Below are positions 1 to 64,000 of a stretch of DNA of 64,000 nt, piece after piece. Numbering within the stretch: position 1 is the first letter of the stretch; every line of letters starts with the position of its first letter. The notes beneath the pieces are model-generated. The model was not told the DNA's origin and searched no databases. It was given only the letters and a program-made list of their open reading frames with translations. The DNA is taken from positions 62,001 through 126,000 of the forward strand of contig NZ_NSKH01000023.1 in NCBI RefSeq assembly GCF_003144095.1, written 5' to 3'. This DNA comes from Streptomyces sp. ICBB 8177 (lineage in GTDB: Bacteria > Actinomycetota > Actinomycetes > Streptomycetales > Streptomycetaceae). The position numbers and the translations under genes were made by a program.

Positions 1-42
1 ACGATCAAGGCGGTCCTGGTGGCGACGCTCGCCGGTCGGTGA
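1..42 (+). CDS. 3' end of an unidentified CDS
   Basis: The first 42 bases read in one frame as 13 residues (TIKAVLVATLAGR) and a TGA stop. Composition is consistent with a gene entering from the left edge. Too little remains to name a product. It lies upstream of, and in the same direction as, the enoyl-CoA hydratase-like gene. Confidence 0.35.
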   Translation, partial: TIKAVLVATLAGR

Positions 43-100
43 GCGCTCGCGGCCGGGCGAGGGGCACCGTCCGGCGCGGCGAACCCGGATGTGTCGCCCT

Positions 101-129
101 CGTGACGCCGGTCACGATGCGGTGATAAC
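101..129 (+). promoter_or_regulatory. Candidate promoter with operator-like dyad upstream of the aromatic-CoA genes
   Basis: A perfect inverted repeat CGTGAC-GCCG-GTCACG lies at 101-116. A -10-like GATAAC follows at 124-129, about 50 bases before the ATG at 178, so the dyad would occupy the -35 area. Operator function is inferred; the PaaX-type protein encoded at 3968-4855 is the obvious local candidate to bind it. Confidence 0.35.
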
Positions 130-177
130 TTCGCAGGGCGGGCGACCGCCTCTCCGTCCTGCGAAGGAGGCCATGCC

Positions 178-1005
178 ATGAGTCCGATGCGAGGCTCCGC
201 GAGCACCACCGAGGAGTGGCGCCATCTGCGGCTGTCGCACGCGGACGGGGTCACCACGGTCACCCTCGACCGCCCGGACAAGCTCAACGCCCTCACCTTC
301 GGCGCCTACGCCGACCTGCGCGACCTGCTCCCCGAGCTGGCCCGCGACGGCCGCACCCGGGCCCTGGTCCTCGGCGGCGAGGGCCGCGGCTTCTGCTCCG
401 GCGGCGACGTCGACGAGATCATCGGCGCCACGCTGGACATGGGCGCCGGTGAGCTGCTGGAGTTCACCCGCATGACCGGGCAGGTGGTGCGCGCGCTGCG
501 GGAGTGCCCGTTCCCGGTGGTGGCCGCCATCCACGGCATCGCGGCGGGCGCGGGCTCGGTGCTGGCGCTGGCCTGCGACTTCCGGGTGGTCGAGCGCTCC
601 GCGCGGTTCGCGTTCCTGTTCACCCGCGTCGGGCTGTCCGGCGCCGACATGGGCGCCGCCTACCTGCTGCCGAGGGTCGTCGGCCTCGGCCACGCCACCC
701 GGCTGCTCATGCTGGGCGAGCCGGTCGGTTCCGAGGAGGCCCAACGCATCGGCCTGGTCAGCGAGTTGACCGAGGACGGCCGGGCGGGGGAGGCCGCCGC
801 CGCGCTCGCCGGACGGCTGGCGCAGGGCCCCGCACTCGCCTACGCGCAGACCAAGGCCCTGCTCACCGCCGAACTCGACATGCCGCTCGGCGCCGCCATC
901 GAGATGGACGCGGCGACCCAGGCCCTGCTGATGACCAGCGCGGACTACGCCGAGTTCCACGCCGCGTTCACCGGGAAACGGCCGCCGAAGTGGGAGGGGC
1001 GGTAG
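178..1005 (+). CDS. Enoyl-CoA hydratase/isomerase family protein
   Basis: 275-residue crotonase-fold protein. The oxyanion-hole segments are visible as FCSGGD (residues 72-77) and GIAAGAGS (120-127), followed by the family's LPRVVG helix. The two glutamates of a classical hydratase are not obvious: the usual GGGCE position reads GAGSV, and the second region carries an aspartate (GADMG, about 156-160). An isomerase or ring-opening role on a CoA ester is therefore as likely as simple hydration. The ATG at 178 has a GAAGGAGG ribosome site at 163-170. The next gene starts two bases after the stop, so the two are probably cotranscribed. Context points to the lower part of an aryl-CoA degradation pathway. 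Confidence 0.85.
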   Translation: MSPMRGSASTTEEWRHLRLSHADGVTTVTLDRPDKLNALTFGAYADLRDLLPELARDGRTRALVLGGEGRGFCSGGDVDEIIGATLDMGAGELLEFTRMTGQVVRALRECPFPVVAAIHGIAAGAGSVLALACDFRVVERSARFAFLFTRVGLSGADMGAAYLLPRVVGLGHATRLLMLGEPVGSEEAQRIGLVSELTEDGRAGEAAAALAGRLAQGPALAYAQTKALLTAELDMPLGAAIEMDAATQALLMTSADYAEFHAAFTGKRPPKWEGR

Positions 1006-1007
1006 CC

Positions 1008-3287
1008 GTGCCCGGGCCGCTGCGCGTCGCGGTCGTCGGCGCGGGCCCCGGCGGGCTGTACGCGGCGGCGCTGCTCAAACGGCTCGACCCGGCCCGTGAG
1101 ATCACCGTGTGGGAACGCAACCCGCCCGACGAGACCTTCGGCTTCGGCGTCGTGCTGTCCGACGAGACCCTCGGCGGCATCGAGCACGCCGACCCGGTGG
1201 TGTACGAGGCGCTGCGCGGCGAGTTCGTGCGCTGGGACGCCATCGACGTGGCGCACGCGGGCAGTGTGGTGCGCTCCGGCGGCCACGGCTTCGCGGCGCT
1301 GAGCAGGCACCGGCTGCTGGCGATCCTCCAGGACCGCTGCCGGGCCCTGGGCGTGCGGCTGAACTTCCGCCAGGAGGCGCCACCGGTAGGCGAGTTGTCG
1401 AAGTCGTACGACCTCGTGATCGCCGCGGACGGGGTGCGCAGCACCACCCGCGACGCGTACGCCGACGTCTTCCGTCCCCACCTGACCACCCACCGCTGCC
1501 GCTACATCTGGCTCGCGGCCGACTTCGCGCTCGACTCCTTCCGCTTCGAGACGGCGCGGACCGGGGCGGGCCTGATGCTCGCGCACGGCTACCCCTTCGG
1601 GGCGTCGCACAGCACGTTCATCGTGGAGATGCGCGAGGAGGTGTGGCGGCGCGCCGGGCTCGACCTGATGGACGAGGACGCCTCGATCGCCGCCTGCGAG
1701 AAGTACTTCGCGCCGCTGCTCGACGGCCACCGGCTGTCCGGCAACCGCTCGCGCTGGACGGCGTTCACCACCGTCGTCAACGACACCTGGCGGGCCGGGA
1801 ACGTCGTCCTGCTCGGCGACGCCGCCCACACCGCGCACTTCTCCATCGGCTCCGGCACCAAACTCGCCATGGAGGACGCCCTCGCGCTCGCCGCCACCGT
1901 GGCCGAACAGCAAGGCGTGGACGCCGCGTTGGCCGCGTACGAGCGGGAGCGCAGGCCGGTCGTCGCCAGCACGCAGCGCGCCGCCGCCGCGAGCCTGGAG
2001 TGGTTCGAGGAACTGGAGCAGTACGCGGGGCAGCCCAGGCGGCAGTTCGCCTTCAACCTCCTCACCCGCAGCCGCCGCGTCACCCACGACAACCTGCGCC
2101 TGCGCGATGCCGCCTTCACCGCCGCCGTGGAGGCCGACGCCGGTCTCCCGGAGGGCACCCCGCCGATGTTCACCCCCTTCACCCTGCGCGGCCTGACCCT
2201 GCGCAACCGCGTCGTGGTCTCCCCGATGGACATGTACTCGTCGGTGGACGGCACACCGGGCGACTTCCACCTCGTCCACCTCGGCGCCCGCGCGCTGGGC
2301 GGCGCGGGACTGGTGATGACCGAGATGGTCTGCGTCAGCGAACGCGGCCGGATCACTCCCGGCTGCGCGGGGCTGTACGCGGACGAGCACGAGCAGGCGT
2401 GGAAACGCGTCGTGGACTTCGTGCACGGCCGGTCGACCGCCGCGATCGGTCTGCAACTCGGCCACAGCGGACGCAAGGGCTCGACCCGCCTGATGTGGGA
2501 GGGCATCGACCAACCGCTGGCGGACGGCAACTGGCCGCTGGCCGCCGCCTCACCGCTGCCCTACCGGCCGGGCGTCAACCAGGTCCCGCACGAACTCGAC
2601 GCGCCCGGACTCGCCGCGATCCGCGAGGAGTTCGTCCGCGCGGCGGAACGCGGCGCCCGCGCGGGCTTCGACCTGCTCGAACTCCACTGCGCGCACGGCT
2701 ACCTGCTCAGCGGCTTCCTGTCCCCCCTGACCAACCGCCGCACCGACGCCTACGGCGGCGACCTCGCCGGCCGCCTGCGCTTCCCCCTCGAAGTCTTCGA
2801 CGCCGTACGGGAGGTGTGGCCCGGGGAGCGCCCGATGACGGTGCGGATCTCGGCCACCGACTGGGCGGAGGGCGGCACCACGGCCGACGACGCGGTGGAG
2901 ATCGCCCGCGCCTTCAGGGCCCACGGCGCGGACGCCATCGACGTCTCCACCGGCCAGGTCGTCCCCGACGAGCGCCCCGCGTTCGGCCGCTCCTACCAGA
3001 CCCCGTACGCCGACCGCATCCGCAACCGCCTGGGCGTCCCGGTCATCGCGGTGGGCGCGATCTCCAGCTGGGACGACGTCAACTCCCTGATCCTGGCGGG
3101 CAGAGCCGACCTGTGCGCACTGGCCCGCCCCCACCTGTACGACCCGAACTGGACCCTCCACGCGGCAGCCGACCAGGGGTACGAGGGCCCAGGAGCCCCC
3201 TGGCCCCTCCCGTACCAGGCGGGCAGCCGCAAGCCGCCGACGGGCCGAACGGACGGACCCAAGCCACGGCTGACGCTGCCGAGTTGA
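1008..3287 (+). CDS. Bifunctional aryl-CoA monooxygenase / OYE-type reductase (anthraniloyl-CoA monooxygenase or salicylyl-CoA 5-hydroxylase family)
   Basis: 759 residues in two fused enzymes. Residues 1 to about 380 are a class A FAD monooxygenase, with VVGAGPGGLYAA near residue 9 and the second FAD motif GDAAHTAH near 269. From about 386 an old-yellow-enzyme/NADH:flavin oxidoreductase TIM barrel begins (PMFTPFTLRGLTLRNR), with HCAHGYLLSGFLSP and a C-terminal AVGAIS segment. The same fusion is known in 2-aminobenzoyl-CoA monooxygenase/reductase of Azoarcus, which hydroxylates and then reduces the ring of anthraniloyl-CoA, and in proteins annotated salicylyl-CoA 5-hydroxylase. The RidA and aryl-CoA ligase genes nearby favour anthranilate. 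The GTG start at 1008 is two bases after the upstream stop, indicating translational coupling. Confidence 0.87.
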   Translation: MPGPLRVAVVGAGPGGLYAAALLKRLDPAREITVWERNPPDETFGFGVVLSDETLGGIEHADPVVYEALRGEFVRWDAIDVAHAGSVVRSGGHGFAALSRHRLLAILQDRCRALGVRLNFRQEAPPVGELSKSYDLVIAADGVRSTTRDAYADVFRPHLTTHRCRYIWLAADFALDSFRFETARTGAGLMLAHGYPFGASHSTFIVEMREEVWRRAGLDLMDEDASIAACEKYFAPLLDGHRLSGNRSRWTAFTTVVNDTWRAGNVVLLGDAAHTAHFSIGSGTKLAMEDALALAATVAEQQGVDAALAAYERERRPVVASTQRAAAASLEWFEELEQYAGQPRRQFAFNLLTRSRRVTHDNLRLRDAAFTAAVEADAGLPEGTPPMFTPFTLRGLTLRNRVVVSPMDMYSSVDGTPGDFHLVHLGARALGGAGLVMTEMVCVSERGRITPGCAGLYADEHEQAWKRVVDFVHGRSTAAIGLQLGHSGRKGSTRLMWEGIDQPLADGNWPLAAASPLPYRPGVNQVPHELDAPGLAAIREEFVRAAERGARAGFDLLELHCAHGYLLSGFLSPLTNRRTDAYGGDLAGRLRFPLEVFDAVREVWPGERPMTVRISATDWAEGGTTADDAVEIARAFRAHGADAIDVSTGQVVPDERPAFGRSYQTPYADRIRNRLGVPVIAVGAISSWDDVNSLILAGRADLCALARPHLYDPNWTLHAAADQGYEGPGAPWPLPYQAGSRKPPTGRTDGPKPRLTLPS

Positions 3288-3294
3288 AGGGCAG

Positions 3295-3852
3295 TTATTG
3301 GAAGACGGAGGTGTCCAGCGAGAAGTCGAACGGATCCGGCAGGTCCAGCGGCTTGCCGAAGGCGACGCGAACGTCCTCGATGTAGTCGCCGTCCTGCGGA
3401 TCGCTGAACAGCGTGACGGTGCCCTTGCCACGGTCGACGAGCAAGTAAAACGGAATGCCGCAGGCGGCGTAGCCACGCCGCTTGGTGCTGCGATCTTCCT
3501 GTGCGCGGGTCGAGGTGACCTCGATGGTCATCACGACTCCTTCCGGTCCGGACCAGGACTCGCGCCCCCGCAGCGCCCCTCTCGGCGCCACCGTGGCGTC
3601 CGGGATGAACCGGCCGAGTGGCGTGATCAGGCCCTTGTTGCCGGGCGCGTAGAGGTCGGCGGCCGAATTCCTGGCGATCTGCCATTGCAGGTTGCCGATG
3701 GCGTCCTCGTGGTCACCGTCAGGCGGCGGAGTCACGATGATCTCCCCCTCGATCAGTTCGGCGCGGTAGCCAGGGGGCACCGTCAGATCGAGGAAGCCAG
3801 CCAGCACAGCATCCTCCGCAGGGTGCGGGCGCTCGGCCGAGGGCATCGCCAT
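3295..3852 (-). CDS. Uma2 family (DUF820) putative restriction-endonuclease-fold protein
   Basis: 185 residues with the Uma2 pattern: an N-terminal helix, ELIEGEIIVTPPP, then PDATVAPRG and VVMTIEVTS ahead of a lysine-containing KRRGYAACGIPFYLLVD segment, forming the PD-(D/E)XK-like core. The family is abundant in streptomycetes and cyanobacteria and its function is unproven. I chose ATG 3852 because GAGGAGGT lies 7 bases upstream; ATGs at 3879 and 3876 precede that ribosome site. It converges on the catabolic operon with only 7 bases between stops. It has no evident link to aromatic degradation and may be an insertion into the cluster. Confidence 0.8.
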   Translation of the reverse strand: MAMPSAERPHPAEDAVLAGFLDLTVPPGYRAELIEGEIIVTPPPDGDHEDAIGNLQWQIARNSAADLYAPGNKGLITPLGRFIPDATVAPRGALRGRESWSGPEGVVMTIEVTSTRAQEDRSTKRRGYAACGIPFYLLVDRGKGTVTLFSDPQDGDYIEDVRVAFGKPLDLPDPFDFSLDTSVFQ

Positions 3853-3967
3853 CACGCATACCTCCTCGATCGTCATCATTCCGCTCCGATGTGGTCAGGA
3901 TAGGTCCCGGCCGTTGACCGGCGGGCGCACGTCCTGGAAACGATCACCCGGCGCGATGGTCACGCCA

Positions 3968-4855
3968 TCACGCCATCCGATGAACGTCCCGGACGAAGTC
4001 CGCTCCCGCCTCGCGCAAGCGGGTGTGCAGGGCGGTGAAGACCCGGGACGCCTCCGCGCCGGGCCAGTCCGCCGGGAGGAGGCGGGGCGGAAGGCCCGGG
4101 TCCGCGTAGGGGAGGCGGCGCCAGGAGTCCAGGACGCGCAGGTAGTCGCCGAAGGCCTCGCGCGGTGGGGTGTCCCGGCGGCGCGACCACGCGGCCAGCA
4201 GCGGTTCGGCGCAGGACAGGAACGCGCGGTGCTGCCGCGCGATGCCGTCCAGGTCCCACCACCGCCGCACCGCCCCCACCGTCGGCTCGAAGCCCAGGTG
4301 CGCGCCGCGGAACAGGTCGACGTAGGGCGAAAGACCGAGGCGGTCCAGCGTGTGCCGGGCCTCCTCGTACAGGTGCGCCGGCGCGATCCACACCCCCGGC
4401 GCCGCCGTGCCGAAGCCGAGCCGGGCCAGGCGCGAGCGCAGCAGGTGCCGCTTGTGGCGTTCGGACTCCGGCACGGAGAAGACCACCAGCACCCACGCGT
4501 CCTCCGGCTCGGGATGCCCGTAGACGCGCCGGTCGCCGTCGGCCAGCAGTTCCGCCGCGTCGCGGGACAGCGCGTACGCCGCCGACCCCGCGACCTTCTC
4601 CGGCACCAGCAGCCCGCGCCGCTTCAGCCGCGAGACCGCCGACCGCACCGACGGCGCGCCCGCCCCCGCCGCGTCCATCAGCCGGATCAGCGAGGCGACC
4701 GCGATCCGCCCGCCCCCGCCGTCCCGCTCGCGGCCGTACGCGCCGAAGTAGGTCAGGATCAGCGACCCCGGGGTGTGCGCGGCCTCGGCGATACCCGCGC
4801 CCGCGACCCCGGTGTCTTCCCGTGCGTTCACGGCGTCTGCGTTCACGGCGTCCAC
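3968..4855 (-). CDS. PaaX family transcriptional regulator
   Basis: 295 residues. An N-terminal winged-helix region (SLILTYFGAYGRE to SAVSRLKRRGLLV, about 30-85) is followed by the PaaX central and C-terminal domains (WVLVVFSVPESERHKRHLLRSRLARLGFG is the diagnostic stretch, about 120-148). PaaX proteins repress aryl-CoA catabolic genes and are released by the CoA thioester. It lies 23 bases downstream of the aryl-CoA ligase gene on the same strand, so the two probably share a transcript. The first residues contain a perfect DAVNA-DAVNA duplication caused by a 15-bp tandem repeat, so the true start may be slightly downstream. The ligand is probably the CoA ester made by the neighbouring ligase. 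Confidence 0.85.
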   Translation of the reverse strand: MDAVNADAVNAREDTGVAGAGIAEAAHTPGSLILTYFGAYGRERDGGGGRIAVASLIRLMDAAGAGAPSVRSAVSRLKRRGLLVPEKVAGSAAYALSRDAAELLADGDRRVYGHPEPEDAWVLVVFSVPESERHKRHLLRSRLARLGFGTAAPGVWIAPAHLYEEARHTLDRLGLSPYVDLFRGAHLGFEPTVGAVRRWWDLDGIARQHRAFLSCAEPLLAAWSRRRDTPPREAFGDYLRVLDSWRRLPYADPGLPPRLLPADWPGAEASRVFTALHTRLREAGADFVRDVHRMA

Positions 4856-4878
4856 GCGCTCACTCTAGGCAGTCCGCC

Positions 4879-6558
4879 TCACCCGCCCGCGCCCGGCTCC
4901 CGCAGGCGGAAGCGCTGCACCTTCCCCGTCGGGGTGCGCGGCAGCGCGTCGGTGAACACGATCTCGCGCGGGCACTTGTACGGCACGATCTCGCCCTTGG
5001 TGAACTCCCGCAGCGCCGCCGCCGTCGCCTCGCCGCCCGGCACGCCGTCGCGCAGGACCACGAACGCCCGGGCGATCTGGCCGCGTTCGGCGTCCGGCAC
5101 GCCGACCACCGCCGCCTCCCGCACGTCCGGGTGGCGCAGCAGCGCCTCTTCCACCTCCGGGGCCGCGATGTTGTACCCGGCGGAGATGATCATGTCGTCG
5201 GCCCGGGCGACGTAGGTGAAGTAGCCGTCCGCGTCGCGCACATACGTGTCGCCGGTGAGGTTCCAGCCGTCGCGCACGTAGTCGCGCTGGCGCTCGTCGG
5301 CCAGGTAGCGGCAGCCGGTCGGGCCGCGCACCGCCAGCAGCCCCGGCTCGCCGTCCGGCACCGGCTCCATGGTCGCGCCGTCGACGACCCGCGCCTCGTA
5401 GCCGGGGACGGCGACGCCGGTCGTGCCCGGGCGTATCGCGTCGTCGGCCGCCGAGATGAAGATGTGCAGCATCTCGGTGGCGCCGATGCCGTTGACGATG
5501 CTCAGCCCGGTCCGCTGGCGCCAGGCGTGCCAGGTGGCGGCGGGCAGGTTCTCCCCGGCCGACACGCAGCGCCGCAGCGAGGCGACGTCGTACGCGCCCG
5601 GCTCGGCCTCCAGCTTCGCCAGCATCGCCCGGTACGCGGTCGGTGCGGTGAACACCACGCTCACCCGGTGTCGCCCGATCGCCGCCAGGAGTTGCTCGGG
5701 GTGGGCGTCCTCCAGCAGCAGCGAGGAGGCGCCGGCGCGCAGCGGGAAGACCACGAGCCCGCCCAGGCCGAAGGTGAAGCCCAGCGGCGGGGTCCCGGCG
5801 AAGACGTCGTCGGCCCGCGGGCGCAGCACCCGCGCCGAGAAGGTGTCGGCGATCACCAGCAGATCGCGGTGGAAGTGCGTGCAGCCCTTCGGCCGGCCGG
5901 TCGTGCCCGAGGTGAAGGCGATCAGCGCGACGTCGTCCGCCGAGGTCTCCACCGCCTCGTAGCGGTCCGGCCGCCCGGCCGCGAGGCTGAGCAGGTCCGT
6001 CGCCGACTCGCCCCCGTACGCGGTCACCCGCAGCCCGGGCACCCGCGCCTTCACCAGGTCGTCGAGCGCCCGCACGTCGCACAGCGCGTGCCGCACCCGC
6101 GCGATGTCGCAGATCACCGCCAGTTCGTGCGGACGCTGCGCCGCCAGCACGGTCACCGCGACCGCGCCCGCCTTCAGCACCGCGAACCAGCAGGCCACCA
6201 GCCACGGCGTGGTCGGCCCGCGCAGCAGCACCCGGTTGCCCGGCACCACCCCGAGGTCGTCGGTGAGCACGTGCGCGATGCGGTCGGAGGCGGCCCGCAG
6301 TTCGTCGTACGACCACACCTCGCCGCCCGGCATCCGCAGGCACGGGCGGTCGGGCCCGAGCCGCCGCGCGGTGGCGTCCAGCAGCTCGACGGCGCAGTTG
6401 AGCCGGTCCGGGTAGCGCAGCCCGGCCGCTTCCAGGGGCAGGTCGGGCCACTGGTCGCGGGGCGGCAGGTGGTCGCGGGGAAAGGTGTCCAGGTGCGCGG
6501 AGGGCAGCAGCGGCGGACAGCGAGGCGGACTGTGCGGCGGGTCAGGCAACAGGTCCAT
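4879..6558 (-). CDS. Aryl-CoA ligase (2-aminobenzoate/benzoate-CoA ligase-like)
   Basis: 559-residue acyl-adenylate-forming enzyme. It carries the P-loop TSGTTGRPKG at 216-225, the core GIGATEM and TGDTYVRDADGYF motifs, and the C-terminal catalytic lysine in PTGKVQR (K546). Family members activate an aromatic acid with ATP and then form the CoA thioester. The closest functional class by motifs and context is benzoate/2-aminobenzoate-CoA ligase. It is transcribed with the paaX-type gene, divergently from the acyl-CoA dehydrogenase gene. It would supply the substrate of the monooxygenase/reductase. Substrate identity is inferred from neighbours only. Confidence 0.85.
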   Translation of the reverse strand: MDLLPDPPHSPPRCPPLLPSAHLDTFPRDHLPPRDQWPDLPLEAAGLRYPDRLNCAVELLDATARRLGPDRPCLRMPGGEVWSYDELRAASDRIAHVLTDDLGVVPGNRVLLRGPTTPWLVACWFAVLKAGAVAVTVLAAQRPHELAVICDIARVRHALCDVRALDDLVKARVPGLRVTAYGGESATDLLSLAAGRPDRYEAVETSADDVALIAFTSGTTGRPKGCTHFHRDLLVIADTFSARVLRPRADDVFAGTPPLGFTFGLGGLVVFPLRAGASSLLLEDAHPEQLLAAIGRHRVSVVFTAPTAYRAMLAKLEAEPGAYDVASLRRCVSAGENLPAATWHAWRQRTGLSIVNGIGATEMLHIFISAADDAIRPGTTGVAVPGYEARVVDGATMEPVPDGEPGLLAVRGPTGCRYLADERQRDYVRDGWNLTGDTYVRDADGYFTYVARADDMIISAGYNIAAPEVEEALLRHPDVREAAVVGVPDAERGQIARAFVVLRDGVPGGEATAAALREFTKGEIVPYKCPREIVFTDALPRTPTGKVQRFRLREPGAGG

Positions 6559-6634
6559 GGCGGGTGCGCCCCTTTGCGCCGGGCCGAGAGGGTGGCGGTG
6601 AGCGGTTTTTCCGGCCGTGCGAATGCGAAATCAG

Positions 6635-6652
6635 CGTAACGTGATGGTGACG
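6635..6652. promoter_or_regulatory. Operator-like imperfect dyad in the ligase/dehydrogenase divergent region
   Basis: CGTAAC-GTGATG-GTGACG forms a CGTnAC(6)GTnACG dyad in the 251-base region between the divergent ligase and acyl-CoA dehydrogenase genes. It shares the CGTnAC half-site with the dyad at 101-116, but the spacers differ (6 against 4). Binding by the local PaaX protein is a guess. Confidence 0.3.
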
Positions 6653-6809
6653 ACAGTCAACAGGCCGCGATACGGAGGATGGCGCGCGGACGCCCGGGGA
6701 AGTAAGGCAACCGGGCCCCAGGGCCGACCGACCGCCCTCGGCCGGGAACCTCCCCAGCGGCCGGGAAGCCCCCGGGCGGCCGGGGAACCGCCAAGCGAAG
6801 GAGACCGCA

Positions 6810-7931
6810 GTGCCGGGATTCGCGCTCGATCCGGAGCAGCAGATGTGGTGCGAACGCGTGCGCGGTCAGGCCGCGCACCGGCTGCGCCCGATCGCGGAGA
6901 AGGGCGAGCCGGGCCGGGTCAATCGGCCGCTGCTGGCCGAGCTCGGCCGCCTCGGCCTGCTGGACCGCCTCTTCCCGCACCAGGGCAGGCCGTCCGCCAC
7001 CGAACTGTGCCTGCTGCGCGAGTCGCTGGCCCGCGAGTGCACCGAGGCCGAGACCGCGCTCGCGTTGCAGGGTCTGGGCGGCCATCCGCTGCTGCGCTCG
7101 CCGAAGCTCGCCGCTCGCTGGCTGCCCGGGATCACGACGGGCGGCGTCGTGGCCGCGTTCGCGCTCACCGAGCCGGACGCCGGATCGGACGCGGCGGCGC
7201 TCTCCCTGCGGGCCGAACCCGCCCCGGACGGCGACGGCTGGCGGCTGACCGGCACCAAGTGCTGGATCTCCAACGCTCCCGAGGCCGACCTCTACACCGT
7301 CTTCGCCCGCACCACCCCGGGCGCGGGCTCGCGCGGCGTCACCGCCTTCGCCGTCCCCGCCGACCGCCCGGGCCTGACCGGCGAGCGCCTGGAGATGCTC
7401 TCCCCGCACCCCATCGGCCGCCTCGACTTCGACGCCGTGCCGGTCGGCCGCGAGGACGTGCTGGGGGAGGTCGACCACGGCTTCCGCGTCGCGATGAGCA
7501 CGCTCAACCTCTTCCGCCCCAGCGTCGGCGCGTTCGCCGTCGGGATGGCGCAGGCCGCGCTGGAGGCGGCCGTCGCCCACGCGGGCAGCCGCAGCGCCTT
7601 CGGCGGACCGCTCAAGGACCTCCAGTCGGTCGGCCACACGCTCGCCGAGATGGCCACCCGCACCGAGGCGGCCCGGCTTCTGGTGCTGGCCGCGGCGCGG
7701 GCGTACGACACCGGCGCGCCGGACATCGCCAAGCGCTCCGCCATGGCCAAGCTGTTCGCCACCGAGACCGCGCAGTACGTCGTCGACGCCGCCGTCCAAC
7801 TGCACGGCGCCCGCGCGCTGGAACGCGGTCACCTGCTGGAACACCTCTACCGCGAGGTGCGCGCACCGCGCGTCTACGAGGGCGCGACCGAGGTCCAGCG
7901 CAGCATCATCGCGAAGGAGTTGTACCGGTGA
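6810..7931 (+). CDS. Acyl-CoA dehydrogenase family protein
   Basis: 373 residues with the standard FAD acyl-CoA dehydrogenase layout: N-terminal helical domain, FALTEPDAGSDAA near residues 111-123, the beta-barrel motif GTKCWISNAP, and the C-terminal YEGATEVQRSIIAKELY containing the likely catalytic glutamate. GTG start with AAGGAGA about 10 bases upstream. The stop overlaps the GTG of the RidA gene (GTGA). In this context it would oxidise an alicyclic or ring-opened CoA intermediate in a beta-oxidation-like sequence. Confidence 0.87.
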   Translation: MPGFALDPEQQMWCERVRGQAAHRLRPIAEKGEPGRVNRPLLAELGRLGLLDRLFPHQGRPSATELCLLRESLARECTEAETALALQGLGGHPLLRSPKLAARWLPGITTGGVVAAFALTEPDAGSDAAALSLRAEPAPDGDGWRLTGTKCWISNAPEADLYTVFARTTPGAGSRGVTAFAVPADRPGLTGERLEMLSPHPIGRLDFDAVPVGREDVLGEVDHGFRVAMSTLNLFRPSVGAFAVGMAQAALEAAVAHAGSRSAFGGPLKDLQSVGHTLAEMATRTEAARLLVLAAARAYDTGAPDIAKRSAMAKLFATETAQYVVDAAVQLHGARALERGHLLEHLYREVRAPRVYEGATEVQRSIIAKELYR

Positions 7932-8326
7932 GCCTGGAACGCCTCAACCCGCCCGCGCTGTCCCCGGCGACCGGCTTCAGCCACGCGGTCACCGCGACGG
8001 GAGGCCGCCTGGTCTTCCTCGCCGGCCAGACCGCGCTGGACAGCGCGGGCCGCGTCGTCGGCACCACGCTCCCCGAGCAGTTCGAACGCGCCCTGCGCAA
8101 CCTCCTGGACGCCCTGACCGCGGCAGGCGGCACCCCCGCCGACCTGGCCCGCGTCACCGTCTACGCGAAGGACGTAGCCGCCTACCGAGCCGGTGCCCGC
8201 GAACTCGGCGCCGTCTGGCGGAAGTTGGCAGGCCGCGACTACCCGGCGATGGCGGTGGTGGGAGTGGTGCGGTTGTGGGACGAGGAGGCACTGGTCGAAC
8301 TGGACGGGATCGCGGTGGTGGAGTGA
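7928..8326 (+). CDS. RidA (YjgF/YER057c/UK114) family enamine/imine deaminase
   Basis: 132 residues with the RidA fold. GRLVFLAGQTALDSAGRVVG, then LRNLLDALTAAGGTPADLARVTVY, and a late AVVGVVRLWDEEALVELDGIAV make up the trimeric barrel. Canonical RidA carries an arginine before its 'vevd' strand that binds the substrate carboxylate; here the nearby residue is R in VVRLW. RidA proteins hydrolyse reactive enamines/imines to ketone and ammonia. It is coupled to the acyl-CoA dehydrogenase by a 4-base overlap. A deaminase is expected for an amino-substituted ring product, which favours an anthranilate rather than a salicylate substrate for this cluster. Confidence 0.82.
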   Translation: MSLERLNPPALSPATGFSHAVTATGGRLVFLAGQTALDSAGRVVGTTLPEQFERALRNLLDALTAAGGTPADLARVTVYAKDVAAYRAGARELGAVWRKLAGRDYPAMAVVGVVRLWDEEALVELDGIAVVE

Positions 8327-8339
8327 ACCGGACACGCGG

Positions 8340-8380
8340 CAGGGGAGCGGTGCGGGCAGGCTCCCGCGCCGACTCCCCTG
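8340..8380 (+). terminator. Hairpin terminator after the RidA gene
   Basis: A long stem of CAGGGGAG (8340-8347) with CTCCCCTG (8373-8380), continued inward by CGGTGCGGG against CCCGCGCCG around a CAGGCT loop. There is no U-tract, as is usual in streptomycetes. It lies between convergent genes and could serve both. Confidence 0.55.
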
Positions 8381-8404
8381 ACATGATGAGGATCTGTCGG
8401 CGCC

Positions 8405-9934
8405 TCAGATGTCCCGGAACGTCTCGATCTGGGCTCCGATCGAGTTGAGGCGTTCCGCCAGCTCCTCGTAACCGCGGTTGATGACGTAGACGTTGCGCAG
8501 GACCGACGTGCCCTCGGCGGCCAGCATGGCCAGCAGGACGACGACCGCGGGGCGCAGGGCCGGCGGGCACATCATCTCCGCGGAGCGCCAGCGGGTCGGG
8601 CCCTCGACCAGCACCCGGTGCGGGTCGAGCAGCTTGACGCCCGCGCCGAGGCGGGTCAGTTCGGTCAGGTAGATCGCGCGGTTGTCGTAGACCCAGTCGT
8701 GGATCAGCGTCGAGCCCTGCGCGGTCGCCGCGATGGCCGCGAAGAACGGCACGTTGTCGATGTTCAGGCCGGGGAACGGCATCGGGTGGATCTTGTCCAG
8801 CGGCGCGCGCAGTTTCGACGGGCGCACCGTCAGGTCGATCAGCCGGGTGCGGCCGTTGTCGGCCGGGTACTCCGCGCTGCGCTCGTGGTCGAGGCCCATC
8901 TCCTCCAGCACCGCGAGCTCGATCTCCAGGAACTCGATCGGCACCCGGCGCACCGTCAGCTCCGAGGAGGTCACCACCGCGGCGGCGATCAGGCTCATCG
9001 CCTCCACCGGGTCCTCGGACGGCGAGTAGTCCACGTCGCAGTCGATGCTCGCCAGGCCGTGCACGGTCAGCGTCGTGGTGCCGATGCCGTCGACCCGCAC
9101 GCCCAACTGCTCAAGGAAGAAGCACAGGTCCTGCACCATGTAGTTGGAGCTGGCGTTGCGGATCACGCTCACCCCGGGGTGGCGGGCGGCGGCCAGCAGC
9201 GCGTTCTCGGTCACCGTGTCGCCGCGCTCGGTCAGCACGATCGGGCGGCGCGGGGCGAAGGAGCGGTCGACCTCGGCGTGGTACGAGCCGGTGGTGGCGG
9301 TGACTTCGAGCCCGAAGTGGCGCAGCGCCGCCATGTGCGGGTGCACGGTGCGGGTGCCCAGGTCGCAGCCGCCCGCGTAGGGGATGCGGAAGCGGTTGGT
9401 GCGGTGCATCAACGGGCCGAGGAACATGATGACGCTGCGGGTGCGGCGCGCCGCCTCGGTGTCCATCGCGTCCAGGTCCAGCTGGGCGGGCGGCACGATC
9501 TCCAGGTCGTTGCCGTCGTTGATCCAACGGGTGCGCACGCCGATGGAGTTGAGGACCTCCAGGATGCGGAAGACCTCTTCGATGCGGGCGACCCGGCGCA
9601 GCGTGGTGCGCCCGGCGTTGAGCAGCGACGCGCACAGCAGGGCCACGCAGGCGTTCTTGCTCGTCTTGACGTCGATCGAACCGGACAGGCTGCGGCCGCC
9701 GACGACGCGCAGGTGCATGGGGCCGGCGTAGCCGAGGGAGACGATCTCGCTGTCGAGGGCTTCCCCGATGCGGGCGATCATCTCAAGGCTGATGTTCTGG
9801 TTGCCCCGCTCGATGCGGTTGACGGCACTCTGGCTGGTCCCCAGAGCCTCTGCGAGCTGCGACTGCGTCCAACCACGGTGTTGCCGGGCGTCACGGATGA
9901 GCTTGCCGATGCGTACGAGGTAGTCGTCTGCCAT
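8405..9934 (-). CDS. murA2: MurA paralogue (UDP-GlcNAc 1-carboxyvinyltransferase family) with N-terminal XRE-type HTH
   Basis: 509 residues, about 75 longer than ordinary MurA. Residues 5-63 form a helix-turn-helix of the XRE/Cro type (GWTQSQLAEALGTSQSAVNR). An EPSP-synthase/MurA fold follows from about 73. MurA active-site residues are kept: the Lys-Asn pair (K93, N94) and a Cys in GGCDLGTRTVHPH (C190), equivalent to the fosfomycin-target Cys115 of E. coli. The protein may therefore still use PEP and UDP-GlcNAc, or sense them. Actinobacteria have another, conventional murA. It is divergent from acnA. A palindrome at 9946-9961 overlaps the leader and could be an autoregulatory site for the HTH. 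No clear Shine-Dalgarno precedes the ATG. Confidence 0.85.
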   Translation of the reverse strand: MADDYLVRIGKLIRDARQHRGWTQSQLAEALGTSQSAVNRIERGNQNISLEMIARIGEALDSEIVSLGYAGPMHLRVVGGRSLSGSIDVKTSKNACVALLCASLLNAGRTTLRRVARIEEVFRILEVLNSIGVRTRWINDGNDLEIVPPAQLDLDAMDTEAARRTRSVIMFLGPLMHRTNRFRIPYAGGCDLGTRTVHPHMAALRHFGLEVTATTGSYHAEVDRSFAPRRPIVLTERGDTVTENALLAAARHPGVSVIRNASSNYMVQDLCFFLEQLGVRVDGIGTTTLTVHGLASIDCDVDYSPSEDPVEAMSLIAAAVVTSSELTVRRVPIEFLEIELAVLEEMGLDHERSAEYPADNGRTRLIDLTVRPSKLRAPLDKIHPMPFPGLNIDNVPFFAAIAATAQGSTLIHDWVYDNRAIYLTELTRLGAGVKLLDPHRVLVEGPTRWRSAEMMCPPALRPAVVVLLAMLAAEGTSVLRNVYVINRGYEELAERLNSIGAQIETFRDI

Positions 9935-9945
9935 GGCGACAGGCT

Positions 9946-9961
9946 ATCTCAGATATGAGAT
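9946..9961. promoter_or_regulatory. Dyad ATCTCA-N4-TGAGAT just upstream of murA2
   Basis: ATCTCAGATATGAGAT has perfect 6-base arms around a 4-base centre. It sits 12-27 bases upstream of the murA2 start, where a repressor would block expression. The arms match those of the 16-base dyad at 10095-10110 at 5 of 6 positions. Candidate ligands are the HTH of MurA2 itself or a MarR-type regulator. Confidence 0.5.
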
Positions 9962-10094
9962 GTGTCCGACTTGGGGCGCGTTCAGTACGGCCATTCCGGT
10001 GAGAGGGGTGCGCCTCACGCCGGCCCCGCCGCATCGGCGTGAGGCAGCCCACCGGGGACGAGGCATGACCGACCGGCGGTGATGTACTAGAGTT

Positions 10095-10110
10095 ATCTCG
10101 ACATCGAGAT
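10095..10110. promoter_or_regulatory. Perfect dyad ATCTCGA-CA-TCGAGAT upstream of aconitase
   Basis: Seven-base perfect arms with a 2-base centre, extendable by one pair to 10094-10111. This is the geometry of a MarR-family operator. In S. coelicolor a MarR protein (TamR) is reported to control aconitase, so this may be its site; I am inferring that from position and symmetry. Confidence 0.55.
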
Positions 10111-10142
10111 ATCTACTCAGGGGCGTACCGCTGTCGCGCCAG

Positions 10143-10161
10143 TAAGGTGACCCTAACTTAG
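10143..10161. promoter_or_regulatory. Iron-box-like site (DmdR/IdeR type) upstream of acnA
   Basis: TAAGGTGACCCTAACTTAG matches the DtxR/IdeR consensus TTAGGTTAGSCTAACCTAA at 14 of 19 positions, including the central SCTAAC. A further TTAGGT...ACCTTAG half-dyad overlaps its right side (to 10172). It lies about 80 bases before the acnA start. Iron control of an Fe-S enzyme is plausible but unproven here. Confidence 0.45.
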
Positions 10162-10172
10162 GTACACCTTAG

Positions 10173-12962
<2,790 letters not shown>

Positions 12963-12987
12963 CGCGTCCACCAGCAGGAAAAAGAGC

Positions 12988-13029
12988 GGAAAGGCCGCAT
13001 CCCGCGTAGTGCGGGGTGCGGCCTTTTCC
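12988..13029 (+). terminator. Rho-independent-like terminator after acnA
   Basis: GGAAAGGCCGCATCCCGC pairs with GCGGGGTGCGGCCTTTTCC across a 5-base loop, giving a stem of about 17 bp ending in a short T run. It begins about 25 bases after the acnA stop. Confidence 0.75.
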
Positions 13030-13109
13030 GTATCTTCTGACCGAAGGAGGTCACAACCCGGGAAAGCTTCCCGTGCGAGGCCGCATTCGATCTTGCCCTG
13101 TACATGAAG

Positions 13110-13125
13110 AGTGGACTATACCTGT
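13110..13125. promoter_or_regulatory. DasR-responsive-element-like site upstream of ngcE
   Basis: AGTGGACTATACCTGT agrees with the dre consensus ASTGGTCTAGACCAST at 13 of 16 positions. It lies 101 bases before the ngcE start. DasR is the GlcNAc regulator of streptomycetes, which fits a GlcNAc/chitobiose importer. Binding is inferred. Confidence 0.5.
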
Positions 13126-13226
13126 CCGCGTTCAACGGCCGTCGTTCCACCAGCTTCAGCCAACAGCGGTAACCGGCGCCGGATCCGGTGCACCGCCTGA
13201 GTCCTGGAGAAAGCGAGGACTTGAGC

Positions 13227-14630
13227 ATGGGATCGACCAGTGAGCCCAACCGGCTCAGCCGCCGTGACCTCATCCAGCGCGCCGCAGCGCTGGGCATCGT
13301 CGCGGTGCCGGCCGCGGGTCTGCTGAGCGGCTGCGCTTCGAGCGGCGGCGGCACCAAGCAGGAGAACGGCACCAAGACCGCCACCAACCCGTTCGGCGTC
13401 GTGGACACGGCACCGCTGGACGTGGTGATCTTCAACGGCGGATTCGGCGACGACTACGCCAAGCGCTTCGAGGCGATGTACCGCACCGAGCACCCCAAGG
13501 CCAAGGTCTCCCACACGGCCACCCAGAACATCACCGGTCTGGTGCAGCCCCGCCTCAACGCGGGCGACCCGCCGGACATCATCGACGACTCCGGCAACCA
13601 GCAGATCAAGCTGGACGTGCTGGAGAAGGCCGGCCAGCTGACCGACCTCACCCCACTGCTCCAGGCGCCCTCGGTGGACGACCCGAGCAAGAAGGTGAGC
13701 GACATCCTGATGCCGGGCACCGTCGACCTCGGCACGGTCAACGGCAAGTTCGTCACCCTCCAGTACGTCTACACGGTCTTCGGCCTGTGGTACTCCGGCA
13801 AGCTGTTCAAGCAGCACGGCTGGAGCGAGCCGAAGACGTGGGACGACTTCATCTCGCTGGGCGCCGAGATCAAGAAGGCCGGCATCGCGCCCTTCGCCCA
13901 CCAGGGCAAGTACCCGTACTACATCGACGTGGCCATAACGGACCTGGCCATCAAGAACGGCGGCACCGACTTCCTGACCCGGCTCGACAAGATGGACCCG
14001 ACGATCTGGGACGAGGACCCGGCGCGCAACGCCATCGAGGCGATCTACGAGATCGTGCAGAAGGACTACCTGCTGCCGGGCACCAACGGCATGACGCACA
14101 TCGAGTCGCAGACCGCCTGGAACCAGTACAAGGCCGCGTTCATCCCGTGCGGCGCCTGGCTGGAGAACGAGCAACTGAAGGCGACGCCGTCGGACTTCGA
14201 GATGACGTTCATGCCGATGCCGTCGTTGTCGGGCGACAAGATGCCCTTCCAGGCCATCCGCGGCGGCGCCAACGAGCCGTACATCGTGCCCCGGCAGGCG
14301 AAGAACGCGGCCGGCGGCATGGAGTTCATGCGGCTGATGCTCAGCAAGAAGGGCGCCACCGCCTTCGCCCAGGCCGCCAACTCGCTCACCGTCGTCAAGG
14401 ACGGCGTGGACCCCAGCGTCAAGCTGCGCCCCGGCACCCAGTCCACGGTCACCGCGCTGAAGGCGGCCGGCGCCAACGTCTTCAACCCGACCTACGTCAC
14501 CGACTACAGCGCGTTCGCCACCGACATGGACAACGCCAGCGCCGAGCTGATGGCCAACCGCATGAAGCCCGACCAGTGGCTGAAGACGGTCAAGGCCTCC
14601 GCCCAGAAGGCGGCCAAGGGCGGGTCCTGA
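13227..14630 (+). CDS. ngcE: Carbohydrate ABC transporter substrate-binding lipoprotein (NgcE-like)
   Basis: 467 residues. The signal carries a twin-arginine motif, SRRDLIQ (R12-R13), and ends in the lipobox LSGC (C36), so it is probably a Tat-exported lipoprotein. The mature part is a cluster B/family 1 solute-binding protein (GGFGDDYAKRFEAMYRTEHP, ITGLVQPRLNAGDPPDII). Location next to two MalF/MalG-type permeases and a ROK gene matches, from memory, the ngcEFG locus for GlcNAc and N,N'-diacetylchitobiose uptake. No ATPase gene is present; such systems borrow the shared MsiK ATPase. ATG 13227 is chosen over an upstream GTG (13188) because GCGAGGA lies just before it. Confidence 0.82.
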   Translation: MGSTSEPNRLSRRDLIQRAAALGIVAVPAAGLLSGCASSGGGTKQENGTKTATNPFGVVDTAPLDVVIFNGGFGDDYAKRFEAMYRTEHPKAKVSHTATQNITGLVQPRLNAGDPPDIIDDSGNQQIKLDVLEKAGQLTDLTPLLQAPSVDDPSKKVSDILMPGTVDLGTVNGKFVTLQYVYTVFGLWYSGKLFKQHGWSEPKTWDDFISLGAEIKKAGIAPFAHQGKYPYYIDVAITDLAIKNGGTDFLTRLDKMDPTIWDEDPARNAIEAIYEIVQKDYLLPGTNGMTHIESQTAWNQYKAAFIPCGAWLENEQLKATPSDFEMTFMPMPSLSGDKMPFQAIRGGANEPYIVPRQAKNAAGGMEFMRLMLSKKGATAFAQAANSLTVVKDGVDPSVKLRPGTQSTVTALKAAGANVFNPTYVTDYSAFATDMDNASAELMANRMKPDQWLKTVKASAQKAAKGGS

Positions 14631-14657
14631 CCCGTCCCCGCCGCACACACCGTCACC

Positions 14658-14690
14658 GGTGGCGGCACGCGCCGACCGCGTGCCGCCACC
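14658..14690 (+). promoter_or_regulatory. Strong intercistronic hairpin between ngcE and ngcF
   Basis: GGTGGCGGCACGCG pairs perfectly with CGCGTGCCGCCACC (14 bp) over a CCGAC loop. It begins 27 bases after the ngcE stop and ends 23 bases before the ngcF start. It is likely an mRNA-stabilising or partially terminating element that keeps the binding protein in excess of the permeases. Confidence 0.6.
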
Positions 14691-14713
14691 GCCGCCGAGA
14701 CCGGGCAGGAGCC

Positions 14714-15646
14714 ATGCGACACCGCAAGTACCCGTTCATCGTGGGATTCCTCTTCGTGCCCGTGGTGCTCTACACGGTCCTGATGGTGTGGCCGTACGTC
14801 CAGACCTTCGGCTACTCGCTCACCGACTGGTCGGGCGAGTCGCAGACCATGCACTTCGTCGGGCTGAGGAACTACACTACGCTCTTCGGCGACACGGTCT
14901 TCCGCGAGGCGCTGCTGCACAACGTGCTGCTGCTGGTCTTCCTGCCGGTGATCACCATTCTGCTCGCGCTGTTCTTCGCGTTCATGCTGAACGTCGGCGG
15001 ACGCGGAACGACCGGGGGGGTACAGGGAGTTCGCGGCTCCGGCTTCTACCGGGTGGTCTTCTTCTTCCCGCAGGTGCTGTCGGTGGCCATCCTCGCGGTG
15101 CTCTTCGAGGCGGTCTACCGCAGCGACAGCGGCGGCCTGCTCAACGGCATCCTGGTGAAGGTCGGCCTGGAGAACCCGCAGAACCCCATCGAATGGCTCA
15201 ACGACCCCGGCACCGTGCTGTGGTGCCTGCTGGCCATCGTGGTGTGGCAGGGCGTCGGCTTCTACCTGGTGCTGTTCTCCGCCGCCATGCAGTCCATCCC
15301 CCGCGAGGTCTTCGAGGCCGCGCTGCTGGACGGCGCGGGCCGGGGGCAGACCTTCTTCCGGGTCACGATGCCCCTGCTGTGGGACAGCGTGCAGACCGCC
15401 TGGGTCTATCTCGCCATCGCCGCCATGGACTTCTTCGCCCTGGTCTCCACCCTCACCCCGGGCACCGCGTACGGCGGCGGCCCCGATTACCACAGCGAGG
15501 TGCTGTCCACCTACCTGATGCGCAACTTCCTGTTCTACGGAAAGAGCGGATACGCCTGCGCCATGGGCGTCGTGATCCTGCTCGTCACCCTCGTCGTGTC
15601 GGTCTTCGCGCTGCGGGTCACCCGCCGAGAGCGCATCGAGTTCTGA
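14714..15646 (+). CDS. ngcF: Sugar ABC transporter permease (MalF-type, NgcF-like)
   Basis: 310 residues with six predicted membrane helices, starting with FIVGFLFVPVVLYTVLMVWPYV. The EAA loop near the C-terminal third reads EVFEAALLDGAGRGQTFFRVTMPLL, the interaction site for the ATPase. ATG 14714 is preceded by CAGGAGC. It lies downstream of ngcE and 14 bases upstream of ngcG. With ngcG it forms the channel for the sugar delivered by the NgcE-like lipoprotein. Confidence 0.82.
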   Translation: MRHRKYPFIVGFLFVPVVLYTVLMVWPYVQTFGYSLTDWSGESQTMHFVGLRNYTTLFGDTVFREALLHNVLLLVFLPVITILLALFFAFMLNVGGRGTTGGVQGVRGSGFYRVVFFFPQVLSVAILAVLFEAVYRSDSGGLLNGILVKVGLENPQNPIEWLNDPGTVLWCLLAIVVWQGVGFYLVLFSAAMQSIPREVFEAALLDGAGRGQTFFRVTMPLLWDSVQTAWVYLAIAAMDFFALVSTLTPGTAYGGGPDYHSEVLSTYLMRNFLFYGKSGYACAMGVVILLVTLVVSVFALRVTRRERIEF

Positions 15647-15660
15647 GCGGGGCTGGAGCC

Positions 15661-16593
15661 ATGAGTACGCCGATCAAGGACCCCATCGAGGGCGTGGACG
15701 GCCCCCGTCCGTCCGACCGCCCGCGCCGCGCGTCGGACCAGGAGCGGTTCGCCGACTCCGGCCGGGTGCTCAACGTCTTCTCGCACGGCTTCCTCGCGCT
15801 GTGGGCGGTGCTGATCGTGCTGCCCATCGCCTGGGTGGTGCTGGGGTCGTTCAAGACCGACGCGCAGATCGGCGGCAGCGCCTGGACCTGGCCCGCCGAC
15901 TGGTCGTTCGGCGCCTTCCAGCGCGCGTGGGACAAGGGGGTGGGCGGCTTCCTGCTGCACACCGCGATCGTGCTGGTCTTCTCGGTCTCCCTCACCATGC
16001 TCTTCGGCTCGATGGCCGCCTACGTGCTGGCCCGCTACGAGTTCCGGGGCAACCGGGCGCTGTACTTCTTCTTCGTCGCCGGCGCGATGTTCCCGCCGTA
16101 CCTGGCGCTGGTGCCGCTGTTCTTCATGCTGAAGAACTTCGGCATGCTCAACACCTACCAGGGGCTGATCCTGGTCTACGTCGCGTACTCGATGCCGTTC
16201 ACGGTCTTCTTCATGTACGCGTTCTTCCGCACGCTGCCGACCGCGCTGCACGAGGCCGCGATGCTCGACGGCTGCTCGCACACCCGGGCGTTCTTCCAGG
16301 TCATGCTGCCCCTGGCGAAGCCCGGGCTGGTCAGCGTGGGGATCTTCAACGTGCTGGGGCAGTGGAACCAGTACATCCTGCCGCTGACCTTGATGCAGAA
16401 GCAGTCCGGCACCGACCCGGACCGCTCGGTGCTCACCCAGGGCCTGGTCAACCTGATGTTCCAGTCCGGGTACAAGAACGACATGCCCGCCCTCTTCGCC
16501 GGGATGACCATCGCCATGGTGCCGGTGCTGGTGGTCTACCTGTCCTTCCAGCGCCAGGTCCAGGCGGGCCTGACCGCCGGCACGCTGAAGTAG
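15661..16593 (+). CDS. ngcG: Sugar ABC transporter permease (MalG-type, NgcG-like)
   Basis: 310 residues. A 40-residue hydrophilic N-terminus precedes the first helix (FLALWAVLIVLPIAWVVLGSF). The EAA motif reads ALHEAAMLDGCSHTRAFFQVMLPLAKP. The C-terminal QRQVQAGLTAGTLK is typical of MalG/AraQ-type subunits. It is the last gene of the transporter operon. The following 256 bases up to the ROK gene contain no further gene. Confidence 0.82.
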   Translation: MSTPIKDPIEGVDGPRPSDRPRRASDQERFADSGRVLNVFSHGFLALWAVLIVLPIAWVVLGSFKTDAQIGGSAWTWPADWSFGAFQRAWDKGVGGFLLHTAIVLVFSVSLTMLFGSMAAYVLARYEFRGNRALYFFFVAGAMFPPYLALVPLFFMLKNFGMLNTYQGLILVYVAYSMPFTVFFMYAFFRTLPTALHEAAMLDGCSHTRAFFQVMLPLAKPGLVSVGIFNVLGQWNQYILPLTLMQKQSGTDPDRSVLTQGLVNLMFQSGYKNDMPALFAGMTIAMVPVLVVYLSFQRQVQAGLTAGTLK

Positions 16594-16849
16594 GACGTAA
16601 CGGCGTCAAGCCGTTCAGGCTTCGTCCACTTCTTCAACGGGCACTTTCCCGACATATCGCCCGGATGGGCGAGTCGGTCCCGTACTGCGTACGATGTGTG
16701 ATCATCCGGGGTTGGTGCCGGTCTATCCCTTGACGGGACACAACCCCTGCGGCTCTGCTTAGAGTTCACATGTTGTAGACGACGGGGTCTCACAGTCGCG
16801 GCCCCGTCCCGTCGGGCGGTCGTCGTGCTGCCTGCCGAGGCAGGAGTGG

Positions 16850-18061
16850 ATGTACGTGATGCACGCGCAGACTCCGGGATCGCAGTCGTCCCTGCACCGG
16901 GCCAACCTGGAGCGCGTGGTCCGCGCGGTCCGGCTCGCGGGCTCGCTCACCCAGGCGGAGATCGCCCGCACCACCGGGCTGTCCGCGGCCACCGTCTCCA
17001 ACATCGTCCGCGAGCTGCGCGACAACGGGACGGTGCAGGTCACCCCCACCTCCTCGGGCGGCAGGCGGGCCCGCAGCGTCTCGCTCTCCGGCGACGCGGG
17101 CATCGTGGTCGGCGTCGACTTCGGCCACTCCCACCTGCGCGTCGCGGTCGGCAACCTGGCCCACCAGGTGCTGGCCGAGCAGACCGAGCCGATCGACGTG
17201 GACGCCTCCGCCGCTCAGGGCTTCGACCGCGCCGAGGAACTGGTCGGCCGCCTGATCGCGGCGACCGGCATCGGCGTCGACAAGGTCATCGGCGTCGGCC
17301 TCGGCGTGCCCGGCCCGATAGACGTCGCCACCGGGGTGCTCGGCTCCACCGCGATCCTGCCCGGGTGGGGCGGCATCAACCCGCGCGAGGAGCTGTCCGG
17401 CCGCCTGGGCATGCCGGTCCACGTCGACAACGACGCCAACCTCGGCGCGCTGGGCGAACTGGTCTGGGGCGGCGGGCGCGGCGTGAAGGACCTCGCGTAC
17501 ATCAAGGTCGCCAGCGGCGTGGGCGCCGGCCTGGTGATCAACGGCCGCATCTACCGCGGCCCGGGCGGCACGGCGGGCGAGATCGGGCACATCACGCTGG
17601 ACGAGTCGGGACCGGTCTGCCGCTGCGGCAACCGCGGCTGCCTGGAGACCTTCACCGCCGCCCGCTACGTGCTGGAGCTGCTGCGCGGCAGCCACGGCCC
17701 CGACCTGACGGTGCCGCGCATGGTGCAGCTGGCCCGCGAGGGAGACCCGGGCTGCCGCCGGGTCGTCGCCGATGTCGGCCGCCACGTCGGCATGGGCGTG
17801 GCGAACCTGTGCAACGTGCTCAACCCCAGCCGGGTGGTGCTCGGCGGCGACCTCGCGGAGGCAGGTGAGCTGGTGCTCGGACCGATCCGCGAGTCCGTCT
17901 CGCGTTACGCGATCCCGAGCGCCGCGCGCCAGCTCGCGGTGGTGCCCGGCGCGCTGGGCGGCCGCGCCGAGGTGCTGGGCGCGCTGGCGCTGGTGCTCAG
18001 CGAGATGGGGGATTCGACACTTTTGACGGCGTCTGCTCCGGCGACGCTCGCGTTCAGATAG
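16850..18061 (+). CDS. rok7B7: ROK family transcriptional regulator (Rok7B7-like)
   Basis: 403 residues. A winged helix-turn-helix at about 31-55 (SLTQAEIARTTGLSAATVSN) is fused to a ROK sugar-kinase-like domain with the DxGxxx phosphate motif (GVDFGHSHLRVAVG). It also has the ROK zinc signature EIGH followed by CRCGNRGC near 257-264. It lies between the NgcEFG-like and XylFGH-like operons. In S. coelicolor the equivalent gene encodes Rok7B7, which controls xylose uptake, carbon repression and antibiotic production. A matching motif lies upstream of xylF. The start is uncertain: AGGAG at 16842-16846 is only 3 bases from ATG 16850 but 9 from GTG 16856. Confidence 0.85.
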   Translation: MYVMHAQTPGSQSSLHRANLERVVRAVRLAGSLTQAEIARTTGLSAATVSNIVRELRDNGTVQVTPTSSGGRRARSVSLSGDAGIVVGVDFGHSHLRVAVGNLAHQVLAEQTEPIDVDASAAQGFDRAEELVGRLIAATGIGVDKVIGVGLGVPGPIDVATGVLGSTAILPGWGGINPREELSGRLGMPVHVDNDANLGALGELVWGGGRGVKDLAYIKVASGVGAGLVINGRIYRGPGGTAGEIGHITLDESGPVCRCGNRGCLETFTAARYVLELLRGSHGPDLTVPRMVQLAREGDPGCRRVVADVGRHVGMGVANLCNVLNPSRVVLGGDLAEAGELVLGPIRESVSRYAIPSAARQLAVVPGALGGRAEVLGALALVLSEMGDSTLLTASAPATLAFR

Positions 18062-18095
18062 ATAACAAGGCGTGTCGTTGTCATCTCGTTAATAA

Positions 18096-18108
18096 TTTAC
18101 TTCTTGAC
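18096..18108 (+). promoter_or_regulatory. Rok7B7-like binding motif upstream of xylF
   Basis: TTTACTTCTTGAC fits the Rok7B7 consensus as I recall it (TTKAMKHSTTSAV) at all 13 positions. It sits in an unusually AT-rich stretch (18050-18110) between the ROK gene and xylF, 73 bases before the xylF start. The TTGACG at 18104-18109 overlaps it and could be a -35 element. Confidence 0.55.
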
Positions 18109-18180
18109 GGCATCATGAGGTGAGAGTTGACTCACGTTCACCTCGGCCGCAACGTTGCGGCCCTGTCAGGGAGGTACCCC

Positions 18181-19281
18181 GTGAACACCACTCTGCGTCG
18201 TGTCGTCATCGCCGCGGCCACGGTCTCGATGGCCGCCACCATGGCCGCGTGCGGCAAGGCGGGCAGCAGCAACTCCGGCTCCGCCAGCGTCAGCAAGGGC
18301 TTCCGGATCGGCATCGCGCTTCCGGAGAACCAGACCGCGCGCTACGAGGCGTACGACAAGCCGATGCTCGAAGCGAAGATCAAGCAGCTGTGCCCGAAGT
18401 GCCAGGTCGACTACGAGAACGCCGCTCAGAACGCCAACACCCAGCAGCAGCAGGTCGACACGCTGATCAACGACGGCGACAAGGTCATCATCCTTGACGC
18501 GGTGGACTACAAGGCGATCCAGCCCTCGGTCCAGAAGGCCCACGACAAGGGCGTCAAGATCGTCGCCTACGACCGCCTGGCCCAGGGCCCGGTGGACGCG
18601 TACACCTCCTTCGACAACGAGAAGGTCGGCGAGCAGCAGGGCCAGGCCCTCCTCGCCGCGATGGGCTCCAAGGCCACCCCGAGCAGCCAGATCGTCATGG
18701 TCGACGGTGACAAGGGCGACCCGAACGCCGCCCAGTTCAAGGCCGGCGCCCACAAGGTGCTGGACGGCAAGGTGAAGATCGCCGCCGAGTACGACACCAA
18801 CGGCTGGCTCGCCAACAACGCCAACAGCGAGGTCTCCGGCGCGATCGCCCGCCTCGGCGCCAAGAACATCGCGGCCGTCTACTCGGCCAACGACGGCATG
18901 GCCGCCGGTGTCATCTCGGCCCTGCAGTCCGCGCACATCAGCCCGCTGCCCCCGGTCAGCGGCCAGGACTCCCAGCTGGACGGCGTCCAGCGGGTGGTGG
19001 CCGGCACCCAGGCCTTCACCATCTACAAGCCGTACCGCGACGAGGCCAACACCGCCGCCGAGATGGCGGTCGACCTGGCCACCGGCAAGTCCATCTCCGG
19101 TGTCGCCCCCGACAGCCAGAGCAGCGCCACCAACAAGGACATCCCGTCCAAGCTGATCCCGACCCAGGTGCTGACCCAGAAGAACGTCAAGCAGACCGTC
19201 ATCGACGGCGGGCTCTACACCGTCTCGCAGATCTGCACCTCCCAGTTCGCCTCGGCCTGCTCCAAGATCGGCCTGTCGTAA
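18181..19281 (+). CDS. xylF: Xylose-type ABC transporter substrate-binding lipoprotein
   Basis: 366 residues. A signal peptide with lipobox MAAC (C24) is followed by a periplasmic-binding-protein type 1 domain of the XylF/RbsB class: RIGIALPENQTARYEAYDKPMLEAK, VIILDAVDYKAIQP, VYSANDGMAAGVISAL. It captures a pentose or related sugar outside the membrane. The GTG start at 18181 is supported by AGGGAGG at 18168-18174; an in-frame TTG at 18127 would add an implausible hydrophilic leader and has no ribosome site. First gene of the transporter operon. Confidence 0.87.
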   Translation: MNTTLRRVVIAAATVSMAATMAACGKAGSSNSGSASVSKGFRIGIALPENQTARYEAYDKPMLEAKIKQLCPKCQVDYENAAQNANTQQQQVDTLINDGDKVIILDAVDYKAIQPSVQKAHDKGVKIVAYDRLAQGPVDAYTSFDNEKVGEQQGQALLAAMGSKATPSSQIVMVDGDKGDPNAAQFKAGAHKVLDGKVKIAAEYDTNGWLANNANSEVSGAIARLGAKNIAAVYSANDGMAAGVISALQSAHISPLPPVSGQDSQLDGVQRVVAGTQAFTIYKPYRDEANTAAEMAVDLATGKSISGVAPDSQSSATNKDIPSKLIPTQVLTQKNVKQTVIDGGLYTVSQICTSQFASACSKIGLS

Positions 19282-19339
19282 CCCCGTCCCGGCGTGGGCC
19301 CGGTCGCTGACCGGCCCCCGGCCGTCCGAAAAGACCCCT

Positions 19340-19388
19340 CCGGCGTCCCGTTCCCACCCGACACCCCGCTGCCGGGAACGGGCGCCGG
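19340..19388 (+). promoter_or_regulatory. Long hairpin between xylF and xylG
   Basis: CCGGCG-t-CCCGTTCCC (19340-19355) pairs with GGGAACGGGCGCCGG (19374-19388): 15 pairs with one bulged T and an 18-base loop. It lies in the 236-base xylF-xylG gap. Like the hairpin at 14658-14690 it separates a binding-protein gene from the rest of its operon, and probably sets stoichiometry. Confidence 0.6.
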
Positions 19389-19517
19389 ACGGATGATGGA
19401 CGTGGCCCACGCCACGCGACCGCGGGGCGCGACCCCTGCCCTTGTCTCGCACAACCCCACCGTGCCGCCACACCCGGCGCGGTACCCGCCGGTCAGGCGG
19501 CGAAGGAGATGGTTCAC

Positions 19518-20297
19518 GTGTCCGCTACGCCCGTGCTGGCGTTGCGCGGGGTCTCCAAGCGGTTCGGCGCCGTACAGGCGCTGACCGATGTCGAACTGGA
19601 GATCCACGCCGGTGAGGTGGTCGCCCTGGTGGGCGACAACGGCGCCGGAAAGTCCACCCTGGTCAAGACGATCGCGGGAGTCCACCCGATCGACGAGGGC
19701 GCGATCGAGTGGGAGGGCAAGCGGGTCAGCATCGGCCGGCCGCACGACGCCCAGGCCCTCGGCATCGCCACCGTCTACCAGGACCTCGCCCTGTGCGACA
19801 ACCTCGACGTGGTGCAGAACCTCTTCCTCGGCCGGGAGATCCGCCGGGTCGGGGTGCTGGACGAGGTCGAGATGGAGAAGCGGTCCCGCGAACTGCTGCA
19901 CACCCTCTCCATCCGCATCCCCAGCGTGCGCATCCCGATCGCCTCCCTGTCCGGCGGCCAGCGCCAGACCGTGGCCATCGCCCGCTCGCTCATCGGCGAG
20001 CCCAAGCTCGTCATCCTCGACGAGCCGACCGCCGCGCTGGGCGTGGAGCAGACCGCCCAGGTCCTCGACCTCGTCGAACGGCTGCGCGAACGCGGCCTCG
20101 CGGTCATCCTCATCAGCCACAACATGGTGGACGTCGAGGCGGTCGCCGACCGCGTCGCGGTGCTGCGGCTGGGCCGCAACAACGGCGTCTTCGACGTGAA
20201 GTCGACCACCCAGGAACAGATCATCTCCGCCATCACCGGCGCCACGGACAACGCCGTGACCCGCCGTCAGGCGCGCTCCGCGGAGGCAGACAAGTGA
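19518..20297 (+). CDS. xylG: Sugar ABC transporter ATP-binding protein (XylG-like, single NBD)
   Basis: 259 residues with one nucleotide-binding domain: Walker A GDNGAGKST (about 39-47), signature LSGGQRQTVAIA, Walker B LVILDEPTAALG, and switch histidine in ISHNM. The E. coli XylG and RbsA proteins carry two such domains in about 500 residues; this half-size form must work as a homodimer. GTG 19518 is chosen because AAGGAG at 19503-19508 is 9 bases upstream; the in-frame ATG at 19509 abuts that site and cannot be used efficiently. The stop overlaps the xylH start (GTGA). Confidence 0.87.
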   Translation: MSATPVLALRGVSKRFGAVQALTDVELEIHAGEVVALVGDNGAGKSTLVKTIAGVHPIDEGAIEWEGKRVSIGRPHDAQALGIATVYQDLALCDNLDVVQNLFLGREIRRVGVLDEVEMEKRSRELLHTLSIRIPSVRIPIASLSGGQRQTVAIARSLIGEPKLVILDEPTAALGVEQTAQVLDLVERLRERGLAVILISHNMVDVEAVADRVAVLRLGRNNGVFDVKSTTQEQIISAITGATDNAVTRRQARSAEADK

Positions 20298-21604
20298 GCA
20301 CTGACAACCCGGACCTCACCAAGGCCGCTCCGCCGACCACCGGCGAGGAGGCGGTCGCCGCGCCACCGCCGGCCGCCGACGCCATCGTGGCGGTCGACCC
20401 GCGGCTGCTGGTCAGGGAGCAGGGGCTGGCCGGCTACCTGACCGAGTTCCGCCGCCGGGTGCGCAGCGGTGACCTCGGCTCGATGCCGGTGATCGCCGCC
20501 CTGATCATCATCTGGGGCATCTTCCAGGGCCTGAACTCCACGTTCCTGTCGGCGAACAACCTGTCCACCATCGCGTTCAACGTGGTGGGCGTCGGCATGA
20601 TCGCCGTCGGCATCGTCTTCGTGCTGCTGCTCGGCGAGATCGACCTGTCGGTCTCCTACGTCAGCGGCCTGGCCGGCGCCGTCTTCGCGGTGCTCAGCGT
20701 CAACCACGGCATGTCGCAGGGGCTCGCGCTGGTGCTGGGCATCCTCACCGGCACCGCGATCGGCGCGCTGCAGGGCTTCTTCTTCGCCAAGGTCGGCGTG
20801 CCCGCGTTCGTCGTCACCCTGGCCGGCTTCCTGGCCTGGAACGGCGCCATGCTCTGGGTGCTGGGCAAGAACGGCACCATCAACCTCCAAAGCGGCGGCC
20901 TGCTGTACAACCTCTACAACTACACGTTCGCCGACGTGGCGTTCGCGTACGGGCTTGCCCTGATCGCCGTGCTGCTCTACCTGGGCTCCTCGCTGTGGGA
21001 GGCCAGCCGCCGCCGCAAGGCCGGGGTGCCGTTCCGCCCGCTGCTGGACATCGGCATCAAGACCGCAGCCCTCGCGATCGTCGCGTTCGTCGCCGCGTGG
21101 GTGCTCAACCAGGCCGAGGGCCTGCCGCTGTGCCTGCTGCTCTTCCTGATCGTCGTCGTGGGCTTCGACCTGATGCTGCGCCGCACCACCTACGGCCGGC
21201 AGATCTTCGCGGTCGGCGGCGGCATCGAGGCGGCCCGCCGGGCCGGCATCAACGTGGCGTGGATCCGCATCTCGGTCTTCAGCCTCGCGGGCACCATGGC
21301 CGCGGTCGGCGGCATGTTCCTGGCCGGCCAGGTCAACTCCGCGCAGTCCACCCAGGGCGGCGGCAACACCCTGATGAACGCGATCGCGGCGGCCGTCATC
21401 GGCGGCACCAGCCTCTTCGGCGGTCGCGGCAAGACCTGGTCGGCGCTGCTGGGCGCGCTGGTCATCGTCTCCATCCAGCAGGGCATGTACATCCTCAACC
21501 TCAACACCGCGATCCAGTACATGATCACCGGTGCGGTGCTGCTGGCGGCGGTCGTGGTCGACTCGCTCTCCCGCAGGACCCAGAAGAACGCCGGGCGCGC
21601 CTGA
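20294..21604 (+). CDS. xylH: Sugar ABC transporter permease (XylH-like)
   Basis: 436-residue membrane protein of the RbsC/XylH family with about 10-11 hydrophobic segments starting near residue 70 (VIAALIIIWGIFQGLN). It carries family stretches LLLGEIDLSVSYVSG and GVPAFVVTLAGFLAWNGAML. The C-terminal third has the typical GGGNTLMNAIAAAVIGGTSLFGG. The N-terminal 60 residues are hydrophilic and cytoplasmic. It is translationally coupled to xylG. Together with XylF and XylG it makes a complete pentose-type importer. A 13-bp terminator stem follows 43 bases after its stop. Confidence 0.87.
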   Translation: MSTDNPDLTKAAPPTTGEEAVAAPPPAADAIVAVDPRLLVREQGLAGYLTEFRRRVRSGDLGSMPVIAALIIIWGIFQGLNSTFLSANNLSTIAFNVVGVGMIAVGIVFVLLLGEIDLSVSYVSGLAGAVFAVLSVNHGMSQGLALVLGILTGTAIGALQGFFFAKVGVPAFVVTLAGFLAWNGAMLWVLGKNGTINLQSGGLLYNLYNYTFADVAFAYGLALIAVLLYLGSSLWEASRRRKAGVPFRPLLDIGIKTAALAIVAFVAAWVLNQAEGLPLCLLLFLIVVVGFDLMLRRTTYGRQIFAVGGGIEAARRAGINVAWIRISVFSLAGTMAAVGGMFLAGQVNSAQSTQGGGNTLMNAIAAAVIGGTSLFGGRGKTWSALLGALVIVSIQQGMYILNLNTAIQYMITGAVLLAAVVVDSLSRRTQKNAGRA

Positions 21605-21646
21605 CCCGCGTCGAAGGCGGGCCGCTCGTGCCCGTGACAGCCCTGT

Positions 21647-21680
21647 GCCCGGCCGCCGGACCCGACCCCGGCGGCCGGGC
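21647..21680 (+). terminator. Terminator hairpin after xylH
   Basis: GCCCGGCCGCCGG (21647-21659) pairs perfectly with CCGGCGGCCGGGC (21668-21680), giving 13 bp with an 8-base loop. No U-tract follows. Confidence 0.65.
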
Positions 21681-21762
21681 GCAGTCGTGAGCACCGTCAC
21701 TCGGGTGACGTACATCGCCCATCCCGGACGGCGGCGGCGGTAGCGGAACATTAGACTCGGCT

Positions 21763-21798
21763 GATCGACTCGTTCGACATGATCGACCCGTTCGGCAT
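21763..21798 (+). repeat. 18-bp tandem repeat upstream of dxs
   Basis: GATCGACTCGTTCGACAT is directly followed by GATCGACCCGTTCGGCAT (2 mismatches in 18). The pair lies 28 bases before the dxs start, just after a -10-like TTAGACT (21751-21757). It could be a double operator or a leader element. Confidence 0.55.
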
Positions 21799-21825
21799 GA
21801 AGGACCACCGACCTAGGAGGCACGG

Positions 21826-23751
21826 GTGCCGTTGCTGACCCGTATCAAGGGACCGCGCGACCTCGACCGGTTCACCCCGGAGCAGCTGGTGGAACTGGCT
21901 GCCGAGATCCGCACGTTCCTGGTCGACGCGGTCTCCAAGACCGGCGGCCACCTCGGGCCCAACCTCGGTGTGGTGGAGCTGACCATCGCCCTGCACCGGG
22001 TCTTCGACTCGCCGAAGGACAAGGTGCTGTGGGACACCGGCCACCAGTCCTACGTGCACAAGCTGCTCACCGGCCGCCAGGACTTCTCCCGGCTGAAGAT
22101 GAAGGGCGGCCTGTCCGGCTACCCCTCGCGCGCCGAGTCCGAGCACGACGTCATCGAGAACAGCCACGCCTCCACGGTGCTCGGCTGGGCGGACGGCTTC
22201 GCCAAGGCCAACGAGGTGCTCGGCCGCGGCGACCACGTCGTCGCGGTCATCGGTGACGGCGCGCTGACCGGCGGCATGGCCTGGGAGGCGCTCAACAACA
22301 TCGCCGCCGCCAAGGACCGCCCGCTGGTCATCGTCGTCAACGACAACGAGCGCTCCTACGCGCCCACCATCGGCGGCCTCGCCAACCACCTGGCGACCCT
22401 GCGCACCACCGACGGCTACGAGCGCTTCCTGGCCCGCGGCAAGGACCTGCTGGAGCGCACCCCGGTCCTCGGCAAGCCGCTGTACGAGACGCTGCACGGC
22501 GCCAAGAAGGGCCTGAAGGACTTCATCGCCCCGCAGGGCATGTTCGAGGACCTGGGCCTGAAGTACGTCGGCCCGATCGACGGCCACGACGTGGTGGCGC
22601 TGGAGTCCGCCCTCCAGCGGGCCAAGCGCTTCGGCGGCCCGGTCATCGTGCACTGCCTGACCGAGAAGGGCCGCGGCTACCAGCCCGCCGAGCAGGACGA
22701 GGCCGACCGCTTCCACGGCATCGGCCCGATCCACCCCGACACCGGCCTGCCCATCTCCACCGGAGGCCTGGACTGGACCGCTGTCTTCGGCGAGGAGATG
22801 GTCAAGCTCGGCCGCGAGCGCGAGGACGTGGTGGCCATCACGGCGGCCATGCTCCAGCCGGTCGGCCTGGAGAAGTTCGCCAAGGAGTTCCCCGACCGGG
22901 TCTACGACGTCGGCATCGCCGAGCAGCACGCCGCCGTCTCCGCGGCGGGCCTGGCCTCCGGCGGGCTGCACCCGGTGGTGGCGCTGTACGCGACGTTCCT
23001 CAACCGCGCCTTCGACCAGGTGCTGATGGACGTGGCGCTGCACCGCTGCGGTGTGACGTTCGTGCTGGACCGCGCCGGGGTGACCGGCAGCGACGGCGCC
23101 AGCCACAACGGCATGTGGGACATGTCGATCCTCCAGGTCGTCCCCGGCCTGCGGATCGCCGCGCCGCGCGACGCAGACCAGGTCCGCGCCCAGTTGCGCG
23201 AGGCGGTGGCGGTCGACGACGCGCCGACCGTGGTCCGCTACTCCAAGGGCGCGGTGGGCCCCGCCGTCGAGGCGGTCGGCCGGGTCGGCGGCATGGACGT
23301 GCTGCGCGAGCCGACCGGCGGCGCCGAGCGCCCCGACGTGCTGCTGGTGTCGGTCGGCGCGCTGGCCCCCATGTGCCTGGAGACCGCCGAACTGCTGGAC
23401 GCCCAGGGCATCTCGTCCACCGTGGTCGACCCGCGCTGGGTCAAGCCGGTCGACGAGGCGCTGCCGGGCCTCGCCGCCCGCCACCGGGTCGTGGTCACCG
23501 TCGAGGACAACGGCCGCGCCGGCGGCGTCGGTTCGGCGATCGCCCAGGCACTGCGCGACGCGGACGTCGACGTGCCGCTGCGCGACTTCGGCATCCCGCA
23601 GCGCTTCCTCGACCACGCCTCCCGCAAGGAGGTGCTGGCGGAGGCCGGGCTGACCGCGCCCGACATCGCCCGCCAGGTCACCGGGCTGGTCGCCAAGCTC
23701 GACGGCCGCTACGGCGAGGACCAGGTGGAGGCCAAGGTCGTCGGCGACTGA
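21826..23751 (+). CDS. dxs: 1-deoxy-D-xylulose-5-phosphate synthase
   Basis: 641 residues, the usual length. The thiamine diphosphate motif starts at [16 protein letters not shown] (about 143), and the transketolase-family glutamate is E366 in VGIAEQHA. The N-terminal [14 protein letters not shown] and [13 protein letters not shown] stretches are diagnostic. It condenses pyruvate and glyceraldehyde 3-phosphate to start the MEP isoprenoid pathway. GTG start with CTAGGAGG at 21813-21820. Streptomycetes often carry two dxs genes; this matches the copy next to xylFGH. Monocistronic, with its own upstream repeat and downstream hairpin. Confidence 0.95.
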
Positions 23752-23804
23752 CGCACGGCTCCGCCGCACCACGCGTGAGGGCGGGGCGGAACGCCGCACG
23801 TGAC

Positions 23805-23844
23805 GGGCGGGGCGGATCACCCGAAAAGGTGGTCCGCCCCGCCC
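23805..23844 (+). terminator. Terminator hairpin after dxs
   Basis: GGGCGGGGCGGATCACC pairs with GGTGGTCCGCCCCGCCC (17 bp, one mismatch) around a CGAAAA loop, 53 bases after the dxs stop. Confidence 0.7.
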
Positions 23845-23953
23845 ATCGGCGTATCCGCAGGCGTGCCCTTTCGGGTGACCCGCCCCGCCGGGTGCTGAGA
23901 TGGCCGCTCGACGGCCACGACGTGGTGGGCGGGACGACCGTGGAGGTGCGCCG

Positions 23954-25540
23954 ATGGATTCCGAGACGCCACAGCCCCCGACCGGCACCCGGGGCGGCGC
24001 CCGCGGCGGCGTGCTGCGGACGAAGACGGTCGAGCAGTCCATCCGGGACACCGAGGAGCCCGAGCACGCGCTGCGCAAGTCGCTGTCCGCGTGGGACCTG
24101 ACCGTCTTCGGCGTCGGCGTGGTCATCGGCACCGGCATCTTCGTGCTGACCGGACAGGTCGCCAAGGCCAACGCGGGCCCCGCGGTCGCGCTGTCCTTCG
24201 TGGTCTCCGGGGTGGTGTGCGCGCTGGCCGCGCTGTGCTACGCGGAGTTCGCCTCGACGGTGCCGGTCGCCGGATCCGCGTACACCTTCTCGTACGCCTC
24301 GATCGGGGAGCTGCCCGCCTGGATCATCGGCTGGGACCTGATCCTCGAACTCGCCCTGGGCTGCGCGGTGGTGGCGGTCGGCTGGTCCGGCTACATCCGG
24401 TCGCTGCTGGACACCGCGGGGGCGAGCCTGCCCGCCTCGCTGTCCGGGACCAGCGGCTCCGGCGGCTTCGGGTTCGACCTGCTGGCCTTCCTGCTGGTCC
24501 TGGCGCTCACCGGGCTGCTGGTGGTCGGCATGAAGCTGTCGGCGCGGGTCACCTCGATCGTGGTCGTGGTCAAGGTGACGGTGGTGCTGATCGTGATCGT
24601 CGCCGGCGCCTTCTACCTCAAGGCTGCCAACTACCAGCCCTTCGTGCCCCCGGCGCAGGGCGCGACCGGCTCGCAGGGCGGACTGGGGGCGCCGCTGGTG
24701 CAGCTGCTCTTCGGCTACCGGCCGACCACCTTCGGCGTGTGGGGGATCTTCACCGCCGCGGCCGTGGTGTTCTTCGCGTACATCGGCTTCGACATCGTGG
24801 CCACCGCCGCCGAGGAGACCCGCGACCCGCAACGCGACGTGCCGCGCGGCATCCTGGGCTCGCTGGCCATCTGCACGGTGCTGTACGTGGCGGTCTCCAT
24901 CGTCGTCACCGGCATGCAGAAGTACACCGACCTGTCGACCGAGGCCCCGCTCGCCGACGCCTTCAAGGCCAACCACTCGCCGTTCTTCGCCGGAGTGATC
25001 AGCTTCGGCGCCGCGGTCGGGCTCACCGCCGTCTGCATGATCCTGCTGCTCGGGCAGACCCGGGTGTTCTTCGCGATGAGCCGCGACGGCCTGCTGCCGA
25101 GGATGTTCTCCCGGGTGCACCCCGGCTTCGGCACGCCGTACCGCTCCACACTGCTGCTGGGCCTGGTGGTCGCGGTGGTCGCCGGGTTCACCAGCATCTC
25201 GGAGCTGTCGGAGCTGGTGAACATCGGCACGCTGTTCGCCTTCGTGGTGGTCGCCGTCGGCGTCGTGGTCCTGCGCCGCACCCGGCCCGACCTGCCGCGA
25301 GCGTTCCGCACCCCGCTGGTGCCGCTGGTGCCCGCGCTGTCGGTGTGCGCCTCGGTCTGGCTGATGATCAACCTGCCCGGCGAGACCTGGGTGCGGTTCG
25401 GGATCTGGATGGCGATCGGCTTCGTGATCTATTTCCTGTACGGCAGGAGCCACAGCAGGCTGAACGTGGGCGTCCCGGGCCGCCCCGGCGCAGGCGGGAG
25501 GGCCCCCGGTCCGCGGCGCGGGCCGGGCGCCGGGGCCTGA
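23954..25540 (+). CDS. APC family amino acid permease (cationic amino acid transporter-like)
   Basis: 528 residues with about 12 hydrophobic segments. The first helix contains GVGVVIGTGIFVLTG, the unwound substrate-binding motif of APC transporters. Helices 2-3 read FAGLCYAE-like (LCYAEFASTVPVAGSAYTF) and helix 6 FFAYIGFDIVATAAEE, as in the CAT/YfnA branch. It probably imports basic or neutral amino acids. The ATG at 23954 follows TGGAGGTG by 5 bases; an upstream in-frame ATG (23900) lacks a ribosome site and would add a basic tail. Substrate not determinable from sequence. Confidence 0.85.
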   Translation: MDSETPQPPTGTRGGARGGVLRTKTVEQSIRDTEEPEHALRKSLSAWDLTVFGVGVVIGTGIFVLTGQVAKANAGPAVALSFVVSGVVCALAALCYAEFASTVPVAGSAYTFSYASIGELPAWIIGWDLILELALGCAVVAVGWSGYIRSLLDTAGASLPASLSGTSGSGGFGFDLLAFLLVLALTGLLVVGMKLSARVTSIVVVVKVTVVLIVIVAGAFYLKAANYQPFVPPAQGATGSQGGLGAPLVQLLFGYRPTTFGVWGIFTAAAVVFFAYIGFDIVATAAEETRDPQRDVPRGILGSLAICTVLYVAVSIVVTGMQKYTDLSTEAPLADAFKANHSPFFAGVISFGAAVGLTAVCMILLLGQTRVFFAMSRDGLLPRMFSRVHPGFGTPYRSTLLLGLVVAVVAGFTSISELSELVNIGTLFAFVVVAVGVVVLRRTRPDLPRAFRTPLVPLVPALSVCASVWLMINLPGETWVRFGIWMAIGFVIYFLYGRSHSRLNVGVPGRPGAGGRAPGPRRGPGAGA

Positions 25541-25659
25541 ACGGCGCCACACCGCGGTGAACAAGGGCCGGAGCCGCTGCACCAGAACCCCCGCGCGCCC
25601 CCGCGAGTACCCCTGGTCCCGCCTTCCCGGGTGATCGCGGCCCGGGTACGTTGGAACAC

Positions 25660-27204
25660 ATGCCCGCAGCCTCCGAGACCGCCGGTGCCCGCAGGGGGAA
25701 CGCCTCCGTGCCCCGGCAGCGCGGACGGCTCGCGGGACCGCTGACGTCGTGGTCCCAGGGGCCCACCGCCTGGCGCGGGCGGTACTGGAGCGTGCTGCTG
25801 CCGCTGCTCGCGGCCGTCGCCGCCATCACCCACCTGCCGTCCTTCCTGCGCCCCGTCTGGAACCCCGACGAGGGCTTCCTCGCCACCCAGGCGGGCGTGC
25901 TGGCGCACGGCGGGGCGCTCTACCAGACCGTGGTGGACCGCAAGCCACCGCTGGTCCCCTGGCTCTACGAGGGCCTGTTCGGGCTGTTCGGCGCGGGATC
26001 GCTGTGGCCGGTGCGGACGCTGGCCGTCGTCGCCCACCTGGCCACCGCCGCACTGCTGGCCTCGGTCGCCCGGCGCCGCTGGGGGGGCCGGGCCGGGGCG
26101 GTCGCGGGGATCGGCTACCTGCTGGTGTCGATAGGGCTCGCCCCCGAGGACACCCAGGCCGCCACCTTCGAGGTCTTCATGCTGCCGTGGACGGCGGCCG
26201 CGTTCTGGTGCGCCGACCGCCGCCGCTGGACGCTCGCCGGACTCGCGGTCGCCGGTGCCGCGCTTTCCAAGCAGACCGGCGGTGCGGTGCTCGTGCCGGT
26301 GGTGTGGATGCTGTGGCGGTCGGGCGGCGGCGACGCGCGGGGGCGGGCGCGCCGGAAGGGCGCGCTGGGGCTGGCCGCGGGCTTCGCGGTGCCACTGGCC
26401 GCGGTGGCCGTGGCGCTCGGGCCCGGCCGGTTCCTGTTCTGGACGGTGACCGGCTCCGGCTCGTACGCGACCGTCAGCGGCTCCGCCTGGCTGACCGCCG
26501 CCGGCCGGGGCCTGGGCAACGCCGGGATACTGCTGGTGGCCTGCGGCGGCCTCGCGGTGCCGGTGGCGCTGCTGCTGCGCGGGCGCGGCGGGCGGCGGTT
26601 CGCCGACGCCGACCTGTGGATATGGCTGGCCGCCTCGCTGGCCGCCGTCGTCACCGGCTTCCAGTTCTACGGGCACTACTACCTGCAACTGCTGCCGCCC
26701 CTCGTCCTGCTCGGCACCGCCGCGCTGCGCCGGCGGCCGCGCTGGCGGCGCCCCGCTCTCGCCTGGACCGCGCTGGCCGCCTGCGGCTTCCTGGTGTGGG
26801 GCCTGACCGCGCCGCGCACCGACCTCGACCACGCGCACACCGTCGCCGCCGCCGTGCGCCGCGACACCCCGCCGGGGGCGCGGGTGCTGGTGTGGGGCAT
26901 GCACCCGGAGGAGTACTGGCTGGCCGGCCGCGCCCCCGCGAGCCGCTTCCTGACCGCCGGGTTCCTCACCAACTTCAGCGGTGGGCGGGGCGGCGCGCAG
27001 GTGGGGGAGCGGTACGCCGTCCCCGGCGCGTGGAGCACCTTCCGGCGCGAGATGGCCGGCCATCCGCCCGCCCTGATCGTCGACGACTCGCGCGGCCAGC
27101 CCTACGGCCCGGCCCGCATCCCAGGCTTCCGCGACCTGCTGCGCTCCCGCTACCGCCCGGTCGGCACGACGGACGGCGCGGTGCTGTACGCGCTGCGGCA
27201 CTGA
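25660..27204 (+). CDS. GT39/ArnT-like membrane glycosyltransferase
   Basis: 514 residues. About 10 membrane helices follow a 40-residue basic N-terminus. The first extracytoplasmic loop carries the GT-C acidic motif WNPDEGF (D70, E71), expected to bind the metal and lipid-phosphate sugar donor. A soluble C-terminal part (about 400-514) follows. This is the dolichyl/polyprenyl-phosphate-mannose or -arabinose transferase architecture, working at the outer face of the membrane on an unknown acceptor. ATG 25660 is preceded only by a weak site. Its stop is 16 bases from the convergent NYN-like gene. Confidence 0.75.
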   Translation: MPAASETAGARRGNASVPRQRGRLAGPLTSWSQGPTAWRGRYWSVLLPLLAAVAAITHLPSFLRPVWNPDEGFLATQAGVLAHGGALYQTVVDRKPPLVPWLYEGLFGLFGAGSLWPVRTLAVVAHLATAALLASVARRRWGGRAGAVAGIGYLLVSIGLAPEDTQAATFEVFMLPWTAAAFWCADRRRWTLAGLAVAGAALSKQTGGAVLVPVVWMLWRSGGGDARGRARRKGALGLAAGFAVPLAAVAVALGPGRFLFWTVTGSGSYATVSGSAWLTAAGRGLGNAGILLVACGGLAVPVALLLRGRGGRRFADADLWIWLAASLAAVVTGFQFYGHYYLQLLPPLVLLGTAALRRRPRWRRPALAWTALAACGFLVWGLTAPRTDLDHAHTVAAAVRRDTPPGARVLVWGMHPEEYWLAGRAPASRFLTAGFLTNFSGGRGGAQVGERYAVPGAWSTFRREMAGHPPALIVDDSRGQPYGPARIPGFRDLLRSRYRPVGTTDGAVLYALRH

Positions 27205-27220
27205 GCCACCGCGGCCCGCG

Positions 27221-27670
27221 TCACGCCCGCGGCATCCCGTCGCGCACCGCGCGCGGTCCCACGCAGTGCGCGCCGCTCTCCCGGACCCGCTCCCGCAGCT
27301 CCCGGTCGGCGGTGACCAGCAGCAGCGGACGCCCGGGGTCATCGCGGGCGGCGTCCTCAAGCAGCCGTACCATCAGATCGTCACCGCTGCCCTCGGCCGC
27401 CTCGACCCGCACTCCGGGAACCGGGCCCACCCCGCGCGCGGCGCCCTCGACGACCAGCAGGACGTCCAGCGGGCCGTGTCGCGCCCAGCCGGGCACGTCG
27501 GCGCGTTCCGGCAGCCCGGTGGCCGCCAGGGCCGCCAGCGCGTCACGGAGCCGTTCCGTCGCCCCGTGCCGGTCGCGCCACCAGCCGTCCGGTACCGAGC
27601 CGACGGTGTTGGCGGCGTCCACGACGAGCAGCGGCGGCAGATGAGGCGGCGCCGGGTGCGAGGCGGTCAT
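27221..27670 (-). CDS. NYN/PIN-like nuclease domain protein
   Basis: 149 residues with a single PIN-fold domain: an initial LLVVDAANTVGS strand with the metal-binding aspartate, a mid GSGDDLMVRLLEDA acidic helix, and LLLVTADRELRERV. These match the YacP/NYN type of single-strand RNase. Homologues are often labelled NTP pyrophosphohydrolase without support from this sequence. ATG 27670 opens at MTASHP. Divergent from the DsbA-like gene, with 88 bases between starts. Confidence 0.65.
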   Translation of the reverse strand: MTASHPAPPHLPPLLVVDAANTVGSVPDGWWRDRHGATERLRDALAALAATGLPERADVPGWARHGPLDVLLVVEGAARGVGPVPGVRVEAAEGSGDDLMVRLLEDAARDDPGRPLLLVTADRELRERVRESGAHCVGPRAVRDGMPRA

Positions 27671-27758
27671 GGGACCACCCTGCCACCTCGCGTTCATCGG
27701 CAACGGTGGTATACAGGCGCGGTACGGCATACGGCTGGTCGCAGGAGTGATGGGACGC

Positions 27759-28580
27759 GTGATGGCGAAGTCCAAGGGGACCGAGGTCCCCAAGGCGCAG
27801 GGTGAGCCGAAGGCTTCGGGCGCGGGGATGGCCCAGCGTCGTGGCTGGCAGCGGTGGCGGACCACCATCGTGGCGGTCATCGCCGTCGGCGCCGTCTTCG
27901 GCGTCTCCGGGGTGATCGGGGCGTACGTCCGCAGCGGCGACAAGACCAAGGTCAGCAAGCCCAGCGGCATCGCCTCCGGCGCGCCCAGCATCTACGGCAT
28001 CCCGGTCCACCCGACCGTCCCGGTCACCATGACGGTCTACGAGGACCTGCGCAGCCCGGTGTCCAAGGAGTTCGCCAAGTCGTACGCCAAGACGCTGACC
28101 TCGCTGCTCGACTCCGGCCAGGTCGAGATCGCCTACCACATGGTGACCTCCTCCGACAGCACCTACGGCGGCGACGGCTCGGCGATGGCGGCCAACGCCG
28201 CGGCCTGCGCCGACGACCAGGGCAAGGACTACTTCAGCAAGTTCGTCGACGAGCTGTGGGCGCACCAGCCGTCCGACCCTTCCAAGGACCGCTTCGGCAG
28301 CACTGACTACCTGGTCAAGCTGGGGCGCAAGGTCAAGGGCATGGCGGCGGCGACCTTCGAGCCGTGCGTGCAGACCAAAATGCACCAGGGCTGGGTGACC
28401 GCCTCGCAGAAGGACTACGTCAAGTCCGGCTACGGCGATCTGCCCGTCATCGTGATCAACGGCACGACGTACACGCCGTCCAAGGACAAGCTGACGCCGC
28501 AGAAGCTGACCGAGCTGGTCAGGAAGGCCGCCGACTACGCCGTGGCGCACCCCTCGGCCTCGCCCTCCGCCTCGTCCTGA
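27759..28580 (+). CDS. Membrane-anchored DsbA-like thioredoxin-fold protein lacking the CXXC cysteines
   Basis: 273 residues. A basic cytoplasmic N-terminus and one membrane helix (TTIVAVIAVGAVFGVSGVIGAYV, about 45-67) are followed by an extracytoplasmic thioredoxin_4/DsbA-like domain. At the place of the catalytic CPYC the sequence reads S99-P-V-S102 (DLRSPVSKEF), so oxidoreductase activity is not expected. The rest of the fold (FVDELWAHQP, LPVIVINGTTYTP with the cis-proline loop) is kept. A binding or chaperone role is possible. The start is uncertain: AGGAG at 27743-27747 is 2 bases from ATG 27750 and 11 from GTG 27759. Confidence 0.75.
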   Translation: MMAKSKGTEVPKAQGEPKASGAGMAQRRGWQRWRTTIVAVIAVGAVFGVSGVIGAYVRSGDKTKVSKPSGIASGAPSIYGIPVHPTVPVTMTVYEDLRSPVSKEFAKSYAKTLTSLLDSGQVEIAYHMVTSSDSTYGGDGSAMAANAAACADDQGKDYFSKFVDELWAHQPSDPSKDRFGSTDYLVKLGRKVKGMAAATFEPCVQTKMHQGWVTASQKDYVKSGYGDLPVIVINGTTYTPSKDKLTPQKLTELVRKAADYAVAHPSASPSASS

Positions 28581-28645
28581 CCGGCTCATTCTGCTCGTCC
28601 TGCTCGTCCTGAGCACGCTGTCCTGACCGCCTCGTCCTGACCGGC
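28571..28645 (+). repeat. Short degenerate CTCGTCCTG repeats
   Basis: CTCGTCCTG occurs at the 3' end of the DsbA-like gene and again several times just after it: CTCGTCCTGACCG, CTCGTCCTGCTCGTCCTGAGC, CTCGTCCTGACCG. It looks like local slippage duplication around the stop codon. No function is evident. Confidence 0.5.
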
Positions 28646-28674
28646 CGACGGCCGTCCGCCACCGCTTCTCCCGT

Positions 28675-28702
28675 GTCCGAATCGTTAAATCGGACGATCC
28701 GA
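28675..28702. promoter_or_regulatory. Dyad cluster upstream of the SPFH gene
   Basis: GTCCGA (28675-28680) and TCGGAC (28690-28695) are perfect 6-base arms around an AT-rich 9-base centre. TCGGA-CGA-TCCGA (28690-28702) overlaps the right arm. The site lies in the low-GC part of the intergenic region, about 100 bases before the small upstream ORF. Confidence 0.3.
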
Positions 28703-28794
28703 CTCGCCTACTGACATTCCATCCTTTTTGTTCCCTTTCTGGGCAGGATGGGGTAGTGAAGGTCAGAGGGCTGGGTTACGGGAGGAGCGGTGTC

Positions 28795-28872
28795 GTGTTC
28801 ATACCGTTGATCGAGCGTGTCCCCGGTGCGGGGCTGACCGGACGTCAGGGCCGTCGCGGAGCTGCGGCGTGA
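28795..28872 (+). CDS. 25-codon upstream ORF coupled to the SPFH gene
   Basis: GTG at 28795 has the best ribosome site in the area (GGGAGGAG, 7 bases upstream) and opens a 25-residue ORF beginning MFIPLIERVPG. Its stop overlaps the GTG start of the SPFH gene (GTGA at 28869-28872), while that GTG has no good ribosome site of its own. It could be a leader peptide that couples translation. Alternatively it could be the real N-terminus separated by a frameshift. No match to a known leader is recognised. Confidence 0.45.
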   Translation: MFIPLIERVPGAGLTGRQGRRGAAA

Positions 28873-30182
28873 AGGCGTCGTCGGCGGCCGGGACCGCCAC
28901 CGCGACCGCGTTCACCGCGACCGGCAACCCGGCGCTGCCCTTCTCCGGGGGCCGCAGGGCCGGTTTTACGGGCGCGCCGGCGCCGGTGGGCCCCGGCGGA
29001 CTGGTCACCCCGCCGGGGGCGGACACCGGCGGTCCAGCGGCGGGGCTGTCCCGAGCCGTCGCGGCCGCGCTGGAGGACACCGCGGAACTCGCCGCCGTCC
29101 GCGAGCCGGACGAGCCGCGGGCTGCCCAGGACTCGCGGGAGCCTGCCGACCCGAACGCCCCGGACGACCCGCACGATCCCGACGGCCCGCACGAGGCGCC
29201 GCCGGAGTCCCGCTCCCGCACGCCGCGGGAGTCGGGGGCCGTCGCCGGGGCGCCGGGGGAGCGGCAGGGATACAGCAGGCCCGGCGGTCCCGCCGTGGTG
29301 GCCGGGTGCGCCGCCGTCGCGGGGGCGTTGTGGACGGTGTGGCGGCTCGGGGTGCTGCCCGCGCACATGGCGGGCTTCACCGTGCTGCCCGCGCCCCCGG
29401 CGACGCCTGGCGCGGGGCACGCCGCCGGAATGTGGGGCGCGGCGATGCTGCTGGCCGCGTTCGCCGCGTACTGCGTCGGCGGGCTGACCCGCGGCAGGCC
29501 CGGCACCGTCTGGCTGCTGACCCGCTGCGGCGCCTATCGGGGCACCGTCCGCCGCACCGGGCTGCTGTGGATCAACCCGCTGCTCGGCCGTCGCCGGGTC
29601 GACGTGCGGCTGCGGCACTGGCGCAGCCGTCCGCTGGAGGCCGCCGACGCGGGCGGCGCCCGGCTGCACGTCACCGTGCTGCTGGTCTGGCGGGTGCGCG
29701 ACACCGCGAAGGCCTGCTTCGCGGTGGACGACTGCGAGCGCTACCTGCGCGAGCAGGTGGAGGGCACGGTGACCCGGGTGCTATCCCGTCTACCCGCCGA
29801 CGACTTCCGGGGCACCGGGCGCACCCTGCGCGACACCGAGTACGTGGGCGACGCGCTGACCCGGGCGCTGGCCCGGGAGATGCGGCCGGTGGGCATCGAG
29901 GTCTTCTCCGCCCGCCCGGTGCGGATCGCGTACGCGCCGGAGGTCGCCGAGGTGATGCGCCGCCGCCACCTGGCGGTCCTGGACGCGCGGCGCCGCAGGG
30001 CGGTCCTGGACGACGTGGTCGCCTCGGTCGCCGAGACGGTGCGCGGCCTGACCGAACGCGGTCTGGTCGAGTTGGACGACGGGGAGCGCAAGGCCTTGGT
30101 CAAGGACCTCACCGTGGCCTTCTGCACGGCGAGCGCCACCAGCATGACCAGGACCCCCGGCACCGCCCGCCGCACCCCGTAG
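28869..30182 (+). CDS. SPFH/Band 7 domain membrane protein
   Basis: 437 residues. An N-terminal low-complexity Ala/Pro/Asp-rich region (about 1-135) is followed by two hydrophobic segments (about 138-155 and 190-207). An SPFH (stomatin/prohibitin/flotillin) domain covers about 210-400: GAYRGTVRRTGLLWINPLLGRRRVDVRL, LHVTVLLVWRVRDTAKACFAVDD. SPFH proteins form membrane-associated oligomers that organise microdomains. GTG 28869 is taken because it overlaps the small upstream ORF; the same frame stays open further left, but that region reads like non-coding sequence. The disordered N-terminus is unusual for the family. Confidence 0.75.
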   Translation: MKASSAAGTATATAFTATGNPALPFSGGRRAGFTGAPAPVGPGGLVTPPGADTGGPAAGLSRAVAAALEDTAELAAVREPDEPRAAQDSREPADPNAPDDPHDPDGPHEAPPESRSRTPRESGAVAGAPGERQGYSRPGGPAVVAGCAAVAGALWTVWRLGVLPAHMAGFTVLPAPPATPGAGHAAGMWGAAMLLAAFAAYCVGGLTRGRPGTVWLLTRCGAYRGTVRRTGLLWINPLLGRRRVDVRLRHWRSRPLEAADAGGARLHVTVLLVWRVRDTAKACFAVDDCERYLREQVEGTVTRVLSRLPADDFRGTGRTLRDTEYVGDALTRALAREMRPVGIEVFSARPVRIAYAPEVAEVMRRRHLAVLDARRRRAVLDDVVASVAETVRGLTERGLVELDDGERKALVKDLTVAFCTASATSMTRTPGTARRTP

Positions 30183-30190
30183 CCGGCGAC

Positions 30191-30233
30191 GCGCGGGGCC
30201 CGTACGGCAGTCGACCGTACGGGCCCCGACGCG
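30191..30233. terminator. Bidirectional terminator hairpin between the SPFH and fadB genes
   Basis: CGGGGCCCGTACGG (30194-30207) pairs perfectly with CCGTACGGGCCCCG (30215-30228) over a 7-base loop. GCG/CGC pairs flank the stem. It sits between two convergent genes. Confidence 0.7.
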
Positions 30234-30250
30234 TCGGAGTGCGAGGCGCC

Positions 30251-32377
30251 TTACGCCGGGACGCTCGCCACGCCCGGGGCGAGGAACGGCTTGCCGTTCA
30301 CCCGCTGCGAGACGCCCTCGCGGTCCAGGTACGGGGTGATGCCGCCCAGGTGGAACGGCCAGCCCGCACCGGTGATCAGGCACAGGTCGATGTCCTGCGC
30401 CTCGGCGACCACGCCCTCGTCCAGCATGATGCCGATCTCCTGCGCCACCGCGTCGAGCACGCGCTCGCGCACCTGCTCCTCGGTGAGCTTGACGTCGCCC
30501 TGCTCCAGCAGCGCGGCGACCTCCGGGTCCAGCTCCGGCTTGCCGGAATCGTAGACGTAGAACCCGCGCTTGCCCGCCTCCACGACCGCCTTGAGGTTCG
30601 GGGAGACCGTGAAGCGGTCGGGGAACGCGCCGTGCAGCGTCTCGGAGACGTGCAGACCGATCGCCGGGCCGACCAGCTCCAGCAGCACCAGCGGCGACAT
30701 CGGCAGACCCAGCGGCTCGATCGCCCGCTCGGCGACGGCGACCTCGGTGCCCTCGTCGATGACGTTCTGGATCTCGCCCATGAAGCGGGTCAGGATGCGG
30801 TTGACCACGAACGCCGGGGCGTCCTTGACCAGCACCGCGGTCTTCTTCAGCTTCTTCGCCACGGCGAACGCGGTGGCCAGCGACGCGTCGTCGGTCTTCT
30901 CGCCGCGCACGATCTCCAGCAGCGGCAGGATCGCGACCGGGTTGAAGAAGTGGAAGCCCACGACCCGCTCGGGGTGCTTGAGCTTCGAGGCCATCTCGGA
31001 GACCGACAGCGACGAGGTGTTGGTGGCCAGGATGGTCTCCGGCTTCACCACCGCCTCGACCTCGGCGAACACCTGCTGCTTGACGCCGATCTCCTCGAAG
31101 ACCGCCTCGATGACGAAGTCCGCGTCACCGAACGCCTCGGCCTTGTCCAGCGAACCGGTCACCAGCGCCTTGAGGCGGTTGGCCTTGTCGCCGTTGACGC
31201 GCCCCTTGGCCAGCAGCTTGTCGATCTCGCCGTGGACGTAGCCGACGCCCTTGTCGATCCGCGCCTGGTCGATGTCGGTCAGCACGACCGGCACCTCCAG
31301 GCGGCGGGCGAACAGCAGCGCCAGCTGCGAGGCCATCAGGCCCGCGCCGACCACGCCGACCTTGGTCACCGGGCGCGCGAGGTTCTTGTCCGGCGCTCCG
31401 GCCGGGCGCTTGCCGCGCTTTTGGACCAGGTTGAACGCGTAGATGCCGCTGCGCAGTTCGCCGCCCATGATCAGGTCGGCCAGCGCGGTGTCCTCCGCGT
31501 CGAAGCCCTGACCCAGATCGCCGTTCTTCGCCGCCGCGATGATGTCCAGCGCCCGGTAGGCGGCCGGAGCCGCGCCGTGCACCTTGCCGTCCGCGATGAA
31601 CCGGCCGCGCGCGACCGCCTGGTCCCAGGCGTCGCCACGGTCGATCTCGGGACGGACGACCTGGATCTCGCCCTTGAGCACCGAGGCCGTCCAGGCCAGC
31701 GACTGCTCCAGGAAGTCCGCGCCGTCGAACAGCGCGTCGGCGATGCCGAGTTCGAAGACCTGCTCGCCCTTGAGCTGCTTGTTCTGGTTGAGCGAGTTCT
31801 CGATGATGACGGAGACCGCGCGGTCCGCGCCGATCAGGTTCGGCAGCAGCGTGCAGCCGCCCCAGCCGGGCACCAGGCCGAGGAAGACCTCGGGCAGTGA
31901 GAACGCGGGCAGCGCGCGGGAGACCGTGCGGTACTGGCAGTGCAGGCCGACCTCGACGCCGCCGCCCATCGCCGCGCCGTTGTAGTACGCGAAGGTGGGC
32001 ACGGCGAGCGTGGCGAGGCGCTTGAAGACGTCGTGGCCGCCCTTGCCGATGGCCAGCGCGTCCTCGTGCCGCTTCAGCAGCTCGACGCCCTTGAGGTCCG
32101 CGCCGACCGCGAAGATGAACGGCTTGCCGGTGACGCCGACACCGACGATCTCGCCCGCGGCGGCCTCCTTCTCCACCTGGTCGATGGCCGCGTTCAGGTT
32201 GCCCAGCGACTGCGGGCCGAAGGTGGTCGGCTTGGTGTGGTCGAAGCCGTTGTCCAGCGTGATCAGCGCGAAGCGGCCCGCGCCGGACGGCAGGTCGAGG
32301 TGGCGTACGTGCGCCGACGTGACGACCTCGTCGGGGAACAGCTCGGCCGCGCCCTTCAACAGCTCAGCGGTGCTCAC
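30251..32377 (-). CDS. fadB: Fatty-acid oxidation complex alpha subunit (enoyl-CoA hydratase / 3-hydroxyacyl-CoA dehydrogenase)
   Basis: 708 residues. The N-terminal crotonase domain (about 1-310) has the oxyanion segment YYNGAAMGGGVEVGL. The dehydrogenase half starts near 335 with the NAD-binding GVVGAGLMASQLALLF, then NTSSLSVSE, and ends with the 3HCDH C-terminal helices (DAPAFVVNRILTRFMGE). It hydrates enoyl-CoA and oxidises the 3-hydroxyacyl-CoA in beta-oxidation. The GTG at 32377 has GGAGG 6 bases upstream, and it overlaps the thiolase stop by 4 bases. Its partner is the thiolase encoded just upstream. Confidence 0.92.
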   Translation of the reverse strand: MSTAELLKGAAELFPDEVVTSAHVRHLDLPSGAGRFALITLDNGFDHTKPTTFGPQSLGNLNAAIDQVEKEAAAGEIVGVGVTGKPFIFAVGADLKGVELLKRHEDALAIGKGGHDVFKRLATLAVPTFAYYNGAAMGGGVEVGLHCQYRTVSRALPAFSLPEVFLGLVPGWGGCTLLPNLIGADRAVSVIIENSLNQNKQLKGEQVFELGIADALFDGADFLEQSLAWTASVLKGEIQVVRPEIDRGDAWDQAVARGRFIADGKVHGAAPAAYRALDIIAAAKNGDLGQGFDAEDTALADLIMGGELRSGIYAFNLVQKRGKRPAGAPDKNLARPVTKVGVVGAGLMASQLALLFARRLEVPVVLTDIDQARIDKGVGYVHGEIDKLLAKGRVNGDKANRLKALVTGSLDKAEAFGDADFVIEAVFEEIGVKQQVFAEVEAVVKPETILATNTSSLSVSEMASKLKHPERVVGFHFFNPVAILPLLEIVRGEKTDDASLATAFAVAKKLKKTAVLVKDAPAFVVNRILTRFMGEIQNVIDEGTEVAVAERAIEPLGLPMSPLVLLELVGPAIGLHVSETLHGAFPDRFTVSPNLKAVVEAGKRGFYVYDSGKPELDPEVAALLEQGDVKLTEEQVRERVLDAVAQEIGIMLDEGVVAEAQDIDLCLITGAGWPFHLGGITPYLDREGVSQRVNGKPFLAPGVASVPA

Positions 32378-33594
32378 TTGCTTCCTCCGTCGAAGTGCGG
32401 GTTCTCCCAGATCACGGTGCCGCCCATGCCGAAGCCGACGCACATGGTGGTCAGGCCGTAGCGGACGTGCGGCTGCTCCTCGAACTGGCGGGCCAGCTGC
32501 GTCATCAGCCGCACGCCGGAGGAGGCCAGCGGGTGGCCGAACGCGATCGCGCCGCCGTACTGGTTGACGCGCGGGTCGTCGTCGGCGATGCCGTAGTGGT
32601 CGAGCAGCGCGAGCACCTGGACGGCGAACGCCTCGTTGACCTCGAACAGGCCGATGTCGTCGATGGTCAGGCCCGCTTTGGCGAGTGCCTTCTCGGTCGA
32701 CGGGATCGGGCCGAAGCCCATCACCTCGGGCTCGACGCCGGCGAAGGAGTAGGAGACCAGCCGCATCCGGACCGGCAGTTCCAGCTCGCGGGCGACGTCC
32801 TCGGCGGCCAGCAGCGAGGCGGTGGCGCCGTCGTTGAGACCGGCGGCGTTGCCCGCCGTGACCCGTCCGTGCGCGCGGAACGGGGTCTTGAGGCCCGCCA
32901 GGTTCTCCAGCGTGGTGCCCGGGCGCATCGGCTCGTCGGCGGTGGCCAGACCCCAGCCGGTCTCCCCGGCCTCCGGGGAGGTGCGGCGGATGGCGATCGG
33001 CACCAGGTCCTGCTGGATCTTGCCGTTGGCGTAGGCCTTCGCGGCCTTCTCCTGGCTGCGCACGGCGTACTCGTCGGCACGCAGCTTGGTGATGTGCGGG
33101 AAGCGGTCGTGCAGGTTCTCCGCCGTCATGCCCATGAACATGGCGGACTCGTCGACCAGCTTCTCGGAGACGAAGCGCGGGTTGGGGTCGACGCCCTCGC
33201 CCATCGGGTGGCGGCCCATGTGCTCCACGCCACCGGCGACCACGACGTCGTACGCGCCGAAGGCGATGCCGCCCGCGGTGGTGGTCACCGCGGTCATCGC
33301 GCCCGCGCACATGCGGTCGATGGCGAAGCCGGGCACGGTCGTCGGCAGCCCGGCGAGGATGCCGGCCGTGCGGCCGATGGTCAGGCCCTGGTCGCCGATC
33401 TGCGTGGTGGCGGCGATCGCGACCTCGTCGATGCGGGCGGGGTCCAGGTCCGGGTTGCGCCGCAGCAGCTCCCGGATGCACTTGATCACCAGATCGTCGG
33501 CGCGGGTCTCGTGGTAGATGCCCTTCGGGCCCGCCTTGCCGAACGGGGTGCGGACGCCGTCGACGAAGACGACGTCCCTAGCGGTACGAGGCAC
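32374..33594 (-). CDS. fadA: Acetyl-CoA acyltransferase (thiolase)
   Basis: 406 residues with all thiolase catalytic elements: nucleophile C96 in DRMCAGAM, the GHP histidine in AFGHPLASSG, and the second cysteine C385 in MCVGFGMGG. It releases acetyl-CoA from 3-ketoacyl-CoA. GTG 33594 follows GGAGGAGAGCCAAC. The gene is translationally coupled to fadB. A short dyad 72-87 bases upstream of the start (33666-33681) is a candidate regulatory site for the operon. Confidence 0.92.
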   Translation of the reverse strand: MPRTARDVVFVDGVRTPFGKAGPKGIYHETRADDLVIKCIRELLRRNPDLDPARIDEVAIAATTQIGDQGLTIGRTAGILAGLPTTVPGFAIDRMCAGAMTAVTTTAGGIAFGAYDVVVAGGVEHMGRHPMGEGVDPNPRFVSEKLVDESAMFMGMTAENLHDRFPHITKLRADEYAVRSQEKAAKAYANGKIQQDLVPIAIRRTSPEAGETGWGLATADEPMRPGTTLENLAGLKTPFRAHGRVTAGNAAGLNDGATASLLAAEDVARELELPVRMRLVSYSFAGVEPEVMGFGPIPSTEKALAKAGLTIDDIGLFEVNEAFAVQVLALLDHYGIADDDPRVNQYGGAIAFGHPLASSGVRLMTQLARQFEEQPHVRYGLTTMCVGFGMGGTVIWENPHFDGGSK

Positions 33595-33665
33595 GTTGGC
33601 TCTCCTCCAGATGCGGGGGCGCTGCGGGAGCCGCCACGAGTACGACGGCGGCTCACCCCCATCAT

Positions 33666-33681
33666 GCTACTTGCGAGTAAC
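33666..33681. promoter_or_regulatory. Operator-like dyad upstream of fadAB
   Basis: GCTACT-TGCG-AGTAAC: five of six arm positions pair, with a perfect TACTTGCGAGTA core. It lies in the AT-richer leader of fadA. TTACT/AGTAA dyads are typical of TetR-type fatty-acid regulators in actinobacteria, but no such regulator is adjacent. Confidence 0.35.
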
Positions 33682-33801
33682 CAACGTGCCCAGTCCCCCC
33701 ACCGCAAGCGGTGAAGGTCACACCCGCGGGAGGATTGGCGCCACGCCTCCTTGACCCGCCGCCGCGCTTCGGGGCCTGCGCTACGGCTCCAGGGCCTGGC
33801 G

Positions 33802-35049
33802 CTACGCCTCCGGGGCCGGGGTGCGCAGCGCCTTCGCGATCACGTCCGCGACCAGGCCGACCTGCCACGGCCGGGCGCCGCGCTCGCGCAGCCGCTCGGC
33901 GACCGCTTCCGGCGTCGGGTCGGCGGGCGGCTCCCAGCACAGTCGGCGCACGATGTCCGGCGCGATCAGGTTCTCCTGCGGCAGGCCCAGTCGCTCGGCC
34001 TCGGCGGTCACGGCGGCGCGGGCGGCGGCGAGCCGGGCGGCGGCGGCCGGATCGCGGTCGGCCCAGGAACGCGGCGGCGGCGGTCCGGACGGCGCGGGCC
34101 CCGGCTGCGGCAGGTCGCGCTCCGGCATGGCCTTCACCCGTTCCACGGCGTCCTGCCAGACCTCCAGCTGGCGGCGGCCGACCCGGTTGCCGAAACCGGG
34201 CAGCGCCGCCAGGGCGTGCACGTTGGCCGGCACGGCCAGGGCGGCGGCCACGATGGCCGCGTCGGTCAGGACCCGGCCGGGGGAGACGTCCCGCTCCCGG
34301 GCGATCCGGTCGCGCAGCGTCCACAACTCCCGTACGACGCCCAGCTGCCGGCGGCGCCTGACCTTGTGCATCCCCGAGGTGCGGCGCCACGGGTCGGTGC
34401 GCGGGGCGGGCGGCGGGGCGGCGGCGATCGCGGCGAACTCCTGCAACGCCCACTCCAGCTTGCCCTGTTCGCGCAGTTCCGCCTCCAGCGCGTCGCGCAG
34501 GTCCACCAGCAGCTCGACGTCGAGCGCGGCGTAGCGCAGCCAGGGCTCGGGCAGCGGCCGGGTCGACCAGTCGACCGCCGAGTGCCCCTTCTCCAGCGCG
34601 TACCCGAGCACGCTCTCGACCATCGCGCCGAGGCCGACCCGGGGGAACCCGGCCAGCCGTCCGGCCAGTTCGGTGTCGAAGAGCCGGCGCGGGCGCATCC
34701 CGATCTCGGCCAGGCACGGCAGGTCCTGGGTCGCCGCGTGCAGGATCCATTCGGCGTCGGCGACGGCGTCGCCCAGCGCGGTCAGGTCACCGCAGGCGAT
34801 GGGGTCGATCAGCGCGGTCCCAGCTCCGGCCCGGCGCAGCTGGACCAGGTAGGCCCGCTGCCCGTAGCGGTAACCGGATGCGCGCTCGGCGTCGACGGCG
34901 ACAGGTCCGGAGCCGGCGGCGAACGCCGCCACCACCTCGGCGAGGGCTTCCGGGCTGGCGGTCACCGGCGGGATGCCCTCGCGCGGATCCAGCAGCGGGA
35001 CCGGCGCCGGGATGTCTTCGCTTGCTGCGGTCTCTCGGGCGTCGGTCAC
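33802..35049 (-). CDS. rnd: Ribonuclease D family 3'-5' exoribonuclease
   Basis: 415 residues. The DEDD exonuclease domain shows VAVDAERASG (D53, E55), the second aspartate in AATQDLPCLAEIG, and the Exo III tyrosine motif RYAALDVELL. An HRDC domain follows (about 215-295, beginning RELWTLRDRIARERDVSP). RNase D trims RNA 3' ends, including tRNA precursors. It lies upstream of fadAB on the same strand with a 207-base gap, so it is probably a separate transcript. The C-terminal 20 codons contain near-repeats of GCGCTACG and GGGCCTG on the plus strand. Confidence 0.87.
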   Translation of the reverse strand: MTDARETAASEDIPAPVPLLDPREGIPPVTASPEALAEVVAAFAAGSGPVAVDAERASGYRYGQRAYLVQLRRAGAGTALIDPIACGDLTALGDAVADAEWILHAATQDLPCLAEIGMRPRRLFDTELAGRLAGFPRVGLGAMVESVLGYALEKGHSAVDWSTRPLPEPWLRYAALDVELLVDLRDALEAELREQGKLEWALQEFAAIAAAPPPAPRTDPWRRTSGMHKVRRRRQLGVVRELWTLRDRIARERDVSPGRVLTDAAIVAAALAVPANVHALAALPGFGNRVGRRQLEVWQDAVERVKAMPERDLPQPGPAPSGPPPPRSWADRDPAAAARLAAARAAVTAEAERLGLPQENLIAPDIVRRLCWEPPADPTPEAVAERLRERGARPWQVGLVADVIAKALRTPAPEA

Positions 35050-35185
35050 CCGTCAAGGGTAGCCGGGCCCGCCGGGGGCGGACCCGGCGCGATGTTCCGT
35101 CCCGTGGAAACCCGGGGCGTCCCGGCGCAGCGGAACGCCTGCCGCCGGAACGTTCCGTCGGCAGGCGTTCGAATCCGCTGGGGCG

Positions 35186-35848
35186 TCAGTGGATGATGCC
35201 GGTGCGCAGAGCCACCGCCACCATCCCGGCGCGGTCACCGGTGCCCAGCTTGCGGGCGATGCGGGCGAGGTGGCTCTTGACGGTGAGCGCGGACAGGCCC
35301 ATCGAGACGCCGATCGCCTTGTTGGACTGGCCCTCGGCGACCAGCCGCAGCACCTCCACCTCGCGGCCGGACAGCTCGCGGTAGCCGCCGGGGTGGCCCG
35401 GGGCGCCCGGGGGGCGGCGCTGCATGCGGGCGCCGGGCGCGCCGATCGGGGCGGCGCCGGGGCGCTGGGCGAGGCCGATGTTGGTCCGGGTGCCGGTGAC
35501 CACGTAGCCCTTGACGCCGCCGGCCAGCGCGTTGCGCACCGCGCCGATGTCGTCGGCGGCCGACAGCGCCAGGCCGTTGGGCCAGCCCGCCGCCCGGGTC
35601 TCCGCGAGGAGGGTCAGCCCGGAACCGTCGGGCAGGTGGACGTCGGCGACGCAGATGTCGCGTGGCGTGCCGACCCGGGGGCGGGCCTCCGCGATGGACG
35701 ACGCTTCGATCACGTCACGGACGCCGAGCGCCCACAGATGCCGGGTGACAGTGCTGCGGACGCGGGGGTCGGCGACGACGACCATGGCCGTCGGCTTGAT
35801 CGGGCGGTAGGCGACCAGGCTTGTGGGGTGGTCGAGAAGAACCGACAC
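35186..35848 (-). CDS. LuxR-type response regulator with atypical receiver domain
   Basis: 220 residues. The receiver domain (about 20-125) has the phosphoacceptor region [14 protein letters not shown] and the conserved lysine in GGVKGYVV. At the N-terminal acidic pocket only one aspartate is seen ([10 protein letters not shown] instead of a DD pair), so phosphorylation may be weak or absent. A linker rich in Gly/Pro/Arg leads to a GerE/LuxR helix-turn-helix ([23 protein letters not shown], about 157 on). No histidine kinase gene is adjacent, making it an orphan regulator. Divergent from the 368-base region that follows. Confidence 0.82.
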
Positions 35849-36216
35849 CGGGCCTCCTGTGCAGTGGCGGACCGCGTCCGGCGAGGGGAGGGCCGGCGGG
35901 TACCGCGAGGATTAGTGGTCACAGTCCTCTTCGGCAGTATGTGAACCCGGCTTTAGAGAAAGATCACGATTTATTCGGTAATGTTCCGGGCAAGAAGGAC
36001 CGCCAAGCGATCGTTTTCGAGCGGAAGTGCGACAGCTGCGGTCATCTGACGGGCTGTCGTGGCGGCTCCAGGCCGATCGTCGCACCGAGCCGGGCGAAGA
36101 TCGCGGCGGGCCGGGCGAAGGGCGGCGAAGCGCGGGCGAAGACCCCGCGATCCGGGCCCGGCGGCGCTCGTGCCGGACTCGGGGCGGGATCCGGCCGGAT
36201 GGCCGGATTCAGTCCA
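35849..36216. other. 368-base intergenic region, no convincing gene
   Basis: The first part (35930-36010) is AT-rich and probably holds the response-regulator promoter. Further right GGGCGAAG recurs at 36092, 36113 and 36134, exactly 21 bases apart. Several frames are open through it but none has a ribosome site, codon bias or recognisable protein. The right side is the 3' flank of the DUF3000 gene. Confidence 0.5.
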
Positions 36217-36840
36217 TCACCTCGGCCCGCGGCGGTTCGGCAGCGACACGACCCCGCCGCCCTGCTCGGCGCCCGCCGACGGCGGCAGCCCCGCACCCGC
36301 GCACAGCAGCTCGCACCACGCCGTCAGGTGCGCCGCGGCGTCCGGCCCGCCCGCCGCGGTGTCCTGCGGCGTCCACGAGGCGCGCACCTCGATCTGGGTG
36401 CTGTCCGGGCGCTCCGCGAGCGCGCCGAAGTAGTGCGAGGAACTGCGCGAGACCGTGCCGCTCGGCTCGCAGTACGCCGCGCCGCGCGCCGCCAGCGCGC
36501 CGGTCAGCCACGACCAGCACACCTCCGGCAGCAACGGGTCCGCCGCCATCTCCGGCTCCAGGTCCGCCCGGGCCAGCGTCACCACCCGGAACGTGCCGTT
36601 CCAGGCCTCCTGCCCGGCCGGGTCGTGCAGCAGCACCAGCCGTCCGTCCGCCAGTTCCTCCCCCTCCACGAGCACCGACGCCTCCACCGCGCAGGCGTAC
36701 GGAGCGAGCTTGCGGGGCGCCGGCATCGGCGCCAGTTCCACCTCCGGCCGCACCCGAGCCGCCCGCAGCGTGCCGACCGCCCGCTGGAACACCAGTGGTG
36801 CCCCGTCCCCGTCATCGGAGTGCCCCTGTGCCGCTGCCAT
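36217..36840 (-). CDS. DUF3000 family protein
   Basis: 207 residues, soluble. Characteristic stretches are [42 protein letters not shown], and [22 protein letters not shown], which I recognise as DUF3000, an actinobacterial family of unknown function. It sits next to hemE in streptomycetes, divergently, as here (90 bases between starts). The ATG at 36840 is the first methionine consistent with family length. Confidence 0.8.
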
Positions 36841-36930
36841 GCCCGGAAGACTAGGCCGCCCGCACCGCCGCGTACGGGAAGACCGTGGGTGCGGCGGGTC
36901 GCTCCATCGGCCCATGCGAAGATTCACCCC

Positions 36931-38004
36931 GTGAGTGCTGACGAGCGAGCCACCGCCGACCACCGCCCCGCCTCCGCGACCGCGGGGTCCGCGTTCATCC
37001 GCGCCTGCCGGCGCGAGCCGGTCCCGCACACCCCGGTGTGGTTCATGCGGCAGGCCGGGCGCTCCCTGCCGGAGTACCACAAGGTCCGCGAGGGCGTCGG
37101 GATGCTCGAGTCCTGCGCGCGCCCCGACCTCGTCACCGAGATCACCCTCCAGCCGGTGCGCCGGCACAAGGTCGACGCCGCCATCTACTTCAGCGACATC
37201 GTCGTGCCGCTCAAGGCCATCGGGCTCGACCTCGACATCAAACCGGGCGTCGGCCCGGTCGTCGCCGAGCCGGTCCGCACCCGCGCCGACCTCGACCGGC
37301 TGCGGCCGCTGGAGCCGGACGACGTGCCGTACGTGACCGAGGCGATCGGCATGCTCACCGCCGAACTGGGCGCCACCCCGCTGATCGGCTTCGCGGGCGC
37401 GCCGTTCACCCTCGCGAGCTACCTCGTCGAGGGCGGCCCGTCACGCAACCACGAGCGCACCAAGGCCATGATGTACGGCGACCCGCAGCTGTGGGCCGAA
37501 CTGCTGGACCGGCTCGCCGCCATCACCTCAGCGTTCCTGAAGGTCCAGATCGAGGCCGGCGCCTCGGCCGTGCAGCTGTTCGACTCCTGGGTCGGCGCGC
37601 TGGCCCCCGACGACTACCGCCGCTCCGTCATGCCCGCCTCCGCCAAGGTCTTCGACGCGGTCGCCGGGTACGACGTGCCGCGCATCCACTTCGGGGTCGG
37701 CAGCGGCGAACTGCTCGGGCTGATGGGCGAGGCCGGCGCCGACGTGGTGGGCGTCGACTGGCGGGTGCCGCTGAACGAGGCGACCCGGCGGGTCGGCCCC
37801 GGCAAGGCGCTTCAGGGCAACCTCGACCCGGCCGTCCTGTTCGCGCCGCGGACCGCCGTGGAGACCAAGGCGCGCGAGGTGCTGCACGCCGCGCAGGCCG
37901 CGCCCGGCCACGTGTTCAACCTGGGTCACGGCGTGCTGCCGACCACCGACCCCGACGCGCTGACCGCGCTCGTGGACTTCGTCCACACCACGACCGAGCG
38001 CTGA
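36931..38004 (+). CDS. hemE: Uroporphyrinogen decarboxylase
   Basis: 357 residues, normal length. Signature segments are [14 protein letters not shown] near residue 30, [16 protein letters not shown], and [13 protein letters not shown]. It converts uroporphyrinogen III to coproporphyrinogen III in haem synthesis. The GTG at 36931 lacks a Shine-Dalgarno site, so leaderless or weak initiation is likely. It is followed after 23 bases by the porphyrinogen oxidase gene and then by hemQ, a coproporphyrin-branch order. Confidence 0.92.
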
Positions 38005-38027
38005 GAGCCGGTGGCACAGTGGACGGC

Positions 38028-39512
38028 ATGAACGCAGCCACCCCGGCCCCGCGTTCCGCCCCGGGCGGCCGCCACGTCGTCGTGGTGGGCGGCGGGATCT
38101 CCGGACTCGCCGCCGCCCACCGGCTGCTGGCGGGCGGCGCGCGGGTGACGCTGCTGGAGGCCGACGGCCGGCTCGGCGGCAAGCTGTACGCGGACGAGAT
38201 CGCGGGCGTGCCGGTGGACCTGGGCGCCGAGTCCATGCTCGCCCGCCGTCCCGAGGCGGTCGGCCTGGCCCGCGAGGTCGGTCTCGCCGCCGACCTCCAG
38301 CCGCCCGCCACCGCCTCCGCCGCCCTGTGGACCCGGGGCAGGCTGCGCCCGATGCCGCGCGGCCACATCATGGGCGTGCCCGGCGACCTCGGGCCGCTGT
38401 CCGCCTCCGGGGTCCTGTCACCCGCCGCCCTCGCCCGCATCCCGCTCGACCACGTGCTGCCGCGCACCCGCGTCGGTCAGGACGTCGCGGTCGGCGCGTT
38501 CGTCGCCGCCCGGCTCGGCCGCGAGGTCGTCGACCGCCTCGTCGAACCACTGCTCGGCGGCGTCTACGCGGGCGACGCCTACCGCATCTCGATGCGCGCC
38601 GCCGTCCCGCAGCTGTTCGAGGCGATCCGCGGCAGGAGGTCGCTGATCGAGGGCGTGCGGGCCGCGCAGCGCAAGGCGGCCGCCGCGCAGCAGGCCTCCG
38701 GGCGCGCGGTGGCCGGTGAGCCGTCGGTCTTCATGGGCATCCGCGGTGGCGTCGGCAGGCTGCCGCTCGCCGTCGCCGACGCCTGCCGCGCCGCCGGGGG
38801 CGACCTGCGCACCGGGACCGAGGTGTCCGCGCTGCGCAGGACCGCGACCGGGTGGACGCTCGACGTGCGCGGTCCCGAAGGGCCCGGCCGACTGGCCGCC
38901 GACGCGGTGCTGCTGGCGGTGCCCGCCCCGGTCGCGGCGCGGCTGCTGGCCTCGGAGGCGCCCGTCGCCGCCGCGGAACTGGAGAGCGTCGAGTACGCGA
39001 GCATGGCACTGGTGACGATGGCGTTCCGCCGCCGCGACCTGCTGGGCCTGCCGGGCGGCAGCGGCTTCCTGGTGCCGCCGGTGGACGGACGCACCATCAA
39101 GGCGTCCACCTTCTCCAGCCGCAAGTGGGGCTGGGTGGACGAGGCCGGCCCCGACACCTTCGTGCTGCGCACCTCCGTCGGCCGCCACGGGGACGAGGCC
39201 GACCTCGCCTGGGACGACACCGACCTCGTACGGCTCTCGCGCGAGGACCTCGGACGCGCGGTGGGCATCACCGCGGCCCCGGTCGCCGCCCGCGTCACCC
39301 GCTGGAACGGCGGCCTGCCGCAGTACCCGGTCGGCCACCTGGAACGGGTCGCCCGCATCCGCGAGCACGTCGACAAGCTGCCCGGGGTCGCGGTGTGTGG
39401 GGCGCTCTACGACGGGGTCGGCATCCCCGCCTGCGTCGGCGGTGCCCGCGCGGCGGCGGACCGCCTGCTGGGCGAACTGCTGGGCGAAGCGGACGGCGCC
39501 GCCCGGCCCTGA
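38028..39512 (+). CDS. hemG: Coproporphyrinogen III oxidase / protoporphyrinogen oxidase (HemY/CgoX)
   Basis: 494-residue FAD protein. The dinucleotide motif [17 protein letters not shown] begins near residue 17 and is followed by [22 protein letters not shown]. The C-terminal FAD-binding segment reads [21 protein letters not shown]. Actinobacterial HemY proteins oxidise coproporphyrinogen III to coproporphyrin III. It lies 23 bases after hemE and 55 before hemQ, so the three form an operon for the coproporphyrin-dependent route. The ATG at 38028 has only a weak ribosome site (GTGGCACAGTGGACGGC). Confidence 0.9.
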
Positions 39513-39567
39513 GCGGTCCCGGCCCCCCTGCGGCGGGGCGTCCGGCGGGGCGCGGGAGAATGTCCGT

Positions 39568-40290
39568 ATGACCGAGAACGCTGCACCCGCCAAGGCCCCG
39601 AACGCGGGCAAGAAGGCCCGCGACCTCAACGACGTGATCCGCTACACGCTCTGGTCGGTCTTCCGGCTGCGCGACGCGCTGCCCGAGGACCGCTCCGGTT
39701 TCGCGGACGAGGTGGACGAGCTGTTCGGGCAGCTCGACGCCAAGGACGTCACCGTGCGCGGCACGTACGACGTCTCGGGGCTGCGGGCCGACGCCGACGT
39801 CATGATCTGGTGGCACGCGGAGACCTCCGACGCGCTCCAGGACGCCTACAACCGCTTCCGCCGCACGAAGCTGGGCCGCTCGCTGGAGCCGGTGTGGTCC
39901 AACATGGCGCTGCACCGCCCGGCGGAGTTCAACAAGTCGCACATCCCCGCGTTCCTCGCCGACGAGACGCCGCGCGACTACGTGAGCGTCTACCCGTTCG
40001 TGCGCTCCTACGACTGGTACCTGCTGCCCGACGAGGACCGCCGCCGGATGCTCGCCGACCACGGCAAGATGGCGCGCGGCTACCCGGACGTGCGGGCCAA
40101 CACCGTCGCCTCCTTCTCGCTCGGCGACTACGAGTGGATCCTCGCCTTCGAGGCCGACGAACTGCACCGCATCGTCGACCTGATGCGCCACCTGCGCGGC
40201 TCCGAGGCGCGCCGCCACGTGCGCGAGGAGGTCCCGTTCTACACCGGCCGCCGCCGCTCGGTCGCGGAACTGGTCGAGGGCCTGGCGTAG
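39568..40290 (+). CDS. hemQ: Coproheme decarboxylase (chlorite-dismutase-like HemQ/ChdC)
   Basis: 240 residues of the Cld/HemQ family. [11 protein letters not shown] near the N-terminus, [25 protein letters not shown] in the centre, and the probable proximal haem histidine in [15 protein letters not shown] near 206. It decarboxylates iron-coproporphyrin III to haem b, the final step of the coproporphyrin pathway. The ATG at 39568 follows GGGAGAATGTCCGT. A GC-rich hairpin follows the stop. Confidence 0.92.
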
Positions 40291-40319
40291 ACCGCGGACG
40301 GCGAGCCGCCGTTCGACCC

Positions 40320-40353
40320 CGCCCGCCCGGCGCGCACCGCGCCCGGGCGGGCG
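40320..40353. terminator. Hairpin terminator after hemQ
   Basis: CGCCCGCCCGG (40320-40330) pairs perfectly with CCGGGCGGGCG (40343-40353). The 12-base loop CGCGCACCGCGC can itself pair. It lies between convergent genes. Confidence 0.6.
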
Positions 40354-40389
40354 CTCGTGTCCGCGCGGCTTACGCGCCTTCGGGCCGCT

Positions 40390-41190
40390 CTAGGCGGCCA
40401 GTTCCGCGCGCTTGAGGCGGCCGTGGCCGAGGGCGGCGCGCAGCGCGGGATCGGGCAGCGCCTTCGGCCCGCGCAGCGCAAGCGCGGTCAGCAGCGCGCG
40501 GTCGCCCGCGGCGGCGTGGTGCCGGGATATGGGGATCGCGCGCAGCACCGCCTCACCGGCCGGCGAGGCCCAGCGGGTGTAGGGCACGATCTCCAACCGG
40601 GCTATCAGCAGGCAGCCCAGCGTCAGCACCAGCGGCAGGCCGAACCACAGCGGCGCCGAGTCGTGCGAGCCGCGGATCCCCAGCCCGGCCGTGACCGCGA
40701 GCAGCGCGACGATCAGCCCGGCCGACGCCATCACCAGCCGCATCCCCGACGCCACCCGGTCGCGCGCGGAGGCGGGCACCGCGAGCCCGTCGGAGACCAG
40801 CCGCTCGCCCAGCACCCGCACCGCGGCCGCCGTCGCGTGCCTCTTGCGTACCACCGGTATCCGCGACTGGCCCTCGGGCCCGATCATCGCCAGCAGCGAG
40901 CGCTCCACCTCGTCCCGCCCCACCGGGTCGACGACGGTGGCCCACCCGGTGTGCGCCAGCAGCATGCGGCGCTCACGGCACATCGCGACCAGCGTGAGAT
41001 CGGTGACCCGGTGCGGCCCGCCGGCCAGGAACGCGGTCTCGTACAGCCCCAGTTGCCCGGGGCCGGTCAGCACGAACCCCGGGCCGTCCGGCACCGGGTG
41101 CCGGTCGGCGACGACGACCGCCGCCCGGCACAGTCGTGCGCAGGAGAGGATCGCCGCTGCCCAGGCGAGGAGAAGCAGTGAAACCCACAT
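40390..41190 (-). CDS. TIGR04222 domain membrane protein
   Basis: 266 residues. The N-terminal membrane helix (MWVSLLLLAWAAAILSCARLC) is followed by a cytoplasmic-type segment typical of this streptomycete family (LYETAFLAGGPHRVTDLTLVAMCRERRM). Two central helices follow (about 150-170 and 182-200), and then a soluble tail. The family is exclusively actinobacterial and uncharacterised. No ribosome site is conspicuous. It is 86 bases downstream of the DUF4142 gene on the same strand. Confidence 0.7.
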   Translation of the reverse strand: MWVSLLLLAWAAAILSCARLCRAAVVVADRHPVPDGPGFVLTGPGQLGLYETAFLAGGPHRVTDLTLVAMCRERRMLLAHTGWATVVDPVGRDEVERSLLAMIGPEGQSRIPVVRKRHATAAAVRVLGERLVSDGLAVPASARDRVASGMRLVMASAGLIVALLAVTAGLGIRGSHDSAPLWFGLPLVLTLGCLLIARLEIVPYTRWASPAGEAVLRAIPISRHHAAAGDRALLTALALRGPKALPDPALRAALGHGRLKRAELAA

Positions 41191-41276
41191 ACGGGTTTTC
41201 TACTGGACGGCACTGACATTCCGCTCCCCCTTTTGGGGACGGATGTGCGAATAGTCCGTAACGGGAGCGGTGAGAT

Positions 41277-42038
41277 TCATCTCGGCACCTCGCTGGCCGA
41301 GATGGTGTACGTGATCGTGGGCGGCGCGGGCGCAGGGGACGAGGGCGCCGAGGTCGCGGGTGGAGTGGGTGTCGCCGCGGTGGTGGGGCCGCCACCGGCG
41401 GTGAAGTCGACCAGGCCGGTGCGCTCCAGCGCGGCGATCTGCTGGAGCATGATGCCGTTGGTCTGGGTCGCCAGCCGCCGGACCACCGAGTTCTGGGTGT
41501 CCGCCCGGATCTGCGCGGCGAACTGGAAGAGCGCGTCGTCCGAACCGTGCAGGGTGTTGGCGAACAGCTTGTCGTACGCGGTGCCCTGGGCGTCGCTCAG
41601 TCGCGTCAGCGAGGCCCGTTGCCCGGCGTCCGGTTGGGTCGGCAGGTCCACGCCGACCGCCACGGCGGCCGACTGCACGTCCCCGTCCAGCCGGGTGTGG
41701 CCGGTGACCAGGTCGCCGCCCGCGGAGCGCACGGCCGCGGTGGTGCCCTGCGCCTGCGCCTGCTGCCCGGCCGGGAGCTCCCACAGGTCGCTGAGCCTGA
41801 CCTGGACGACGAACTCGCGGTCGGCGGCGGTCAGCGGCCCGGAGACCGTGGTCTCGGTCGGCCCGCTCGGGGTCGGGAAGCCCGCGACCACGGGGGCCTG
41901 CGCACGCGTACCGGCCGCGGTGTCCTGGGTCTTGGTGAACTTGTAGACCGGGTACACCAGCGAGGCCAGGGTGCAGACCAGGGCTCCCGCCACGAGTCCA
42001 CTGGCGGCGGTGGACCTGAGGGACGGATGGATGTGCAT
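41277..42038 (-). CDS. DUF4142 domain exported protein
   Basis: 253 residues. An N-terminal signal or anchor helix (SGLVAGALVCTLASLVYPVYKF, about 14-35) precedes a four-helix DUF4142 domain (LTAADREFVVQVRLSDLWELP, then LRDAQGTAYDKLF-like and QIAALERTG). A Thr/Pro/Ala-rich tail follows. The family resembles ferritin-like bundles and its function is not established. ATG 42038 has AGGAGGCGCCC directly upstream, a strong start. Confidence 0.75.
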   Translation of the reverse strand: MHIHPSLRSTAASGLVAGALVCTLASLVYPVYKFTKTQDTAAGTRAQAPVVAGFPTPSGPTETTVSGPLTAADREFVVQVRLSDLWELPAGQQAQAQGTTAAVRSAGGDLVTGHTRLDGDVQSAAVAVGVDLPTQPDAGQRASLTRLSDAQGTAYDKLFANTLHGSDDALFQFAAQIRADTQNSVVRRLATQTNGIMLQQIAALERTGLVDFTAGGGPTTAATPTPPATSAPSSPAPAPPTITYTISASEVPR

Positions 42039-42279
42039 GGGCGCCTCCTGATGCGGGACGCGAAAGGGCGCGCCGCACTCGGCAGTACGAAGTGCGACCG
42101 TACGTTAGTACCTTCGCGGCGCCATCGTCTTCGTTTCGTTATCGGCCGGGCCACTTCACCTCACCCGCCCTGGGTCCTCGCTCCGCGTTCGGTTCACAGT
42201 CCACTCAAAGACACCGTTCAGAGCGGGATTTGAGCTTGGGATCTGGCGGTGCCGCCCACCTCGGACCACACTGCGAACG

Positions 42280-42870
42280 GTGACGGCGGTGAGCGGCGAG
42301 GGGCGTGGCGGCATCCGGGACACGGTGGACGCCCTCGTCATCTGCGGCGCGGCCGGGGTCGGCAAGACCTCGACCGCCCATGAGGTGTCCCGGCGACTGG
42401 CGGCGGGCGGACTCGCCCACGCGCTGGTGGACCGCGACGAACTCGACCGCGTCCACCCGTGGCCGCTGCCCGGGCTGCCGGAGTGGGAGGCCGCCCGCCG
42501 CAACCTCGCCGCGATGTGGGCCACCTACGCCGGACTGGGCCACCACCGCCTGGTGCTGTGCGGCGTCTTCGCCGACCTCAGGCAGGAACTGCGCTGGATC
42601 GCGGAGGCCGTGCCGGACGCGGCGGTCACCGTCGTCCGCCTCACCGCGCCCCGCGACGTCCTCGCCTTCCGGGTGCGGCGGCACGGCGTCGGCGGCGGCA
42701 CGCGCGACCGGCTGCGGCGCAGCGAACGTCAGCAGGAGGAGATCGCGGCGACCGATCCGCCCGGCACGCTGGTCGTGGACACCGCGAACCTGCCGGTCGG
42801 CGCGGTCGCGGACCGGCTCATCGCGCTGTGGCCCGCGGTGCCCGGGGGCGCAGCGCCGGGTGGTCGGTGA
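42280..42870 (+). CDS. P-loop kinase-like NTPase
   Basis: 196 residues with a Walker A motif GAAGVGKTS (about 24-32), followed by LVDRDELDRVHPWP and LVLCGVFADLRQELR, then an Arg-rich lid region (RDRLRRSERQQ). The layout resembles small adenylate-kinase/shikimate-kinase-like enzymes. The substrate is unknown. Start GTG 42280 or GTG 42289; neither has a good ribosome site. Its last 53 bases overlap the 3' end of the convergent peptidyl-tRNA-hydrolase-like gene. Confidence 0.7.
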   Translation: MTAVSGEGRGGIRDTVDALVICGAAGVGKTSTAHEVSRRLAAGGLAHALVDRDELDRVHPWPLPGLPEWEAARRNLAAMWATYAGLGHHRLVLCGVFADLRQELRWIAEAVPDAAVTVVRLTAPRDVLAFRVRRHGVGGGTRDRLRRSERQQEEIAATDPPGTLVVDTANLPVGAVADRLIALWPAVPGGAAPGGR

Positions 42871-43615
42871 CCACCGTGCAGGAGCCGGGGGCGATCTCGG
42901 TGAAGCCCGCGTCCCGCACCACCGGAAGCCCGCTGTCCACCAACCCGGCCCACCGGTCCGCCTCGGCCGTGCGCACCGATAGCGCGAAGCCCGCCTCGCG
43001 CCAGGCCGCACGGGCCGGCTCCGGCAGCTCCCACCAGGCCAGCTGGGCCGCGTGGCCGGTCTGCGCCATGGTCTTGCCCGCCGACATCTCCAGCCCCGGG
43101 TTGAGCCACAGCACGGGCGACGCGGGGGCCGGGGCCTGAGGCGTGTCCCGGTCCTCCAACTCGGTCCCCGACACCTGGAGCCTGGCCAGGTCCTTCGGCC
43201 AGCCGTCCAGCGGCACCGGCGGGTAGACCCGCACCTCGGCCTCCCGCCCGGTCACGGTGATCCCCGGCAGCTTCTCGGCCCGCCGCCACTCCGCGCCGCG
43301 TGCCCGGCGCACCACCTTGCGGATGCGGGCGTCCTCCCAGTCCCGCCGCGCGCGGGCCCACTCGCCGTCACCGGTGGCGCGTTCGTCGGCCAGGAACGTC
43401 AGCACGGCCCGAGCCGAGGTCTCCAGCGCGTCGGTGCGCGCCGGGGGCGCGTCGCGTTCCATGCGCACGACGAGCGGAAGCACGAACTGCGGCGCGACGT
43501 CCCGGTCGTCGGCCTGCCCGGCCCGCACGGGACCGTCGCCGTCACCGGTCTGGGCGGGGCTGGTGGGGGCGCTGAACGGATCGGAGCTGGTCACCGGACC
43601 AGCATCCCACGCCAC
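42818..43615 (-). CDS. Pth2-type peptidyl-tRNA hydrolase domain protein
   Basis: 265 residues. The C-terminal third carries the Pth2 core LNPGLEMSAGKTMAQTGHAAQLAWW (Lys and Gln-x-x-His positions conserved), VRTAEADRWAGL and VRDAGFTEIAPGSCTVV. The N-terminal 150 residues are an actinobacterial extension of unknown role (FVLPLVVRMERDAPP, RRDWEDARIRKVVRRARG). Pth2 enzymes release peptides from peptidyl-tRNA in archaea and eukaryotes; bacterial streptomycete members are uncharacterised. GTG 43615 or GTG 43594 could be the start; neither has a clear Shine-Dalgarno. Confidence 0.7.
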   Translation of the reverse strand: MAWDAGPVTSSDPFSAPTSPAQTGDGDGPVRAGQADDRDVAPQFVLPLVVRMERDAPPARTDALETSARAVLTFLADERATGDGEWARARRDWEDARIRKVVRRARGAEWRRAEKLPGITVTGREAEVRVYPPVPLDGWPKDLARLQVSGTELEDRDTPQAPAPASPVLWLNPGLEMSAGKTMAQTGHAAQLAWWELPEPARAAWREAGFALSVRTAEADRWAGLVDSGLPVVRDAGFTEIAPGSCTVVTDHPALRPRAPRATAR

Positions 43616-43685
43616 GAACGGGCGACGGCGGTGGGCGGGAACGGCTCACGGCCGTCCCGCCCACCGCCGTCGGCGGGCCGCTCCC

Positions 43686-44141
43686 TCAGGAGCGGCCGGT
43701 GGCCGGGCGCGGCCGGGGGAGGGACGGACGACGCCTGGCGGTGGCCAGGGCCGAGGTCAGCGCTTCCTCGATCAGCTCCACCTGATCGCGCATGGCGCTG
43801 GCCCACGCGTGCTCGCGGGCGTAGACGTCGCACGCGTCGGCCGGGCGGTGACCGAGCAGCGAGCCGCGCAGTCCGCGCAGACCCGCCTGCATGGCGGCGA
43901 TGTCGGCCTCAAGACGCAGCCGCACCATGCGGGCCAGCTCCAGCGGATGCTTGTGCAGCAGTTCCTCATAGCGCCAGCGGGCGGGGGCGAGGTCGAACAG
44001 CCACGCTTTGGCGGACTGCTCGAAGCCCGGCGATCCCGGCAGGCGCACGGCGCCCGGCCAGCGGGCGGGCGGAGTGGGGGCCGGGCCCGGCTCGCGGTGC
44101 CCACCCACGATGGGGTCCGGTTCAGGTGTCGTTGGTGCCAC
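43686..44141 (-). CDS. Conserved hypothetical protein
   Basis: 151 residues. A Pro-rich N-terminus is followed by a helical domain (LFDLAPARWRYEELLHKHPLELARMVRLRLEADIAAMQ, then DACDVYAREHAWASAMRDQVELIEEAL) and a basic tail. I do not recognise the family. The GTG at 44141 has AAGGGAG 6 bases upstream; longer reading frames to 44210 lack a site. No membrane segment or enzyme motif is visible. Confidence 0.65.
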   Translation of the reverse strand: MAPTTPEPDPIVGGHREPGPAPTPPARWPGAVRLPGSPGFEQSAKAWLFDLAPARWRYEELLHKHPLELARMVRLRLEADIAAMQAGLRGLRGSLLGHRPADACDVYAREHAWASAMRDQVELIEEALTSALATARRRPSLPRPRPATGRS

Positions 44142-44343
44142 GTGTGCTCCCTTGCCTGTTCCCGTCTGCCCGCAGGGGGTGTCCGGTGAGAGCCGAAGCG
44201 GCCGGTACACGCTGGCCGGGGCCCTTCGCGGCCGACCCGTGAGGGGGTCCTAATCGGGCAGACTGGCCGAACAGTACCTACTCACCGGTATGCGCACAAG
44301 GGGTTCGAACAAGGGGCCCGTACACCTGTTTCCGCCCCCGCCG

Positions 44344-44751
44344 TCACTCCCCGCTCGGGATCAGTCGCAGAGAGATGGAGTTGATGCAGTAGCGCTGGTC
44401 GGTGGGGGTCGGATACCCCTCGCCCTCGAAGACATGGCCCAGGTGCGAGCCGCAGCGGGCGCAGCGCACCTCGGTGCGGACCATGCCGTGCGACCGGTCC
44501 TCCAGCAGCTCGACCGCGTCGGTGTCCTTCGGGTCGTAGAACGACGGCCACCCGCAGTGCGACGCGAACTTGGTGTCCGACCGGAACAGCTCCGCCCCGC
44601 AGGCCCGGCAGGAGTAGACGCCCTCGGTCCTGGTGTCGGTGTACTCGCCCACGAACGCGGGCTCCGTGCCCGCCTCGCGCAGCACCGCGTACTCGGCGGG
44701 CGTCAGCTCGGCCCGCCACTGCTCCTCGGGCTTGTCGACCTCGTACGGCAT
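44344..44751 (-). CDS. msrB: Peptide-methionine (R)-S-oxide reductase
   Basis: 135 residues. The zinc site is formed by two CXXC pairs (C48/C51 and C97/C100). The catalytic cysteine is C122 in RYCINS and a possible resolving cysteine is C66 in SHCGWPS. It repairs the R epimer of methionine sulfoxide in proteins. The ATG at 44751 follows GAGGAGCGG by 5 bases. It lies 10 bases downstream of murC, so the two are probably cotranscribed. Confidence 0.93.
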   Translation of the reverse strand: MPYEVDKPEEQWRAELTPAEYAVLREAGTEPAFVGEYTDTRTEGVYSCRACGAELFRSDTKFASHCGWPSFYDPKDTDAVELLEDRSHGMVRTEVRCARCGSHLGHVFEGEGYPTPTDQRYCINSISLRLIPSGE

Positions 44752-44761
44752 GAACCGCTCC

Positions 44762-46159
44762 TCAGCTCTCCACGGTGGACAGACGGGCCAGGACGCGCGG
44801 ACCCAGGTCGGTCACGTCTCCCGCCCCCATGGTGAGAACGAGATCGCCCGGCTTGGCCATTCCTGCGATCACCCCGGGAACGGCGTCCTTGTCGTGCTCG
44901 GCGGTGACGTCGGCACCGGCCGCGCGGGCGGCGTCCACGATCAGCGCGCTGGTGACACCCGGGATCGGGTCCTCGCGCGCCGGGTAGATGTCCAGCACCA
45001 CGGACGCGTCGGCGAGCGCCAGCGCCTGGCCCATCTCGGCCGCCAACTGCTGGGTGCGGCTGAACAGATGGGGCTGGAAGACCACCAGCACCCGGCCCTC
45101 GCCCGCCCCGCCGCGGATCGCCTCCAGGTCGGCGGCGATCTCCGTCGGGTGGTGGGCGTAGGAGTCGACGACCTGCACCCCGGCGGCGGTGCCCTTCAGC
45201 TGGAGGCGCCGCTTGACCCCGGTGTACGAGCCGAGCGCCTCGGCGAGCGAGTCGGCCGGCAGCCCCATCGCGTGGCCAGCGGTCAGCGCGGCGACCGCGT
45301 TCAGCGCGTAGTGGCGACCGGGCACCGAGACCGTGAAGACCCACTCGGTGCCGTCGAGCACCACGGCGACCTCGCTGGTCAGGCCGTACGGCGTGATCCG
45401 CGTGACCCGCACGTCCGCGTCGGCCGCCTCGCCGTAGGTCACCACCCGCACCCGGTCACGCACCCGCGCCGTCAGCTCGCGCGCCCCCGCGTGGTCGGCG
45501 CAGCACACCAGCGTGCCGCCCTCGGTGAGCCGGTCGGCGAACGCCTCGAAGGAGTCGTGGATCTCGTCCATCGACGCGTAGTTGGCGTGGTGGTCCAGCT
45601 CGACGTTGAGAACGATCGCCACCTCGGGCGCGTACTTGTGGAAGCTGCGGTCCGACTCGTCCGCCTCGGCCACGAAGACCGTCCCGGCGCCGTGGCGGGC
45701 GTTCGACCCGGGCGCGTCCAGGTCGCCGCCGATCGCGTACGACGGGTCGAGCCCGAGCTTCGTCAGCGCGACCGCCAGCATCGAGGTCGTCGTGGTCTTG
45801 CCGTGCGTCCCGGCCACTGCCAGCGCCCGCGCGCCGTCCATCAGCGCCGCCAGCGCGTCGCTGCGGTGCACCACCGGCACCCCGCGCTCCCGGGCGGCCA
45901 CCAGCTCCGGGTTGTCCTCGCGGATCGCGCTGGAGACGACCACGCAGCTCGCGTCGTCCGGCAGGTGCGCGGCGTCGTGCCCGACGTGCACGGTGACGCC
46001 CAGCTCGCGCAGGGCGGCGCAGGTCGCCGAGTCCTTCGCGTCGCTGCCGCTCACCGTGGCGCCGCGCGCCGCGAGGATCTTCGCGACGCCCGACATCCCG
46101 ATGCCGCCGATGGCGATGAAGTGCGGTCGGTCCATGGCGGGGGGGAGGGCGTGGGCCAT
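44762..46159 (-). CDS. murC: UDP-N-acetylmuramate--L-alanine ligase
   Basis: 465 residues. The N-terminal Rossmann-like domain starts HFIAIGGIGMSGVAKIL. The ATP-binding loop is AVAGTHGKTTTTSML, and the central EADESDRSFHKY and ELDHHANY are Mur-ligase signatures. It adds L-Ala to UDP-MurNAc in peptidoglycan synthesis. The ATG at 46159 has GAGGAGAACCGCGC upstream; an upstream extension to 46237 in the same frame is not supported. As usual in streptomycetes this murC lies away from the dcw cluster. Confidence 0.93.
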   Translation of the reverse strand: MAHALPPAMDRPHFIAIGGIGMSGVAKILAARGATVSGSDAKDSATCAALRELGVTVHVGHDAAHLPDDASCVVVSSAIREDNPELVAARERGVPVVHRSDALAALMDGARALAVAGTHGKTTTTSMLAVALTKLGLDPSYAIGGDLDAPGSNARHGAGTVFVAEADESDRSFHKYAPEVAIVLNVELDHHANYASMDEIHDSFEAFADRLTEGGTLVCCADHAGARELTARVRDRVRVVTYGEAADADVRVTRITPYGLTSEVAVVLDGTEWVFTVSVPGRHYALNAVAALTAGHAMGLPADSLAEALGSYTGVKRRLQLKGTAAGVQVVDSYAHHPTEIAADLEAIRGGAGEGRVLVVFQPHLFSRTQQLAAEMGQALALADASVVLDIYPAREDPIPGVTSALIVDAARAAGADVTAEHDKDAVPGVIAGMAKPGDLVLTMGAGDVTDLGPRVLARLSTVES

Positions 46160-46233
46160 GCGCGGTTCTCCTCGGCTGAGCGGCGTGCGGGCTGGTGGGT
46201 CGCCCGGCACAACAGGTGCTCCGATTCTCGCAC

Positions 46234-46866
46234 TCACCCCGCGCGGATCAGCCCACCCGCCAGGCCCGCGGCGATCGCGGCGGTACGGCTGTCGACGCCC
46301 AGCTTGTCGTAGATGTGCACCAGATGCGTCTTCACGGTGGCCTCGCTGATGAACAACCGCTTGGAGATCTGCCGGTTGGCCAGTCCTTCCGCCAGCAGCC
46401 CGAGGATCTCCGTCTCGCGCGGCGACAGCGCCGGACGGCCGGACCGCACCCGGCCCAGCAGCCGTGCCGCGACCGGCGGCGCCAGCACCGTCTCACCGCG
46501 CGCCGCCGCCCTGACCGCCTCCGCCACGTCTTCCGGCGGCGCGTCCTTGAGCAGGTAGCCGGTGGCGCCAGCCTCGACTGCCGCCAGGATGTCGGCGTCC
46601 GTGCTGTACGTGGTCAGGATGAGCACCGCGGGCGGATCGGGCAGCGCGGTGATCCGGCGGGTGGCCTCCACCCCGTGCATCCCCGCGCCCATCTGGAGGT
46701 CCATCAGCACGACGTCCGGCGCCGGACCGTCCTGCGCCACCAGCGCGAGCGCCGCCGCGCCGTCCGCCGCCTCGCCGACCGCGGTCAGCTCCGGCAGGTC
46801 GTCCACCATGGCCCGCAGCCCCCGCCGCACCACCGGGTGGTCGTCCACGATCAGCACCCGGATCAC
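46234..46866 (-). CDS. NarL/LuxR-type response regulator
   Basis: 210 residues. The receiver domain has the acidic pair in VLIVDDHPVV, the phosphoacceptor in DVVLMDLQM, and the lysine in GYLLKDAPP. A C-terminal LuxR-type HTH (ALSPRETEILGLLAEGLANRQIS) follows. GTG 46866 overlaps the stop of the histidine kinase gene by 4 bases (GTGA). It forms a two-component pair with that kinase, probably acting on the divergent FtsX-type transporter operon. Confidence 0.9.
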   Translation of the reverse strand: MIRVLIVDDHPVVRRGLRAMVDDLPELTAVGEAADGAAALALVAQDGPAPDVVLMDLQMGAGMHGVEATRRITALPDPPAVLILTTYSTDADILAAVEAGATGYLLKDAPPEDVAEAVRAAARGETVLAPPVAARLLGRVRSGRPALSPRETEILGLLAEGLANRQISKRLFISEATVKTHLVHIYDKLGVDSRTAAIAAGLAGGLIRAG

Positions 46867-48065
46867 GCCGTCACCCCCGCCGCGCCGGCCGGGAGCGACG
46901 CGGCGACCGCCGTGCCCTCGCCAGGCGCCGACTCGACGGTCAGCGTGCCCCCGAGCGCGGCGATCCGCTCCCGCATCCCGTGCAGCCCGAAGCCGCCGCC
47001 CGCGCGCACCGCGTCCGGGTCGAAGCCCACGCCGTCGTCGTAGACGTCCAGCGTCACCTGCCCGTCGAGGAACCCCAGCGTCACCGCGACCCGGCCCGCC
47101 GAGGCGTGCCGGGCGGCGTTGGCCAGCGACTCCTGGGTCAGCCGCAGCAGCGCCACCTCCGCCTCCACCGCCAGCGGGAACGGCTGTCCGTCCACCCGGA
47201 ACGTGGCCAGCTCCCCGTATCCGCCCGTCACCCGGCGCAGGGCCTCCGGCAGCGGCGCGTCCTGGAGCGCGGGCGGGGTGAGGGCGTGCACGAAGCGGCG
47301 CGCCTCGGCGAGGTTGTCGGCGGCGGTGCGTCCGGCCTCGCGGATGTGCTCGCGCGCGGTGCCGGTCGCCGCGCCGGACGGCAGCGCGCTGTCGGCGGCC
47401 CTGGCCAGCAGCACGATGCTGGACAGGCCCTGCGCGAGGGTGTCGTGGATCTCCCGGGCCAGCCGCTGCCGCTCGGCCAGCCGTCCCGCCTCGCGCTGGG
47501 CGGCGGCGAGTTCGTCGCGGGTGGTGACCAGGTCGTCGATGAGCCGCTGCCGGGCCCGGCTCTCCCGGTACAGCGCGGCGTAGCCGTACGCGGTCAGCAC
47601 GGCGACGGCGGCGCCGGCCAGTGGGCCGATGACCTTCGCCGCGGTCAACCCGCCAGGACCGGCCGCCTGCGTGACCACCACCGCGGCGGTCACCGCCGCG
47701 ACGCACGGCAACGACCAGCGCACCGGCACCAGATGCAGGTAGAGGAAGAAGAGCGGGAACGCCAGATAGCCGAAGTCCGGGTCACCGGCCAGCGCCGCCG
47801 CCCACAGCAGCGTGAGCGCCGCCAGCCACACCGCCGTCCCGCCGCGCCCGCGCCGCAGGCCCAGCGCCCCGGCCGGGTAGACCGCCGCGAGCAGCAGCCC
47901 CAAAACCAGCACCCACCGGTCCGCCGCGCCGCCGGCCGCCCGGCCCAGCGCGATCGCCAGCAGCACGTAGAACATGCCATGCAGCGCGGCGCGGGTCAGC
48001 CGCAGCGCACGGGTGTCGTCGGGCACGTGCCCCGGCGGGGCGGCGGTCGGGTCGGGGGCGTTCAC
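46863..48065 (-). CDS. HisKA_3 sensor histidine kinase (DesK/NarX type)
   Basis: 400 residues. About five or six membrane helices lie in residues 25-170 (MFYVLLAIALGRAAGG on). A HisKA_3 dimerisation box, REIHDTLAQGLSSIVLL, has the phosphorylated histidine, and the HATPase_c domain shows LTQESLANAARHA, DVYDDGVGFDP and GGFGLHGMRERI. There is no large extracytoplasmic sensor, so it may sense membrane state or a partner protein. The GTG at 48065 is the best start before the first helix. Coupled to the regulator downstream. Divergent from an ABC transporter operon, a common arrangement for envelope-stress or antibiotic response systems. Confidence 0.87.
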   Translation of the reverse strand: MNAPDPTAAPPGHVPDDTRALRLTRAALHGMFYVLLAIALGRAAGGAADRWVLVLGLLLAAVYPAGALGLRRGRGGTAVWLAALTLLWAAALAGDPDFGYLAFPLFFLYLHLVPVRWSLPCVAAVTAAVVVTQAAGPGGLTAAKVIGPLAGAAVAVLTAYGYAALYRESRARQRLIDDLVTTRDELAAAQREAGRLAERQRLAREIHDTLAQGLSSIVLLARAADSALPSGAATGTAREHIREAGRTAADNLAEARRFVHALTPPALQDAPLPEALRRVTGGYGELATFRVDGQPFPLAVEAEVALLRLTQESLANAARHASAGRVAVTLGFLDGQVTLDVYDDGVGFDPDAVRAGGGFGLHGMRERIAALGGTLTVESAPGEGTAVAASLPAGAAGVTA

Positions 48066-48236
48066 GCTGTACGAGGGTACGGGCGCCGAACCGGCCGAAG
48101 ACGGGCGCCGGCATCGATCGTTCGGTGGATGTCGCCCCGCTCCCAACGGACGACGCGGCGACCGACCGCCTGCCCGACGGCGCCGGGGCTCCGCCCGGGC
48201 AGGCTTGCCGGAGTCCGACTCCCCAGGAGGAACCCG

Positions 48237-49295
48237 GTGTTCGTCGCGCTGCGCGACATCCGCTTCGCCAAGGGCCGCTTCGCGCTCATGGGTGCGGTCG
48301 TCGCCCTCATCACCACTCTCGTCGTCTTCCTCTACGGCCTGACCGGCGGCCTGTCGCGGGCGTCGTCGTCCGCGGTCTCGCACCTGCCGGCCGACCTGAT
48401 CGTCTTCGCCGGACCCGGGAGCGCCGCGCCGCCGGTGTCGTTCAGCGGCAGCACGGTCGCTCCCGGGCAGGCCGCCGCGTGGGCGTCGATGCCCGGCGTC
48501 ACCCGCGCCGAACCGCTCGGCGTGGCCATGACGCGGATCGCCTCGGCCGGCGAGTCCGGCTCGGTGAGCGTCTTCGGCGGCCCGGCGGGCCTGCTGCCGG
48601 CGCTGCGTTCCGGTGCCGCCCCGCACGACGGGCAGGTGGTCCTGAGCGAGCAGGCCGCCGACACGTGTCACGCCCGGGTCGGCGCCATCGTGAGCCTCGG
48701 CGCGCAGCGGCTGACGGTCAGCGGCATCGGCCAGGACCTGTCGTACGCGCACGCCCCGGCGGTCTGGACGACGACGGCGACCTGGGAGCAGGTCAGCGGG
48801 CAGCGGCAGCCGACCGTCCTCGCGGTCGACGGCCACCCCACGGGCACGCCCGTGCCGGGCACCCGGGCGGTCGGCCGGGCCGCCGCGCTCGCCGGGATCG
48901 ACGGCTACGGCGCCGAGCAGGGCAGCCTGCGCCTGATCCAGGCCTTCCTGTTCGCGGTGAGCGCGCTGGTCACCGGGGCGTTCTTCACCGTGTGGACGGT
49001 GCAGCGCGGGCCGGACGTCGCCGTGCTCAAGGCGGTCGGCGCCGGCACCGGCTACCTGGTGCGCGACGCGCTCGGGCAGGCGCTGGCCGTGCTGGCGGCC
49101 GGGGCGCTGGCCGGGGGAGCGGTCGGGGCGGCCGGAGGCGCGCTGGCGTCGTCGGCGGTGCCGTTCGCGGTGGGCGCCGGGACGGTCGCGGTGCCGGTCG
49201 CGGTCATGGTCGTGCTGGGCCTTTCGGGCTCGGCGCTCGCGGTGCGGCGGATCACCGCGGTCGACCCGCTGACGGCGCTGGGAGCGGCGCGATGA
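48237..49295 (+). CDS. FtsX-type ABC transporter permease
   Basis: 352 residues. One helix near the N-terminus (FALMGAVVALITTLVVFLYGLTGG, about 14-37), a large extracytoplasmic MacB-PCD-like region, and three C-terminal helices starting near 240 (IQAFLFAVSALVTGAFFTVWTV). VLKAVGAGTGYLVRDALGQAL is the cytoplasmic coupling loop of FtsX/MacB permeases. The GTG at 48237 has CCAGGAGGAACCCG before it. It pairs with the ATPase gene that follows. Probably extrudes a lipid-like or peptide substrate, or transmits a mechanical signal. Confidence 0.85.
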   Translation: MFVALRDIRFAKGRFALMGAVVALITTLVVFLYGLTGGLSRASSSAVSHLPADLIVFAGPGSAAPPVSFSGSTVAPGQAAAWASMPGVTRAEPLGVAMTRIASAGESGSVSVFGGPAGLLPALRSGAAPHDGQVVLSEQAADTCHARVGAIVSLGAQRLTVSGIGQDLSYAHAPAVWTTTATWEQVSGQRQPTVLAVDGHPTGTPVPGTRAVGRAAALAGIDGYGAEQGSLRLIQAFLFAVSALVTGAFFTVWTVQRGPDVAVLKAVGAGTGYLVRDALGQALAVLAAGALAGGAVGAAGGALASSAVPFAVGAGTVAVPVAVMVVLGLSGSALAVRRITAVDPLTALGAAR

Positions 49296-49357
49296 GACCG
49301 CCACCCGCGCCATCCCCGGCCACGGCCACCAGCCGACAGCGGACCGAAGGACCCCCG

Positions 49358-50053
49358 ATGACCCCCACCGCGCCGACGCCGCCGCTCGTCCTCGACGACG
49401 TCCTGCTCACCTACCCCGACGGCGACCGCCGCCTCACCGCGCTCGACCGGGTCTCGCTCACCGTGCGGGCCGGGGAGTTCACCGCCGTCGCCGGCCCTTC
49501 CGGGTCCGGCAAGTCGAGCCTGCTGGCCGTCGCCGCCACGCTGCTGCGCCCGGACGCCGGACGCGTGATGGTCGCGGGGCGGGAGACGGCCGGGCTGAGC
49601 CCGCGGGCGCTGACCTCGTTGCGGCGCGAGTCGGTCGGCATCGTCTTCCAGCAGTCCAGCCTGCTGCCCTCGCTGACCGCCGTCGAGCAGCTGCTCGCGG
49701 TGGAGCACCTGCGCGGCGGCAGCCCCCGGGCGGCCCGGGCCCGCGCCGGGGAGCTGCTGGAACGCGTCGGCCTCGAGGCGGCCAAGTGGCGCCGCAGACC
49801 GCACCAGTTGTCCGGCGGAGAGCGTCAGCGCGTCAACATCGCCCGCGCGCTCTTCCCCGGCCCCGCCGTCCTGCTGGCCGACGAGCCGACCTCGGCCCTG
49901 GACCACGAACGCGGCGCGCGCGTTATGGACCTGCTGGCCTCGGTGACGCGCGAACACCGCACCGCGACCGTGCTGGTCACCCACGACCGCGCGCTGCTGG
50001 CCCGGGCCGACCGGGTGCTGCTGATGCGCGACGGCGTGCTGGCCGCCGCGTGA
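49358..50053 (+). CDS. ABC transporter ATP-binding protein (LolD/MacB type)
   Basis: 231 residues, single NBD: Walker A GPSGSGKSS, Q-loop VFQQSSLLPSLT, signature LSGGERQRVNIARAL, Walker B VLLADEPTSALD, H-loop VTHD. It fuels the FtsX-type permease encoded just upstream. ATG 49358 follows GAAGGACCCCCG. An alternative in-frame ATG at 49292 overlaps the permease stop (ATGA) and would add a 22-residue Pro/Thr-rich leader, so the true start is open. Confidence 0.87.
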   Translation: MTPTAPTPPLVLDDVLLTYPDGDRRLTALDRVSLTVRAGEFTAVAGPSGSGKSSLLAVAATLLRPDAGRVMVAGRETAGLSPRALTSLRRESVGIVFQQSSLLPSLTAVEQLLAVEHLRGGSPRAARARAGELLERVGLEAAKWRRRPHQLSGGERQRVNIARALFPGPAVLLADEPTSALDHERGARVMDLLASVTREHRTATVLVTHDRALLARADRVLLMRDGVLAAA

Positions 50054-50056
50054 GCG

Positions 50057-50524
50057 TCACTCGTTGTGGGCGTAGAGCTTGAGCACCGGGACGCCCACGG
50101 TGTGCCGGGCACGGGAGGCCCAGTCGCGGTGGAAGAACTCCTCGACCAGGTGCGGCGTGGTCAGCACGATCACCTCGTCGGCGTGCGTCTGCTCCACCAC
50201 CGACTTCAGCAGGTCCAGCGGGTGTTCGCCGACGATCTCGCCGACCGCCTGGGCACCGGTCGCCCGCAGGGCCCTGAGGCTGTGCTCCAGCGAGTGCATC
50301 GCGGGGGCGAGCGCGTTCTCGCCCTCCGGTTCCTCCTCCTCGCGGGCGGCCTCGCGCAGTTCGCCCAGGGCCACGTCGTCCAGGGCGCGCAGCAACCGCT
50401 CCTGGTCGCCGCGCGGCTGCATGAGAACGACGAAGGAGACGGTCTCGCCCGTGTGCAGGGTGGTGACCAGTTGCACGTCAACGGGGGCGAGCGGCTTCTC
50501 GATCATGAGTACGGTCGTGATCAC
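50057..50524 (-). CDS. Universal-stress-protein-like protein
   Basis: 155 residues. The sequence has a Rossmann/HUP-like alternation (QLVTTLHTGETVSFVVLMQP, VEQTHADEVIVLTTPHLVEEFF) with an acidic Glu-rich insert (REEEEPEGEN). It ends with GVPVLKLYAHNE, as in UspA-like proteins. Relatives are sometimes labelled indole-3-glycerol phosphate synthase, which nothing here supports. ATG 50524 follows AGGACGAGATCCGTG-type weak spacing. A 22-base dyad lies about 75 bases upstream. Confidence 0.55.
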   Translation of the reverse strand: MITTVLMIEKPLAPVDVQLVTTLHTGETVSFVVLMQPRGDQERLLRALDDVALGELREAAREEEEPEGENALAPAMHSLEHSLRALRATGAQAVGEIVGEHPLDLLKSVVEQTHADEVIVLTTPHLVEEFFHRDWASRARHTVGVPVLKLYAHNE

Positions 50525-50597
50525 GGATCTCGTCCTTCTTCCTCACGGGCCACTCGGCCCCCACGGAAACCATCCTGCCCCGCATCGGCCGGGGCAA

Positions 50598-50620
50598 CGC
50601 GAGAGAAGCTTTCCCTCGCG
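50598..50620. promoter_or_regulatory. Operator-like dyad upstream of the Usp-like gene
   Basis: CGCGAGAGAA and TTCCCTCGCG form arms with one mismatched pair around a three-base centre. The site is followed by a short AT-rich patch (ACAATAAACG). It may regulate the minus-strand gene at 50524. Confidence 0.35.
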
Positions 50621-50747
50621 ACAATAAACGGAACGAGGCATTCCGGAGTGGTGAAACGAGGAGTGCGGACGGTTGTTCAAGGGGTGGTACGCACGAGTCG
50701 TGACCCGGTACTACGGCGCGAAGCGGGGCCCGGGACGGCCCACGCGA

Positions 50748-51536
50748 CTATCGGCGCTCGCGCACGTAACGGGTGAAGAGGAATCCGTCCTCCTCCAGGA
50801 CACTCGCCGGAGTGAAGCGTTCCGGAACCTCCACCACCGGTCCGTTCATGATCCGCGGCGCCAGGCCCGAGGTGATCAGCGGTGCGATGGTCAGACACAT
50901 CTCGTCCACCACCCCGGCCGCCGCGAACTGACCCAGCAGACGCGGCCCGCCCTCGGCCAGCAGCCGCCGCAGCCCCAGCCCCGCCAGCGCGCGCACCGCC
51001 GCCGCCGGGTCCACGCGGTCGCCCGCCCCCGCGATCACGACCCGGGCACCTGCGGCCTCGGCGGCCCGCATCCGCCCCGGGTCGGCCTCGGCGCCGGTCA
51101 GCAGGACCGTCGGCACCACCGGAGAGGTGAACAGCGGCGCCGAGAAGTCCAGGTCCAGCCCCGCGCTGACCACGGCGATCACCGGCGCCGGGGTCTGCCC
51201 CAGGGCGGCACGGCGTTCCGCGAACGCCTCGCGGGCCTTCGCGGGCCGGTAACCCTCCTGGCGCACCGTCTCCGCGCCGACCACCACCGCGTCCGCGAGC
51301 GCCCGCAGCACCCCGAAGATCCGCATGTCCGCGTCGGAGGACAGCGGCTGCGAGCGGCCGTCGTGCCGGGCCGCGCCGTCCAGCGAGGCGACCATGTTGG
51401 CCCGCATCCACGCCGTCCCCTCCGGCAGCGGAGCCGGGTAGGCGTAGGCGTCGGCGAGCGCGTCGAGGGTGTCGAACGGACCGGCGGGCGTGGCGAACGT
51501 CTCATCGCCTTCCGGCGTGGGGAACAAGCGGCGCAT
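50748..51536 (-). CDS. RibD C-terminal domain (pyrimidine reductase-like) protein
   Basis: 262 residues. The DHFR-like reductase fold of the RibD C-terminal domain is recognisable from RANMVASLDGAARHDGRSQPLSS, DAVVVGAETVRQEGYRP and RRLLAEGGPRLLGQFAAAGVVDEM. It lacks the deaminase half of RibD. Possible roles include reduction of a pyrimidine- or pterin-like substrate; the substrate is unknown. ATG 51536 gives the family length. Divergent from the ZapE-like gene by 37 bases, so the promoters must overlap. Confidence 0.75.
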   Translation of the reverse strand: MRRLFPTPEGDETFATPAGPFDTLDALADAYAYPAPLPEGTAWMRANMVASLDGAARHDGRSQPLSSDADMRIFGVLRALADAVVVGAETVRQEGYRPAKAREAFAERRAALGQTPAPVIAVVSAGLDLDFSAPLFTSPVVPTVLLTGAEADPGRMRAAEAAGARVVIAGAGDRVDPAAAVRALAGLGLRRLLAEGGPRLLGQFAAAGVVDEMCLTIAPLITSGLAPRIMNGPVVEVPERFTPASVLEEDGFLFTRYVRERR

Positions 51537-51573
51537 GGAACGCAGTGTGACACGGCCCGTAGGCTTGGTGACT

Positions 51574-52677
51574 GTGTCATCGACGTCATCGCCCTCGTCC
51601 CCGCGGCCGCGCCCGATAGCCGAAGCGGCGGACGCCGAGCCCGTCTCGCTGTGCGACCGCGAACCGCACGTGCCCGCCGACCGGCTGGTCGCCGAGATGG
51701 TGCCGCCGCCGCGCTTCGACGCCGTACGGTTCGACACCTACCTGCCGGACCCGGGGCAGCCCAGCCAGGCGGAGGCGGTCACCGTGCTGAGCGGCTTCGC
51801 GGCCGGCCTGGGCGGCGGCGCGACGGCCGCGGCGGGCGGCAGGCGCCGGTGGTTCCGCAAGGAGGCGCCCGCGGCGGCTGCCGGGCCCAGCGGGGTCTAC
51901 CTCGACGGCGGCTACGGCGTCGGCAAGACCCACCTGCTGGCCTCGCTGTGGCACGCCGCGCCCGCGCCGCGCGAACAGAAGGCGTTCGGCACGTTCGTGG
52001 AGCTGACCAACCTGGTCGGCGCGCTCGGCTTCCAGCAGGCGGTCACCGCGCTCAGCGGCCACCGGCTGCTGTGCATCGACGAGTTCGAACTCGACGACCC
52101 CGGCGACACCGTGCTGGTCTCCACGCTGCTGGGCAAGCTCGCCGACGCCGGGGTCAAGCTCGCGGCGACCTCCAACACCCTGCCCGGCAAGCTGGGCGAG
52201 GGCCGGTTCGCCGCCGCCGACTTCATGCGGGAGATCCAGGGCCTGTCCGCCCGGTTCCGCTCGCTGCGCATCGACGGCGAGGACTACCGCCACCGCGGCC
52301 TGCCCGAGGCGCCGCCGCCGTACGCCGACGAGGAGGTCACCGAGGCCGCGTACCGCACGCCCGGCGCCTCGCTCGACGACTTCGGGCCGCTGCTGGGGCA
52401 CCTGTCCCGGGTCCACCCCAGCCGCTACGGCGCGCTGTGCGACGGGGTGGACGCGGTCTTCCTGCGCGGTGTGGAACCGGTCGGCGACCAGGCGACCGCG
52501 CTGCGCCTGGTGGTGCTCGCCGACCGGCTCTACGACCGCGAGGTGCCGGTGATGGCGTCGGGCACCGCGTTCGACCGGATCTTCAGCGACGAGATGCTGG
52601 CGGGCGGCTACCGCAAGAAGTACTTCCGCGCCATCTCCCGGCTCACCGCCCTGGCCCGCGACGCCAAGCGGACCTGA
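51574..52677 (+). CDS. zapE: ZapE/AFG1-like ATPase
   Basis: 367 residues. AFG1/ZapE AAA-type ATPase: Walker A GGYGVGKTH (about 113), Walker B LLCIDEFELDD, then AATSNTLPGKLGEGRF, the sensor-1 region. ZapE proteins associate with the division ring in proteobacteria; in streptomycetes the role is untested. The start is GTG 51574 or 51568. No ribosome site is present, and a -10-like TAGGCT at 51560-51565 would place transcription start at about the codon itself, so the mRNA is probably leaderless. The first 20 residues are low-complexity Ser/Pro. Confidence 0.8.
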   Translation: MSSTSSPSSPRPRPIAEAADAEPVSLCDREPHVPADRLVAEMVPPPRFDAVRFDTYLPDPGQPSQAEAVTVLSGFAAGLGGGATAAAGGRRRWFRKEAPAAAAGPSGVYLDGGYGVGKTHLLASLWHAAPAPREQKAFGTFVELTNLVGALGFQQAVTALSGHRLLCIDEFELDDPGDTVLVSTLLGKLADAGVKLAATSNTLPGKLGEGRFAAADFMREIQGLSARFRSLRIDGEDYRHRGLPEAPPPYADEEVTEAAYRTPGASLDDFGPLLGHLSRVHPSRYGALCDGVDAVFLRGVEPVGDQATALRLVVLADRLYDREVPVMASGTAFDRIFSDEMLAGGYRKKYFRAISRLTALARDAKRT

Positions 52678-52730
52678 GCGCTCCGAAGGCCGCCCGAGGC
52701 GGCGGCCCGGCGTCACGCGGCGGCCCGTCG

Positions 52731-54476
52731 TCAGGCCGTCTCGGCGCTGTCGTCGCGCAGCACCGCCGCCGTGCCGGCCGGCAGCAGCAGCTCCCCGCCC
52801 GCGTGGTCCAGCCGGGACGACGCGGCCAGCACCGCCGGGTCGGCCAGCGGCACCTTCCAGGCGGCCCGGCCGAAGTTGACGGCGACGTGCAGGCCGCCCC
52901 CGCGCGTCACCAGCATCCACCGCTCGTCCTCGTCGTACGCGACCTGAGTGAGCGTCAAGTCGGGGTCGGAAAGTGCCGGTTGGGAGGACCGCAGGGCCAG
53001 CAGGGCCGCGTACCACCGGGCCAGTGAGGCGTGCGGCTCGCGGTCCCGCTCGTCCCAGTCCAGGCAGGACCGCAGCCGGGTCGCCGGGTCCTGCGGGTCG
53101 GGCACGTCGGCCTCGGCCCAGCCGTGCTCGGCGAACTCCCGCCGCCGCCCGGTGCGCACCGCCTCCGCCAGCTGCGGATCGGTGTGGTCGGTGAAGAACT
53201 GCCACGGCGTCGAGGCCCCCCACTCCTCGCCCATGAACAGCATCGGGGTGAACGGCGAGGTCAGCACGAGGGCCGCCGTCAGGGCGAGTTGACGCGGCGT
53301 CAGGCGGTCGCCGACCGCCCGGTTGCCGATCTGGTCGTGGGTCTGCGCGTACCCCAGCAGCCGGTGGCCCGGACTCGTGCGCGGCAGCGGGCGTCCGTGG
53401 ACGCGCCCGCGGAACGAGGAGAACGTGCCGTCGTGGAAGAAACCGCCGGTGAGCGTCTTGGCGACCGCCGCCAGCGGGGCCCGCGCGAAGTCCGCGTAGT
53501 AGCCGTGCGCCTCGCCGGTCACCGCGGCGTGCAACGCGTGGTGGAAGTCGTCGCTCCACTGTGCGTGCAGGCCCAGGCCGCCCGCCTCCCGGGGCGCGGT
53601 GGTACGCGGGTCGTTCAGGTCGGACTCGGCGACCAGGAACAGCGGGCGCCCGGTCTCGGCGGCGAGCGCGTCCACGGCCGTCGACAGCTCCTCCAGGAAC
53701 GTCAGCGCGCGGGAGTCGGCCAGCGCGTGTACCGCGTCGAGCCGCAGACCGTCCAGCCGGTACTCGCGCAGCCACGCCAGCGCGCTGCCCAGCAGGAACG
53801 CCCGAACCTCGTCGGAGCCCGGCGCGTCCAGGTTGACCGCCGAGCCCCACGGCGTCCAGTGGCGGTCGGTGAAGTACGGGCCGAAGCGCGGCAGATGGTT
53901 GCCGGACGGGCCCAGGTGGTTGTGCACGACGTCCAGCGCCACACCGAGCCCCAGCCCGTGCGCGGCGTCCACGAACCGCTTCAGGCCCTCGGGCCCGCCG
54001 TACGGCTCGTGGACCGCCCACAGCGAGACGCCCTCGTACCCCCAGCCGTGCGTGCCGGGGAACGGGCAGACCGGCATCAGCTCGACATGGGTGACCCCCA
54101 GCTCGGCCAGATGGCCCAGGCGGCGCGCGGCGGAGTCGAAGGTGCCCTCACGGGTGAAGGTGCCGACGTGCAGCTCGTACAGGACGGCGCCGGGCAGCGG
54201 GCGCCCCCGCCACGGATTCGTCCACGCGAAGCGGGCGTGGTCCACGACCGCGCTGGGGCCGTCCGGGCCGTCCGGCTGCCGTGCCGAGCGCGGATCGGGC
54301 AGCGGCTCGCTCCCGTCCACCCGGAAGGCGTACCGCGTGCCGTCCTCCCACGGCAGGCCCTCGGGCGCCGTCCACCAGCCGGGCCGTGCCGGATCGGGGC
54401 GCATCGGATGGCCGGCTCCGGCGATCTCGACCTCGACGGCCCGCCGGGCGAGCGGCGCCCACACCTCGTACCCCAC
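52731..54476 (-). CDS. treZ: Malto-oligosyltrehalose trehalohydrolase
   Basis: 581 residues, GH13. An N-terminal beta-sandwich (YEVWAPLARRAVEVEI) precedes the barrel with VLYELHVGTFTREGTF, VALDVVHNHLGPSGN, nucleophile Asp in DGLRLDAVHAL, acid/base Glu in LVAESDLND, and the THDQIGNR transition-state motif. It frees trehalose from the trehalosyl end made by TreY. TreY and the debranching enzyme TreX are not in the window. The GTG at 54476 is preceded by GAGGAGGACCGC. Downstream and co-directional with the receptor/NTPase pair, 76 bases away. Confidence 0.92.
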   Translation of the reverse strand: MGYEVWAPLARRAVEVEIAGAGHPMRPDPARPGWWTAPEGLPWEDGTRYAFRVDGSEPLPDPRSARQPDGPDGPSAVVDHARFAWTNPWRGRPLPGAVLYELHVGTFTREGTFDSAARRLGHLAELGVTHVELMPVCPFPGTHGWGYEGVSLWAVHEPYGGPEGLKRFVDAAHGLGLGVALDVVHNHLGPSGNHLPRFGPYFTDRHWTPWGSAVNLDAPGSDEVRAFLLGSALAWLREYRLDGLRLDAVHALADSRALTFLEELSTAVDALAAETGRPLFLVAESDLNDPRTTAPREAGGLGLHAQWSDDFHHALHAAVTGEAHGYYADFARAPLAAVAKTLTGGFFHDGTFSSFRGRVHGRPLPRTSPGHRLLGYAQTHDQIGNRAVGDRLTPRQLALTAALVLTSPFTPMLFMGEEWGASTPWQFFTDHTDPQLAEAVRTGRRREFAEHGWAEADVPDPQDPATRLRSCLDWDERDREPHASLARWYAALLALRSSQPALSDPDLTLTQVAYDEDERWMLVTRGGGLHVAVNFGRAAWKVPLADPAVLAASSRLDHAGGELLLPAGTAAVLRDDSAETA

Positions 54477-54552
54477 GCGGTCCTCCTCGTGACGACTGGC
54501 GCCGCTCCCGGCGCGTATGCCGGACATCTGCCCACGCGCCCGCGCCGGACGC

Positions 54553-56094
54553 CTACGGATGCGCGTTCGGCGGATCACCGTCGCGTGACGACACCGCGAC
54601 CGTATGTACCGAACCGTCCTGGCTCAACTCGACGATCGGTATCGCCTTGTTCCTCGGGCCGCCCCCGGAGTCCAGCGAGATCAGCCCGCTCGCCCCCGAC
54701 ACCGCCCTCGCCCCGTACAGCAGCGTCGTCATCTGGACCACGTCGGCGCCGGTCACCGTGTCCGCGGCGGTGCCTCCGGAGGACGCGTTGCGGATCGCGG
54801 TGACGGCGGTCAGCGTCGCGTCGTACCCCATGATCGCCTGCCCGTCGTCCAGTGCCTCGCGGGGGAACGCGGTGCGGAACTCGCCGCCGGGCTGGAACGG
54901 CGCGATCGCGGTGGCGTCGAAGGACTGCGGGCGCAGCGTCCAGGCGCCCGGGTGGGCGAGTCCGGTGTACAGCAGCCTGATGTCGCCCAGCCGCAGCGCG
55001 TCCTTGACCTGGCCGACCCCGGCGGACTGCCCGACCTGCGAGGCGTCGTCGCCGGAGACCACGGTCAGCGGCTTGTCGGCGCATTGCCGGTGCGACAGCG
55101 GCGCGAGGAAGCGCGGCAGGTCGATGCCCCGGCCGGCGAAGTACACCACGTCGGGCGCGTCCAGGCACACGTTGGCCATCTGCTGGGTGAAGTACGTCGA
55201 GACGTCCGACTTCGACGAGTCGTACGCCATCGGCTGGTCGACCAGCAGTCCGGCCGGATAGCTCTTGCGGAACGAGGTGGCGAGCGTCGAGGTGTACAGG
55301 TCGTCCGACCGGGTGTCCTCGACCAGCAGCACCTTCGCCTTCGGCGCCGTCCTCAGCAGGTACTTCGCCGCCGCGGCCGCCTCGTCGGAGTTGGAGGGCG
55401 CGACGCGCACCAGGCCGGGGATGCCGATCAGGTCGTCGGAGGTGATGACCGAACCGAACGCGGCGAGGTCCTGCCGGGTCAGCTGCTCGATGCTGGAACG
55501 CGTCGCCAGCGTGCTGGTGCCCAGGCCCGCCACCGCGACGACATGGTCGGCGGTGCGGTAGCGGCTGATCTGCGCGAGGGTGTAGTCGCGCTGCGCGGTG
55601 GTGGCGCCGGTGTGCGCGAGCAGCAGCACGATCTGCGGCGAATCGCCTTGCGCGTCGGTGTGATTGGCCTCCCACTGCGCGGTGTAGGCGCCCTCCAGCT
55701 CGTGCCGGATCGAGTCGGTGGTGTTGGTGCTGCCCGGGCCCTGCACCATCGACATCAGGTACACCACCCCGACCCACGGCGCGCCGCCCGGCTTGGCCGC
55801 CGCCGCCCGCACCCGGTCGTTCTCCGTGTGGATCAGGCCGAACAACGAGGCCAGGTCGGGGGAGTACGCGTAGGAGCCGTCCGTCAGCCCCACGCAGGCG
55901 TGGTCCGGGCCCACCTTCGCGACGCCGTCGGCGCACCGCGTGCTCGCCGGACGCACCAGCGAGTAGACGCCGGTGCCCAGCGCGACCAGGGCGACCACCA
56001 GCGCCAGCACTCCCAGCCGCCCCCGCCACCACGGGCGCGGCGGGTCCCAGGTGCCGTCGGAACCGGGGGAACGTGCCGGTGAGCGGGAGAACAC
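54553..56094 (-). CDS. Membrane-anchored periplasmic-binding-protein type 1-like receptor
   Basis: 513 residues. An N-terminal cytoplasmic tail of about 26 residues and one membrane helix (LGVLALVVALVALGTGVYSLV, 27-47), with no lipobox, tether a large extracytoplasmic domain. That domain resembles branched-chain-amino-acid or receptor-type ligand-binding proteins: VVYLMSMVQGPGSTNT, VVAVAGLGTST, LLVEDTRSDDLYTSTLATSF, DVVYFAGRGIDLPRFLAPL, IMGYDATLTAVTAIRNAS. No transporter permease is nearby. The GTG at 56094 has TAGGAGGTCGATC upstream. It follows the P-loop NTPase gene by 61 bases on the same strand. Together they look like a sensing pair: the receptor outside, the ATPase inside. Ligand unknown. 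Confidence 0.7.
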   Translation of the reverse strand: MFSRSPARSPGSDGTWDPPRPWWRGRLGVLALVVALVALGTGVYSLVRPASTRCADGVAKVGPDHACVGLTDGSYAYSPDLASLFGLIHTENDRVRAAAAKPGGAPWVGVVYLMSMVQGPGSTNTTDSIRHELEGAYTAQWEANHTDAQGDSPQIVLLLAHTGATTAQRDYTLAQISRYRTADHVVAVAGLGTSTLATRSSIEQLTRQDLAAFGSVITSDDLIGIPGLVRVAPSNSDEAAAAAKYLLRTAPKAKVLLVEDTRSDDLYTSTLATSFRKSYPAGLLVDQPMAYDSSKSDVSTYFTQQMANVCLDAPDVVYFAGRGIDLPRFLAPLSHRQCADKPLTVVSGDDASQVGQSAGVGQVKDALRLGDIRLLYTGLAHPGAWTLRPQSFDATAIAPFQPGGEFRTAFPREALDDGQAIMGYDATLTAVTAIRNASSGGTAADTVTGADVVQMTTLLYGARAVSGASGLISLDSGGGPRNKAIPIVELSQDGSVHTVAVSSRDGDPPNAHP

Positions 56095-56155
56095 GATCGA
56101 CCTCCTACGGAACGGGACACCGCACGCCGCCACAGCCCGGCGGCGCCACGCGTCC

Positions 56156-58252
56156 TCACGTCGAACGCGCCTCGTAGCGGGCGGCCTCCGACCGCAGCAC
56201 GGCGCTGTTGGCGTCGGCGTGCAGGGCCAGGTCGCGCAGCGAGGCGCTGATGGTGAAGTTCAGCTCGGGGCGGGCACTGGGCAGCCGGTTGCGCGGATCG
56301 ACCGCCAGCCACAACGCGGTCACCAGCAGCGCCAGGGAGCGGTGCTTGCCGTACGCCTCGGGCGCCAGGTCGCGGGCGAGCCGGTCGGCGCGGTGCGAGG
56401 CGGGCTCCGACAGCACGACCGGGTCGCGCATCGGCGCCGCGGTGACCGCGTACAGCTCGTACAGCCACGCCTCGGTCGGCAGCCCGCCCAGCGAGACGCG
56501 CAGCGCCGTCACCACCTCGTCCACCCTGCCCAGCGCCAACATGTGGTGCGGTACGGCGAGTTCGTGGCCCGCGCGGTCCGCGTGCCAGGCCCGCATCCGC
56601 TCGTGCGCGGTGTCCCAGTCCGGGTGCGGCCCGCCCCCCTCGCGGGCGGCCAGCTCCCGGGTCAGCAGCAGGCGCAGCCACGGTTGCAGCACGTGGGACT
56701 CGGGCAGCCGCCTCGGGTGCGCCGCCGGGCCGTCCGCGGGCAGGTAGCCGGAGCCGCGCCCGCCACGGGTGCCCGCGTCCTCCGACAGCGGCGGCACCAT
56801 CCACAGCCGCTCGGCGGTGTCCTCCAGCAGCGTCTCGCGCAGCCGGGGAGAAAACCCCTCCAGCAGACCGGAGTTGACGGCCGACTCCATGTCCCGGGCC
56901 GCCGCGCACGTCACCAGGCCCGCCAGCTGCTCGGCGTCCATGCCCTGCGTCAGGTACCGCAACGCCTCCTGGCCCAGCGTCGGCGGCGCCGGCGAGCCGC
57001 CCGCGCCGCCCGGGTCGCGCACCAGCGGACCGGAGTCGAGGATGCCGCGCAGCCGCTCCTGGGCGTCCGGCCGCTCCAGCAGCCGGGCCGCCGCCCGCTG
57101 CGTGCGCAGCACGCTCCACGGATGCCCGTACGTCAGCCGGTGCACCAGCGGCGTCGCCTCCGGCAGCCTCGGCGCGATCGCCGCCCCGAGCTGCGAGACC
57201 TGACCGGCCGTCAGGTCCGGCAGTTGCACGGCGTACCACCACCAGGACGCGTCCGCGGGCGAGGCGGGCACCGCGTCGTGCCAGTCGTCGTACGACGCCC
57301 GCTCGCCCCGGCTGATCCGCAGCCCCGCCGGTCCCGGGTCGAACGGGCCCGGCACCGCGCGGGCCGTCGAGGACGTGGCGACCACCAGCAGCGGATCGCA
57401 CCCGCCGTCCGGCGCCGCCCGCATCAGCGCCTCGCGCAGCTCCAGCAGCAGACTGAGGAAACGGGTGCCGTCACCGCGGTCGATGTTGTCCAGCACCACC
57501 AGGCAGTTGCGGTCCCGGCCCAGGCCCGGCCGCCCCGCGTAGGCCGCCCGCAGGTCGGCGAGGAACGCCTCGCACAGCAGCCGGTCCACCCGCTCGGCGT
57601 CGGCCGGATCCTCGCTGCGGCTGCGCTCGTTGAGGGCCACCAGCGCGGCCAGCGGCTCCGACGGGCTGCCCTCGCCGTACCACTCGACGCCGGAGCGCGA
57701 CACCGTCGACAACAACCTCGGCCCGATGCCGCGCAGCAGCAGCGAGGCGAGCAGCCCGGCGCCCGGCACCGGGATCACCCCGATGTCGTTGAGCAGCCCG
57801 ACGACCTCCGACAGCGCGTCCGCCGCGGGCCCCGCGGCACGCTTGCGGGCCGAGCGCATCGCCTTGGCCAACTGGTGCTTGGCGTGCTCGGGGTTGTTGG
57901 CGTCCAGCCGCAACTCCGGGTCGACGGCGACCAGTCCGTGGGTGAGGCGGGGGAAGTGCAGGGGCCGCTGGTGCGGAGCCTTGAGCGACAGGCGGAACGC
58001 CAGCCGCGCAGCGACCTCGTGCGGGCGCAGCGTCGCGGCGGCGAAGTCGTGGCCGGCCGTGGGCGCGGTGGACGCGCGGTGCGCGAGGTGTTCCAGTGCG
58101 GCGGTCTTGCCGCTGCCGTGCCGCCCCAGCAGCACGACGACCGGCAACGGGCGGTCCGCCCGCCGCGTCCCCTGCCGGGCGCGCACCCAGCAGTCGCGGA
58201 CCAGCGTCTCGACGGCCTCCAGGCCGAGCGGACGGACGGGCACGTCGGGCAC
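56156..58252 (-). CDS. Large P-loop NTPase (KAP/STAND-like)
   Basis: 698 residues. Walker A reads GRHGSGKT (43-50) and Walker B LVVLDNID (251-258), with a long insert between them. The insert includes a hydrophobic stretch at about 147-174 (GLLNDIGVIPVPGAGLLASLLL) that could dip into the membrane, as in KAP-family NTPases. The C-terminal 400 residues are helical and carry no domain I recognise (HPWSVLRTQRAAARLLERPDAQ, EQLAGLVTCAAARDMESA). GTG 58252 follows GAAGGGGG by 9 bases; upstream frame to 58303 lacks a site. Its gene order with the ligand-binding-like membrane protein suggests a two-gene signalling or defence-like unit. Confidence 0.65.
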   Translation of the reverse strand: MPDVPVRPLGLEAVETLVRDCWVRARQGTRRADRPLPVVVLLGRHGSGKTAALEHLAHRASTAPTAGHDFAAATLRPHEVAARLAFRLSLKAPHQRPLHFPRLTHGLVAVDPELRLDANNPEHAKHQLAKAMRSARKRAAGPAADALSEVVGLLNDIGVIPVPGAGLLASLLLRGIGPRLLSTVSRSGVEWYGEGSPSEPLAALVALNERSRSEDPADAERVDRLLCEAFLADLRAAYAGRPGLGRDRNCLVVLDNIDRGDGTRFLSLLLELREALMRAAPDGGCDPLLVVATSSTARAVPGPFDPGPAGLRISRGERASYDDWHDAVPASPADASWWWYAVQLPDLTAGQVSQLGAAIAPRLPEATPLVHRLTYGHPWSVLRTQRAAARLLERPDAQERLRGILDSGPLVRDPGGAGGSPAPPTLGQEALRYLTQGMDAEQLAGLVTCAAARDMESAVNSGLLEGFSPRLRETLLEDTAERLWMVPPLSEDAGTRGGRGSGYLPADGPAAHPRRLPESHVLQPWLRLLLTRELAAREGGGPHPDWDTAHERMRAWHADRAGHELAVPHHMLALGRVDEVVTALRVSLGGLPTEAWLYELYAVTAAPMRDPVVLSEPASHRADRLARDLAPEAYGKHRSLALLVTALWLAVDPRNRLPSARPELNFTISASLRDLALHADANSAVLRSEAARYEARST

Positions 58253-58432
58253 AGTGCTGGTCCCCCTTCGCAGCAACGTGATCGCGCCGACCCATCGTGG
58301 CACGGATTCCTTTACCCGGTACAGGAGTTGGCTTTACGCGGTAAGGGAGCCGAACGCTCCGCCTTCGGCCCCTCGGCTGGGGCGGCCGGTGGCAACTGGA
58401 CACCCCGGGCCCCGCCCCGGAGAATCCGTAGC

Positions 58433-58999
58433 GTGAGGTCATACGAGTTCCAGACGCGCTCCGGCCGGCCGTCGGACGCCGAGCGGGACCGGGCCGTCGA
58501 GGTGCTCAAGGAGAACGCGGTCCGCGGCAGGCTGTCCCACGACACCTTCCTGCGCCGCATGGAACTCGCGCTCGCCGCCGAGGACCGCGAGGCGCTCGGC
58601 GCGCTCACCGCCGACCTGCCCTCCGGCGGCCGTCTGAGCCGCTGGACGCTCGGCGTGGTCGGCGCCTGCTCGGCGTTCGGCGTGCGGGTGCGCAGGGCCT
58701 GGCGGGTCGAGCGGCTGCCGAGGCTGATGCTGCCCGAGCCCGGCCCGCGCCCGTTGCGCATAGGCCGCGACTACGCGTCGGGCCTGCGCGTCCACGACGA
58801 CTCCGTCTCCCGGGTGCACGCGGAACTGGCCTGCGAGGGCGGCGTGTGGATCCTGCGCGACCTGGGCTCGATGAACGGCACGTGGGTCAACGGGCGGCGG
58901 GTGATGGGCGCGACGACGGTGCGCCCGGGAGACGTCGTCACCTTCGGCGCGGTCGGCTACCGCCTGGCGGCCGAGCCCCCGGGAAGCCTGCCCGCGTGA
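58433..58999 (+). CDS. DUF1707-FHA domain protein
   Basis: 188 residues. An N-terminal DUF1707 (SDAERDRAVEVLKENAVRGRLSHDTFLRRMELAL, about 13-48) is joined by a short linker to an FHA domain (about 105-180) with the phosphothreonine-binding pattern RIGRDYASG, SRVHAEL and RDLGSMNGTWVNGRRV. FHA domains bind phosphothreonine peptides made by Ser/Thr kinases such as those of the Pkn family. GTG 58433 has CCGGAGAATCCGTAGC upstream. Divergent from the P-loop NTPase; it may report kinase signalling to that unit. Confidence 0.85.
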   Translation: MRSYEFQTRSGRPSDAERDRAVEVLKENAVRGRLSHDTFLRRMELALAAEDREALGALTADLPSGGRLSRWTLGVVGACSAFGVRVRRAWRVERLPRLMLPEPGPRPLRIGRDYASGLRVHDDSVSRVHAELACEGGVWILRDLGSMNGTWVNGRRVMGATTVRPGDVVTFGAVGYRLAAEPPGSLPA

Positions 59000-59002
59000 C
59001 GG

Positions 59003-59518
59003 TCACTCCGTCACGCGCGAAAGCCATGCCTCGTGCGTGCCGTCGAACGGCGCCTGGCGGCGGGCGACCGACTCCGTGAGGCGGTCCGCGGTGTCACGGG
59101 CACCGGAGACGATGTCGGGCGGGTAGGCGTAGCGCACCTGGTGCTCGGCGAACTCGTCCTCGTCGTCGACGAACACCGACCCGTCCCGTCGCCGGATCAC
59201 GTCCAGGTCGAGATCGGCCATCGTCACCCGGTCCTCGGACGGCCAGCGGGGGAGCGTGGTGATGTCGCAGTAGATCTCGTACTTGTGCGGCACGCCGTTG
59301 AAGGACGCCGTCCACCACGCGTCGCGCGGCACCAGCAGCACGAACCCCACGCTGCACTCGACCGGCGGCTCCTGCCCCCTCTGCATGCGGCTCCCCGGCA
59401 CACACCCCAGCCAGGTCCCGAACCGGTCCTCACCGAGCCGCTGCGCGTGGTGGTGCCAGTGCAGGGACCCGTCGTACTTGGTGTAGACGACCTCGACGCT
59501 CTCCAGTTGACCACTCAT
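59003..59518 (-). CDS. DUF402 domain protein
   Basis: 171 residues. The YtqA/FomD-like DUF402 fold is shown by VVYTKYDGSLHWHHHAQRLGE, FVLLVPRDAWWTASFN, YCDITTLPRW, and the metal-binding acidic strand VTMADLDLDVIRRRDGSVFVDDEDEF. Characterised relatives hydrolyse nucleoside diphosphates or cytidylyl phosphonates. It converges on the FHA gene with 3 bases between stops. ATG 59518. Substrate unknown. Confidence 0.82.
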   Translation of the reverse strand: MSGQLESVEVVYTKYDGSLHWHHHAQRLGEDRFGTWLGCVPGSRMQRGQEPPVECSVGFVLLVPRDAWWTASFNGVPHKYEIYCDITTLPRWPSEDRVTMADLDLDVIRRRDGSVFVDDEDEFAEHQVRYAYPPDIVSGARDTADRLTESVARRQAPFDGTHEAWLSRVTE

Positions 59519-59665
59519 TCCCCGAACCTACGGTCGGCCCCGGCCCGCGCGCACCCGAGTTCCGGTCGGCCGGCACCGCCGTGTCGAGGACGGGCGTTGC
59601 GTGCGGGAACAGCCGAGGTGGCCGACACTGTTGCATCGACCGAGCGAACCGAACCAGACCGACCT

Positions 59666-59690
59666 GACCCGACCCGACCCGACCCGACCC
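59666..59690 (+). repeat. Pentanucleotide tandem repeat (GACCC)5
   Basis: Five perfect GACCC units (59666-59690), with partial units on the left (from about 59657). It lies 30 bases upstream of the deacetylase start, in the promoter/leader region. Slippage could alter leader length. Confidence 0.85.
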
Positions 59691-59719
59691 GGGGCACTCC
59701 CCGCACGGAGGAATCCTTC

Positions 59720-60553
59720 ATGAACGACCGGCCCTTGACGCTGATGGCCGTGCACGCCCACCCCGACGACGAGGCCACGAGCACGGGAGGGATTCTCGCG
59801 CGGTACGCGGCGGAGGGGATCCGCACGGTGCTGGTGACGTGTACCGAGGGTGGCTGCGGTGACGGGCCGGGGGGTGTCAAACCGGACTCCCCTGAGCACG
59901 ATCCGGCCGCCGTCGCCGCGATGCGCCGCCAGGAGCTGGAGGCGAGCTGCGCCGTCCTGAAGGTCGCGCACCTGGAGACGCTGGACTACGCCGACTCCGG
60001 GATGATGGGCTGGCCGACCAACGACGCCCCCGGTTCGTTCTGGCGGACCCCCGTGGAGGAGGCCGCCGCCCGGCTCGCGGACCTGATGAGGCGTTACGAG
60101 CCCGACGTGGTCGTGACCTACGACGAGAACGGCTTCTACGGCCACCCCGACCACATCCAGGCGAACCGGATCACGATGGCGGCGCTGGCGATGACCGAGG
60201 CGACGCCGAAGGTGTACTGGACGACGGCACCCCGCTCGATGATGCGGCGGTTCGGCGAGGTCATGCGGGAGTTCGACGCGGACTGGCAGGAGCCGGACCC
60301 CGCCGAGGCCGCCGCGATGGCCGAGATCGGACTGCCCGACGAGGAGATCACGACCTGGGTGGACGTCACCGACTTCGGCGCCCAGAAGTTCGACGCCCTG
60401 GCCGCGCACGCGAGCCAGGGCGAGAACATCTTCTTCCTCAAGATGGGGCAGAAGCGGTTCACGGAGCTGATGGGCGTGGAGACGTTCGTACGGGTCCGGG
60501 ACACGACAAACGCCCCGGTCCCCGAGAACGACCTCTTCGCGGGACTGCGCTGA
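59720..60553 (+). CDS. PIG-L family deacetylase (Mca/MshB-like)
   Basis: 277 residues. The zinc-binding motif is VHAHPDDEAT (His-Pro-Asp-Asp), with the second histidine in GFYGHPDHIQ and CTEGGCGDG in between. This matches the family of MshB (GlcNAc-Ins deacetylase of mycothiol synthesis) and Mca (mycothiol S-conjugate amidase). The YDENGFYGHPDH stretch is typical of both, so a mycothiol-related job is likely, but which is not resolved. ATG 59720 has GGAGGAATCCTTC upstream. Confidence 0.8.
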   Translation: MNDRPLTLMAVHAHPDDEATSTGGILARYAAEGIRTVLVTCTEGGCGDGPGGVKPDSPEHDPAAVAAMRRQELEASCAVLKVAHLETLDYADSGMMGWPTNDAPGSFWRTPVEEAAARLADLMRRYEPDVVVTYDENGFYGHPDHIQANRITMAALAMTEATPKVYWTTAPRSMMRRFGEVMREFDADWQEPDPAEAAAMAEIGLPDEEITTWVDVTDFGAQKFDALAAHASQGENIFFLKMGQKRFTELMGVETFVRVRDTTNAPVPENDLFAGLR

Positions 60554-60579
60554 TCCGCCGGCGCCAACTCGCCGTGGTC

Positions 60580-60612
60580 CGGCGGCGGTTGCCGCACGCG
60601 CATCCGCCGCCG
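60580..60612. terminator. Candidate bidirectional hairpin between convergent genes
   Basis: CGGCGGCGG (60580-60588) pairs with CCGCCGCCG (60604-60612). It lies in the 114-base gap between the deacetylase and the alpha/beta hydrolase. Low sequence complexity makes this a modest call. Confidence 0.4.
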
Positions 60613-60667
60613 ACCCGGACCGGCCGGCCGTCTTCGACCAGTTCGGCATGACCGTGCGCGCGGAGTG

Positions 60668-61606
60668 TCAGTCGTCGTCGGCGATGAGGTCCGTTATCGC
60701 GGCAGTGACGGCTTCGGGCTGCTCGTCGGGGATGAAGTGTCCGGCGGCGGGCACGACGACTCCGCTCGTTTCGTCGGCCCATGGGCTGAGGGAGGCGGCC
60801 ATGTCCGCGACGGAGCCGTGGCTGCTGGAGATTCCGAGGACGGGCACGGTCAGGTGCCGCCGTTCGAGCGCCTCGCGGTTCCTGCGCGCCGACTCCGCGG
60901 CGTCCCGGTAGTACGCGAGGGAGGCGCGCAGGCCGCCGTCGGCGGCGACTGCGGCCGCGTAGTGGTCGAGTTCGGCGTCATCGAACGTGTCGGGGGACAG
61001 GGCCTTCGCCTTCAGGAACCAGCCGACGTACTCGCGTTCGCGACCGGCAAGCAGCGTCTCGGGCAGGTCGGGCACGAGGTGGAACGCGAAATGCCAGGTC
61101 TTCCACGCTCGGTCCGGGTCGGTGGGGATCGCCTCCGGGAGAGTGATACCGGGAATTCCGGCGTCGAGCAGGGCGATCCCGCGCAGGTGGCTCTCGAAGG
61201 TGAGGGCGAGGGAGAAAGCGACCCAGGCGCCGATGTCATGGGCGACCAGGGAGTAGGCCGACACTCCGAGAGCCTGCACGGCGGTGTGGACGTGTGCGGC
61301 GACCGTGTGTGTGTCGTAGCCGCGCTCCGGACGCTCGGAGTGGCCCTGACCCGGCAGGTCGATCGCGATGACGCGGAACCGGTGAGTGAGGCCGGGCATC
61401 ACCTTTCGCCAGGCCCACCAGGTCTGCGGGAACCCGGCGAGCAGGACGACGGCCGGGCCGCTCGGCTGCCCGCCTTCCACGGCGTGGAGGCGGACGCCGT
61501 CCGCGTCGACCCAGCGGTGAGTGAATCCGGTCAGATGCCGCAGGGGCAGGTCGGGCACGGGGTTGCTTCCGGAGACCTGCGGGGTGCTGGGTGCCGGGCC
61601 GGTCAT
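60668..61606 (-). CDS. Alpha/beta hydrolase (epoxide-hydrolase-like)
   Basis: 312 residues. The oxyanion segment LAGFPQTWWAW corresponds to the HGFPQxWxxW of epoxide hydrolases. The nucleophile elbow reads AHDIGAW (Asp), and the catalytic histidine is in AAGHFIPDEQPE. A cap domain rich in Tyr lies between about 150 and 230. An Asp nucleophile indicates epoxide hydrolase or dehalogenase chemistry. ATG 61606 follows AGGGGATTCCC. Divergent from a TetR-type gene, with a strong palindrome between them that probably controls both. Confidence 0.82.
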   Translation of the reverse strand: MTGPAPSTPQVSGSNPVPDLPLRHLTGFTHRWVDADGVRLHAVEGGQPSGPAVVLLAGFPQTWWAWRKVMPGLTHRFRVIAIDLPGQGHSERPERGYDTHTVAAHVHTAVQALGVSAYSLVAHDIGAWVAFSLALTFESHLRGIALLDAGIPGITLPEAIPTDPDRAWKTWHFAFHLVPDLPETLLAGREREYVGWFLKAKALSPDTFDDAELDHYAAAVAADGGLRASLAYYRDAAESARRNREALERRHLTVPVLGISSSHGSVADMAASLSPWADETSGVVVPAAGHFIPDEQPEAVTAAITDLIADDD

Positions 61607-61747
61607 GGGAATCCCCTGTCGGTGTCGGGTGTGTGGTCGGGACGGATGGCGTAGCTGCCGGCGGCGACGAGGGCCACGTGGTGTGTTTCCCGTGTGATCG
61701 CGAAGTGCACGGTAGGCCTGGCCAAGACCGCACTCGAGGGCTAACAC

Positions 61748-61771
61748 ATCTTGAACTGTTCGGTTCAAGAT
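61748..61771. promoter_or_regulatory. TetR-type operator between the hydrolase and tetR genes
   Basis: ATCTTGAAC-TGTTCG-GTTCAAGAT has perfect 9-base arms and a 6-base centre, typical of TetR/AcrR operators. It lies 54 bases upstream of the regulator start and 142 upstream of the hydrolase start. Likely autoregulation plus control of the hydrolase. Confidence 0.75.
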
Positions 61772-61825
61772 AAGATGGTGCACGACACAGTCCGAACCAT
61801 CGACGCATCGCCGAGGAAGTGCCGC

Positions 61826-62410
61826 GTGGCAGGCAAGAAGCAGTTCGACATGGACACGGCGCTCGACGCCGCGATGATCCAGTTCTGGCGCGACGGCTAC
61901 GCCGACACCTCATTGGACGATTTGTCCCGGGCGACCGGCCTGAACCGCAGTTCCATCTACTCCTCCCTCGGCGACAAGGACACACTCTTCCTGCGCTGCC
62001 TGGATCTCTACGCCGCGCGCTATGGCGAGAAGTACGACGCCGCCCTGTCGGGCGCGGCCTCGGACCCCGTGGCCGCCGTTCGCGCGTTCTTCGGCGTCAC
62101 CCTTGAGCGCATCGCCGATCCCGAACTGCCGGATGGATGCCTGATCGCCCAGTCGGCCATGGCGATCCCCGTTCTGAGCCCGGCCGTCGCGGCGCACGCC
62201 AAGCAGGCGCTCGGCTTCCAGTACCTGCGTCTGCGCGCCGCGCTGAAGGCCGGCAGGCTGACCGACGAGGAAGCGGAGGCCTTCGCCGTACACACGGCGG
62301 CTGTGAACCAGTCGCTCGCCGTCATGAGCAGGGCCGGGGCGAGCCCGGCGCAACTCCTGGCCGTCGTGGGCGTGACCCTTGACGCGCTGTCGCGGGCGTC
62401 GCGGGCGTAA
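61826..62410 (+). CDS. TetR/AcrR family transcriptional regulator
   Basis: 194 residues. The N-terminal HTH (about 8-50) reads MDTALDAAMIQFWRDGYADTSLDDLSRATGLNRSSIYSSLGDKDTLF, which has the usual TetR spacing. The C-terminal ligand domain (LPDGCLIAQSAMAIPVLSPAV) resembles the TetR_C group with a cysteine. GTG 61826 follows GAGGAAGTGCCGC. An earlier in-frame ATG (61775) has no ribosome site and falls close to the operator. Local GC is a little lower than in the core genes. Confidence 0.85.
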   Translation: MAGKKQFDMDTALDAAMIQFWRDGYADTSLDDLSRATGLNRSSIYSSLGDKDTLFLRCLDLYAARYGEKYDAALSGAASDPVAAVRAFFGVTLERIADPELPDGCLIAQSAMAIPVLSPAVAAHAKQALGFQYLRLRAALKAGRLTDEEAEAFAVHTAAVNQSLAVMSRAGASPAQLLAVVGVTLDALSRASRA

Positions 62411-62490
62411 CGAATCCGATGCGGCCGACGGACTCGCGGCGGCCGACCTCACGCGCTGATATTGCATCAGTTACTGCCATTGCTGTGCGC

Positions 62491-62521
62491 AAGCCCCGCA
62501 GGGAGACGTCCTGCGGGGCTT
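62491..62521. terminator. Bidirectional terminator after the tetR gene
   Basis: AAGCCCCGCAGG pairs perfectly with CCTGCGGGGCTT (12 bp) around GAGACGT. It separates the convergent tetR and hypothetical genes. Confidence 0.8.
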
Positions 62522-62537
62522 CCGTCCATCTGGGCTG

Positions 62538-62945
62538 TCAGCGGTCCTTCGGGGAGAAGTCCAGTGTCAATGCTTCGCCGGATTTGACGGTGAACCATGC
62601 TGCGGGGAATTCCAGGCGGATGCCGCACAGTTCGCCCACGGGATTGTGGATTTCGGAGGATGAGACGATTTCGCTGAAGCCCGGTTTCCCTATCGTCTCC
62701 ACCTCTTCGAAGGCCCATGACTCGGCGGGGTGGCACCAGGAGGGCAACTCCGGCCACCGGCCCTCGGTGACCTTCAGGGTCCAGTCCGTGGCGCACGACA
62801 AGAGAACGGAGGGACCTGTGTCCAGCAGGAACTCCACGGCCTCGATCGGTGAGGTGCCTCGGGTGACGTCTGAGAGATACCTGACGCTGTACGCGGCTCG
62901 TACCTGCCGCCCGGCTCGAATGTTCACTACTTCTCGCTCGATCAT
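62538..62945 (-). CDS. Hypothetical protein, family not recognised
   Basis: 135 residues, predicted soluble and beta-rich: REVVNIRAGRQVRAAYSVRYLS, VEFLLDTGPSVLLSCATDWTLKV, IRLEFPAAWFTVKSGEALTLDFS. The pattern of alternating strands resembles small immunity- or binding-type proteins, but no family can be named. ATG 62945 has GAGAAGTAG upstream. GC is lower than in the surrounding core genes, consistent with an accessory gene. It follows the frameshifted secreted-protein gene by 14 bases. Confidence 0.6.
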   Translation of the reverse strand: MIEREVVNIRAGRQVRAAYSVRYLSDVTRGTSPIEAVEFLLDTGPSVLLSCATDWTLKVTEGRWPELPSWCHPAESWAFEEVETIGKPGFSEIVSSSEIHNPVGELCGIRLEFPAAWFTVKSGEALTLDFSPKDR

Positions 62946-62959
62946 TCCTGGAATCCGTG

Positions 62960-63257
62960 CTAATAGGGAGTGGCCTGCTGGAAGGCCTGCTTGGCGGCCT
63001 TGGCGTGAGCGGTGGCCTGGTCGTCAGCCTTGGCGGCCTGTCCGGCGTGGGCGGCCGCGTCGTCGGCGGCCTTCGCCGCGTTCTCGGCGTGCGTGGCCGC
63101 GTAAGTCCTCGACGGCGGAGGGCGGTGTGCCTTCGGCGGACGGCCGCGGGTCCGGCGAGTCGGCGGAGGCGAGCGCCGGTACGCCTACGGTGGCGGTGAG
63201 TGCGGCGGCGAGGGCCGCTGCGGTCGCGACGAGTATTCCGCGAAAGCGGGAGGTCAC
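62960..63257 (-). pseudogene. Secreted Ala-rich protein gene with +1 frame break at a TTA codon
   Basis: GTG 63257 (AAAGGA 7 bases upstream) opens a signal peptide, VATAAALAAALTATVGVPALASA. The frame then runs to ...GTPPSAVED and meets a TTA (leucine) codon at 63104-63102, after which it turns Arg-rich and stops at 63024. Skipping one base at that TTA puts translation in a frame reading YAATHAENAAKAADDAAAHA and on, an Ala-rich helical repeat ending at TAG 62960. This is either a real or sequencing frameshift, or a site of rare-codon +1 frameshifting. The protein would be secreted, about 98 residues. Confidence 0.6.
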
Positions 63258-63771
63258 CCGAAATTCCTTTCCGGCACGGGTGCGACGGCCCGTCTGCCGC
63301 CCCCGTGCGGACGTAATGTGCAAGTAAAGGTCGCACGGACCTTAGGGCGGATCGGCGTCATGGGCAACGTGACTGGATTCACAGAGGCTTCACAGGGCAC
63401 GCATGGGTAGCTCATGGATTGAGCGTGGACACGACACGCTTATAGAGCTGAAACGCCCGTCCCGGGCGGGATTCATTGCCTGACGCTCCGTCATGTCGGC
63501 CGCGTCTGCCGCCCGTGACGTCGACCGGTGAGCGGTCGAAATTGAGATGGCAAGGTGAAGGAGGGGTAAAGAGACCCGATATCATTCGTGCGGGGGCGAG
63601 CGCCGATCCGTTGGCATTGCGGTACGTGAACGCGCTGTTCGGCATCGGATCACTCCGAGAGGCGGGCAACGGGCCAGGCCCTCCGCCGCTGCCCCTCCCG
63701 CCATCACCACTCACCCACTCACCACTCGCCACTGACCACTCGCCACTGACGAAACACGAGGTATCCCTTCC
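63258..63771. other. 514-base intergenic region
   Basis: No gene with a ribosome site or convincing codon bias is seen; open frames on both strands here look like GC-driven artefacts. The left part is the promoter side of the secreted-protein gene. The right part has GAAGGAGGGG at 63557 without a matching start. Repeats at 63705-63755 follow. Confidence 0.5.
63705..63752 (+). repeat. CCACTCG/CCACTGA short tandem repeats
   Basis: CCACTCGCCACTGA occurs twice in tandem (about 63722-63749), preceded by degenerate CCACTCA units. It lies just upstream of the last gene's start. Confidence 0.7.
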
Positions 63772-64000
63772 GTGCACGAGTACGTCGCCGCCGAAGCGGG
63801 ACAGGGTTTCGGCTGGAGCCGCCTTCTGACGGCCGCCCTCGGTTTCGCGTTCCTCGTCGTCCTGATACGCGTGGGGCGTGCGCAGCGGCGGACCGGGCGG
63901 TCCGTGCTGAGTCCCGGCGAGCCCATGGAGTGCGGTGACCGGCTGGTCCAGCCGCCGCCTCCGCGCACGGTGCACCGTGTCGTCGGGTGGGTGTTCACCG
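63772..64000 (+). CDS. N-terminal part of a membrane protein, cut by the window edge
   Basis: GTG 63772 opens a frame of 76 codons running off the right edge: MHEYVAAEAGQGFGWSRLL, a membrane helix (TAALGFAFLVVLIRVG, about 20-35), a basic segment RAQRRTGRS, and then SPGEPMECGDRLVQPPPP. It has streptomycete codon bias and a plausible site GAGGTATCCCTTCC upstream. No family can be named from this length. Confidence 0.5.
   Translation, partial: MHEYVAAEAGQGFGWSRLLTAALGFAFLVVLIRVGRAQRRTGRSVLSPGEPMECGDRLVQPPPPRTVHRVVGWVFT

Follow-up and report, generated by a model that had tools for sequence, protein, structure and literature searches.

A conserved actinobacterial pairing of a STAND-like NTPase with a flytrap-type membrane receptor: a candidate outside-in switch

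Bacterial STAND NTPases are known for the most part as sensors of intracellular molecules. The gene pair described here encodes an NTPase that shares with members of this class (the MalT/AfsR, NACHT and NB-ARC types) a Walker A motif, a Walker B motif followed by a polar residue, an invariant GxP motif and a winged-helix-like pattern. It differs from them in having neither an N-terminal effector domain nor a long sensor repeat, in adjoining, or being fused to, a membrane flytrap receptor, and in falling below the Pfam cut-offs. The receptor, for its part, shares its fold and the Ser/Thr/Tyr positions of its putative pocket with the ectodomains of LIVBP, AmiC, class C GPCRs and ionotropic glutamate receptors. 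LivJ, however, has Tyr202 where the receptor has an invariant arginine, and the receptor also stands apart from this fold class in being anchored in the membrane and in having an NTPase as its partner.

Two described systems come close to this arrangement. In the TM+PBP variant of the EACC1 systems, an extracellular PBP, preceded by a TM helix, is joined to conflict modules (Kaur et al. 2020, PMC7159879). Like our pair, these systems are mainly actinobacterial and consist of two genes, and the EAD1 domain that occurs in them is also found in receptor fusions reported below. The EACC1 system differs in combining EACC1 with a caspase-type gene, whereas eight window proteins scanned gave no Pfam match to EACC1, caspase or cyclase, and the section of that paper on EACC1 contains no STAND–PBP pair. 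The second is GlnH–GlnX–PknG, for which it has been proposed that PknG is controlled, by way of a membrane protein, by an actinobacterial aspartate-binding protein (PMC6069109). Both this system and the pair have a solute-binding fold outside the cell and a cytosolic signalling enzyme, and both are found in actinobacteria. The output of GlnH–GlnX–PknG is a kinase, and it uses a lipoprotein and a membrane protein that are separate, whereas in the pair flytrap and anchor form a single protein that is partnered with an NTPase. Within the literature in reach, mainly open-access papers, we found no description of the NTPase–receptor pair.

The window is a stretch of 64,000 nucleotides from Streptomyces sp. 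ICBB 8177, and the features of the locus are collected in Table 1. The sequence-only reading had proposed a co-directional pair of NTPase and receptor genes; both genes were confirmed on the minus strand, the receptor gene lying directly downstream. Each is single-copy in its own genome, apart from one partial NTPase match of 35 residues. On the comparisons that follow, we regard the NTPase and the receptor as a real, single module. Our preferred reading, to which we give a probability of about two in three, is that they form a two-protein, ligand-gated, outside-in switch in which a separate membrane receptor would act as the sensor of a STAND NTPase.

Table 1. Coordinates, in the window, of the gene pair, its motifs and the neighbouring gene
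Feature	Position	Strand	Basis
Receptor, single-pass extracytoplasmic Venus-flytrap (LIVBP / class-C GPCR-like), 513 aa	54553..56094	-	start, TM, fold, profile matches
Receptor transmembrane segment, ~residues 29-50	55945..56010	-	hydrophobicity
Putative ligand pocket, receptor	55129..55515	-	conservation + LivJ/mGluR alignments
Ser194, putative pocket	55513-55515	-	conservation; alignment
Thr218, putative pocket	55441-55443	-	conservation; alignment
Tyr267, putative pocket	55294-55296	-	conservation; alignment
Arg322, putative pocket	55129-55131	-	conservation; alignment
STAND-type NTPase (probable), 715 aa	56156..58303	-	motifs, family scans
Walker A GRHGSGKT, NTPase residues 60-67	58103..58126	-	sequence
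Walker B LVVLDNID, NTPase residues 268-275	57479..57502	-	sequence
GxP motif GHP, NTPase residues 393-395	57119..57127	-	sequence
Winged-helix-like + helical C-terminal region, NTPase residues 538-625	56429..56692	-	sequence pattern
DUF1707-FHA gene, 188 aa, neighbour only	58433..58999	+	FHA 1.4e-18, DUF1707 4.7e-15

The NTPase had been read as carrying a KAP-like insert between Walker A and Walker B. The position and length of the insert stand, with about 200 residues separating the two motifs, but kinship with KAP does not, and STAND features are found instead. No KAP family match was obtained for the window NTPase at E ≤ 0.1, nor among 31 members at E ≤ 0.01, and across 43 split NTPases (those encoded apart from the receptor) the highest 19-residue Kyte–Doolittle mean is 1.76, so that none has a segment of transmembrane grade. 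KAP membership was rejected because neither TM-grade segments between Walker A and B nor a KAP family match were found in these scans. We assign the NTPase to the STAND type with moderate confidence, on motifs and family scans. The glycine and proline of the GxP motif (G393 and P395) are invariant in 43/43 split NTPases, and the Walker B aspartate is present in 60 of the 61 split rows, the exception being a fragment (L154). The Walker-A lysine is kept in 50 of these rows; in the other 11 it is replaced by Arg (four), Ala (six, one of which is the L154 fragment) or Gly (one). The hhGRE(xE) motif, searched with a loose pattern in which GRS is allowed as well, is seen in 14/43 NTPases and is absent from the window NTPase, which has RPLGLEAVE. 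The sequence pattern of the C-terminal region resembles the winged helix of MalT-type STANDs and may also fit the superstructure-forming repeats that follow the NTPase in this class. The window protein scores below the Pfam cut-offs for nSTAND_NTPase5 (19.7 bits; cut-off 34), NACHT (13.7; 26.7) and AAA_16 (24.9; 32.6), while at E ≤ 0.01 the 31 members match AAA_16 (21/31), nSTAND5 (7/31) and NACHT (2/31). The structure model of the NTPase was poor (pLDDT 48.6), and a search with it gave no match at E ≤ 0.001. The window NTPase is 96% identical to that of Streptantibioticus parmotrematis (L009).

For the receptor, the listed ORF start at 56133 is probably too far upstream; the GTG at 56094 is preferred since it is preceded by AGGAGG. 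In the protein a single, N-terminal segment is strongly hydrophobic, and a lipobox pattern is found in 0/43 receptors, which bears out the original description of a single-pass protein without a lipobox. In these 43 receptors the most hydrophobic window is preceded by 13–31 residues (median 21), with a median net charge of +3, and we infer that the N-tail of the window receptor, some 28 residues, is cytosolic. Conservation of Cys54 (84/102 receptors) and Cys67 (100/103) fits a disulphide and not a lipid anchor. Single-sequence searches found no relatives of known structure. A model of the receptor (pLDDT 68, pTM 0.71, from an alignment of six sequences) matches LivJ 4gnr with a VIA-align Z of 28.6 (3.4 Å over 335 residues) and 3td9 with a Z of 28.4, and in the structure search it also matches AmiC and glutamate-receptor ectodomains. 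At the sequence level, a profile built from 31 receptors picks up LivK (E 1.4e-6), mGluR5 (9e-5) and LivJ (1.4e-4). Pfam at E ≤ 0.01 finds ANF_receptor in 10/31 and Peripla_BP_6 in 8/31, with none in the window receptor. The ectodomain is thus modelled as a two-lobe, type I periplasmic-binding fold.

The putative pocket is conserved across all receptor forms, whether split, fused or joined to other parts. Arg322 is invariant (103/103), Ser194 is kept in 96 of 104 receptors, position 218 is Thr in 79 and Ser in 24 of 104, and position 267 is Tyr in 91 and Phe in 12 of 103. In the LivJ alignment Thr218, Tyr267 and Arg322 correspond to Thr102, Tyr150 and Tyr202, and Ser194 aligns within the GSSS stretch of mGluR5. 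The equivalents of these positions bind ligand in LivJ and mGluR. We infer from the sequence alignments that all receptor forms may recognise a common class of amino-acid-like ligand.

The pairing itself is well conserved. A single-sequence search matched 64 of the 297 genomes of the family. Of these, 41, including the source genome, were followed and 23 were set aside as having short matches only. Since one of the latter (G047) carries the pair by profile search, 41/297 is a lower bound. In all 42 loci examined (L009–L013 and L023–L059, L013 coming from outside the family-search list) the receptor gene lies directly 3′ of the NTPase gene on the same strand, down to about 25% identity, with gaps of −17 to +186 bp as reckoned from gene starts picked by script. 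When 345 genomes of the class were searched with profiles (E ≤ 0.001), the NTPase was matched in 112 genomes, many of these matches covering the P-loop only, and the receptor in 78. Part of these matches, a non-random choice, gave 60 further loci, 17 of which have the split pair (L157, L158, L160–L168 and L170–L175). The pairs in L160–L168 belong to other families of the same class, so the conservation that had been put forward as a check extends beyond close relatives. As exceptions that weigh against the module reading, one of the 60 has an NTPase without a receptor (L156), and four have receptors without an adjacent NTPase (L122–L124 and L126). In L158, one NTPase gene is followed by two tandem receptor genes (8019-11509). 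In a search of the phylum, 23 of 246 genomes match the receptor, and the 16 that lie outside the class have weak (best 9.1e-7) and partial matches. Plasmid records with matches number one for the NTPase and four for the receptor, and phage records searched with the NTPase gave no match.

The two proteins also appear to have diverged together: the mirror-tree correlation over 43 pairs is 0.908, a value reached in 0/2000 permutations, part of it being due to shared ancestry. Simple counting gives dN/dS values against L009 of 0.136 for the NTPase and 0.259 for the receptor, and of 0.39–0.52 against L010, L043 and L047. When 1238 script-called genes from 103 stretches were clustered in search of a third conserved partner, the largest clusters besides the pair (23 and 15 loci) looked from their sequences like members of common families, namely GAF/PAS regulators and ABC ATPases, and most other clusters track local synteny. 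No third partner gene emerged from this non-exhaustive clustering.

In other loci the two modules are joined. The NTPase core and the receptor form one transmembrane chain in 21 of the 60 further loci, and in L154 such a chain is interrupted by a stop. Among the 49 ORFs in which the receptor is preceded by over 200 residues, 21 matched an iterated profile built from the NTPase core, as against 0/245 shuffled sequences; 11 of the 49 long ORFs are open frames that merely overlap a split NTPase gene. These fusions mean that in some species the two modules are a single polypeptide. The Walker-A lysine is missing from 21 of 22 fused rows. The one that keeps it (L169) has the P-loop, LLLLDDID, RGHPLAV and HPLLRDLL together with the receptor in one chain, so that its Walker A, Walker B, GxP and HPLLR motifs are all intact. 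As the lysine is lost from 11/61 split and 21/22 fused rows, hydrolysis is not needed everywhere, and the fused NTPase core seems, from its sequence, able to work without normal hydrolysis. Six of the split NTPases without this lysine (L036–L040 and L058) still keep their receptor.

These losses bear on a different view of the NTPase, that it is an NTP-powered machine for membrane remodelling or transport, with the receptor serving as a substrate adaptor and no switch involved. A P-loop NTPase with a long helical insert would suit such a machine, as would the hydrophobic hairpins that can be read in the sequence of the N-terminal part of some fusions. However, loss of the lysine from some split and nearly all fused forms argues against it, and the invariant GxP and winged-helix-like pattern fit STAND switches; we consider it unlikely.

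The receptor is joined to other cytosolic parts as well. Its ectodomain is found with TIR and a Ser/Thr kinase in L120 and L121, and with DUF4062 in L142. In L159 there are two tandem EAD1–TM–receptor proteins (4937-10070), with EAD1 E-values of 4.9e-05, just under the cut-off, and 9.3e-08. Receptors with other or unrecognised long N-terminal parts occur in 11 of the 60 further loci.

A receptor with the LIVBP fold could simply be an ordinary ABC-type solute-binding protein whose permease is encoded at a distance, the NTPase being a chance neighbour. The source genome does contain seven matches to PF02653 (LivH/M-type permease), the nearest about 33 kb from the pair, and a match lies within 10 kb in two of 40 pair genomes, among the matches listed. 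These are G219 (L041), with a distance of about 2.5 kb between match and receptor, and G187 (L048), with about 6.4 kb; in both the match is on the strand opposite to the pair. The original claim that there is no transport partner therefore holds for this genome but not without exception among related genomes. Against a transport role, the other 38 pair genomes have no PF02653 within 10 kb among the matches listed. Ten co-directional neighbours of pairs proved, in a Pfam scan, to be ten different kinds of gene; no LivH/M permease or ABC ATPase was among them, and the transporters of other types were a sulfate permease (L046) and an MFS protein (L033). Taken with the 42/42 pairing, the fusions to the NTPase core, kinase and TIR, and the membrane-helix anchor without a lipobox in all 43 receptors, this leaves the solute-binding explanation very improbable.

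The NTPase gene is flanked on its other side by a divergent DUF1707-FHA gene, as first described. Its inclusion in the system, in contrast, did not survive comparison. The gene occurs in 82 of 121 family genomes (E ≤ 1e-20) but lies near the pair in only two of the 42 loci (L009 and L043), as far as the fetched stretches, some of them short, extend. In other pair genomes, for example G078, G063 and G109, it is far off. Moreover, at six sites it stands beside treZ without the pair (L193, L194, L195, L197, L200 and L201), with 178–246 bp between the FHA and treZ match ends; in L196 and L199 the two are separated by 1.2 and 1.6 kb and another gene. The FHA gene was rejected as a component of the module on its wide occurrence apart from the pair and on these six empty sites. 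One genome (G075) has both an empty site (L200) and the pair elsewhere (L171). The empty sites and this genome indicate that the FHA–treZ site has gained or lost the pair as a two-gene cassette. In another genus of the family, a decayed remnant of the pair lies directly beside DUF1707-FHA (L198, 3091-3667).

This patchy distribution enters into the question of what the switch would be for, where two narrower versions of it are about as likely as each other. In the first, resembling GlnH–GlnX–PknG, the pair would sense nutrients and the NTPase would tune metabolism or development, with no role in conflict. The amino-acid-type putative pocket, the proposed actinobacterial precedent of an aspartate-binding protein acting on PknG (PMC6069109) and the dN/dS values against L009, which at this short range give no indication of an arms race, are in its favour. 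Patchy presence (at least 41/297 family genomes), the empty sites and decayed remnant, and the TIR, DUF4062 and EAD1 partners elsewhere all fit it poorly, and we hold it as a serious possibility at less than even odds. In the second version, an extracellular danger signal, perhaps a competitor product, cell-wall fragment or lysis product, would set off a STAND-triggered defence or cell death. The same patchiness and empty sites then count in favour, as do the TIR, EAD1 and kinase partners and the occurrence of TM+PBP in a published caspase-based conflict system (the EACC1 section of PMC7159879). So does L029, where the receptor gene is immediately followed, in the same orientation, by JetA of Wadjet (PADLOC E 3.9e-185). 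On the other hand, neither the window NTPase nor the receptor has an effector domain recognised by Pfam. The best PADLOC match of the window pair is 0.067, the JetA at L029 is the sole strong match among 20 neighbours (four others are weak, E 5e-08 to 9e-12), and the PADLOC matches of L120 fall on its kinase domain. A conflict role must for these reasons be put forward tentatively. The sequence-only reading had also called the system conflict-type; what supports this comes from the fusion partners of other receptors and the Wadjet neighbour, and not from the window pair itself.

At L029 the two ORFs after JetA read, by sequence, like JetB and JetC, such that the receptor–NTPase pair (1-5188) lies directly upstream of a Wadjet-like operon (5280-8990) on the same strand. 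An HSP90 gene lies upstream of the NTPase there.

Whichever role applies, the proposed outside-in signalling is supported by the conserved pairing, the single-chain fusions, the swapped cytosolic parts and the lack of an adjacent permease at this locus. From the anatomy of the two proteins and from the fusions, a chain of events can be suggested for the ligand-gated switch. The flytrap would close on an alpha-amino-acid-like ligand, one group of which would pair with Arg322; the receptor chains would then associate differently, and the membrane helix and N-tail would relay this change to the cytosolic NTPase. The nucleotide bound by the latter would determine whether it is closed or in an open, assembling state. 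Where ordinary STANDs carry a long C-terminal sensor, this NTPase lacks one, and the separate membrane receptor would serve instead. In our view the output is likelier to be a recruited partner or regulatory than direct killing. If this is correct, the pair would connect an extracellular small molecule directly with the STAND class of switches, and the conserved putative pocket makes the question of the ligand experimentally approachable. Kinase, TIR and EAD modules occur with the same receptor family, so identifying one ligand would offer a way into several uncharacterised actinobacterial systems.

A broader and rather doubtful extension is that one flytrap family serves actinobacteria as a general point of entry through which outside signals reach immune or cell-fate circuits. 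A shared, amino-acid-like class of signal would be received by a receptor plugged into interchangeable cytosolic modules, namely active adjacent STANDs, dead fused STAND cores, TIR-kinases, DUF4062 and EAD1. Such an arrangement would be the bacterial equivalent of signalling by receptor-gated inflammasomes or class C GPCRs.

Two further observations concern receptors in other settings. In L176 (6297-13512), the receptor has an N-terminal part that is possibly HTH-like, with no Pfam support; two genes away, a 944-aa protein is encoded whose sequence resembles a STAND of the MalT/LuxR type. The receptor-bearing proteins of one family (f17; L125, L128–L134, L141 and L177–L179) occur in a shared neighbourhood, with one gene cluster common to 13 loci.
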